From contig JAJDBV010000018.1 of NCBI GenBank assembly GCA_029261165.1, positions 1-32,884 of the forward strand: 32,884 bases of DNA, written 5' to 3'. Source of the DNA: Nitrospirota bacterium (GTDB lineage: Bacteria > Nitrospirota > Nitrospiria > SBBL01 > JAADHI01). Made by a program: the position numbers and the translations under genes. Under the pieces are notes generated by a model that worked only from the letters and a program-made list of their open reading frames with translations, was not told the DNA's origin and made no database searches. Below are positions 1 through 32,884 of the stretch, one piece after another; positions within the stretch are counted from its first letter, which is position 1; every line of letters starts with the position of its first letter.

Positions 1-764
1 ACAAGCCCTGCTTTCACCGCTGACCAGGCGTTGACCTTTTCTGCCCGAATATTATTAAGCAGGGGGACATGAAGGTCGTGCCCCTCAATCTTTTTTAATT
101 CGTTGGACAGACGGGCACAGGCATTCTTCATCAAGGGCGAGTGAGCGGGCACACTCACGGCCAATCGGATGGCCCGCTTTGCCCCCTTATCGCGTGCCAG
201 TTCCATTGCCCTTTCAACCCCTGCAGACTCTCCGGAAATAACAACTTGGCCCGGGGCATTAAAATTTGCGCAACTCACCTGTCCATCCTTATCCAGCCCT
301 GCTTCTGAGGCCTCTCTGCAAAGCGCCTCAACCGCTTCTCGATTGAGGCCAATCAAGGCGGCCATCGCGCCCTTTCCTTCGGGAACCGCATCCTGCATAA
401 ATCGGCCCCGCCGATGAACGAGATAGACCGCATCTGTAAATGAAAGGCCTCCGGACGCAACCAGGGCAGTATATTCTCCCAGGCTGTGTCCCGCGACGAA
501 AGAACCGATACTTATCGGTTCTCCGAGACAGCGCCATATCGCAACACTCGTCACCAGGATGGCCGGCTGTGTATATTGCGTTAAATTAAGTTGGTCTTCC
601 GGCCCGTCAAAGCAGAGATTAGCGACATCCCATCCCAGGGTCTGCCGTGCTTCAACAAAAGTCCGACGCGCAACATCAAAATGGGCACAAAGATCCTTTC
701 CCATGCCGACATACTGTGAACCCTGGCCGGGAAAAAGAAAGGCAACAGACACTGCCCGCTCCAT
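1..764 (-). CDS. fabD: Malonyl-CoA:ACP transacylase, 3' end cut by window edge
   Basis: Transfers malonyl groups from CoA to acyl carrier protein, supplying the extender unit for fatty-acid elongation in the cytoplasm. The 254 visible residues carry the FabD hallmarks: FPGQGSQ near residue 11, the nucleophile motif GHSLGE with Ser94, and His208 in VPAHSPL. Family members are about 310 aa, so some 55 C-terminal residues lie beyond the left edge. The ATG at 764 has no ribosome site. A GTG at 752 sits six bases after GGAG and would give MSVAFLFPGQG, so it may be the real start. It is the last visible gene of the minus-strand yceD-rpmF-plsX-fabH-ENR-fabD operon. By family habit fabG, acpP and fabF would follow off-window, but they cannot be seen. 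Identity is certain; the start is not. Confidence 0.95.
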   Translation of the reverse strand, partial: MERAVSVAFLFPGQGSQYVGMGKDLCAHFDVARRTFVEARQTLGWDVANLCFDGPEDQLNLTQYTQPAILVTSVAIWRCLGEPISIGSFVAGHSLGEYTALVASGGLSFTDAVYLVHRRGRFMQDAVPEGKGAMAALIGLNREAVEALCREASEAGLDKDGQVSCANFNAPGQVVISGESAGVERAMELARDKGAKRAIRLAVSVPAHSPLMKNACARLSNELKKIEGHDLHVPLLNNIRAEKVNAWSAVKAGL

Positions 765-848
765 ATTTAAAGGGTGAATAATACACTGAAGAAATATTGA
801 TCAAAAAATCGATAGATGTCAACAAAAATATGGCAAAAAGAAAACTGG

Positions 849-1655
849 TCAATCGACGATAAATTCCCCGCCGTCCACCCCGATGACGTTTCCGGTAATC
901 CAATGGGCCTTGGAGTGTGAAAGGAGAACGACTGCCCCTGCAACATCCTCCGTTGTTGTCAAGCGCCCCTGGGGATTTTTAGCCTTCGCCATCTCAATCA
1001 TCTCCTCATTGCCGGGAATTTTTCTCAGCGCGGGCGTATCTGTCACCCCGGCACGAATCGCATTGACTGAAATCCCCATCGGCCCGAGCTCGAGCGCCAA
1101 CTGGCGTGTATGTGATTCAAGTGCGGATTTGGCAGCCGATACCGCGCCATAGGTTTTCCAGACGCGCGCACCGCCGGCAGAAGTCATGGAAAAAATCCTT
1201 CCCCCCTTTGCCAGCAAGTCGCGATGCAACATGTCCTGGGTCCAATAGATGAGACTGTTCGCCATCACGTCGAGTGTCATTTCCATCTGGGGTTTGGCAA
1301 TAATCGTTTTTCCCGACGGACCAATGAAGGGCTTCAAGGTTCCAAAAGCCAACGAGTGAATCAAGACATGAACCGCGCCTCCATTTTCATCCCCCGCAAG
1401 TTTTTTCTTCATCTCGTCGAGGACTCCGTTTCGTTTTTCCGAATCGGCCGCATTAATATTAAAAAAAAGGGCCTCTCGACCCATTCCCTGAATCGTTGAA
1501 GTAATTCGATCCACATTGGGCAAGGTTCCTCTGCGGTCCAAGTGGACACCGAAGATATTCATTCCGGCCCGAGCCAATTCCAAAGCACAGGCCTCGCCAA
1601 AACCGCTTGAAGCCCCGAGAATTAGCGCCCAACCCTTCAGAAATTCATTGTTCAA
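849..1655 (-). CDS. fabL: Enoyl-ACP reductase, FabL-like SDR
   Basis: Predicted NAD(P)H-dependent reductase for the last step of each fatty-acid elongation round. It is a 268-aa short-chain dehydrogenase with the cofactor loop GASSGFG at residues 14-20. Tyr169 and Lys176 are separated by six residues, the Y-x6-K spacing of enoyl-ACP reductases, not the Y-x3-K of FabG. The C-terminal half (NAIRAGVTDTPALRKIP, then NPQGR and VDGGEF) matches Bacillus FabL from memory better than FabI, which is why the FabL-like label is used. The start is TTG at 1655: AGGAGG lies five bases upstream, directly after the fabH stop, and no ATG fits. It sits between fabH and fabD, 16 bases after fabH, which ties it to the same operon. 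A FabG-like ketoreductase role is the main alternative, less likely because of the Tyr-Lys spacing. Confidence 0.82.
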   Translation of the reverse strand: MNNEFLKGWALILGASSGFGEACALELARAGMNIFGVHLDRRGTLPNVDRITSTIQGMGREALFFNINAADSEKRNGVLDEMKKKLAGDENGGAVHVLIHSLAFGTLKPFIGPSGKTIIAKPQMEMTLDVMANSLIYWTQDMLHRDLLAKGGRIFSMTSAGGARVWKTYGAVSAAKSALESHTRQLALELGPMGISVNAIRAGVTDTPALRKIPGNEEMIEMAKAKNPQGRLTTTEDVAGAVVLLSHSKAHWITGNVIGVDGGEFIVD

Positions 1656-1671
1656 GTCAACCTCCTCGTTA

Positions 1672-2649
1672 TTAGTAGCGGACCAATGCTGAAGCCCACG
1701 TCAACCCACCCCCAAAAGCCAGAAAAAGGATAATATTGCCCTTTTTAATCCTCCCATCCAAAACCGCTTCATCCAATGCCACGGGGATGGATGCCGCCGA
1801 TGTATTTCCATATCGGTCAAGATTGACAACCATCTTTTCCTTCGGAATATCGAGACGACTTGCGACGGCATTCAATATCCGTATGTTTGCCTGGTGGGGA
1901 ACAATAAAATCCACATCCGAAGTAGAAAGGCCATTCGATTGAAGCGCCTCCCTTGCAACCTCTTCCAGGTTTCTAACGGCAACCCTGAATGTTTCGCTTC
2001 CCTTCATCTGGATTGTATTGAGATGTTCCGCCAGGACCTTTTCAGACACAGGCATCGCCGATCCGCCACCCGGAACGCAGATGAGATCCCATAGTTTTCC
2101 ATCCGTGTGAAGATGAACGGAAAGAATGCCGTTCTCCGAATCGGAAGGCGCCAATACAGCCGCACCCGCACCATCTCCAAAAAGAATACAGGTACTCCGA
2201 TCCGTCCAGTCCGTCAACCGGGACATTGTTTCTGCCCCAATCACGAGAACATATTGAGATCCGCCGCTCCGAACAAATTGTTCTCCGACCGACAGGGCAT
2301 AGACAAATCCGGAGCAGGCCGCCGAAAGATCGAAGGCGGCCGCACGGGTCGCCTTTAGTTTATCCTGTACGATACACGCGGTTGAGGGGAAAAACATGTC
2401 CGGCATTGACGTCGCAACAATAATGAAATCAATCTGGTCCGGGCCGATCCCGGCAGCCTCTATTGCCTTCCGGGCAGCCTTCACAGCAAGATCTGAGGTC
2501 GATTCATCTGAGGCGGCAATCCGTCTCTCCCGGATACCGGTTCGCTCAACAATCCACTGATCGTTTGTTTGAACCTTTTTCTCAAGATCATGATTGCTCA
2601 TGATCATTTCAGGAATATAGGAACCGGTCCCAATAATTTGAGCCTTCAT
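1672..2649 (-). CDS. fabH: β-Ketoacyl-ACP synthase III
   Basis: Starts fatty-acid synthesis by condensing acetyl-CoA (or another short acyl-CoA) with malonyl-ACP. The 325-aa length is standard for the family. The whole catalytic triad is visible: Cys112 in SAACSGF, His252 in VPHQANIRI and Asn282 in YGNTSAAS. The N-terminal segment GTGSYIPE and the WIVERTGIRERR stretch are also typical. It follows plsX by 58 bases and precedes the enoyl reductase by 16, so it is part of the lipid operon. No convincing ribosome site precedes the ATG. Straight versus branched primer preference cannot be read from sequence by eye; the nearby leucine-type dehydrogenase would be compatible with branched primers, but that link is conjecture. 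Confidence 0.96.
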   Translation of the reverse strand: MKAQIIGTGSYIPEMIMSNHDLEKKVQTNDQWIVERTGIRERRIAASDESTSDLAVKAARKAIEAAGIGPDQIDFIIVATSMPDMFFPSTACIVQDKLKATRAAAFDLSAACSGFVYALSVGEQFVRSGGSQYVLVIGAETMSRLTDWTDRSTCILFGDGAGAAVLAPSDSENGILSVHLHTDGKLWDLICVPGGGSAMPVSEKVLAEHLNTIQMKGSETFRVAVRNLEEVAREALQSNGLSTSDVDFIVPHQANIRILNAVASRLDIPKEKMVVNLDRYGNTSAASIPVALDEAVLDGRIKKGNIILFLAFGGGLTWASALVRY

Positions 2650-2707
2650 CGATAAAACCGTATCGTCTTTTCAGAAGCGCTTTTCGGGAGGTCACACGAC
2701 AAGATCA

Positions 2708-3730
2708 TCAACGCTTTTCAGCCAAGGGACTGGAAAGTCGCATCTGTGTCCCGATCTGCTCTTTGATATGGCGATTCATTCCTTTCTTGTGAAAATCTCT
2801 GGCAACGCGAATCGCATTTTTGATCGCGCGTGCCGAAGAGTTCCCATGACAAATAATACTGATACCGTCTACGCCCAGGAGAGGGGCTCCTCCATATTCG
2901 GCGTAGTCAATCTTCTTTTTAAATCTTGCAAACGATGGCTTCAAAAAAAAGTAGCCCAGCTTCCCCATGAAGGAATCCAAAATTTCCCGCTTAAGAAACT
3001 TGATAATGGCGTCGGAAAGACCTTCAGAGATCTTGAGCGCGACATTTCCGATGAACCCATCACAGACAACAACATCGGTCTCTCCGGAATAGACATCCCG
3101 CCCCTCCACATTGCCGATAAAGCCAAGAGAGCTCGCCTTCAACATCTTGAAGACCTCTTTCGTCAATTCATTCCCTTTTGTATCCTCTTCTCCAATGCTC
3201 AAGAGACCGATTTTAGGGTCACGAATCCCCAAAATCTTTTCGGCATACATATCCCCCATAATCGCGAACTGAAAAAGATGCTGCGGTTTGCAATCGACGT
3301 TCGCCCCGACATCGATCAAAACCGCCTGCCCTTTCAAGGTCGGGAGAAGCGTGGCAATTGCCGGTCGTTCAACGCCGGAGAGCGGCCCCAGGATAAAGAG
3401 TGAACTCGCCATCGTGGCACCGGTATTTCCGGCGCTGATGACGGCCACGGCCTCCGATTTTTTTACCAGTTCGGTTGCAACCCAGATGGAAGAACTTCTT
3501 TTCTTTCGGATCACAGAGGAAGGAGAATCCTCCATTTCGACCTTCTGTGAGGCATGAACGATCGATAGAGGCAGCCCTGTCGTCGCATGATGCGCAAGCA
3601 CTGCCTCAATTTTTGTTTTGTCTCCGACGAGAATGACTTCGACGTCCAGGTCGCGAGCCGCCAGGACAGCCCCTTCGACAATCGTCTCAGGAGCACGGTC
3701 CCCTCCCATCGCATCCAATGCAATCTTCAT
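2708..3730 (-). CDS. plsX: Phosphate acyltransferase PlsX
   Basis: Makes acyl-phosphate from acyl-ACP, the donor used by PlsY to begin phospholipid synthesis at the inner membrane. The 340-aa protein opens with the family signature MKIALDAMGGDRAP and carries SAGNTGATMA and DVGANVDCKP, with GVDGISIICHGNS near the C-terminus. Length and motifs are normal, with no break. The start is supported by an AGAGGT site four bases before ATG. It lies 33 bases after rpmF and 58 before fabH, the classic rpmF-plsX-fabH arrangement that links membrane lipid supply to ribosome synthesis. Confidence 0.96.
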   Translation of the reverse strand: MKIALDAMGGDRAPETIVEGAVLAARDLDVEVILVGDKTKIEAVLAHHATTGLPLSIVHASQKVEMEDSPSSVIRKKRSSSIWVATELVKKSEAVAVISAGNTGATMASSLFILGPLSGVERPAIATLLPTLKGQAVLIDVGANVDCKPQHLFQFAIMGDMYAEKILGIRDPKIGLLSIGEEDTKGNELTKEVFKMLKASSLGFIGNVEGRDVYSGETDVVVCDGFIGNVALKISEGLSDAIIKFLKREILDSFMGKLGYFFLKPSFARFKKKIDYAEYGGAPLLGVDGISIICHGNSSARAIKNAIRVARDFHKKGMNRHIKEQIGTQMRLSSPLAEKR

Positions 3731-3763
3731 AATACCTCTATAGAAGGGAGGACTTGTGGATTC

Positions 3764-3946
3764 TTATATTTCTTTTACCGCGACGACTTCCCGCCCCTTG
3801 TACGTTCCACAATTCATGCAAACGCGATGCGGAATACGCGGCTCCTGACATTGCGGACAACGTACAACACCCGGGGTCTTCAGGCTCAGATGTGACCGTC
3901 TCTTGTCACGCCTCGATTTTGACTGCTTGTGTTTTGGATGCGCCAT
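3764..3946 (-). CDS. rpmF: 50S ribosomal protein L32
   Basis: Small zinc-ribbon protein of the large ribosomal subunit. The 60-aa sequence begins [17 protein letters not shown], close to the usual [17 protein letters not shown], and carries CPQC and CMNC, the four cysteines of the zinc-binding form. Two ATG codons are adjacent (3949 and 3946). AAGGAG lies only two bases before the first and five before the second, so the second is preferred, and it also gives the family's normal N-terminus. It lies between yceD and plsX in the conserved order yceD-rpmF-plsX. Keeping all four Cys marks a zinc-dependent (C+) paralogue; no C-minus copy is in this window. Confidence 0.95.
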
Positions 3947-3977
3947 CATTTCTCCTTATTTATGTGACGATTAGGTA

Positions 3978-4508
3978 TTACAACAGGTTCTTTAATTTCG
4001 ACCATTGCGCATTAGGAAGTTCTGCGGGACAGGAACAAGTCTTCTGGTTCAAGTTTTCTCCACAATTCGGGCACAGGCCACGGCAATCCGGCTTACAGAG
4101 CGGGTGCATCGGAACGGCCAGTAAAAGCTGACTCCTAAGCTCATCATTGATATCGATTTGGTCCCCTTGATAGTAATTGATCTCCAGTTCTTCACGCGAC
4201 AAGATCAGTTCTTCCTCTAAAGGAATCTGCGGTGTGGGGACATATTCAATGTTGAAATCAGACCGAATCGGATCACGGTAATGCACCAGGCAACGGCCGC
4301 ATTCGGAAAGAATCCCCCCCTCAATCGCGCCGCGAATATAGACGTTGTTCTCATTATGTTTGACCGCTTTCAACTGGACATGAACCATCCCTTCTACTGA
4401 GATTTCCTGCTCATCCAGCCCCCAGTGCATTGGGTCTTCCTCGTAGGACAACGAAAGCCCCTCGCTCGGAATCTCTTGAACTTTTATCTCCATTTTCATT
4501 CCGATCAT
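3978..4508 (-). CDS. yceD: YceD family (DUF177) protein, 23S rRNA accumulation factor
   Basis: YceD/DUF177 proteins are almost always encoded just ahead of rpmF and have been linked to 23S rRNA accumulation; the mechanism is not established. The protein is about 170 aa, with CGRCLVHY in the middle and a Cys-rich C-terminus (CKPDC, CPNCG, then CSC) that could bind a metal. The start is uncertain. ATG codons stand at 4508, 4499 and 4493. The promoter upstream predicts transcription beginning near 4513, which would leave only about five leader bases for the first ATG. The ATG at 4493 has GGA six bases ahead and gives MEIKVQEIPSEGL, the typical family beginning, so the shorter form may be the real one. 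It is the first gene of the lipid operon. Confidence 0.88.
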   Translation of the reverse strand: MIGMKMEIKVQEIPSEGLSLSYEEDPMHWGLDEQEISVEGMVHVQLKAVKHNENNVYIRGAIEGGILSECGRCLVHYRDPIRSDFNIEYVPTPQIPLEEELILSREELEINYYQGDQIDINDELRSQLLLAVPMHPLCKPDCRGLCPNCGENLNQKTCSCPAELPNAQWSKLKNLL

Positions 4509-4519
4509 CAAAACAAGTG

Positions 4520-4549
4520 ATTATAGGGAACCACCTCTAGGCCTGTCAA
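4520..4549 (-). promoter_or_regulatory. σ70-type promoter of the yceD-rpmF-plsX-fab operon
   Basis: On the minus strand, TTGACA (4549-4544) and TATAAT (4525-4520) are both perfect consensus hexamers with an 18-base spacer. Transcription should start near 4513, just before the yceD start. With two consensus boxes this should be a strong, growth-linked promoter for the whole operon. The downstream genes have no comparable promoter. Confidence 0.85.
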
Positions 4550-4587
4550 ACCAAATTTTTCCTCCCCAGCCCTCCCCCCTCTTCCTG

Positions 4588-5949
4588 TTAAGCGACGGGA
4601 ACCTTCTCCTTTTCCACCTCGCTCAACACTTCTTCAAAAATTGAGAGCGCGGTCTCCGCTTCTCTTCTGGAAATCAAAAGAGGGGGCATGAAGCGAACCA
4701 CGTTTTGACCGCAAGCCAGTATCAGGAGTCCTTTTTCAAAACAGCTTTGGACAATGCGGTCCCGCTCCGGAACGGCCATCTCCTTCGTCTCTCGATTTCG
4801 GACCAGTTCGATGCCGATCATGAGCCCAAGACCACGGACATCCCCGACCAGGCGATGATCCTTTTGTATTATTTTGAGTTTGTTCAGTAGAAATTCTCCG
4901 ATCTTCTCGGCATTTTGAATCAATCCCGTTTCCAGGAGATCGATGGTTGCAAGGGCCGCCTCGCACGCGATGGGATTCCCCCCAAACGTATTGGCATGGG
5001 CGCCCGATTCCCATGCATCCATCAGATGAGACCGGGCAAGCATCGCTCCCAAGGGGAGTCCAGAGGCAAGCCCCTTCGCCAGGGTCATCACGTCCGGCTG
5101 AAAATGAACATGATCTGAGGCAAACATCTTTCCGGTGCGCCCCATCCCGGTCTGAATCTCATCGACAACAACCAGAATGCCAAATTCCTTCGCCAAGTCA
5201 GAGAGGGCGTTTAAAAAATGTTTCGGCGGGACAATATAACCGCCCTCCCCTTGTATCGCCTCAACAAAAATGGCCGCGACCTCTTCCGGAGGAACGATAT
5301 GCCTGAACGCGATTTCACGAATCCAGGTCAGTGTATGTTCAACCGTGTCCTGCGGCGAGACTCCTTGAGGAGGACGGTATGGATTTGGATAGGGTGCATG
5401 AACAACCCCCGAAATCAAGGGCGCAAAGCCTTTCCGATGACTCGATTTACTTGCAGTTAAAGAAAGGGCACCCATGCTTCGCCCATGGAATGCCCCTGTG
5501 AACGCGAGATAGTAAGGACGCCGGGACTGATAGCGGGTCAACTTCATGGCCGCCTCAATCGACTCCGTTCCTGAATTGGTAAAGAAGACCTTCTTCCGCC
5601 CCGCACCGGGCGAAATCTGGACAAGTTTCTCAGCCAGAAGCACCTCGGAAGGATAATAGAAATCCGTTCCCGACATGTGAATAAGCCGCTTTGCCTGGCT
5701 GGTAATTGCCCGGGTGACTTTTGGATGGCAATGGCCGGTTGTGGTCACGGCAATGCCAGAGGTAAAATCAATGAAGTGGTTTCCATCGACATCGGTCATG
5801 ACACAGCCTTTCGCCGACTCAACGACCAAAGGATAGCTGCGGGTGACCGAGGGTGAGATAACCGCATGATCCCGCGTAACCCACTTTTTTGCTTTGGGGC
5901 CGGGAAGTCTTAATTGAACAGAAGGAGCAGGGTCTTTTTTTTTCTTCAT
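4588..5949 (-). CDS. Class III (PLP) aminotransferase, 4-aminobutyrate/ornithine type
   Basis: Pyridoxal-phosphate enzyme of aminotransferase class III, 453 aa. Visible are NSGTESIEAA (phosphate binding), VVVDEIQTGMGRTG with the PLP-contacting Asp, and TLAKGLASGLPLG with the Schiff-base Lys292. The N-terminal part (LPGPKAKKWV, DFTSGIAVT) resembles archaeal broad-specificity GABA/ornithine aminotransferases and their amino-acid racemase relatives, so the substrate cannot be fixed. A longer reading from 6021 is possible, but AAAGGAGG sits six bases before the ATG at 5949, while the extra 24 residues are low in family character; 5949 is therefore chosen. It follows the ureohydrolase by 68 bases on the same strand. 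The pair could act in arginine/polyamine or GABA breakdown (inference). Confidence 0.86.
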   Translation of the reverse strand: MKKKKDPAPSVQLRLPGPKAKKWVTRDHAVISPSVTRSYPLVVESAKGCVMTDVDGNHFIDFTSGIAVTTTGHCHPKVTRAITSQAKRLIHMSGTDFYYPSEVLLAEKLVQISPGAGRKKVFFTNSGTESIEAAMKLTRYQSRRPYYLAFTGAFHGRSMGALSLTASKSSHRKGFAPLISGVVHAPYPNPYRPPQGVSPQDTVEHTLTWIREIAFRHIVPPEEVAAIFVEAIQGEGGYIVPPKHFLNALSDLAKEFGILVVVDEIQTGMGRTGKMFASDHVHFQPDVMTLAKGLASGLPLGAMLARSHLMDAWESGAHANTFGGNPIACEAALATIDLLETGLIQNAEKIGEFLLNKLKIIQKDHRLVGDVRGLGLMIGIELVRNRETKEMAVPERDRIVQSCFEKGLLILACGQNVVRFMPPLLISRREAETALSIFEEVLSEVEKEKVPVA

Positions 5950-6017
5950 CGCAGGCCTCCTTTTTCCATTGAAGAACCCCGCCCTGGCAGAATGAGGATC
6001 GTGCACGCTGTGCATGT

Positions 6018-6935
6018 TCACAATAGAGTGATTCGTTTTCCAAGCGATCTTCGCCGTTTGACCAAGCCAAAAATTTCCATAATGATTCGGAGCGCGGCAA
6101 AACTGGTGATATCGGAATGATCCAGTGGAGGGGAAACTTCGACCAGGTCCGCCGAGATGACCGGGAGGGAATCAAGGGCGCGAATCAAGGTCATCATATC
6201 GCGAGTGCTGAGGCCCCCGCCATCCGGGATACCGGTCCCTGGCGCAAAGGCCGGGTCGAGGGCATCAATATCGATTGAAAGGTAGACATTGGAAAGACCT
6301 TCGAAGCACTTGGTAATCTCACGGGTCACCGTCTGCATCCCCCGCTCGGCGATCTCATAAGCGGGAAAGACCTTCATCCGCTTGTCCTGGATGAACTGAA
6401 GTCCCTCCGTCTCAAAACAGCGGGTTCCGACCAGAACAGTCCATTCAGGGGAAAACTTTTCTTCCTCCATCGCGCGGCGCAATGGGCATCCGTTGGAGAA
6501 GGAAGACCCACGAAACTGATTGGAGAGATCAGTATGGGCATCAACATAGATCAGACCGACCTTCTCATTCGCCTGACGGTTGATCGCACGCAGAACCGGA
6601 ATAGAAACCGAATGGTCTCCCCCCAGCGTCAAAACAAAGGACGCGCCGACCCGCCTTGCAATCTCGTCCTGGATAAACGGGTGAGCAGCAACAAAATCTC
6701 CGGTCCACTGGAGGTTGCCACTGTCCCGAACCACAAGCCCCTTAAACACTTCCCCCGTTTCCAGGACAGGGGGGATTTCAACAGAGAGTGCCCGGATACG
6801 ATCCGGCGCCTCAGAAGCACCGGATCGATAGCAGGCTGCGCCATCATAAGGGATCCCGATGATTGAAACATCGGGGAGTTTTGTATCCGGACGGTTCAAT
6901 CCAGCCCATAATTGTTCCGAGTTGTACTGATCCAT
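6018..6935 (-). CDS. Agmatinase-like ureohydrolase
   Basis: Binuclear manganese (or nickel) hydrolase of the arginase/agmatinase superfamily, which releases urea from guanidino compounds. The 305-aa protein has the full metal-ligand set: GGDH (105-108), DAHTD (132-136) and IDIDALDP with Asp222 and Asp224. One thing is odd. The segment FSNGCPLRRAMEE around residue 148 normally reads SHG(T/S)PFRR, and the His at that place (equivalent to arginase His141) is Asn here. Agmatinase is the nearest name, but guanidinobutyrase, guanidinase or an unknown substrate remain open. The ATG has GAGGG seven bases upstream. It sits upstream of the aminotransferase, probably co-transcribed. A TATAAT lies at 6960-6965 on this strand, but no good -35 box accompanies it. 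Confidence 0.85.
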   Translation of the reverse strand: MDQYNSEQLWAGLNRPDTKLPDVSIIGIPYDGAACYRSGASEAPDRIRALSVEIPPVLETGEVFKGLVVRDSGNLQWTGDFVAAHPFIQDEIARRVGASFVLTLGGDHSVSIPVLRAINRQANEKVGLIYVDAHTDLSNQFRGSSFSNGCPLRRAMEEEKFSPEWTVLVGTRCFETEGLQFIQDKRMKVFPAYEIAERGMQTVTREITKCFEGLSNVYLSIDIDALDPAFAPGTGIPDGGGLSTRDMMTLIRALDSLPVISADLVEVSPPLDHSDITSFAALRIIMEIFGLVKRRRSLGKRITLL

Positions 6936-7056
6936 ATCCAGGCCCTCGTACCTCTTGTGATTATACTATTTTAGAGAGGGTGTTGGGTAGTTCGAAAACC
7001 ACGTGTGACGGCATCCGTTAGACGTATTGGGGAATACAAAAAAGAAAGCGGGTGGA

Positions 7057-7443
7057 TCAGATAATCCCAAACCCTCTTTTTCCAAAGGAGAAGGCATCAA
7101 ATGCCGAAATAATAAAAAGGAGGATATTAAATATCACACTTTTTGAAGAATACCCGGAAGTCATGTAGGCAAAAATTCCTCCAAAAAGGAAGAGAAAAGC
7201 CCTCGCATATTCCCGCACATAGAGGTGCCCCAGGCCCGCAAAGGCTAAGGAAAATCCCCCCGCAACCACTCCGCCCGGCACACCTTTCAAATTCGGAAAC
7301 CCGAAGAAGAAGAGGACGATCATAACGATGACGACCCCCTTCAATTCAATCGACATAATATTCGGAAGTCTCCAGTAAAAACCCGCGATAATGAGGGCGG
7401 TCATTCCTCTACGGACAAGATCCGGGAAAATTCTTTTAGTCAT
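7057..7443 (-). CDS. Small polytopic membrane protein, unknown function
   Basis: A 128-aa protein with about four hydrophobic segments: residues 14-30, 35-50, 57-75 and 80-115. The piece AGLGHLYVREYARAFLFL resembles the glycine-rich hairpin of TM2-like and DUF5683-like small membrane proteins (PGLGQ-type), a weak family hint only. No catalytic motif is visible. Its ATG lies inside the end of the leucine-dehydrogenase gene, an eight-base overlap (ATGACTAA), so translation is probably coupled. It looks like the last gene of the set starting at 9718. I would not assign a role. Confidence 0.72.
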   Translation of the reverse strand: MTKRIFPDLVRRGMTALIIAGFYWRLPNIMSIELKGVVIVMIVLFFFGFPNLKGVPGGVVAGGFSLAFAGLGHLYVREYARAFLFLFGGIFAYMTSGYSSKSVIFNILLFIISAFDAFSFGKRGFGII

Positions 7444-8491
7444 CTCCCCCCGCTTCCAGTCTTTTTTCCGCCAATTGATTTGCCGCCTCAGCGCTTGTCA
7501 CCGACGCTTCATTTGCAAGGGAAAATACGGTGTCCAGACGCGCTTGAATTTCGGATATCTTTTGATATGCCCGTATTTTCGAATATTCTGTCAGCTCTTC
7601 TGCAATATTAATCAAGCCGCCCGCATTGATGACATAATCCGGGGCATATAGAATATGAGACGCGTCCAACATCGCGGCCACTTCGGGGCACTCCAGTTGA
7701 TTGTTCGCTGCTCCGGCGACAATCCGGCAAGAGAGGCGCGGGACCGTCCGCTCATTGATGCTTCCCCCCAGAGCGCAAGGGGCATAAATATCACAATCCA
7801 CCCGGTAGATCTCATGTCCTAAGAGGGGATCGGCTCCGAAATCGCGGCTTGCCATCGCAACCCGCTCAGGGTCCATATCGGAAACGTAGAGGCGTGCCCC
7901 TTCTTGATGAAGCAATGCGGCGAGGGCATATCCGACCTTTCCGACGCCCTGAATCGCAATCCGCTTTCCCTCAAAAGATTCCTCGCCAAAGACCTCCTTC
8001 AGACAGGCACGCATGCCGCAAAAGACCCCATAGGCCGTCGCGGGAGACGGATCGCCGCTTCCTCCCTTTTCCAGAGAATATCCCCCGACATGGGGGGTGA
8101 TCTGCCGTATCTGCTCAATATCGTCAAGACTGATGCCGACATCTTCAGCAACAAGGTAGCGCCCTCCCAGTGTTGCCACCTGTTTCGCAAAGGCCGTCAA
8201 ACGTTCCGGGGTCTTGTCTTTTTTCGGGTCCCCCCAGATCACACTTTTTCCACCGCCGAGAGGAAGCCCGCTGACGGCTGCCTTGTAGGTCATTGCCTTT
8301 GATAGGCGCAAGACATCAGAAAGCGCCGCGTCGAACGACGGATAGGGCCACATACGACACCCGCCCAGAGCAGGACCAAGGCGTGTGTCATGGATGGCAA
8401 TCATCGCCTGAAGGCCGGAAGGGGGGTCAGAACAGAACAGGACCTGCTCGTGACCGTCTGTATTCATCTGGTCAAATAGGTCCAGCGTCAT
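7436..8491 (-). CDS. Leucine dehydrogenase-type Glu/Leu/Phe/Val dehydrogenase
   Basis: NAD-dependent oxidative deamination of branched-chain amino acids to 2-oxo acids (or the reverse), cytoplasmic. The 351-aa length is that of leucine/valine/phenylalanine dehydrogenases, shorter than glutamate dehydrogenases. MTYKAAVSGLPLGGGKSVI holds the two lysines (Lys70, Lys82) that correspond to Lys68 and Lys80 of Bacillus leucine dehydrogenase. The Rossmann fingerprint GVGKVG follows in the C-terminal domain, and APDYVINAGGLIN is typical near the end. It lies 22 bases after the metal transporter and overlaps the next membrane protein. Exact amino-acid preference is not readable. A role in supplying 2-oxo acids for branched fatty-acid primers is possible but unproven. 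Confidence 0.88.
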   Translation of the reverse strand: MTLDLFDQMNTDGHEQVLFCSDPPSGLQAMIAIHDTRLGPALGGCRMWPYPSFDAALSDVLRLSKAMTYKAAVSGLPLGGGKSVIWGDPKKDKTPERLTAFAKQVATLGGRYLVAEDVGISLDDIEQIRQITPHVGGYSLEKGGSGDPSPATAYGVFCGMRACLKEVFGEESFEGKRIAIQGVGKVGYALAALLHQEGARLYVSDMDPERVAMASRDFGADPLLGHEIYRVDCDIYAPCALGGSINERTVPRLSCRIVAGAANNQLECPEVAAMLDASHILYAPDYVINAGGLINIAEELTEYSKIRAYQKISEIQARLDTVFSLANEASVTSAEAANQLAEKRLEAGGDD

Positions 8492-8513
8492 TCGGGATCT
8501 CTAAAAAAAGTCA

Positions 8514-9527
8514 TCAATTATTATTTGCAGTTCCTTTGTATTTTTCTAAAAGGGCCGGCGTCATTTCAGCTTCGAGTTGAATCGCGGCATGGCCGATTTT
8601 GAAACGCTGACAGAGGAGGAAATTAATCTTTCTCAATAAATGCGTCGTATTTTTAAGCGGCATGTCCCGCACCGCAACATGTGCCGACAGGGCATACATG
8701 CCGGAGGTGAGTGTCCAGACATGCACATCGTGGACATCGCGTACCTCTTCGATCACCTGTACCGCCTCGGCAACACGGTCCGGATCAATTTCTTTCGGCG
8801 TTGCCTCCAGAAGGATATCGATGGAATCCATAATAAGCCGAAAAGACCAGCAAAGAATCAGGAGGGAGATGGCCACACTGACAAGGGGATCAAGGAACCA
8901 CCAGTCTGTAAAATAAATGACTGCGGCCGCCAGAACAACGCCTCCGGAAGAAAGTGTATCCCCCAGGACGTGAAGAAAGGCCGACTTAAAATTAATACTC
9001 TTCTTCGTCGACTTGCTCAGGAGGACAGCAGTCACCAGATTGGTCACCAGGCCGATTAAGGCAACGACCATCATCTCACGCGAGGCAACCGGCTCAGGCT
9101 GATAAAAACGCTGATAAGCATGATAGAAAATCCAGACCGTTACCACCAGGAGCAACATCCCGTTTAAGAGGGCGGCCAGGATCTCAAGACGATAAAAACC
9201 AAATGTTTTTTTCCGTGTTGCAGGTTGTGAAGAGAAAATCACAGCAAGAAAACTGATAGACAAGGCCAGGAGATGGGTCAGCATGTGACCGGCGTCGGAG
9301 AGGAGGGCCAGGCTGTTAGAGATCACCCCCCCGATGAACTCGATGACCATCACACTCCCCGTCAGAAGGATCGCCCATAGGAGCTTTTTCCTTTCAACCG
9401 TCCCAAAGACGGGAGAGGGATCTCTTAACGGAATCGCAGGCTCTGCTGTATGACAAAGGTCAATCTCACAACTCGGCGCGTGAAGATGCAGGGTCCCCCG
9501 TCCGCCAACGATGTGATTGCGGTTCAT
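8514..9527 (-). CDS. Cation diffusion facilitator (zinc-type exporter)
   Basis: Predicted inner-membrane divalent-metal/proton antiporter, 337 aa, with six hydrophobic segments between residues 48 and 240 and a cytoplasmic C-terminal domain ending near EKYKGTANNN. The family motif SDAGHMLTH (residues 77-85) lies in TM2 and HVLGD (His186, Asp190) in TM5. In Zn transporters of the ZitB/CzcD type both sites read HxxxD. Here TM2 reads His81-xxx-His85, an altered transport site that could change metal preference. The N-terminal 30 residues hold extra His and Cys (HLHAPSCEIDLCHT). The ATG overlaps the stop of the small upstream gene by one base (TAATG), so translation is coupled. The metal is not determinable from sequence. 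Confidence 0.9.
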   Translation of the reverse strand: MNRNHIVGGRGTLHLHAPSCEIDLCHTAEPAIPLRDPSPVFGTVERKKLLWAILLTGSVMVIEFIGGVISNSLALLSDAGHMLTHLLALSISFLAVIFSSQPATRKKTFGFYRLEILAALLNGMLLLVVTVWIFYHAYQRFYQPEPVASREMMVVALIGLVTNLVTAVLLSKSTKKSINFKSAFLHVLGDTLSSGGVVLAAAVIYFTDWWFLDPLVSVAISLLILCWSFRLIMDSIDILLEATPKEIDPDRVAEAVQVIEEVRDVHDVHVWTLTSGMYALSAHVAVRDMPLKNTTHLLRKINFLLCQRFKIGHAAIQLEAEMTPALLEKYKGTANNN

Positions 9528-9718
9528 TATCGTTTAACCCAAAGTGCCTTTATCCCCTTCCAGGCGAAGTGAATAATGCCGGCGGCAAGAAGGAAGACGA
9601 CCACCTTGGTCATAAGCGGGTCAGATTCGTAGAAGATCACGGCAATATAGATCAGGATCACGACCAGGACCTGACTGATTAACAGATTTTTTACACCGCT
9701 TCCTTTCTCTCTCGCCAT
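9527..9718 (-). CDS. 63-aa two-helix membrane protein, unknown
   Basis: A small hydrophobic protein beginning MAREKGSGVKNLL, with two likely membrane helices (residues about 11-28 and 37-54) and a basic tail (WKGIKALWVKR). A longer reading frame reaches 9877, but the promoter at 9756-9784 starts transcription near 9749, downstream of that start, so the short form is right. GAGGGG lies about 12 bases before the ATG, rather far. The stop overlaps the CDF start, which supports it being a real gene and first in the transcript. The function is unknown; an accessory to the metal exporter is the simplest guess from context. Confidence 0.68.
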   Translation of the reverse strand: MAREKGSGVKNLLISQVLVVILIYIAVIFYESDPLMTKVVVFLLAAGIIHFAWKGIKALWVKR

Positions 9719-9755
9719 ATGGTGATACTTCCCCTCAAAGATTTCACTTGTTCGT

Positions 9756-9784
9756 AGGATAACAAAGGGGCTTAAGGGTGTCAA
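9756..9784 (-). promoter_or_regulatory. σ70-type promoter for the 63-aa protein-CDF-leucine dehydrogenase set
   Basis: Minus strand TTGACA (9784-9779), 17-base spacer, TATCCT (9761-9756). The expected start is near 9749, giving a leader of about 30 bases before the ATG at 9718. It is one of two divergent promoters in the gene-free stretch 9719-10105. Confidence 0.7.
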
Positions 9785-9942
9785 CAAAAGGGGGTTCTCA
9801 AAACAAACGTACAGGAATAAGAGAGATGGCCGGCACAGAGGGACCCCGGCTCCATTAAATTGCAGTGGTCTTATCACACTAAAGACCGATGATCTCGCCT
9901 TTGGCTTTACAGATAAAGTCTTTTCTTTTTTTAATTTTTTTC

Positions 9943-9971
9943 TTGATTAATGCCTCTGAGACAGGTATATT
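9943..9971 (+). promoter_or_regulatory. σ70-type promoter of the desaturase, with A/T-rich upstream tract
   Basis: TTGATT (9943-9948), 17-base spacer, TATATT (9966-9971), expected start near 9978. A T-rich run (about 9920-9942) directly upstream could act as an UP element. The transcript would have a leader of roughly 128 bases before the ATG at 10106. I see no strong hairpin in that leader. Apart from the two promoters, the 387-base gap 9719-10105 shows nothing else. Confidence 0.65.
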
Positions 9972-10105
9972 TTGTAGGTCTTTATCTAATGCATATCGCC
10001 CTCAATAAATTCACCTTAGATTTTTCTTTTTGTCACCTTATCAAATCCCTCCCGCAAACTGAGAATCATGCGGTGCGTTATGCCTGTTACCCTCAAGGAG
10101 GATCG

Positions 10106-11209
10106 ATGAGAACATCTTCAAAGAGAACATCTTCAAATCAAGCGATACCACCGATTAAAGCCGTCGCGCCCGAAGCATTACAACTCGGAAAAGACGCACG
10201 AATCTGCTGGACCACAAGCATCCCCTTTATTATGGTTCACCTCATGCCTCTGGCCATTTTCTGGACCGGGATCACCTGGTTTGACCTTGGGGTCTGTTTT
10301 ACACTCTATTACGCACGGATGTTCTTCATCACTGCAGGATACCACCGGTACTTTGCACACCGGAGCTATAAGCTCGGTCGGGTCATGCAATTTCTCATGG
10401 CCGCGGGCGGTTCAACCGCTGGACAGAAGGGGGTCCTCTGGTGGGCCGCCCATCATCGGCACCATCATCGCTATTCGGACCAACTGGAAGATGTTCACTC
10501 TCCCCTTCGTGGATTTTGGTGGAGCCATCTCGGATGGATACTGTGCGACCGTTACAACCCTACCCGTTTTGATCTAATCAAGGACTTTGCAAAGTTTCCC
10601 GAACTGAGGTGGATCGACAAACATTGGTATACCCCGGCGATCCTCCTGGGAGCAGGCTGCTGGGCACTGGGAGGCTGGCCGACGCTGGTTGTCGGGTACT
10701 TTCTCTCCACGGTACTCCTCTACCACGGAACCTTTCTTGTTAATTCTGCAACGCATTTATTTGGCCAACGCCGATTCGCAACAGACGATACAAGCCGCAA
10801 CTCAATGATCATCGCCCTGCTCACCTGTGGGGAGGGATGGCATAACAATCACCACCACTATCAGTCCACCGCCAATCAGGGGTTCTACTGGTGGGAAGTC
10901 GATTTCAGCTACTATGTGCTTACAGTCATGTCCTGGCTGGGCCTGGCCAAAGACCTGCGTCGACCTCCCAAAAGCATCCTCACAAATGATCTTCTCATCC
11001 CGGGCCAATGCGACAAGGGCGTACAACGCGTATCCGAGCTCATTGCGCTGATTCACCAGGACCGAAAAACGACTCACCAGGGTTCCATGGAAAAAACCTC
11101 GGTCGACACGTCGCCGCCCGGACCGGACAGTGCCTATGCGCTTAAAGAGGCAACAATGATCTCCGCGACGAACAACGGATATAACAAAAACCCTGCCTTG
11201 AAACGTTAG
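10106..11209 (+). CDS. Membrane acyl (Δ9-type) fatty-acid desaturase
   Basis: Di-iron membrane desaturase that introduces a double bond into acyl chains, adjusting membrane fluidity. The 367-aa protein has all three His boxes: HRYFAH (80-85), HHRHHH in AAHHRHHHRYSD (116-121) and HNNHHH in GEGWHNNHHH (246-251). This is the pattern of stearoyl-CoA/acyl-lipid Δ9 desaturases, with hydrophobic segments between boxes one and two and before box three. The reading frame extends upstream to 9950, but that ATG lies inside the promoter. The ATG at 10106 follows AAGGAGGAT at four-base spacing and is the real start. The last 60 residues (from about LIHQDRKTTHQG) are polar and low in complexity, without family match. 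Oxygen dependence suggests an aerobe. Regiospecificity is inferred. Confidence 0.92.
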   Translation: MRTSSKRTSSNQAIPPIKAVAPEALQLGKDARICWTTSIPFIMVHLMPLAIFWTGITWFDLGVCFTLYYARMFFITAGYHRYFAHRSYKLGRVMQFLMAAGGSTAGQKGVLWWAAHHRHHHRYSDQLEDVHSPLRGFWWSHLGWILCDRYNPTRFDLIKDFAKFPELRWIDKHWYTPAILLGAGCWALGGWPTLVVGYFLSTVLLYHGTFLVNSATHLFGQRRFATDDTSRNSMIIALLTCGEGWHNNHHHYQSTANQGFYWWEVDFSYYVLTVMSWLGLAKDLRRPPKSILTNDLLIPGQCDKGVQRVSELIALIHQDRKTTHQGSMEKTSVDTSPPGPDSAYALKEATMISATNNGYNKNPALKR

Positions 11210-11215
11210 GAAGAA

Positions 11216-11518
11216 ATGATAAAGCATATTGTTTTTTGGAAATTGAAAGAAAACGCTGACGGTCATCATAAAGATGAAAATGCCAAAAAGGCAAAAGAAG
11301 TTCTGGAATCTCTTAACGGGAAAATAAAAGGTCTTCTCCACTTAGAAGTTGGCATTGATCTCTCTAAATCTGAAAGTTCATCAGACTTGGTCCTTTATTC
11401 CGAATTCGAGAAAAAAGAAGATCTGGAACACTATCGGAACCACCCGGAACACAGGTCCGTCCTGCCCTTCGTGAAATCGATTTGCCTTGAGCGGAGAGTC
11501 GTTGACTATGACGTTTAG
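11216..11518 (+). CDS. Dabb (stress-responsive A/B barrel) domain protein
   Basis: A 100-aa single-domain protein starting MIKHIVFWKLKE, with GLLHLEVGIDLS and a DLVLYSEFEKKEDLEHYRNHPEH stretch in two parts. This is the order of strands and helices in the dimeric α+β barrel (Dabb) family, related to heme-degrading and polyketide-cyclase-like folds. Family members have varied or unknown roles, so no reaction is claimed. It begins six bases after the desaturase stop, with AGGAA in between, and its end overlaps the following lipoprotein gene, so the three are probably co-transcribed. Confidence 0.8.
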   Translation: MIKHIVFWKLKENADGHHKDENAKKAKEVLESLNGKIKGLLHLEVGIDLSKSESSSDLVLYSEFEKKEDLEHYRNHPEHRSVLPFVKSICLERRVVDYDV

Positions 11519-11897
11519 CAATCACAACCCCTCTCCCTTGATCTTGCCTTTCGGGATATTGAATGGTTCACCCAGGATTTCACTACGAACCTTGTGTGCT
11601 TTTTTCATTTTCGTCAGCCTTCTCTCTTTCACCGGCTGCGCCAAACAACACCCTGTCAGGACAGAAATTGATTTTTTGCTTCAGGAAGGCAGACTGAAGC
11701 AAATTGCGGCATCAAAAGGTCCTGGGGATAACCTGATCTTCGGTGGAAAAGTCGTCAGAACAAAGGTCCTTTCTGTCAAAGGCAATACCATCACTGAACA
11801 ATGGCACGTGAAACGAGGCGACCGTGAAGCTGACTATATCGTGAAGCTGACCTCGGTCCCCGGAGGCGGCACACACATTCAAGTTACATCCCCCTAA
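11508..11897 (+). CDS. Small predicted lipoprotein, unknown
   Basis: A protein of about 129 aa with a hydrophobic segment (LCAFFIFVSLLSF) ending in FTGC, a plausible though imperfect lipobox, so the mature protein would be lipid-anchored. The mature part of about 85 residues (VRTEIDFLLQEGRLKQI, then NTITEQWHVKRGDREADYIVKL) looks like a small β-rich domain and matches no family I recognise. The start is uncertain: ATG at 11508, or TTG at 11502, which is five bases after GGAG. Both lie inside the end of the Dabb gene, giving an overlap. Confidence 0.65.
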   Translation: MTFSNHNPSPLILPFGILNGSPRISLRTLCAFFIFVSLLSFTGCAKQHPVRTEIDFLLQEGRLKQIAASKGPGDNLIFGGKVVRTKVLSVKGNTITEQWHVKRGDREADYIVKLTSVPGGGTHIQVTSP

Positions 11898-11968
11898 ACG
11901 TCCCCTCGATGCCAACACAATCATTTTATGATATTGACAAACAACGGCCACTGGTTATCATTGAGAGG

Positions 11969-12460
11969 ATGCGGGCCTTCTTTCAAATATCGACCCTTTT
12001 AATCCTTCTGAGCGCTTGCAGCGTCACGCCCAATGCTCCAGAAATTTCTGTAGGATCGAATAACGACCACCCTTCAACACAAACCCGACAAGAGGTCGTT
12101 CAAACTGCCCATACCTTACTTGGAGCACCCTACCTCTTTGGCGGCACAACACCCAGAGGCTTTGATTGCAGTGGTCTCATCAACTATGTTTTCCGTCAAG
12201 CGGCCGGTCTCGCCCTTCCCCGAACAGCACGCCAACTTGTCCGTGTCGGGAAATCGGTTCGTCGAAACCAACTCTCACCGGCAGACCTCGTCTTCTTCAA
12301 GATTGGACGAAAGAAGTCCATTCATATCGGGATCTACATCGGGAACGGGAGGTTCATTCACGCGCCCAGTTCCGGAGGAAAAGTTAATATTCAGCGGCTC
12401 TCCACCAAGTACTGGAAAATACGGTATCGTGGCGCACGACGACTCATTTATGGATCATAA
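11969..12460 (+). CDS. NlpC/P60 family lipoprotein (cell-wall peptidase)
   Basis: Predicted cysteine peptidase that cuts peptidoglycan stem peptides. The C-terminal domain of about 110 residues has the catalytic Cys in RGFDCSGLINYVF, the His in IHIGIYIGNGRF and a further His in FIHAPSSG. The N-terminus, MRAFFQISTLLILLSAC, is a short lipoprotein signal with a good lipobox (LSAC), which argues for the ATG at 11969 (163 aa) and not for 11909, which would add 20 polar residues ahead of the signal. The ribosome site GAGAGG lies unusually close to this ATG. It follows the small lipoprotein by 71 bases. The spr/NlpC-like length and layout suggest a periplasm-facing outer-membrane lipoprotein. Confidence 0.86.
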   Translation: MRAFFQISTLLILLSACSVTPNAPEISVGSNNDHPSTQTRQEVVQTAHTLLGAPYLFGGTTPRGFDCSGLINYVFRQAAGLALPRTARQLVRVGKSVRRNQLSPADLVFFKIGRKKSIHIGIYIGNGRFIHAPSSGGKVNIQRLSTKYWKIRYRGARRLIYGS

Positions 12461-12494
12461 TCCTCTCTGTCCTTCTTGACCAGACCCGCACAGG

Positions 12495-12511
12495 CCATCC
12501 TTTCAGGATGG
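12495..12511 (+). terminator. Possible weak terminator hairpin after the NlpC/P60 gene
   Basis: CCATCC, loop TTTCA, GGATGG: a six-base perfect stem 35 bases after the stop. There is no clean T-run behind it (AGACCTTTCG), so it is a weak candidate. The rest of 12461-12585 shows no gene or other structure. Confidence 0.3.
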
Positions 12512-12585
12512 AGACCTTTCGTTTCAGAATAAAACGCCGTCATCAAGGGTCGATTGCCCCTCTCATAGGGTCATCATCCGGGAAT

Positions 12586-12602
12586 TTCAAGAATTTCTTG
12601 AA
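12586..12602. repeat. Palindrome overlapping the -35 box of the helical-repeat gene
   Basis: TTCAAGAA, one central T, TTCTTGAA: perfect eight-base arms. The right arm runs into the -35 hexamer (12598-12603). The position suits an operator for a dimeric repressor; the regulator is unknown. Confidence 0.55.
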
Positions 12603-12627
12603 TTCAAACACCCAAATAGGTTATAAA
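12598..12627 (+). promoter_or_regulatory. σ70-type promoter of the helical-repeat gene
   Basis: TTGAAT (12598-12603), 18-base spacer, TATAAA (12622-12627), expected start near 12634, about 24 bases before the gene. The overlapping palindrome suggests it can be repressed. Confidence 0.6.
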
Positions 12628-12657
12628 AAATGAAACAAATTTTGCGACGATGGGGGA

Positions 12658-14460
12658 ATGATGGAAAATGAACTGGTAGCAAAGCTCGACCCGGACAAAG
12701 TAAGTGATGCAGATCGAAAATCAACGATAGAAAAACTGGTCTATAGTGCAACCGTCCCAGACCCTGATCTCTGGCGTCATTTGATTCCAACGATCCAGAA
12801 GGAACCGGTAGAGTGGATCAGACAACTGGAAGTCCGCTTTCTTAAGAGAATTCCCTTTAGTGCCGACATGGCCGACGGGATTCTTTCACTTTTATCTGCC
12901 CCTGCAAAGGACCTTCATCTTGAAGGGGCCGTCTTGTTACGAAATTCCATCGTCAAACTGGTCGCCGAGAAAAAAGATGTAGAACGAAAAGCCTTTGAAG
13001 AAAAGCTTCTGGACCCGATCATTTCACAGTTAAACCGCAAGGAGATCATCGCAGAACACCAGGTCTGGCTCGAACTATACAAGACCCTCTCCAACTTCAG
13101 CCAAAGTGATCGGGTTACAAAAACCATTATCGACCTGGCTTCGACGGGGGTTGAAGACGGGCTTTATGTCTTCTCCCAATATGTTCAGGAAAAATACCCT
13201 CCTGATGCACTCGAGCCGCTTCTCTCCGGTTTTTCAAATATTAAGCTGGATAAGACGGCCATTCATCTTTTACGGGCGCTCCGGATGAACCTCTCGAAAG
13301 AGGGAACACCAAAGGGATTTCCAAGTACTGAGCCCTTGATTCAAGTCCTTCTGGCCGGGGCCGTGAATCAAAGCGAAAACATCCGAATAGAAGCTTCGGG
13401 TGCCCTCACCTCCCGCGCAAAGGTAGCAAAAAAACAGAAGTCCCCCCTCCCGCTTGAGAATGAAGTCTGGGAGTGCATGTTCAACCTTTATCGTGAAAGG
13501 CTTTCTTCTCCGACAGCCATTGATAAGGATAGGGCAAGAGAAGCACTCCAGGCCCTCCCGTCTGGCGGGGATCGACTCTCTCGTCTGTTTGATTTCTTGC
13601 ATCAGGTGGAGGACCAGCTCCAAAAACAAAACATTATCGGTTTAATCGGAACCTTTAAAACAGAGGAAACCCGTGAGGAACTGATCAAGTTGCTCAAGAC
13701 CAATTTTGCCGCCCTCCACCTTGTCACACAAAAAACCACAATTGACAGCATTTCCGCCTATATTCCTGATGAAGGCGTCGAGGCCGAACTGGAAAAACTC
13801 CTGGAGGGAAAAGGGCTTCATGCGGAAGTTCAGGCAAAGCTGGCAGACAAACTTTTTGCACAAATTCCCAGCCTGAAGGCACGTCTAAAGCGTTGGCTCG
13901 CGCTCAATGAGAAGACAAAACGTCCGATGTTGGAACGTTTTGATCTTCCGATCATGTACACCAAGGTCATCCAATCGGCGCGTAAACATCTCGGTGATCC
14001 CGAAATTCTGGCCCAATTGAGGGTTCTAGAGCCCTTGGTGGTGCTCAATGATGCCAAACTCAAGCTTCATGAAACACTCAAGTCAGTCCCGAAGGCCGAA
14101 CCCAGCTCCAAGCCGGAGCCAAAAGTTCTCCCGTTAAATCAGGTTGCAGAGGCGCTTGTTTCGCTCATTTCCCCCCTCTCCAAGGCCAGAATCGCTTTTA
14201 CAGGCTTTAGCCTGCCGGAAGAGTTTGGTGGAACCAAGGAGTTGGAATACGGCAATACTGAACAGACCAAGGCCCAGGGACTCGGCAGCGCTGCGACAGA
14301 GATGGGGAAAGATTTTGTCCTGAAAACGATTGAAGACCTCTTTTCGGGAGATCTCGAGATACCCCTTCCTCCAGATGTTCAATTCCGTCTGGTCCAGGAG
14401 GAAGAGGGGGTGTTCACCCTGACGGCATTGTCACCGGAATCCGCATCGACCCAGAGTTGA
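12658..14460 (+). CDS. 600-aa α-helical (HEAT-like) repeat protein, unknown
   Basis: Cytoplasmic by appearance: no signal peptide and no membrane segment. The sequence is a nearly continuous series of amphipathic helix pairs rich in Leu, Lys and Glu, as in HEAT/ARM scaffolds (for example LHLEGAVLLRNSIVKLVAEK near 80 and REELIKLLKTNFAALHLV near 340). A proline/lysine linker (EPSSKPEPKVLP, about 480-492) separates a C-terminal part with GFSLPEEFGGTKELEYGN, acidic and different in composition. No catalytic motif is seen; a binding or scaffold role is the most one can infer. Two ATGs are adjacent. GGGGG lies one base before the first and four before the second, so the second (12661) may be used. 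It is a single-gene unit with its own promoter and terminator. Confidence 0.72.
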   Translation: MMENELVAKLDPDKVSDADRKSTIEKLVYSATVPDPDLWRHLIPTIQKEPVEWIRQLEVRFLKRIPFSADMADGILSLLSAPAKDLHLEGAVLLRNSIVKLVAEKKDVERKAFEEKLLDPIISQLNRKEIIAEHQVWLELYKTLSNFSQSDRVTKTIIDLASTGVEDGLYVFSQYVQEKYPPDALEPLLSGFSNIKLDKTAIHLLRALRMNLSKEGTPKGFPSTEPLIQVLLAGAVNQSENIRIEASGALTSRAKVAKKQKSPLPLENEVWECMFNLYRERLSSPTAIDKDRAREALQALPSGGDRLSRLFDFLHQVEDQLQKQNIIGLIGTFKTEETREELIKLLKTNFAALHLVTQKTTIDSISAYIPDEGVEAELEKLLEGKGLHAEVQAKLADKLFAQIPSLKARLKRWLALNEKTKRPMLERFDLPIMYTKVIQSARKHLGDPEILAQLRVLEPLVVLNDAKLKLHETLKSVPKAEPSSKPEPKVLPLNQVAEALVSLISPLSKARIAFTGFSLPEEFGGTKELEYGNTEQTKAQGLGSAATEMGKDFVLKTIEDLFSGDLEIPLPPDVQFRLVQEEEGVFTLTALSPESASTQS

Positions 14461-14496
14461 AGAAAAACAGCGCCGTCAAGCTCTGGTTAAAGTCAG

Positions 14497-14525
14497 AAAA
14501 AGGCTCATAAAGTTGAGCCTTTTTT
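14497..14525 (+). terminator. Rho-independent terminator of the helical-repeat gene
   Basis: AAAAAGGCTCA, loop TAAAGT, then TGAGCC followed by six T (14520-14525). A six-base GC-containing core stem is extended by A-T pairs and has a clean T-run, 37 bases after the stop. The A-run on the left also lets it work on the other strand. Confidence 0.9.
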
Positions 14526-14591
14526 ATTGGTCAACAACGTCCCTGCGTCCAACAGAGAAAAACGAAGAAAACTGGGAAGAGGAGAGGGTAA

Positions 14592-16652
14592 ATGAAGAGT
14601 CTGTGGTCAGACCGTGAAGCAAGGAAAATATCGGGGGTAGACCTCGTGGTCTATACCTCAAGATTGATTGGGGCCAATCCGAACCTGGTTCTTTGGGGAG
14701 GAGGTAATTCTTCGATAAAAGTTGATGGAACAGATCACAAGGGCCTGCCCGCGCGAATCCTCTGGATTAAAGGCAGCGGGTCGGATATGAGAACCATCGC
14801 CCCGGAAAACTTCACGCCACTTCGTCTTGACGACCTCCTCCCCCTGATGAAACGAAAGGCAATGAGCGATGAAGAAATGGTGAATTACCAGTTAAAATCT
14901 GTTTTGGAACCCAAAGCCCCAAAGCCGTCGATTGAAACCCTTTTGCATGCTTTCCTACCCGCACCCCACATTTATCACACACATGCAGACGCAATATGCG
15001 CCCTGACGGACACCACAAACAGCCGAAAGATTGTTGAGGATGTCTACGGCCAGGAAGTCGCAGTTGTTGATTACATCCGTCCCGGGTTTCTCCTCTCAAA
15101 AGGGGTTTCTCATGCTTATCAGAAGCATCCCGGTTTGCGCGCGATTATCCTCGACAAACATGGCCTCATCACGTGGGGAGAGACCGCCAAAGAAGCCTAT
15201 GATCAAACCATCCGGATGGTCTCCGCGGCAGAGCGGTACGCCGCACGAAAAAAGCGGGGAAAACAGGCCATGGGTCCCCTTCAGGTCAAGCCGCTCGCGC
15301 GTAAAGAACGCCATAAGGCTGCCGCCGCCCTCGTCCCGGTATTACGCGGTGAAGTCAGTCAGAACAAGCGCATGATCTTCCAATTTGATGATTCTCAAAA
15401 AGTCCTGACCTTTACCGGATCAACAGAAGCCAAACGTTTGACGCAGATTGGCCCCTTTACGCCGGATCATCTCCTCCACACAAAACCATGGCCGCTCTTC
15501 GTCAAGACCAAGGATCCTCGGAATACGGCAGGTCTCATTTCTGAAATTAAGAAGGCATGTGAAGCCTATAGAGAACGCTCTGTCAAATACTTCAATCGTT
15601 ACAAAACACCTGGCGTCACGATGCTCGATCCGAACCCGCGCATCATCCTGATTCCAGGCATCGGGATGTTTACCAGCGGGAAGGATCGACGTGCGGCCGG
15701 CATCACGCGTGACCTCTATCTTCATACGATGGGCGTGATCGAAGCCGCAGAGGCGATTGACGGATACCGGTCGATCCCGACACGGGAGATCTGCAACTTT
15801 GAGTACTGGCCGATGGAAAACTATAAACTGACCCTTCTCCCGCCTGAAAAGGAGTTTTCCAGAAAAGTGGTTCTGATCACCGGCGGCGCCGGGGCGATCG
15901 GCCGCGCAATAGCTGAATCATTTGTGGAAGCGGGCGCCTCCGTGATTTTAACGGATATTCAGTTAGAAAAAGCCGACGCGGCGGTCGCAAAAATAAACGC
16001 CAAGACTGGAGGAGAACAGGCGGTCGCCCTTGAGATGGATGTCACCAATGAGAAGAGCGTCCGCTGCGGTTTTGAAACTGCCGCCCTTTACTTCGGCGGG
16101 CTTGACATCTTTGTTTCGAACGCGGGGATTGCTCGATGCGCAGCTGTGGATCAATTATCCCGTAAAGACTGGGAGGCATCCATTGCCGTCAATGCAACGG
16201 GCCATTTTCTAACATCGAGAGCGGCATTGCAAATCATGAAGGCTCAGGGGCTTGGCGGCGCCATCGTCGTCGTCGCGACCAAGAACGTCCTGGCACCCGG
16301 AAAAGATTTTGGTGCCTATTCTGCGTCCAAGGCCGCCCAGGCACAACTTGCCCGGATTATGGCCATTGAAAATGCCCAGGCAGGAATTCGCGTGAATATG
16401 GTGAACCCGGACGGGGTCTTCGAAGAATCCGGGCTTTGGTCAAAAGAAATCAGGGAAGAACGTGCTCAGGCCCACCAAGTCTCACTTGAAGACCTGGAGG
16501 CCTTCTACGCCAGGCGGAATCTCCTACAAACCCGAATAAGCGCCATGGATGTCGCCCAATCCGTCCTCTTCCTCGCCTCCGACCGGGCCGCTAAAACAAC
16601 AGGCGCCATTCTGCCGGTCGATGGCGGAGTCAAAGAGGCCTTCCCGCGCTAG
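14592..16652 (+). CDS. Bifunctional class II aldolase / short-chain dehydrogenase (RhaD-RhaE type)
   Basis: Two-domain enzyme, 686 aa. Residues 1-about 225 form a class II aldolase: GGGNSS near 36, SIET with a probable catalytic Glu115, the zinc pair HTH (129-131) and DKHGLITWG near 189. Residues about 425-686 form a short-chain dehydrogenase: GGAGAIG (431-437), SNAG (509-512) and YSASK (Tyr576, Lys580), with VDGG at the end. The middle 200 residues are the linker domain typical of this family. Close relatives are rhamnulose-1-phosphate aldolase/lactaldehyde dehydrogenases, which split a deoxyketose phosphate and oxidise the lactaldehyde. No rhamnose isomerase or kinase is nearby, so the sugar is uncertain. 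The usual SDR serine position appears to be Thr563. GGAGAGGG precedes the ATG. It is convergent with the diguanylate cyclase, with 21 bases between stops and no terminator. Confidence 0.88.
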   Translation: MKSLWSDREARKISGVDLVVYTSRLIGANPNLVLWGGGNSSIKVDGTDHKGLPARILWIKGSGSDMRTIAPENFTPLRLDDLLPLMKRKAMSDEEMVNYQLKSVLEPKAPKPSIETLLHAFLPAPHIYHTHADAICALTDTTNSRKIVEDVYGQEVAVVDYIRPGFLLSKGVSHAYQKHPGLRAIILDKHGLITWGETAKEAYDQTIRMVSAAERYAARKKRGKQAMGPLQVKPLARKERHKAAAALVPVLRGEVSQNKRMIFQFDDSQKVLTFTGSTEAKRLTQIGPFTPDHLLHTKPWPLFVKTKDPRNTAGLISEIKKACEAYRERSVKYFNRYKTPGVTMLDPNPRIILIPGIGMFTSGKDRRAAGITRDLYLHTMGVIEAAEAIDGYRSIPTREICNFEYWPMENYKLTLLPPEKEFSRKVVLITGGAGAIGRAIAESFVEAGASVILTDIQLEKADAAVAKINAKTGGEQAVALEMDVTNEKSVRCGFETAALYFGGLDIFVSNAGIARCAAVDQLSRKDWEASIAVNATGHFLTSRAALQIMKAQGLGGAIVVVATKNVLAPGKDFGAYSASKAAQAQLARIMAIENAQAGIRVNMVNPDGVFEESGLWSKEIREERAQAHQVSLEDLEAFYARRNLLQTRISAMDVAQSVLFLASDRAAKTTGAILPVDGGVKEAFPR

Positions 16653-16673
16653 AAATGGCGTCATCGTCCGTTT

Positions 16674-18017
16674 TCAGGAACAAGTCCGATTTCGCCCCTC
16701 CGATTTGGCCCTGTACAAAGCCTTGTCGGCACGTGAAATGATCCCTTCTTGAGACAGCAGTGATTTTTCATTCGCCTTGAATGTCCCTATCCCAATGCTA
16801 CAGGTCAAAACCGCTTTCGCGGGCAGAATTCGGGAAGATGCGACCGTCTCCCGTATACGCTCAGCGACAGCCATGGCATCACTTTCTTCTGTATTTGTCA
16901 TCACGATCAGAAATTCCTCTCCGCCAAAGCGGGTTAAGGTATCATAGGGCCGGATGACAGACTCGAAAAGCTTTGCCAGATCTTGCAGGGCTTGATCACC
17001 GACAAGATGTCCGAATCGATCATTCACCGTCTTGAAATGGTCAATGTCGATCATGAGAATGGATAAGGGGCTATGGAGACGTGATGCCTTTCCTAACTCC
17101 GCAACAAGAGTCTCATTCAGATATCGCCGATTGTAGACACCGGTGAGGGGATCGCGAATCGAAAGACTTTTGATCTTTTCAAAAACCTGCTGTTTCTGTA
17201 TGGCGATGACCGCCTGGGTACCCAATACGGTCATACTGTCCAGGATGGACGGACTGAAGCCCCGAACCTTGAAGTCATCCACATAGAGGATGCCGACCGG
17301 ACCTCTTTCAGAAAACAACGGCACGGCAATGAGCGAGCAGATCCCCTCTTTTACCATGACCGGATTGTTAAAAGTAGGGTGCTTCGAAATATCAGGGATA
17401 AGCACGAGCTCATGTCGTGCCAGAATATATTCCGCCAATCCTCCTTGACGAACGGGATAGACCGCATTCCTGTAAAAATTTGAGGAGAAACCTTTTGCAC
17501 TGACAAGAAAAAGCTCTTCTTGCTCACTATTGTAGATCGAAAGAGAACCGGCAGGCATCTCCGTCATCCGCATCGCACCCGTGACAATCGCCTCGAAGAT
17601 CTGATCAGAAGTCTCTGACTTGGAAAGCATCAGACTGATCTCTGAGAGAATCTTTTGTTCACCAAGGCGTTTTCGGATGCTGGCTTCCTGAACTTCCAGG
17701 TCTCGAATAACATCCCAAAGGAGATAAGTGACCTGGCCGCTGGCGACATCAAATGTCCTTTGCGGAAGATTGCTGAGATTCGCTCCGATCTGGGGGTCCC
17801 CGGTCAGCTCAAAAACCAGATCAGCCTTCACCTTCTCCAAAACTTTGATTGGATCCTCAATATAACAGGGGACACCGACCTCACGCGCAATACGAATTCC
17901 TTCCGCGTTGGGGTCTTGATCAATCACCCCCGTGACCTCGACCCAGTTTGATTGCATGAGTCGGCGCAAAACAGTGGCCCCCCCTTGTCCCGCGCCGACG
18001 ATGACCACTTTAACCAT
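16674..18017 (-). CDS. Diguanylate cyclase: Rossmann domain + GAF + GGEEF
   Basis: Predicted to make c-di-GMP from GTP in answer to a cytosolic signal. Numbering from the ATG at 18017 (447 aa): residues 1-about 100 are a Rossmann nucleotide-binding domain (VVIVGAGQGG at 4-13, and an acidic end of strand two in GVIDQD, which favours NAD over NADP). Residues about 120-278 are a GAF domain (SLIAVPL, GPVGILYVDDF). From about 285 follows the GGDEF domain, with an intact active site GGEEF (365-369) and an intact inhibitory site RPYD (356-359), so product feedback is expected. Upstream GTG/TTG starts exist at 18035 and 18038, but the Rossmann fold begins at this ATG. There are no membrane segments. 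It lies 58 bases after the histidine kinase on the same strand. Confidence 0.88.
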   Translation of the reverse strand: MVKVVIVGAGQGGATVLRRLMQSNWVEVTGVIDQDPNAEGIRIAREVGVPCYIEDPIKVLEKVKADLVFELTGDPQIGANLSNLPQRTFDVASGQVTYLLWDVIRDLEVQEASIRKRLGEQKILSEISLMLSKSETSDQIFEAIVTGAMRMTEMPAGSLSIYNSEQEELFLVSAKGFSSNFYRNAVYPVRQGGLAEYILARHELVLIPDISKHPTFNNPVMVKEGICSLIAVPLFSERGPVGILYVDDFKVRGFSPSILDSMTVLGTQAVIAIQKQQVFEKIKSLSIRDPLTGVYNRRYLNETLVAELGKASRLHSPLSILMIDIDHFKTVNDRFGHLVGDQALQDLAKLFESVIRPYDTLTRFGGEEFLIVMTNTEESDAMAVAERIRETVASSRILPAKAVLTCSIGIGTFKANEKSLLSQEGIISRADKALYRAKSEGRNRTCS

Positions 18018-18075
18018 AGGGAGATGGTAACACACCAACTCCAGATGTCAAGAATTCCAACCCCCGGTCATTCCT

Positions 18076-20484
18076 TCATATGTCGCGGTCTTTTTTGACG
18101 GGAACGCCTACCTGCAAAGTAAAGAAGAAGGTGCTCCCCTCTCCCGGCACGCTCTCACACCAGATCTTCCCCCCAAGGTGTGTAATGATTTCCCGACAAA
18201 TGGGAAGTCCGAGTCCCGTCCCCTTCGGCTTTCCCTCCTGTTTTTCGATCACCTGATAAAATTTTTCGAAGATCCTCTCCCGATCCTCCGGTTCAATTCC
18301 GCCCCCTGTGTCCCTGACGAAGACCTCCACAAAACTTTCATTCTGTGTCACCCCGACGACAACCTCCCCTGACGGGGTGAACTTGATGGCATTACTCAAA
18401 AGATTGACCACCACCCGACGGAGATGTTCCTGGTCCCCATGGATCAGCGGGAGATTCGAACAAGGTTCTATGCGGAGGCCAAGGCCCTGTTTGTCTGCAA
18501 GCGGTTTGGCCAGATTCACCGACTCAAATAAAAGTTGTTTCAAGTTAATAGGAATGATGTCCCATACCATCTTGTCGGAAGATAACTTTGAAAGATCGAG
18601 CAGATCGTCCAAGAGCGACAGGAGGTGTCCTCCCGCCTGGCCGATGATAGAAAGAAAGCGCTGTCGAGACGATGGGTCGAGGTCCTCGGATTCAAGAAGT
18701 TCTGCATACCCAAGGATAGATGTCATCGGGGTCCTGATTTCGTGCGAGACATTCGAGATCAGGTCGGTCTTGAGCTGATCAAGCTCTTTGCTCTTTTCAT
18801 AAAGTTGGGAGTTTTGGGCCGCCATCCCGATCGGTCGTGAGACGGAACTTAGGAGGTCGATCGTATCGGGCGAAAAGGGAGCATCCTTACGCGCCAAAGA
18901 GAGGATCCCTAAGGGGCCTTTTCCCGCGAGGATCGGAATTGAAATCACCTCCTTATAGCCTGCGTTCAGAAGTGGAAGGACGGTTCCGTCCGGCGGCGTG
19001 GTCTTTGGATTAACGATAACCGGGCGACGCAGGAGCACCGTTTTTTTGCGTTGTTGACCCCAAGCTTTTATGACATCTCCAGATGTACCGACCCATTCCT
19101 CATGACTGCCCCTCCCCTCAGACAGCCTGTGCTCCATGCCGTAAACCCCGATATAGCCGGCGTCGGCGGAGATTCGATTGACGACGACAGCAAGGGTATC
19201 TTTCAAGGTCTCCTGAAGGTCAAGTGATCGGTTGGCCACCCTGGAAACCTCATTGATCAGGGCCAGGTCGTCCGTTCGGTCTGAGATCTTCTGCTCCATG
19301 AGAACGGTCGATTCGTAGATTTGATCGGCCATCTTGTTGAAAGCGAAGGCCAGCTCGCCGATCTCATCCCCCGACGAAGTGGGGAGACGGTGGTGGAGTT
19401 CGCCCCTTCCGATCCGCTTAACCCCATCCCTCAGCAGGACAATGGGTCGTGCCACGCGATCCGCCAGGAAGATTGCGGTACAGGCCATCAGGGCGATCAG
19501 GCCAACGCCTGCCAGCGCGCTGTAAGTCTGGAGCGTCCGGATTGGCAGAAAGCTTTCTCTCGGATCCTGGCGGATGAAGCTATGCCACAGTTTGCTGCTT
19601 CCACCACTCGAGATAAAACGGTTAATTTTTGTCGTCGGCGCGAACCCGACGATGGAGTTACTTCCCCCATGCCCGTCGTCCTCGGCCTGAAGCCAGCCGG
19701 AGGTCGGAGAGGAGACCGTCTCCACGAGGGAAACGTTGGAAATGTGGCTTCCGGTCGCAAGGATTGGGCAGATGAGGACCGTCCCGGAGGCATCAACCAG
19801 CATGGCATGGCCGGTCTCTCCAAAACGGATCTGGTGAATCGGTTCTTCGAGAAAGTTTTTCAGGTCAACGACCGCTTTCAGAACCCCGAGCGTTTCGACC
19901 GTCACCTCATCGATGATCGGAAGAACAATATCGAAGACAAACCGGTCCTCGAAACGGTATATATCACTCAGGAAGACCAATCCCCGCTCCGGATCAATCG
20001 CCCTTTTCCACCATGTGTCATTCCCATGAAAGTAACTCGGCTTGAAATTAATCGAAGCCGCCAGGGCACCCTTTCGATCGACAACGAAGAGGACGCCCAA
20101 TTTTCCCTGAGCAATCTCATTCACCATCAGTCTTCTGAGAAGGTCGGAATTTTTTTTTCTCAGGAGCGAGTCTTCGATCACTTCGCCCCGGCGTTCGCGG
20201 TTCCATTCAAGAATCCCGCTTTCAATCGCCCCCAACTCCGGAGGATCGCCGACTTTACGAAGATCTTCCGCGAGTAAAGGAAGAAGATCATTTAATCGTC
20301 TAATTTCCTGTGTGAGAGAAAGGTCGACCTTATGGGCAACCTCTTTGGCAAGGCTCTGAAAGTTCTCACCAATTTCCGAACGAAGCGCAGTCGTCCCGAC
20401 ATAAGAAGTGATCAACAGGCCGGAAGAGAGGACCAGGATACCCCCAATGACGGTTGTTAATATCATCTTTGGACGCAGTTTCAT
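18076..20484 (-). CDS. Membrane sensor histidine kinase (Cache-HAMP-GAF-HisKA-HATPase)
   Basis: Inner-membrane sensor kinase, 802 aa. In order: membrane helix 8-28; a large periplasmic double-Cache-like sensor 35-318 (KLGVLFVVDRKGALAAS and TGHAMLVDASGTVL are its two PAS-like cores); helix 322-341; HAMP about 342-395 (RPIVLLRDGVKRIGRGEL); GAF about 415-560; HisKA with phospho-acceptor His581 in SNVSHEIRTPM; HATPase with Asn698, DTGGGI (725-730) and GTGLGL (755-760). All kinase boxes are intact. Cache domains usually bind small organic ligands. No response regulator lies beside it; the next gene is the diguanylate cyclase. Its ATG overlaps the preceding gene's stop (ATGA), so translation is coupled. 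Confidence 0.93.
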   Translation of the reverse strand: MKLRPKMILTTVIGGILVLSSGLLITSYVGTTALRSEIGENFQSLAKEVAHKVDLSLTQEIRRLNDLLPLLAEDLRKVGDPPELGAIESGILEWNRERRGEVIEDSLLRKKNSDLLRRLMVNEIAQGKLGVLFVVDRKGALAASINFKPSYFHGNDTWWKRAIDPERGLVFLSDIYRFEDRFVFDIVLPIIDEVTVETLGVLKAVVDLKNFLEEPIHQIRFGETGHAMLVDASGTVLICPILATGSHISNVSLVETVSSPTSGWLQAEDDGHGGSNSIVGFAPTTKINRFISSGGSSKLWHSFIRQDPRESFLPIRTLQTYSALAGVGLIALMACTAIFLADRVARPIVLLRDGVKRIGRGELHHRLPTSSGDEIGELAFAFNKMADQIYESTVLMEQKISDRTDDLALINEVSRVANRSLDLQETLKDTLAVVVNRISADAGYIGVYGMEHRLSEGRGSHEEWVGTSGDVIKAWGQQRKKTVLLRRPVIVNPKTTPPDGTVLPLLNAGYKEVISIPILAGKGPLGILSLARKDAPFSPDTIDLLSSVSRPIGMAAQNSQLYEKSKELDQLKTDLISNVSHEIRTPMTSILGYAELLESEDLDPSSRQRFLSIIGQAGGHLLSLLDDLLDLSKLSSDKMVWDIIPINLKQLLFESVNLAKPLADKQGLGLRIEPCSNLPLIHGDQEHLRRVVVNLLSNAIKFTPSGEVVVGVTQNESFVEVFVRDTGGGIEPEDRERIFEKFYQVIEKQEGKPKGTGLGLPICREIITHLGGKIWCESVPGEGSTFFFTLQVGVPVKKDRDI

Positions 20485-21116
20485 TCGAGTCCCGGTAAAC
20501 CCTTCAGAATAAGACCCCTCATTTCATTAAGAATCCGATCAAGCCGTTTTCGATCCGTCTTTGAGGTAACCCCTCTACGAAAAAGATTTTTTATTTTTTG
20601 ATCGACCTCAAAATGTTGGTCCTGAATAAAAGGGCTGAGGAGAAGATAGTTTCGATAGCCCTCCCTTAACTCGGCCTGGGCCAAGATAAGGGAGACATCG
20701 ACCTGATTCAGACCTGCTTCGAGGCGGAGCAGCAAGTCTATATGGATCAGGCGAAGAACAGAACGGAGGACCACTTCATGGCCCTGGGAGATGGCCTCTC
20801 GAATCTCCTCGACGGCATCGATTCCACTCCCCTCTTCCAGATGGTCGGTCCAGGACTTGACCTTCTGGAGCAAACGGACCACGGGACCATAGTCTCTTGC
20901 ATAGACATGGAGGAGAATCTCACGATACACCTCCACAGGAGAATGCACGACTTCCCCTTTGATGGCGTCATCAAGGCGATCACCCCATGCAGGGGACGTG
21001 ACCATGAGCGTACTCAGGAGGATGGCCAGGGTCAGGCAGAGGGACCCTTGGCCCAGTCGTCTAAAAATCGGCGACAACCTGAATAAGAAGGCCATTATTT
21101 TTAAGTGCATTGCCAT
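20481..21116 (-). CDS. Secreted helical protein, unknown
   Basis: A 211-aa protein with a hydrophobic signal (CLTLAILLSTLMVTS) and likely cleavage after SPAWG, giving a mature protein of about 165 residues. It is almost wholly α-helical, with many charged residues and no Cys or evident cofactor motif (VYREILLHVYARDYG, EVDQKIKNLFRRG). I recognise no family. Its start overlaps the porin gene by up to 56 bases; a second ATG at 21095 would shorten this, and neither has a clear ribosome site. The stop overlaps the kinase ATG. A periplasmic partner or ligand-presenting protein for the Cache sensor is a reasonable guess from position only. Confidence 0.7.
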   Translation of the reverse strand: MAMHLKIMAFLFRLSPIFRRLGQGSLCLTLAILLSTLMVTSPAWGDRLDDAIKGEVVHSPVEVYREILLHVYARDYGPVVRLLQKVKSWTDHLEEGSGIDAVEEIREAISQGHEVVLRSVLRLIHIDLLLRLEAGLNQVDVSLILAQAELREGYRNYLLLSPFIQDQHFEVDQKIKNLFRRGVTSKTDRKRLDRILNEMRGLILKGLPGLE

Positions 21117-22200
21117 GTTGTTCTCGGGTCCAATCGTATTCTATCTTAACCACGAAATGAGGCATGGGGGCGACATTCAACCCCAAGGCCCAACGGGATT
21201 GGTCCTGGTTATTGTCCGCGCCTCGATCTGGATCTCGTACGTCATACCGGAGGACCGGCTCAATGTAGTGAAGGTTGTGACGATCAAAAAAGAAAGCATA
21301 TGCGGCCTGAACATAGTACCCGGAGGCATCGGCAGGAATCATTGTCTGATTGATCAACCTTGCCGCAGGATCGCCCGCAGTTGGACCGGCACTGATCGTT
21401 GACTCAACAACGTCCTGGTTATCGCCCGAACGGCGGACCACCTCTCCCCGCAGATCGAGCCCTTCCCAGCGGAGGTTCGCCTCAAAACCAACGAGCTTGA
21501 CTTCCTTCGTCCCGGCTTGATCGTATTCCCCGCCCGCATAGGATACCCCCAAGGTGAGCGACTCGTGAGGCTTTGCGGTGATCCGTCCAATGACGAAGGG
21601 CTGATCGTTGTTGTCGTGGTTCTGGCGATCATCTTTCCGAAGGCCGGCCGGGCCGTTAACCAGGGCGAGTTCATAGTTGAAGGGGATACGGAGATCAGGA
21701 AAGTCATGGAAGATCTTGAACCCAACCTCCGTCCATTCGTGAAAGAGGAGATCGTCTACCATGAAAGGGCGGCTGACCAAGCGGCGAACCGGCGACTGGT
21801 ATTCCAAGACCTCTAAGCCGAAGGGGGCATAAAACTTTCCGAGTTTGAGTTTGCCTCTATCACGATACTTCCATTCGAGAATGGCCCTGTCAAGTTTGAA
21901 CTCTTCCCCGCCATGTTCATACTCCAGCTCTGAGTAGATGGTCAGGTCCTGACGGAGCCTGGCAATGGCATTGAAGTAAAACCCTTTCTGGTCAAAGGTC
22001 TTTCTCCCACCCTCTTTTGTGTTCGGTGCGTCCCGCTCAACATTCCGATAAACGAGATCAACGAAGCCGTGAAACTCGGCAAAGGTCTCCGGATTTCCAT
22101 AAGGAATTCCCGGCACACCGTTTTCAGGCACCTGTGCGGCGGCGGGGAGTGATATGAAACAGATGGCACAAACCGTTAAGAATCGCAAAATACTCTGCAT
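21061..22200 (-). CDS. Outer-membrane porin-like β-barrel protein
   Basis: A 379-aa predicted outer-membrane channel. The signal peptide MQSILRFLTVCAICFISL ends in AAAQ. The mature chain alternates polar and hydrophobic residues in many short strands (KLKLGKFYAPFGLEVLEY, GRITAKPHESLTLGVSYAGG) and ends in ADF, the terminal Phe recognised by the barrel-assembly machinery. It resembles phosphate-selective/DcaP-like porins in general layout; the substrate is unknown. A longer frame reaches 22371, but AGGAGG lies seven bases before the ATG at 22200 and the signal begins there. It is the first gene of the porin-helical protein-kinase-cyclase run. A TAAAC/GTTTA inverted repeat about 50 bases upstream may be regulatory. 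No convincing promoter was found. Confidence 0.85.
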   Translation of the reverse strand: MQSILRFLTVCAICFISLPAAAQVPENGVPGIPYGNPETFAEFHGFVDLVYRNVERDAPNTKEGGRKTFDQKGFYFNAIARLRQDLTIYSELEYEHGGEEFKLDRAILEWKYRDRGKLKLGKFYAPFGLEVLEYQSPVRRLVSRPFMVDDLLFHEWTEVGFKIFHDFPDLRIPFNYELALVNGPAGLRKDDRQNHDNNDQPFVIGRITAKPHESLTLGVSYAGGEYDQAGTKEVKLVGFEANLRWEGLDLRGEVVRRSGDNQDVVESTISAGPTAGDPAARLINQTMIPADASGYYVQAAYAFFFDRHNLHYIEPVLRYDVRDPDRGADNNQDQSRWALGLNVAPMPHFVVKIEYDWTREQHGNALKNNGLLIQVVADF

Positions 22201-22355
22201 CCCTTTTCCTCCTATTATCGCGCATGGTTGCGTTTTCTCGATACTATAAACGATTATGTTTAATTTTACTACGAATACAGATCGCACGGTCCCTGAGTCA
22301 ACATCGGTAAGCGTCGGAGGGTGACAGAAGCCCCATTCCTCAAAACGGATCATAA

Positions 22356-22384
22356 TTGACCTCTCCCCCAAAGTACGTTATAAA
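22356..22384 (+). promoter_or_regulatory. σ70-type promoter of the SnoaL-like gene
   Basis: TTGACC (22356-22361), 17-base spacer, TATAAA (22379-22384), expected start near 22391, about 50 bases before the TTG start codon. It fires away from the porin gene. Confidence 0.65.
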
Positions 22385-22440
22385 GAAGGATTCCTTTCAA
22401 ACAGGGAGGACATCAAAAAAGACCCAAGCAGGAGGCTTAA

Positions 22441-22869
22441 TTGGAGAGCAACATCGAAGCGGTACGTCTGGCCAATGATGCCTTTTATCAGGCCTTTAAG
22501 AAGCTCGACATTCAGGAAATGGAACGCCTTTGGTCAAGGGAGGATTATGTCAAGTGTGTCCACCCGGGTTGGGAAGCACGTCTTGGCTGGAAGGAAGTTC
22601 GGGATAGCTGGGTTCTCATCTTTAATCATACCTACGAGATAAAATTTTCAGTCGATGTCCTCGATGTTACCGTGAATGGCGAGTGGGGCTGGACCCTTTG
22701 TGTAGAGCAAATCTCTACACAAGACCAGGGAAAATGGGTTACGGGAAGGGTCATCGGAACAAACCTTTTTGAGCGCCGGGCTGGACAATGGCTCCTCATC
22801 CATCACCACGGGTCCCCTCAGATCACGATTGAAGAAAAAGAACCGGATGAGTCCTCAAATGGCCACTAG
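22441..22869 (+). CDS. SnoaL-like / DUF4440 (NTF2-fold) protein
   Basis: A 142-aa NTF2-fold protein, cytoplasmic. The layout fits SnoaL-like/DUF4440 proteins: a helical start (ANDAFYQAFKKLDIQEMERLW), then VKCVHPGWEARLGWKEVRDSW and strands through GRVIGTNLFERR to a final QWLLIHHHGSP. Such proteins bind small hydrophobic or polyketide-like ligands, and most in bacteria are uncharacterised; no reaction is claimed. The start codon is TTG at 22441, with AGGAGG five bases upstream. It lies 29 bases before a MITE that separates it from the following same-strand genes. Confidence 0.82.
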   Translation: MESNIEAVRLANDAFYQAFKKLDIQEMERLWSREDYVKCVHPGWEARLGWKEVRDSWVLIFNHTYEIKFSVDVLDVTVNGEWGWTLCVEQISTQDQGKWVTGRVIGTNLFERRAGQWLLIHHHGSPQITIEEKEPDESSNGH

Positions 22870-22898
22870 TCTGGAAAAACTCAGGATGAAGTCGTAAG

Positions 22899-23057
22899 GG
22901 AACCTCTGAATAAGTCATGAATTGTTTTTTCAAGGCAAAAATGTCCCGCTTCTGCGTTGCAACTCTTGACAATAGCAGGCTATTCTCTGCGATTTACGCC
23001 TTGAATCGAAACATTTTATCTCATGAAAAATTCAACTCAGACTTAGTCAGAGGCTCC
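22899..23057. mobile_element. 159-bp MITE, IS5-like ends, TAAG target duplication
   Basis: The ends are inverted repeats: GGAACCTCTGAATAAGTC at the left and, on the other strand from the right end, GGAGCCTCTGACTAAGTC (16 of 18 match). Directly outside stand TAAG (22895-22898) and TAAG (23058-23061), a four-base target duplication. The centre is a perfect AATAGC-AG-GCTATT (22971-22984), and the arms pair imperfectly along their length, so the whole element can fold into one hairpin. There is no reading frame for a transposase. The GGAA...AATAAG end recalls IS5-family termini, so a non-autonomous IS5-type MITE is the best reading. It ends six bases before the next gene's ATG. Confidence 0.82.
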
Positions 23058-23063
23058 TAAGGT

Positions 23064-23888
23064 ATGGGACGGATACAGGAAATTGCTTTTTTAGTCTTCG
23101 GGCAACTTGCCGTCGGAGGTATTTTCTTGTTGGCACTTCCTTCATTAGAGACGGTCGGCCTCGGATTCTTTAGAACCAATGGGATTGTCTTTCTCCTCTG
23201 CATTCTTCTTGGCATGTCACTATTTCCGATTCCTTTGTCAGAATGGACCATGACGACGTTTCAGTTCAATTGGACCGGGATGATTTTTCTTTTTTTCTTT
23301 CTTTTCGTCCTCACTCTTTTTGTCTACAATCTCCGTCTCTGGTTTCGAAACCCGCATCATAGCCGACCACTTCTCTTGTCGGCCTCTCTTCTCGGTGCCT
23401 TTGCGATCCTGGCCAGCGTCGGATACTATCTTCCCCAGCCATCCGGCGTGATCCGCGTGCTCTCCCTGTCAGCCCAGTTTCTGTCCTCCAGCCTCCTGAT
23501 GGGCGCAGGTGTGCTGGGGATGCTGTTGGGCCACAGCTATCTCACCCGTCCCTCGCTTTCAATTGTCCCGCTTCGAAATCTTGCAAAACTGTTCATGGTT
23601 TTTGTGTTTCTGGAAGCCGGACTCACCCTGGTAAGTCTCGTTGTTCTGGTCCCTCCTCAACGCTTGAAAGACGCCCTGCTGATCAATACAATTGAAGGGC
23701 TTTATCTCTGGATTCGGCTATTAATCGGAATCGTGGGGCCGGTTATTTTAGCGCCGATGATCCTCGAAACGGTCAAGGAACGGGCCACAATGTCTGCAAC
23801 GGGCTTACTGTACGTGGCGATGATGATGGTTATTATTGGGGCCATCTTCTCCCGTTTTTTCTTATTGGTCGATGCAACTTTTGTATAA
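23064..23888 (+). CDS. Polytopic membrane protein, unknown
   Basis: A 274-aa protein with about eight membrane helices and short loops. The loop WFRNPHHSRP and the segment LGHSYLTRPSLSIVPLRNL (around 165-183) stand out: His and Tyr at a helix end, followed by a polar Pro-rich turn. They look like a conserved functional site, but I cannot name the family. No signal sequence or soluble domain. The ATG lies just two bases beyond the MITE target duplication, with only TAAGG as a possible ribosome site, so expression may depend on the MITE end or a later start. The cupin follows after 15 bases. A membrane anchor of a redox complex is one speculative option given the oxidase nearby. Confidence 0.7.
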   Translation: MGRIQEIAFLVFGQLAVGGIFLLALPSLETVGLGFFRTNGIVFLLCILLGMSLFPIPLSEWTMTTFQFNWTGMIFLFFFLFVLTLFVYNLRLWFRNPHHSRPLLLSASLLGAFAILASVGYYLPQPSGVIRVLSLSAQFLSSSLLMGAGVLGMLLGHSYLTRPSLSIVPLRNLAKLFMVFVFLEAGLTLVSLVVLVPPQRLKDALLINTIEGLYLWIRLLIGIVGPVILAPMILETVKERATMSATGLLYVAMMMVIIGAIFSRFFLLVDATFV

Positions 23889-23903
23889 TGGAGGCTGAAC
23901 CGA

Positions 23904-24227
23904 ATGCAGGTATTTGATATTGAGAAAATGAAGACCTTCTCGACGGAAAAGATGAAAAAGGTCAAAATGTTTGACTCTGAACACATGTTTTGTGATCTGT
24001 ACTGCTTTGAATCCGGCCAATCACAGAAGACACACCTCCACGAAGGGGAAGACAAAATTTATTATGTTCTGGAAGGAGAGGGTCTGTTTCGCATCGGCGA
24101 TGAGGAGATCTGCGTGCGGCATGGATCAGCAACGATGGCAAAAGCAGGGGTCATCCATGGCGTGATCAATCAGTCGAGAAACCGTCTGGTCGTATTGGTC
24201 TTCATGGCACCAAAACCGGTACACTAA
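23904..24227 (+). CDS. Single-domain cupin protein
   Basis: A 107-aa small β-barrel. Cupin motif 1 is HLHEGEDKIYYVLEGEG (about 52-68), with two His and a Glu placed as metal ligands, and motif 2 is AGVIHGVIN (about 85-93) with the fourth ligand His. A metal-binding cupin is therefore expected; the ligand or reaction is unknown. The N-terminal 30 residues are Lys/Met-rich (EKMKTFSTEKMKKVKMF). GGAGG lies nine bases ahead of the ATG, in the 15-base gap after the membrane protein gene, so the two are co-transcribed. The CbiC-like gene follows 106 bases later. Confidence 0.85.
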   Translation: MQVFDIEKMKTFSTEKMKKVKMFDSEHMFCDLYCFESGQSQKTHLHEGEDKIYYVLEGEGLFRIGDEEICVRHGSATMAKAGVIHGVINQSRNRLVVLVFMAPKPVH

Positions 24228-24333
24228 AGAACCTGATCCCGAAAGATCGGAGATTCAATGCGAATGCCGTCCGGAGATGGAAATCCACCCTGACTTGGAA
24301 GGTCGTCTTCGGCAGGTCAAAAAGGAGATTGCA

Positions 24334-24951
24334 ATGCCGCATCAATCTGAATCGCGTCAAGCGTCAACACGACAGATCATTGAAAAAGAAATGGGTTCAC
24401 ATGCCTTCAGCCCGAACCAGTTAGAGGTTGTAAGAAGTGTGATCGCCGCAACGGCCGACTTTGAGTTTTCCGAATCGATGACCTTTCATCCTATTGCAGT
24501 GGAGACCGGAATGGCGGCAATGCGTGCCGGCGCCGATATCGTAACGGACATCCAAATGGTTGAGGCTGGCATTCCAAAGAATCTGGTGGCTAAAACCGGC
24601 GGAAGCGTCTGGTGTTTTATCTCGGACAATGACGTACTTGAAAAAGCAAAGGACCTCCGTCTTCCACGAGAGGTCATTGCAATGAGAAAAGCGGCCGAAG
24701 AGTGTGAAGGCGCCATCTATGTGATCGGGAGTTCTTCCGAAGCACTCTCCGAACTCATCCGTCTGGTTCAGGACGGGTCCGCCAAGCCATCACTGATTGT
24801 GGGCGTTCCCGTCGGGTTTCATGCCGCATCTGAATCAAAGGAAAAGCTCCTCAATATTTCAAAACCGTTTATTACCTGTCGGGGCCGAAAGGGAGGCAGT
24901 CTTGTGGCCGTAGCAATTATCGAATCCCTTTCATCTTTAGTAATTCATTAG
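24334..24951 (+). CDS. CbiC/CobH-like protein lacking the catalytic His
   Basis: Homologue of precorrin-8X/cobalt-precorrin-8 methylmutase, which moves a methyl group on the corrin ring to give hydrogenobyrinate or cobyrinate. The 205-aa length and conserved GVPVGF, ESKEKL, GRKGGS and TDIQMVEAGIP fit the family. The catalytic His (CobH His43, in VIHTTADF-type motifs) is Ala here: VIAATADFEF, Ala38, codon 24445-24447. The TRSAAA-type segment is also altered (AMRKAAEE). It is therefore unlikely to be a normal methylmutase and may bind another tetrapyrrole. No other cobalamin gene is in view. The frame extends to 24277, but AAAGGAG sits six bases before the ATG at 24334, which gives the family length. 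Confidence 0.85.
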   Translation: MPHQSESRQASTRQIIEKEMGSHAFSPNQLEVVRSVIAATADFEFSESMTFHPIAVETGMAAMRAGADIVTDIQMVEAGIPKNLVAKTGGSVWCFISDNDVLEKAKDLRLPREVIAMRKAAEECEGAIYVIGSSSEALSELIRLVQDGSAKPSLIVGVPVGFHAASESKEKLLNISKPFITCRGRKGGSLVAVAIIESLSSLVIH

Positions 24952-25007
24952 TCATCGAGTCTCCCATCCTGAGATTTTAGAACTAAAAAGAGTAGACGAA
25001 AACGACA

Positions 25008-25036
25008 TTGCCTTTCTGATATGGTTTCGATATAAT
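25008..25036 (+). promoter_or_regulatory. σ70-type promoter of the NuoF-like gene
   Basis: TTGCCT (25008-25013), 17-base spacer, TATAAT (25031-25036), expected start near 25043, 25 bases before the ATG. It separates the NuoF-like gene from the CbiC-like gene transcriptionally. Confidence 0.68.
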
Positions 25037-25067
25037 TCGCCCAGAACTGAATGGAGAAATTCTCATC

Positions 25068-26474
25068 ATGGCAGACCAAAAGATCCTAGACGCGCAAAAA
25101 ATTCTGCTTCAGCATGAAGGTCCCATTGAAACGTTGGAGGATTACCTCGCGATCGGAGGTTTCCAGGCGCTCAAAAAAGCCGTGACAATGACCCCGATGC
25201 AAATCATTAATGAAATTAAAAAATCATTTCTGAGAGGCCGTGGCGGCGCGGGTTTTCCCGCGGGGATCAAATGGGAAGGGGTGCATCGGAACAACGACAC
25301 CATATTGGGACGCGCCCCTCAGAAATATCTCGTGTGTAACTGTTCAGAAGGGGAACCAGGCACCTATAAAGACCGCTACCTCATCCAAAAAAACCCCTAT
25401 ACCCTCATCGAAGGGATGATCATCGCTTCCTACGCTATTGGCACTGTCGATGCGATGATCTGCATCAAGGAAATTTTCAAGAAGGAAATTGCCATTCTGG
25501 AGCGGGCCATTCAGGAATGTGTTACAGCCGGATACGTGGGTGAAAATGCGATGGGTTCTGGCCATAATCTCCCACTTAAACTGACGTTTGGCCCCGACTC
25601 CTACCTCCTGGGGGAAGACCGCGCGCAGCTGGAAGTCATAGAGGGAAAACCACCCTGGCCGCGTGCGAAGGGTATCATTCCTGTCTATGTCGGGCTTTAT
25701 GGACAACCAACGGTCGTGAACAATGTTGAAACACTTGCCACGGTCCCCCACATCCTCCGTAAAGGAGCAGATTGGTTTAAATCAATCGGCACGGCCGATA
25801 CCCCGGGGACCATGATTTTCACCCTCACGGGCGATATCAACCGCCCCGGCATGTATGAGCTTCCGATGGGGACCCCCTTGCGCACCTTGATTGATGTTTA
25901 CGGTGGCGGACCGAAGATGGAACGGCATGTGAAGGTCGTCTTTTCAGGACCCACAAATTCTGTCATCCCGGCCAGTAAGCTCGACACCCCTCTCGATTTC
26001 GGATCCATGCGGAAAATACCCTCCGGCCTCGGTTCGGGCGGCTTCATCGTTTTAGACAATACGGCTTGTGTCCTCAAGGCAGGCCTGGATTTTGCGAAAT
26101 TTCTTGCGATTGAGTCCTGCGGTCAATGCTCCTCATGCAAAACAGGAACAGGCCGGATTGCCCGCGGCCTTGAGCTACTGGAAGAAGGACGCGCAACTGA
26201 AGAGACCGTCCTGGCCATCCTGGAGGACTGTGAACATATCAAAGGGTCAGGACATTGCTATCTCTGTACTGAACCGGGTCTTGAAATCGGTAGCATCTTG
26301 CACCATTTCCCGAATGATGTCATTGAACACCTCGAATACGGCTGTCTAAAAGACCGGCATCTTGTGATGCCGAAGATCAAGAGCTTTGATGAAGCAACAA
26401 ATACCTTTACCTTTGATGAAGGCTACTTCGACCGATGTCTGTCTGATGGGAAGCTGATCAATTACCCTGGTTAA
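25068..26474 (+). CDS. Stand-alone NuoF-like flavoprotein (NADH dehydrogenase 51-kDa subunit family)
   Basis: FMN and 4Fe-4S protein of the NuoF/HoxF family, 468 aa, expected to take electrons from a nicotinamide nucleotide. Visible are the FMN loop GRGGAGFPAG (57-66), EGEPGTYKDR (94-103) and the N3-cluster cysteines Cys351, Cys354 and Cys357 in ESCGQCSSC, plus Cys397 in GHCYLC, at the usual spacing. The segment that in NuoF reads GEETALLESLEG is GEDRAQLEVIEG here (182-193), so residues near the nucleotide are changed. No NuoE thioredoxin-like domain is fused, and no NuoE, NuoG or other complex I gene is beside it. It has its own promoter; GGAG lies 11 bases before the ATG. It is followed, behind another promoter, by the cytochrome bd-like oxidase. 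Confidence 0.9.
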   Translation: MADQKILDAQKILLQHEGPIETLEDYLAIGGFQALKKAVTMTPMQIINEIKKSFLRGRGGAGFPAGIKWEGVHRNNDTILGRAPQKYLVCNCSEGEPGTYKDRYLIQKNPYTLIEGMIIASYAIGTVDAMICIKEIFKKEIAILERAIQECVTAGYVGENAMGSGHNLPLKLTFGPDSYLLGEDRAQLEVIEGKPPWPRAKGIIPVYVGLYGQPTVVNNVETLATVPHILRKGADWFKSIGTADTPGTMIFTLTGDINRPGMYELPMGTPLRTLIDVYGGGPKMERHVKVVFSGPTNSVIPASKLDTPLDFGSMRKIPSGLGSGGFIVLDNTACVLKAGLDFAKFLAIESCGQCSSCKTGTGRIARGLELLEEGRATEETVLAILEDCEHIKGSGHCYLCTEPGLEIGSILHHFPNDVIEHLEYGCLKDRHLVMPKIKSFDEATNTFTFDEGYFDRCLSDGKLINYPG

Positions 26475-26544
26475 GCCGACAGAAACTTCACAAGGCCCGG
26501 CTTCCTGGTATCCTCATGAATGTCTGCTCAGCCCTCCAAATCGC

Positions 26545-26574
26545 TTGACACCTTTCCCCCTCAGTCGGTATGAT
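26545..26574 (+). promoter_or_regulatory. σ70-type promoter of the cytochrome bd-like gene
   Basis: TTGACA (26545-26550), 18-base spacer, TATGAT (26569-26574), expected start near 26581. The ATG is at 26605, with AAAGG six bases upstream. Both boxes are close to consensus, so independent, fairly strong expression is expected. Confidence 0.75.
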
Positions 26575-26604
26575 TATTTTTACTCGTAAAGACAAAGGCA
26601 TATC

Positions 26605-28518
26605 ATGGTTTGGCATCAACAGTTTTACAGACTTTCTGCGCCGCTTTTCGCGGCGTTTCTCATTCTCTCCCTGGTCATCTCATCCGACCTGAGTCATGCT
26701 TCCGAGGCAGACCCATCCTTTCAGGAAAAGACCCCCTCCAATCCGCTGACTGATATTTATCTAGGAACAGAGGGTGTTATTTCGGGTCCGCCTGCGCCGG
26801 TATTGTCCTACCCGGACAGCTACGGAGGCGGGAGGCGGATCGACAGCCGCTCCGTCCTCTGGATATTCATCCAGCAACATTTTTTCCTGGGAAGTTTTAT
26901 CCTCGGTGTTCCCATGATCGCCTGGATGTTGGAATGCTTCGGTTTCTTCCGAAAAAGGAGAGCAGACCCTCCTGAAAAACATGATCAACTCGGTCGGGAT
27001 ATCATGCAGATCTGCCTCCCCTTTTATCCTTTGACGCTTATTACCGGTCTCGCTCTTCTCGGAGCATTTCTCTTTTTGTATTCGGAGTTCTCTAAATACA
27101 TGTCTTCGGTCTTCAATCCGGTGATCGCGCTTTATGCCGTCGTTTTTTTTATCGAGACTCCTTTGCTCTACGCCTATGCCTTGACCTGGAACCGGTGGAA
27201 GCAGGGCCGGCTGAAGTGGCTTCATTTCGGCCTTGGCGGCCTGACCTGCCTCAATGGATTGGCGATTATCTACCTTGCAAATGCCTTGATGGCTTTCATG
27301 ATGTCGCCGTCCGGAGTTAACGAAAAGGGAGCCTACCTGGGAAACATCTGGAACGCGGTCAATACCCCTCTTTGGAATCCGCTCAATGTCCACCGGATTC
27401 TGGCCAGTATCATGTTCAGCGGGGCCGTCCTCGCGGCCTACGCGGCGTATCAGATGCTCACCACACGTGACCCGGAGAAAAAAGCCCATTATGACTGGAT
27501 GGGACATGTCATGATCATGATCTCCATCGCCAACCTCTTTATTCTCCCCTTTGCCGGATACTGGTTCGCAAAAGCGATCTTCATCTATCGTCAACGGATG
27601 GGCATGACCTTAATGGGCGGTAAGCTCAGTTGGCCTTTTGTGATGCAGGCGACGCTGATCGGACTGATCTTCATGACAGTGACCTACTACCTCTGGCGAG
27701 GGACGACCCGGATGCAGGGGGCCGAGCGGTACAACCACCTTGCAAAGTACATGATGATTGTTTTTACCATCGCCTTCATGATCTGGATCACACCGCACAC
27801 CATTCCCGCCAGCCAAGGAGAGATTCAGGCCATGGGAGGCGCACAACATCCGATTGTCGGATATTATGGAACCATGGCGGCCAAAAATACAGCCATCAAC
27901 ACAATGATCTTAAGCTTCGGTATCTGCTTCATCATCTTTAAACGCTGCAACAAGCAGATGACGATTACATGGTCAAAGTGGGGGAATACGGCGATGATCT
28001 CTCTCTTTGCGATTGCGGAGGGTTTCATCATCTACTACGGGGTCTACGGATTTTTTGTCCCGGCCAACATCAGGGTGAACCTGGCCCGTCCGCAATTTCT
28101 TGTCACCATGGGCGCACTCGTCATCGGGGCAGTCCTAAATGGGGTGATGCTCAAAAAATCGGAGTCCATCGGGCCGATTCAATGGGGGAAACTCCCCCTG
28201 GGCGGGGCGATTTCCATCTTTTCGCTGGCCGTCTTTATTTCGACAACGATGGTGTTGATGGGATACATCCGCTCGTCGGTCAGGCTTGATTGGCATGTCA
28301 CTGAAGTCTTAAAAGACACGACCCCCTGGGCGGGGACCCCGACCCTCACTTATGCCATTGGCATGGTGCTATTAAATGTTGTACTCTTTTGGATCATTAC
28401 CATCTTCATCTTTCGATCTGGAAAAACGCGTAGGATGTCTGCCTTCTCCCTTCAACCTGATGCCGTGGGTCCAAATGCCGAGGGGAAGGAGATGCCCTCG
28501 GAGTTCATCCCAAAATAA
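26605..28518 (+). CDS. Cytochrome bd-like oxidase subunit I, long single-subunit form
   Basis: CydA-related heme membrane protein, 637 aa, versus about 450-520 for ordinary CydA. Residues 12-33 form a signal-like segment (ending SHASEA), followed by about 50 polar residues, then some 14 membrane helices. CydA landmarks can be aligned: His92 in IQQHFFLG, FFIETP with Glu184 (the CydA FFLEST glutamate), NALMAFMMSPSG near 226 (the CydA NGWMQNPIG loop) and His263 in NVHRILAS. Further His stand at 207, 301, 378, 398, 415 and 564. No CydB, CydX or assembly gene is adjacent, and extra C-terminal helices are present. Nitrospira-type cytochrome bd-like oxidases share this plan, from memory. Oxygen reduction is likely but not certain; some such paralogues may use other acceptors. 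Confidence 0.85.
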   Translation: MVWHQQFYRLSAPLFAAFLILSLVISSDLSHASEADPSFQEKTPSNPLTDIYLGTEGVISGPPAPVLSYPDSYGGGRRIDSRSVLWIFIQQHFFLGSFILGVPMIAWMLECFGFFRKRRADPPEKHDQLGRDIMQICLPFYPLTLITGLALLGAFLFLYSEFSKYMSSVFNPVIALYAVVFFIETPLLYAYALTWNRWKQGRLKWLHFGLGGLTCLNGLAIIYLANALMAFMMSPSGVNEKGAYLGNIWNAVNTPLWNPLNVHRILASIMFSGAVLAAYAAYQMLTTRDPEKKAHYDWMGHVMIMISIANLFILPFAGYWFAKAIFIYRQRMGMTLMGGKLSWPFVMQATLIGLIFMTVTYYLWRGTTRMQGAERYNHLAKYMMIVFTIAFMIWITPHTIPASQGEIQAMGGAQHPIVGYYGTMAAKNTAINTMILSFGICFIIFKRCNKQMTITWSKWGNTAMISLFAIAEGFIIYYGVYGFFVPANIRVNLARPQFLVTMGALVIGAVLNGVMLKKSESIGPIQWGKLPLGGAISIFSLAVFISTTMVLMGYIRSSVRLDWHVTEVLKDTTPWAGTPTLTYAIGMVLLNVVLFWIITIFIFRSGKTRRMSAFSLQPDAVGPNAEGKEMPSEFIPK

Positions 28519-28523
28519 CGACA

Positions 28524-28552
28524 AATTGGTGTTAGTTAAAAAACCACCAATT
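28524..28552. terminator. Possible shared hairpin between convergent genes
   Basis: AATTGGTG and CACCAATT, eight-base perfect arms with a 13-base loop, spanning the end of the peptidase gene six bases after the oxidase stop. There is no T-run behind either arm, so termination in either direction is only a possibility. Confidence 0.35.
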
Positions 28553-31500
28553 CCATGATTTAGGTTCCGGCACATCCTCCGGATACAAGGTCGAAGAGAG
28601 CGGATCAGGGCGGGAAGCCAGATTTTCCACAACTTCCTTGGCCACCTTGACCGCCTTGACCAGACCCGCTTTGTCGATCTTATCAACCGTGTCTGAAGGA
28701 CGATGAAAATCAGGGGTCTTCCCACTCGATATTTGGACGGCCGGAATTCCGACATCAGTGAAACTCTTTTGATCGCTTGAACCGATTTCATTCGAATTCG
28801 TCTCAATCGGCACCCCGGCCTTAAAACCGGCGTCCCTGAACATTCGAGTCCACTCCCGTGCCGAACCGGTACCGTAAATAATCATATCTTTCTCTCCCAA
28901 TCGGCCGACCATGTCAATGTTCACCATCCCGAAAATTTTATCTGCCTGAAATGGCTTTGGATAGGCGGCATAATGCTTTGATCCAAGCCGGTCCATTTCC
29001 CCGGCGGCAAAGGCAACAAAGACCACGGGCCGTTCAAGCGGCCCTCCTTTTGCCAGGACCCTGGCGAGTTCCAACAAAACAGCAATACCGCTCGCGTTGT
29101 CGTCTGCACCCGGATGGATCTCGCCCTCGTTTCCTTCATGGCCCTCCATCCAACCAAGTCCGAGATGGTCATAGTGGGCCCCGACAATAATCCCTTGATC
29201 CGACCACTCCGCTCTGGATCCGGGAATAAAACCGATCACGTTTTTTAGAGAAACCGGACTTCCCACACCGTCACCTTTTTCTCTCCATATCTGGATATAG
29301 CTCGCTTCGATATCTCCGGCCGATTTCAGCCCCGCTTTCCGGAAAGCCTTGGAAATAAAATCTGTAACCAGATCCGACTCCGGCATTGAAAAACCCCGCC
29401 CTTTCAAAGTACGGTCCGTCATAAAATGGATCTCTTTCATCATCTGGGTACTTGAAACAACAGAAGGCAATTTGGCCAAAGCATGCCGGGGAGGGAGTAA
29501 GCCTCGTGCCCTCCGCCTCGTCTTTCCGCCATCCGTCTGTTTAACCCTGACCGAGATCGGGGAACGTTTGACCGGCCATTTTCCTTTCACAACATTGATC
29601 GGATCTTTCCCCTTAAAGGCAAGATAGCCATATCGTCCGTAGTGTTGAAGTTTTCTTCCCAAGCTGGCCAACGATGCCGGATTGTCCACGGCCATCCAGG
29701 CCAAGGTAAGTTTTTTATCCCCTGGATGGCGCGCGGCGAGAACAAGGCTATGGCCTCTGCGGGGAACCTGAATCCGGTCAATTCGGGCCATGGCACTCGT
29801 CATCACAAGGTTGTATCTCCTTAACTGCGCCAGCGCCTTGTGCTGGAATCTGTTTTCCCAGCCGAGGAGCCAAACAGCACGGTCGTCCGGCAGCGCATCA
29901 ACCTCATCGTCCCATTTTATTTCAACCTCCCCTTGATGAGACATTTTCCACGTGTGTGCCAAGCTTTGGTATGCGCGTCGTACCCTTTCGCGCGCCGTTG
30001 CAGGCAGAAGAATGACGACAGACTTCGCGCCAAACATCTGAGAAATAGACGGTGGTGCCTCTTCAGGGTCTAATCTCCGAAAGAGATCGTATTCCGGGTC
30101 AAGATCAAGGTGTAGAGGTCTTGCCGGGAGTTGGAGTGACAGATCAAGGGTCTTATTCGTCATTAAAACGGTCGTCTGGTATGCTTCTTTCCGGCCCTCA
30201 AGTGTCACAGCAATTGGGAGTTGGAGTCGATAAGGTGCCCCGCTCTGCCTCTGCCTGATCGTTGCAGTCAAGACATAGCCTTCTCCTTCCTCATTTTTCT
30301 CTGCTTTCGCACGCCTGACCTGCAAGCGAGGCGCACCGGGCCGGGTCACCCACTGATTAAATTCAAAATCTAGATCCAGCCCGGAGGCACGACTGAACGC
30401 ATGTTTAAGGTCGGTGAATGAGGCCCGTCTAAACTTATTTTCATGAAAGAATGTTTGCAATGCCTCGATGAAAATCTCGTCGCCAACTTTAAGTCTCAGC
30501 ATGTGAAAAAAATGCATCGTCTTTCCGTAGCCAACAGCTTGTGAAGCGGCATCGACCCGCCCTTGGAACTCCATGAGCGGGAAATCCTTTCCCGCTGTCA
30601 CATAATCTGCATATTTTTGCAGCGAAGCATGCCGGGACGCCTTCCCTCCCCCATGTTGTTCCTGTATGAGATAATCTGCCAGATATGCCGTCAATCCCTC
30701 GCTCCAGTTACCGGTCTCCCGGTCAACATAGACACCGTTTCCCCACCAATTGTGTAAAATCTCATGGGGATAGGAGGAGTGTAAAATAAATGGAAATCGG
30801 ATGATCTTTGAGCCCAGAAGCGTAAAAGATGGCATCCCGTAACCTGTTTCCCAAAAATTTTCAACCAGGGCAAACTTTGAGTAGGGATAGGGACCGAGCA
30901 ATTTCTCATACATTTCAAGGTATTGTTCCGTTACCTCTAAATATTTCTGTGCCAATTCAGGGTCCGGTGTTCTGAGAAAGACCATGGCGACCACCTTTCC
31001 CGCCTGCCGAAGGTATTCATGCCATTCCCCCGCAACAAGATAAATCTCCTCCTGCGGCTCAGATGATACCCAGCGAACGCGGACAAGGTTATCTTCTCTG
31101 ATGTATTCTTCTCTTCCCCCCTGACTGACCGCATTCCAGCCTTTCGGCAAAGTAAGGTCAAGGGAGAATGTGGTCATGTCAGCATAAAACCAGGGATACC
31201 AAAAGGTTTCACCCGAGAGAAAGACGCCTTCTGTCGCAATAATTCCAGGGGTTCCGGATGACCGGTCGGCATTCCCTCCTCCTGACATCAAGGGGTGGTT
31301 GATCTCGCCTTCATATGCCATGACAAACTGACGCAGTCCGATCGGAAGTTTCACCAGGTAGTGTTCCAAACGTACCCCTGCCTCCCCTCCCCCTCCACTC
31401 AGTCCAAACCCCAAAGGTTTCGGATCTTCCTTTTCATAGATGATCTTTACCCCGGCGGTCTGAGATACAGGCCGCAAACCCCTGTGAAGAAGAAAATGGA

Positions 31501-31684
31501 AATTCCCTTCCGGATCAGAGGAAATGGACCTTGGGAGGGTAATTGTATCTTCAACCTGAAGGTGATGTGTTTCAGGATTCAGGTTGACCTTTATTTCATG
31601 ATGAATGGTTTGCTGAGCTTTGAGAATGCCTGGGAACAAGGTCAGGATCGCAATGAGGGCAGACCGGAAAATAAAATCCTTCAT
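28532..31684 (-). CDS. Secreted M1-M28 metallopeptidase fusion
   Basis: Exported protein, 1050 aa, signal peptide 1-23 (ALIAILTLFPGILKAQ). An N-terminal β-rich region is followed by an M1 aminopeptidase core: GYGMPSF (281-287, in place of GAMEN), zinc motif HEILHNWW (His307, Glu308, His311) and Glu329 in NWSEG. A long region of about 400 residues then leads to an M28 domain. Its metal ligands are present: GAHYDH with His837, Asp861 in GADDN, Glu896, Asp924 in NIDMVG and His994 in DFHRPSD. The general-base Glu that normally precedes Glu896 (GEE-type motif) is Gly895, so the M28 half may not be catalytic. AGGAG lies seven bases before the ATG. It has its own promoter and is convergent with the oxidase. 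Confidence 0.9.
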   Translation of the reverse strand: MKDFIFRSALIAILTLFPGILKAQQTIHHEIKVNLNPETHHLQVEDTITLPRSISSDPEGNFHFLLHRGLRPVSQTAGVKIIYEKEDPKPLGFGLSGGGGEAGVRLEHYLVKLPIGLRQFVMAYEGEINHPLMSGGGNADRSSGTPGIIATEGVFLSGETFWYPWFYADMTTFSLDLTLPKGWNAVSQGGREEYIREDNLVRVRWVSSEPQEEIYLVAGEWHEYLRQAGKVVAMVFLRTPDPELAQKYLEVTEQYLEMYEKLLGPYPYSKFALVENFWETGYGMPSFTLLGSKIIRFPFILHSSYPHEILHNWWGNGVYVDRETGNWSEGLTAYLADYLIQEQHGGGKASRHASLQKYADYVTAGKDFPLMEFQGRVDAASQAVGYGKTMHFFHMLRLKVGDEIFIEALQTFFHENKFRRASFTDLKHAFSRASGLDLDFEFNQWVTRPGAPRLQVRRAKAEKNEEGEGYVLTATIRQRQSGAPYRLQLPIAVTLEGRKEAYQTTVLMTNKTLDLSLQLPARPLHLDLDPEYDLFRRLDPEEAPPSISQMFGAKSVVILLPATARERVRRAYQSLAHTWKMSHQGEVEIKWDDEVDALPDDRAVWLLGWENRFQHKALAQLRRYNLVMTSAMARIDRIQVPRRGHSLVLAARHPGDKKLTLAWMAVDNPASLASLGRKLQHYGRYGYLAFKGKDPINVVKGKWPVKRSPISVRVKQTDGGKTRRRARGLLPPRHALAKLPSVVSSTQMMKEIHFMTDRTLKGRGFSMPESDLVTDFISKAFRKAGLKSAGDIEASYIQIWREKGDGVGSPVSLKNVIGFIPGSRAEWSDQGIIVGAHYDHLGLGWMEGHEGNEGEIHPGADDNASGIAVLLELARVLAKGGPLERPVVFVAFAAGEMDRLGSKHYAAYPKPFQADKIFGMVNIDMVGRLGEKDMIIYGTGSAREWTRMFRDAGFKAGVPIETNSNEIGSSDQKSFTDVGIPAVQISSGKTPDFHRPSDTVDKIDKAGLVKAVKVAKEVVENLASRPDPLSSTLYPEDVPEPKSWNWWFFN

Positions 31685-31770
31685 AGAAAATCTCCTAAAT
31701 TCACGTAAAACGGACCCCCTCCTCCCTGAACCTGGAGAAAGGAATACCTAGAATCACGCTACCATAACAC

Positions 31771-31800
31771 TGTATATTTCGAAAGACGCCCCGGAGTCAA
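31771..31800 (-). promoter_or_regulatory. σ70-type promoter of the M1-M28 peptidase
   Basis: Minus strand TTGACT (31800-31795), 18-base spacer, TATACA (31776-31771), expected start near 31764, leaving a leader of about 80 bases. It shares the 387-base gap 31685-32071 with the divergent htrA promoter and one strong inverted repeat; no gene is seen in that gap. Confidence 0.62.
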
Positions 31801-31900
31801 ACTGAATCAGAACATTTAATGATTTTTTCAAGGATTAATAGATATAATCATAATTACACCCTCTTCAGACACACATCATTATACCCGACTCTCAGGATAC

Positions 31901-31938
31901 ACCTGAAAAGGATGGCGGTCATACGACCCTTTTCAGGT
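31901..31938. repeat. 11-bp inverted repeat in the peptidase-htrA intergenic gap
   Basis: ACCTGAAAAGG and CCTTTTCAGGT, perfect 11-base arms with a 16-base loop. It lies upstream of both divergent promoters, so it is not a terminator of either neighbour. An operator for a dimeric regulator or a small structured transcript are both open. Confidence 0.6.
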
Positions 31939-31991
31939 TTCTACCCGTAAGCATGAAGGCCGAGATTGGTGAACGGGAAGGGTTAGAGGGC

Positions 31992-32020
31992 TTGTAATCC
32001 CATATTTTTTGGGATAGAAT
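31992..32020 (+). promoter_or_regulatory. σ70-type promoter of the HtrA gene with a palindrome in its spacer
   Basis: TTGTAA (31992-31997), 17-base spacer, TAGAAT (32015-32020), expected start near 32027. An inverted repeat ATCCCA (31997-32002) / TGGGAT (32010-32015) fills the spacer and touches both boxes, a typical repressor or activator site. Confidence 0.6.
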
Positions 32021-32071
32021 GTGTTAAAGAGTGATTATTTATTGAGTTCATATCAACTGAAAGGAGCTGTC

Positions 32072-32884
32072 ATGTTTAGAAGGGTAATGATCATTGTCTT
32101 GGTTGCACTTTGGTTACCGGGAGTGGCACTCGGGGCCAAGTCACCAAAAGACCTGGAGAAGGGGTTTGATCTCCTGGAACAGTTCCAGTCAACCTTCATC
32201 AGTATTGCAGAACGTGTAAAACCCTCAGTCGTCAATATCTCCCCTTCTGGAAATGTGACATCCACCCCCAGCAGACCGCGTAATTCTCCGAGAGAAGCGC
32301 CGCCCGGCTCAGGATCAGGGGTCATCATTAGCGAAGAGGGCTATATTGTCACCAATAATCACGTTGTCGGTGACGCAAAAGAAGTTGAAGTCCGCCTGTC
32401 TGATAAGTCAACCTTTAAGGGAACGGTGATCGGAAAAGACAAGGATACCGATCTCGCCCTGGTCAAGATTGAGGCCGGAAAGAATTTACCCTTTGTCAAT
32501 TTAGGTGATTCCAAAAAGGTCAAAGTTGGCCAATGGGTGATCGCGGTGGGAAATCCCTTTGGCTTGGACCGGACCGTCACCGTGGGCGTCATCAGCGCTT
32601 TGGGAAGGGAAAATGTCAACCTTTCCCGCTATGAAAATTTCATACAGACAGACGCCTCCATCAATCCCGGGAATTCGGGAGGTCCTCTCTTTGATATTCG
32701 GGGAGAAGTGATCGGAATTAATACAGCCATCATCAACTTCGCACAGGGCATCGGATTTGCCATTCCATCCAACATGGTAAAATCAATCACCGCGCAACTC
32801 AAAGCATCGGGAAGGGTGACTCGGGGCTGGCTCGGCGTCGGAATACAGCCCCTGACCCCAGAGTTGGCAAAAAATTTCGGGGTT
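32072..32884 (+). CDS. HtrA/DegP-family serine protease, 3' end cut by window edge
   Basis: Periplasmic quality-control protease; 271 residues are visible. The signal segment [16 protein letters not shown] ends at ALGA. The trypsin-like domain has the full triad: His97 in TNNHVVG, Asp127 in DTDLALVK and Ser202 in NPGNSGGPL. The first PDZ domain begins near [14 protein letters not shown] and is interrupted by the window end. Full members are 370-480 aa, so one or two PDZ domains are missing from view. GGAG lies five bases before the ATG. The promoter with a palindromic spacer suggests stress control. Which member (DegP, DegQ or DegS type) cannot be told without the C-terminus. Confidence 0.95.

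Follow-up and report, generated by a model that had tools for sequence, protein, structure and literature searches.

The window analysed here (the whole stretch of 32,884 nucleotides, contig JAJDBV010000018.1 of a Nitrospirota bacterium) encodes a predicted c-di-GMP synthase headed by a Rossmann domain. ORF calling and Pfam place this protein of 447 residues on the minus strand at 16674..18017; the ORF was confirmed as real, and the plus strand of the same interval is riddled with stop codons. The start codon, an ATG at 18017 from which the protein begins MVKVVIVGAGQGG, agrees with the starts of its homologues, although translation could also begin at a TTG 21 bases upstream. No clear Shine-Dalgarno sequence was found ahead of the ATG. 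A sequence search located a promoter-like site, TTGACA-16-TACCAT (18024..18051, minus strand), which ends 6 bases ahead of the ATG; sites of this kind occur in the region at chance frequency. With a promoter-like site so near the start codon (18017-18051, minus strand), a leaderless transcript is possible.

The protein is composed of four parts, all read from the minus strand. The Rossmann domain (residues 1 to about 93; 17739..18017) continues into a long helix (residues 94-133; 17619..17738), which connects it to a GAF domain (residues 135-274; 17196..17615; Pfam GAF_2, E 2.3e-14) in the full-length AlphaFold2 model (pLDDT 88.3, pTM 0.58). The GGDEF domain follows (residues 287-444; 16686..17159; E 6.3e-46) and contains the hallmarks of a diguanylate cyclase, namely the GG(D/E)EF active site, here GGEEF at residues 365-369, and the metal-binding aspartate. 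The RxxD inhibitory site (I-site), R356 to D359, lies five residues ahead of GGEEF. In an alignment of 29 Rossmann-GAF-GGDEF proteins (of 32 found, the three cut by contig ends being omitted), R356, D359, G365, G366, E368, F369, D324 and D326 are invariant. The first-pass annotation had read this ORF as a Rossmann domain, a GAF domain and an intact GGEEF/RxxD cyclase, and Pfam, the motifs and the alignment all agree with that anatomy. The protein is a soluble diguanylate cyclase with an intact GGDEF domain and I-site, and cyclase activity is predicted.

The N-terminal domain carries the GxGxxG signature as GAGQGG (G8, G10 and G13), and the acid closing its second strand is D33. No Pfam or NCBIfam model exceeded its cut-off for this part when searched within the whole protein, and the libraries contain no dedicated family model for it. 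The nearest model, GFO_IDH_MocA (PF01408, residues 2-68), scored 22.2 bits in the whole protein against a cut-off of 24, and 25.4 bits when the domain was scanned alone; TrkA_N stayed below its cut-off of 23.8 in both settings (18.3 and 20.4 bits). A profile built from 52 diverse examples of this domain (hereafter the module) matched acylating acetaldehyde dehydrogenases (1e-7 to 4.5e-6) as well as Rex (7.3e-4) and DapB (3e-3). The same 52 sequences served as input for an AlphaFold2 model of the domain alone (pLDDT 95.2, pTM 0.86), for which the best Foldseek matches were again acylating acetaldehyde dehydrogenases (3.8e-5). Structural comparison, in which matches within 1 Z of each other count as tied, gave 4lrs_B (Z 12.9, rmsd 1.7, 95 aligned), KefC 3eyw_B (Z 12.5, rmsd 1.8, 89 aligned) and TrkA (Z 10.9, rmsd 2.9, 110 aligned). 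The domain search of the N-terminal part proposed earlier thus returns a Rossmann domain closest to the cofactor domain of acetaldehyde dehydrogenases.

Conservation was assessed over 238 distinct domains, which were deduplicated and, for the later set, restricted to E 1e-12. Residue 33 is acidic in all 238 (Asp in 208, Glu in 30), and of the 233 domains with letters at the glycine motif, 227 have GxGxxG in full. These figures are slightly biased towards the conserved residues because the profiles used to find the domains include their columns. Both features hold in every output class; among domains attached to GGDEF, Asp33 occurs in 48 of 48 and GxGxxG is complete in 43 of 47 and incomplete in four. 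Identity to the window domain ranges from 15 to 50%. Recurrence in 238 distinct sequences is far above chance, and since these relatives keep the acid, a chance Rossmann look-alike was ruled out. The earlier assignment of an NAD-type Rossmann domain is therefore sustained by motif, profile, predicted fold and the universal acid, and residues 1 to about 93 constitute a non-catalytic domain of this type with predicted nucleotide binding.

The module is not confined to one protein. The genome from which the window derives has five copies on three kinds of output: three Rossmann-GAF-GGDEF proteins, one Rossmann-HisKA_3-type kinase, whose gene is followed by that of a NarL-type regulator, and one Rossmann-sigma54 activator. 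At locus L008 (4674-6655), the Rossmann-kinase gene has cytochrome c-like genes upstream and is succeeded by the gene for a NarL-type response regulator. By its closest named records, the window falls within the order of Candidatus Troglogloeales/Manganitrophus. Across the 18 genomes examined of this order, the module is present in all; it is attached to a GGDEF protein in 18 (Rossmann-GAF-GGDEF in 16, and in the other two solely a version that has EAL as well), to a sigma54 activator in 18 and to a kinase in 14. Among 295 genomes of the Nitrospirota phylum, 200 gave matches at 1e-3, and in the phylum of a Rokubacteria record 47 of 95 genomes did so as against 23 at 1e-12 or better; in both searches, weak matches (E above about 1e-8) may be ordinary dehydrogenases. 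At 1e-12, the module was found in 99 of 349 genomes of the phylum of an Azovibrio record (Pseudomonadota) and in 46 of 149 of the phylum of a Syntrophomonadaceae record.

Several bacterial groups carry the module in front of histidine kinases, sigma54 activators, MCP-type proteins and cyclases. Twenty Pseudomonadota loci comprised 11 Rossmann-GGDEF proteins, seven Rossmann-GAF-kinases with cut ends and two proteins without a recognised output; 19 further usable regions, picked by size, comprised 12 Rossmann-GGDEF, six MCP-like proteins and one module alone. The module is thus on a GGDEF protein in 23 of 39 usable Pseudomonadota loci, counts that describe samples rather than frequencies, and it is joined there to GGDEF in proteins of about 300 residues in which GAF was not detected. 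Matches of 215-270 residues in this phylum were at one stage taken for PglD/NeuD acetyltransferases, a reading that was dropped: the eight regions retrieved as a check on it contain six MCP-like proteins, one GGDEF protein of 345 residues and one protein without a recognised output. The six (L306, L308, L309, L311, L312 and L313; 215-270 residues) consist of the module and a short MCP hairpin, and the nucleotide loop is partly degraded in some of them. In Bacillaceae, the module occurs on Rossmann-PAS-sigma54 proteins. The first-pass annotation had supposed this domain to be an uncommon cyclase partner, which the order and the Pseudomonadota loci contradict.

A tree of 99 domains, obtained by clustering the 238 at 70% and setting aside rows under 95 residues or with no recognised output, requires 10 changes of output against a minimum possible of four. 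This suggests that the module was fused to GGDEF independently more than once; the tree is built on 117 columns and 43 of its 96 branches are open, so that independent fusions are suggested only.

Gene context bearing on the ligand comes from the sigma54 version. Within the order, the gene immediately preceding it encodes malate dehydrogenase in all 18 genomes, and a NuoF-like gene follows it in 15, in one case with a 98-residue ORF in between; of the remaining three, two have another gene at this place and one ends at a contig end. Both families were assigned by Pfam on one representative each. This context is that of the sigma54 paralogue, and the neighbours of the window cyclase itself have no NAD theme. 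In relatives (L273, 9885-13500), the series mdh, Rossmann-sigma54, nuoF and HesB continues with DUF177-like, plsX, fabH and SDR genes; the latter four also occur at 849-4511 of the window, without the regulator, most of these names being assigned by reading. At two Rokubacteria loci, a gene that reads as isocitrate-lyase-like comes after the module gene.

The acid, the enzyme relatives and the mdh and NuoF-like genes around the sister regulator favour NAD(H) as the ligand. The main competitor is a sensor of another adenine-containing molecule, such as CoA or acyl-CoA, AMP or ATP, or NADP(H). The closest fold is that of acetaldehyde dehydrogenase, whose domain also binds CoA; CoA_binding matches 10 of the 52 module members; BkdR, a relative discussed below, has as neighbours ptb- and bcd-like genes, which belong to the metabolism of branched-chain acyl-CoA; and KefC and TrkA carry other nucleotides in the matched structures (AMP and an ATP analogue, respectively, according to the entry titles). 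However, the acid after strand 2 in all 238 domains speaks against NADP, GFO_IDH_MocA matches 41 of the 52 members as against only 10 for CoA_binding (one Rex model reaches up to 15), and mdh and the NuoF-like gene beside the sister regulator point to NADH. Another ligand is rated as less likely. We favour a soluble cyclase whose non-catalytic NAD-type Rossmann module would set c-di-GMP output through the helix and the GAF domain, with NAD(H) as the presumed ligand and effector, and we assign this reading a probability of roughly 0.55.

In this mechanism, the module would bind NAD+ or NADH, with D33 holding the adenosine ribose and GAGQGG the diphosphate. Occupancy or redox state of the ligand could then alter a dimer of Rossmann domains, and the change would travel along helix 94-133 to the GAF pair, which may set the distance between the two GGDEF active sites. 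The product c-di-GMP would limit its own synthesis at the I-site. Through one module on several outputs, the cell may read its NAD(H) state into all of them at once.

As an alternative, the GAF domain or a neighbouring membrane histidine kinase might supply most of the signal, with the Rossmann domain only tuning the response. The GAF domain, which is conserved, separates Rossmann from GGDEF, and the kinase gene (18076..20484, minus strand; by Pfam, HAMP, GAF, HisKA and HATPase, with dCache below cut-off) lies 58 bp upstream of the cyclase on the same strand, which makes its product a possible partner. Kinases with a related sensor come after Rossmann-kinase genes at five Nitrospira loci (L014, L015, L016, L193 and L199), with sensor-region identities of 28-34% over up to 405 residues (216 in L016, 286 in L199). 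Such pairs occur in at least eight genomes of the class among the matches listed, two of which are L193 and L199, and this hints that soluble Rossmann proteins may work beside a membrane sensor kinase. Nevertheless, the sensor region belongs to a large subfamily, present in 133 of 295 genomes of the phylum and often in two to five copies each, and none of the cyclase-type relatives retrieved was seen to have a related-sensor kinase next to it; the pairing is therefore no more than suggestive. Pfam detects no receiver domain in the window cyclase, and the Pseudomonadota fuse the module to GGDEF without a detected GAF domain. A dominant role for GAF or the kinase is therefore considered improbable. 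A third alternative, in which the Rossmann domain is a ligand-free scaffold for dimerisation or docking of the GAF-GGDEF part, could account for the few members with degenerate loops (6 of 233 without GxGxxG) and for the continuation into a long helix, but is a poor prospect given that the phosphate loop and the acid are near-invariant across domains sharing 15-50% of their residues with that of the window.

Several other features of these loci were recorded. Two of the Nitrospira loci (L014, 3314-7509; L015, 3042-7506) have a receiver-like ORF clustered with a Rossmann-kinase and with a large membrane kinase, the sensor region of which resembles that of the kinase adjoining the window cyclase. 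The porin gene and the gene for a 211-residue protein in the window stand beside none of the relatives examined. On the plus strand, 14592-16652 encodes a single chain of 686 residues that unites a class II aldolase domain with a short-chain dehydrogenase domain, and 25068-28518 comprises a NuoF-like gene standing alone and, after it, a gene for a CydA-like protein of 637 residues, in which the Cyt_bd_oxida_I match is N-terminal only. On the minus strand, 28532-31684 encodes a chain of 1050 residues that combines two peptidase domains, M1-type at 307-445 and M28 at 815-1017. PADLOC returned nothing for the window.

A need for another NADH sensor would fit the scarcity of Rex in these bacteria. 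The profile search found Rex in none of the 18 genomes of the order and above cut-off in 3 of 295 genomes of the phylum, and its N-terminal DNA-binding domain (PF06971) was found neither in the window protein nor in the window genome. As this absence is phylum-wide, it is not specific to module-bearing genomes. The control search was positive for Bacillus subtilis, although Bacillus carries BkdR, and for E. coli, which is not known to have Rex, so that single matches of this family need care. In its broadest form, our proposal is that one Rossmann module is a general bacterial NAD(H) sensor plugged into c-di-GMP synthesis and turnover, kinases, sigma54 activation and MCP-type proteins, and that it is both the NADH sensor of the Rex-poor Nitrospirota and the unrecognised input domain of BkdR; this remains tentative, at somewhat less than even odds.

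The component parts of the window protein are of known kinds, and the module itself has neither a family model nor a description that we could find. The first-pass annotation had allowed that the architecture might prove both widespread and already characterised; the former was borne out in the order and in Pseudomonadota, and literature searches at the level of titles and abstract openings returned no description, which is weak evidence of absence as most subscription papers and all preprints lay outside their scope. In the available part of a review census of the sensors of c-di-GMP enzymes (PMC8846402), the word Rossmann is absent, and PMC12016497 proved a false lead, as the available part of it has Rossmann as an author name. 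The module is best read as a widespread, undescribed input module, which probably binds NAD(H) and would here feed c-di-GMP synthesis; it is probably a sensor of the metabolic state of the cell that is frequent yet has been missed. If this is correct, a dedicated NAD-type module on cyclases, kinases, activators and MCP-type proteins would connect the NAD(H) pool directly with behaviour and transcription.

Among known systems, the closest in sequence and fold is the N-terminal cofactor domain of acylating acetaldehyde dehydrogenases of the DmpF/BphJ type. The catalytic half of these enzymes is missing from the window protein, which carries a signalling output in its place: the full-length equivalog scored 29.7 bits against a cut-off of 282.25 and matched only positions 2-73 of 285. 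Their aspartate aligns with D35 of the window protein rather than D33. The idea that the cyclase is joined to a working dehydrogenase was ruled out, as Pfam and NCBIfam detect no dehydrogenase catalytic domain. Rex, a Rossmann-based NADH sensor and only a weak profile match, is a repressor with a winged-helix DNA-binding part; the window protein lacks that part and carries a c-di-GMP synthase domain instead. KefC and TrkA also have regulatory Rossmann domains (RCK/TrkA_N), but these are attached to ion transport, unlike the window protein. Other c-di-GMP enzymes use PAS domains with flavin or haem, and globin domains, to read the redox state. AxDGC2 and RmcA couple reducing power to c-di-GMP through a flavin bound by PAS, and the word Rossmann is absent from the available part of the source (PMC12540587).

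BkdR of Bacillus, which activates the bkd operon in a sigma54-dependent manner, has the same N-terminal Rossmann module, about 30% identical to that of the window. A Bacillus locus (L020) was assigned to BkdR because of its place directly upstream of ptb- and bcd-like genes, ORFs that were named by reading. In the available part of PMC4428206, two PAS/PAC domains are described for BkdR of B. thuringiensis, and the word Rossmann is absent. The output of BkdR is PAS-PAS-Sigma54-HTH_8, in contrast to GAF-GGDEF in the window protein, which has neither Sigma54_activat nor HTH_8, so that only the input module is common to both. If the proposal holds, this long-studied regulator would gain its missing input domain, and BkdR makes the idea of an NAD(H) sensor testable in Bacillus subtilis.

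Follow-up and report, generated by a model that had tools for sequence, protein, structure and literature searches.

The question raised by this locus is what a protein of the CbiC/CobH family does when the histidine on which methylmutase catalysis depends has been replaced. The window, which is the whole stretch of 32,884 nucleotides that was analysed, was found to contain the gene cbiC2 (24334-24951, forward strand), encoding a CbiC/CobH-family protein of 205 amino acids with rewritten active-site positions. The ATG at 24334 was preceded by a ribosome-binding-site-like AAGGAG (24322-24327, forward strand, read directly from the sequence) lying 6 nt upstream. The translation contained no internal stop, and the normal length and lack of frameshift decay proposed in an earlier sequence-only reading were thereby confirmed. 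The protein matched the Pfam family CbiC (PF02570) with an E value of 1.3e-62 and 211 bits (cut-off 22.5) over profile positions 6-194 of 196. No other Pfam domain was found in it, and a MerR DNA-binding domain was absent. Solved CbiC/CobH structures were matched in a sequence search with E values down to 7e-41. The protein scored below the NCBIfam equivalog cut-offs, and so did the canonical CbiC of a cbi operon (L014).

The likeness to the CobH/CbiC methylmutases (PF02570; PDB 1f2v, 4au1, 2afr) was found to extend to full-length homology, length and predicted fold, and the motifs PVGF, ESK and GRKGGS were common to both; the retention of GVPVGF, ESKEKL and GRKGGS, which had already been pointed out, was seen in the protein. 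The methylmutases contain the catalytic histidine, whereas the window protein contains alanine and is altered also at Ser12, Arg35, Thr111 and the NAPT loop; it differs further in its gene neighbourhood and in belonging to a genome without a detected corrin pathway. The AlphaFold model, built from a three-sequence alignment, was of modest quality (pLDDT 73), and its weakest parts were residues 159-165, which include His163, and 183-187, both near the expected ligand loops. A Foldseek search of this model against the PDB at E<=0.001 returned no matches other than CbiC/CobH structures and the CobH-like domain of the regulator CoaR; the top matches were all CbiC/CobH, with TM values of about 0.75-0.78 for this modest model. 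The window protein is thus predicted to have a CobH-type fold.

A canonical reference set of 96 distinct CbiC sequences from across Nitrospirota was aligned with the window protein and the proteins nearest to it. The catalytic histidine was present in 96/96 of the canonical sequences. In the window protein Ala38 (codon GCC, 24445-24447) was aligned with His43 of P. denitrificans CobH (1f2v), so that the earlier statement of a histidine-to-alanine replacement was correct. Altogether 9 of the 27 canonical-invariant columns were found to differ (I8R, E9Q, S12T, R35S, H38A, T111P, N133S, P135S and T136E), while a maximum of one invariant column was changed per sequence when the canonical sequences were left out one at a time. 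Residues other than His43 are also ascribed roles in the ligand site of CobH. The altered positions included Thr12 (24367-24369) for the serine found in all 96 canonical CbiCs (CobH Ser17), Ser35 (24436-24438) for the invariant arginine (CobH Arg40) and Pro111 (24664-24666) for the invariant threonine (CobH Thr115), followed by SSSE (24730-24741) where the canonical CbiCs have the NAPT loop. A new histidine, His163 (24820-24822), was present immediately 3′ of the PVGF motif, where the canonical CbiCs contain V (97%) or I; all of these codons lie on the forward strand. Among CbiC/CobH sequences of the PDB, the His, Ser and Thr were found in each of the six whose alignments to the window protein were compared; one of these six, 1ou0, contained Lys at the invariant-Arg position. 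Sequencing error was rejected as the source of Ala38, because two or more substitutions are needed to turn CAC or CAT into GCC and eight further invariant positions were altered as well.

The proteins nearest to the window protein were found to be the second CbiC copies of five Candidatus Manganitrophus genomes (G011, G013, G014, G015 and G017), with 55-58% identity; G017 is the chromosome CP114561.1 and G015 is SCUR01000444.1, and the other three were placed in the genus by a common genus code (g7). In the maximum-likelihood tree these five copies and the window protein formed a clade, here called CbiC2, with a support of 100/98, in which the window branch had a length of 1.08. The clade is narrow within Nitrospirota: across 396 sampled genomes of the phylum CbiC2 scored 408 and 378 bits and all other CbiCs scored at most 258 bits, and among the order's 18 genomes six carried CbiC2. 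The Manganitrophus copies, for example that of CP114561.1, share with the window both the clade and the gene order. All five contained S12G, R35Q, M75T and T111P, the window protein having Met75 where they have threonine, and His was present in four of them and Tyr in one (G015), in contrast to the Ala of the window. Ser12, Arg35 and Thr111 were therefore absent from 6/6 members. The other CbiC2 proteins have V or I in place of His163, and the change of NAPT to SSSE, with other changes, was confined to the window copy. Two motifs of the CbiC cleft, PVGF and KGG, were kept in every member.

A canonical cbiC was also present in 4 of the 5 Manganitrophus genomes with CbiC2, whereas the window genome contained none; the remaining one, G011, had CbiC2 only and resembled the window genome in this respect. 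The canonical gene stood apart from CbiC2, and in the genome that was inspected (L034) it formed part of a cbi operon. On plasmid-labelled records it was found at 26510-27073 of CP114562.1 and at 6499-7062 of CP114558.1, and CbiC2 was found on the chromosome CP114561.1. A tree joining CbiC2 with the canonical CbiC of Manganitrophus was rejected by the AU test (p 0.009), and with it an origin of CbiC2 as a recent duplicate of the cobalamin CbiC of that genus. A literature search found no paper linking Manganitrophus to cobalamin.

The idea that the window protein might belong to a His-less clade was not upheld by the tree, as His was kept in four of the five relatives and the clade was marked instead by S12G/T, R35Q/S and T111P. 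Judged from the aligned sequences, His appears to have been lost at least twice within CbiC2, to Ala in the window and to Tyr in G015, and its loss does not appear to have been the founding event of the clade. In the simplest history the change would have started before the loss of His, with Ser12, Arg35 and Thr111 gone from all members, and the His would then have become dispensable and been replaced twice. As four of the five relatives keep the His, those relatives might still be catalytic.

The window genome (2.9 Mb, 95% complete) was found to contain a single CbiC gene, that of the window, and the search for a second, canonical cbiC returned none. It contained only two TP_methylase genes, of which one, judged by sequence, encodes a SUMT/HemD-type fusion and the other a protein of RsmI type, and CbiD was not found in this 95% complete genome; the B12 makers of the same order contained 6-8 TP_methylase matches per genome. 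The genome also encoded B12-binding proteins, one of them MetH-like. The two non-corrin TP_methylases, the lack of CbiD and the MetH-like protein together indicate that the bacterium is probably a B12 user unable to build the corrin ring itself, the evidence for the absence of the pathway being strong, not absolute, at 95% completeness. The gene is thus not the only cbiC of a cobalamin-making genome, a case which had been held to speak against a new role.

A relic of a former cobalamin cbiC, drifting since the B12 pathway was lost and with the His-to-Ala change as one of many damaging changes, would fit the missing pathway, the long window branch and the changes seen in the window copy alone, such as SSSE. 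However, the window gene does not descend from the cobalamin CbiC of the order, and in the relatives CbiC2 was kept as a second gene beside an intact, separate cbi operon. The reading frame is intact, and the chance that 205 neutral codons remain free of stops is about 5e-5. Within the Manganitrophus CbiC2 proteins dN/dS was 0.08-0.21, the Tyr copy included; between these and the window pS was about 0.8 (saturated) and pN about 0.27, and the identity of 56.5% was close to the 58.9% found for canonical CbiC across the same two families, so that divergence was about equal to that of catalytic CbiCs. The CbiC2 clade is under purifying selection, also in genomes without a detected corrin-ring pathway. 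A constraint about that of a working CbiC, with the catalytic positions unconstrained, points to changed function rather than decay; decay is accordingly regarded as quite improbable, and CbiC2 very probably has a selected function. Since the fold family is kept, decay is not seen and neither the pathway nor a second cbiC was found, the window protein is very probably not a precorrin-8X methylmutase in this genome. The presence of a CbiC normally signals B12 synthesis, and the CbiC2 clade represents a conserved CbiC outside the pathway, so that annotation pipelines would wrongly credit such genomes with a B12 gene.

The gene had been described as standing alone. This holds for cobalamin genes, none of which lie nearby, but the gene was found in a conserved respiratory neighbourhood common to Manganitrophus. 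In the window the neighbourhood begins with a SnoaL_3-domain protein (22441-22869), followed by a predicted membrane protein of 274 amino acids (23064-23888), a small cupin (Cupin_2, 23904-24227), CbiC2, a NuoF-like protein with Complex1_51K, SLBB and NADH_4Fe-4S domains (25068-26474) and a cytochrome bd-like oxidase subunit I of 637 amino acids (26605-28518), all on the forward strand. The same order was found in the Manganitrophus loci L030-L032, in which CbiC2 likewise sits between the cupin and the nuoF-like gene. These related loci were obtained with the 274-amino-acid membrane protein as the query of the genome contigs; the window CbiC2 as sole query returned no related loci. In Manganitrophus CbiC2 and nuoF were separated by a gene for a eukaryotic-type carbonic anhydrase that runs on the opposite strand (L030, 10337-11257; L031, 8396-9211) and was absent from the window; CbiC2 therefore does not form an operon with nuoF in that genus. 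A promoter and terminator scan gave counts near the shuffled expectation. Other complex I genes were absent from the window around the NuoF-like gene.

In two genera of the same family (g2 and g3) the run of SnoaL, membrane protein, cupin and NuoF genes was intact and CbiC2 and the bd-like gene were missing from the locus. Orthologues of the bd-like gene were present in 18/18 genomes of the order and those of the NuoF-like gene in 17/18 (>=70% identity, own genome included). CbiC2 is therefore dispensable for the module, and co-occurrence of CbiC2 with the bd-like oxidase by genome was rejected, only the local arrangement being found to co-vary. The membrane protein gave no usable Pfam match even at E 10. 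It was found to be 72-74% identical to its Manganitrophus counterparts and to have more remote homologues in further families of Nitrospirota, and it is a candidate oxidase-associated subunit. In f11, another family of the Nitrospiria, two genomes had its gene downstream of a bd-like oxidase gene; in the one inspected, the two were separated by cytochrome c and EB_dh-type genes. These placements are suggestive only of a tie of the membrane protein, and by proximity of CbiC2, to the bd-like respiratory module; a functional link of CbiC2 to the module is put at slightly below an even chance. Several terminal oxidase complexes resembling cytochrome bd have been discussed for the Manganitrophaceae (PMC9040806), and the present locus was matched to none of those named.

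A precedent for a CbiC/CobH fold serving other than methyl migration, as proposed here for CbiC2, is provided by CoaR of Synechocystis. This MerR-family regulator responds to cobalt and carries a tetrapyrrole-binding domain that resembles CbiC/CobH; its response requires residues predicted for tetrapyrrole binding (PMC7689651). The CobH-like domain at the C-terminus of CoaR (PDB 8x33, 9ika, 9ikt, 9ipl) was found to match the window protein by sequence (E 4e-15) as well as by fold. CoaR is fused to a MerR DNA-binding domain, whereas CbiC2 is free-standing (205 amino acids) with about 23% identity, and no cobalt-efflux gene adjoins CbiC2, which is accompanied by respiratory genes instead. By analogy, CbiC2 plausibly works by ligand binding like CoaR, without the DNA-binding domain. 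CbiC-like proteins besides CoaR were not found described in a literature search. Tetrapyrrole binding, if true of CbiC2, would make it the second case after CoaR of the CobH fold being put to another use outside the pathway, here in a lineage with poorly understood respiratory oxidases.

On this evidence the window protein is considered somewhat more probably than otherwise a neofunctionalised, non-mutase CbiC paralogue, likely a tetrapyrrole-binding sensor or chaperone tied to the respiratory module. CbiC2 would keep the CbiC fold and ligand cleft, lacking the residues for proton transfer and for handling precorrin-8, and would bind a tetrapyrrole (heme or a heme precursor, a siroheme-type compound or a salvaged corrinoid) without rearranging it; its role would be that of a sensing or chaperone subunit linked to the neighbouring genes for the membrane protein, the NuoF-like protein and the bd-like oxidase. 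The chances that the ligand is a tetrapyrrole are about even. The new role deduced earlier from a kept fold and a lost acid/base thus retains its basis in the fold family and the missing pathway, but the change is not defined by the loss of His. A fuller version, in which CbiC2 is a free-standing, catalysis-less tetrapyrrole binder that supplies, or senses, a heme-type cofactor on behalf of the bd-like oxidase module in Nitrospirota related to manganese oxidisers, and represents an undescribed class of respiratory accessory proteins, is speculative and put forward as a minor prospect.

An enzyme of altered specificity, still rearranging or protonating a tetrapyrrole with another substrate or another acid/base such as His163, was also weighed; in B12-less genomes its substrate would come from salvage or from the heme/siroheme branch. 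The His of 4/6 CbiC2 proteins, the retained PVGF, ESK and GRKGGS core and the position of His163 right after PVGF in the window copy are in its favour, but members of the clade can do without the His (Ala, Tyr) and without Ser12, Arg35 and Thr111, and the usual CbiC/CobH substrate is apparently not made by the window genome, which renders this reading unlikely. A structural or regulatory protein acting without a tetrapyrrole, for example as a dimeric scaffold for the adjoining cupin, SnoaL or membrane proteins, would agree with the small binding proteins of the conserved neighbourhood and with the loss of ligand-site residues; the PVGF and KGG cleft motifs kept in every member are not obviously needed by a pure scaffold, and this explanation is held to be very improbable.

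Two further genes of the window were observed. The stretch 28532-31684 encodes a protein of 1050 amino acids in which an M1-type aminopeptidase-like N-terminal part followed by an M28-type peptidase-like C-terminal part was recognised by eye. At 14592-16652 a class II aldolase domain was found fused to a short-chain dehydrogenase (rhamnulose-1-phosphate aldolase/alcohol dehydrogenase-like), and the nearest cultured relatives of the genome carrying this fusion are chemolithotrophs.
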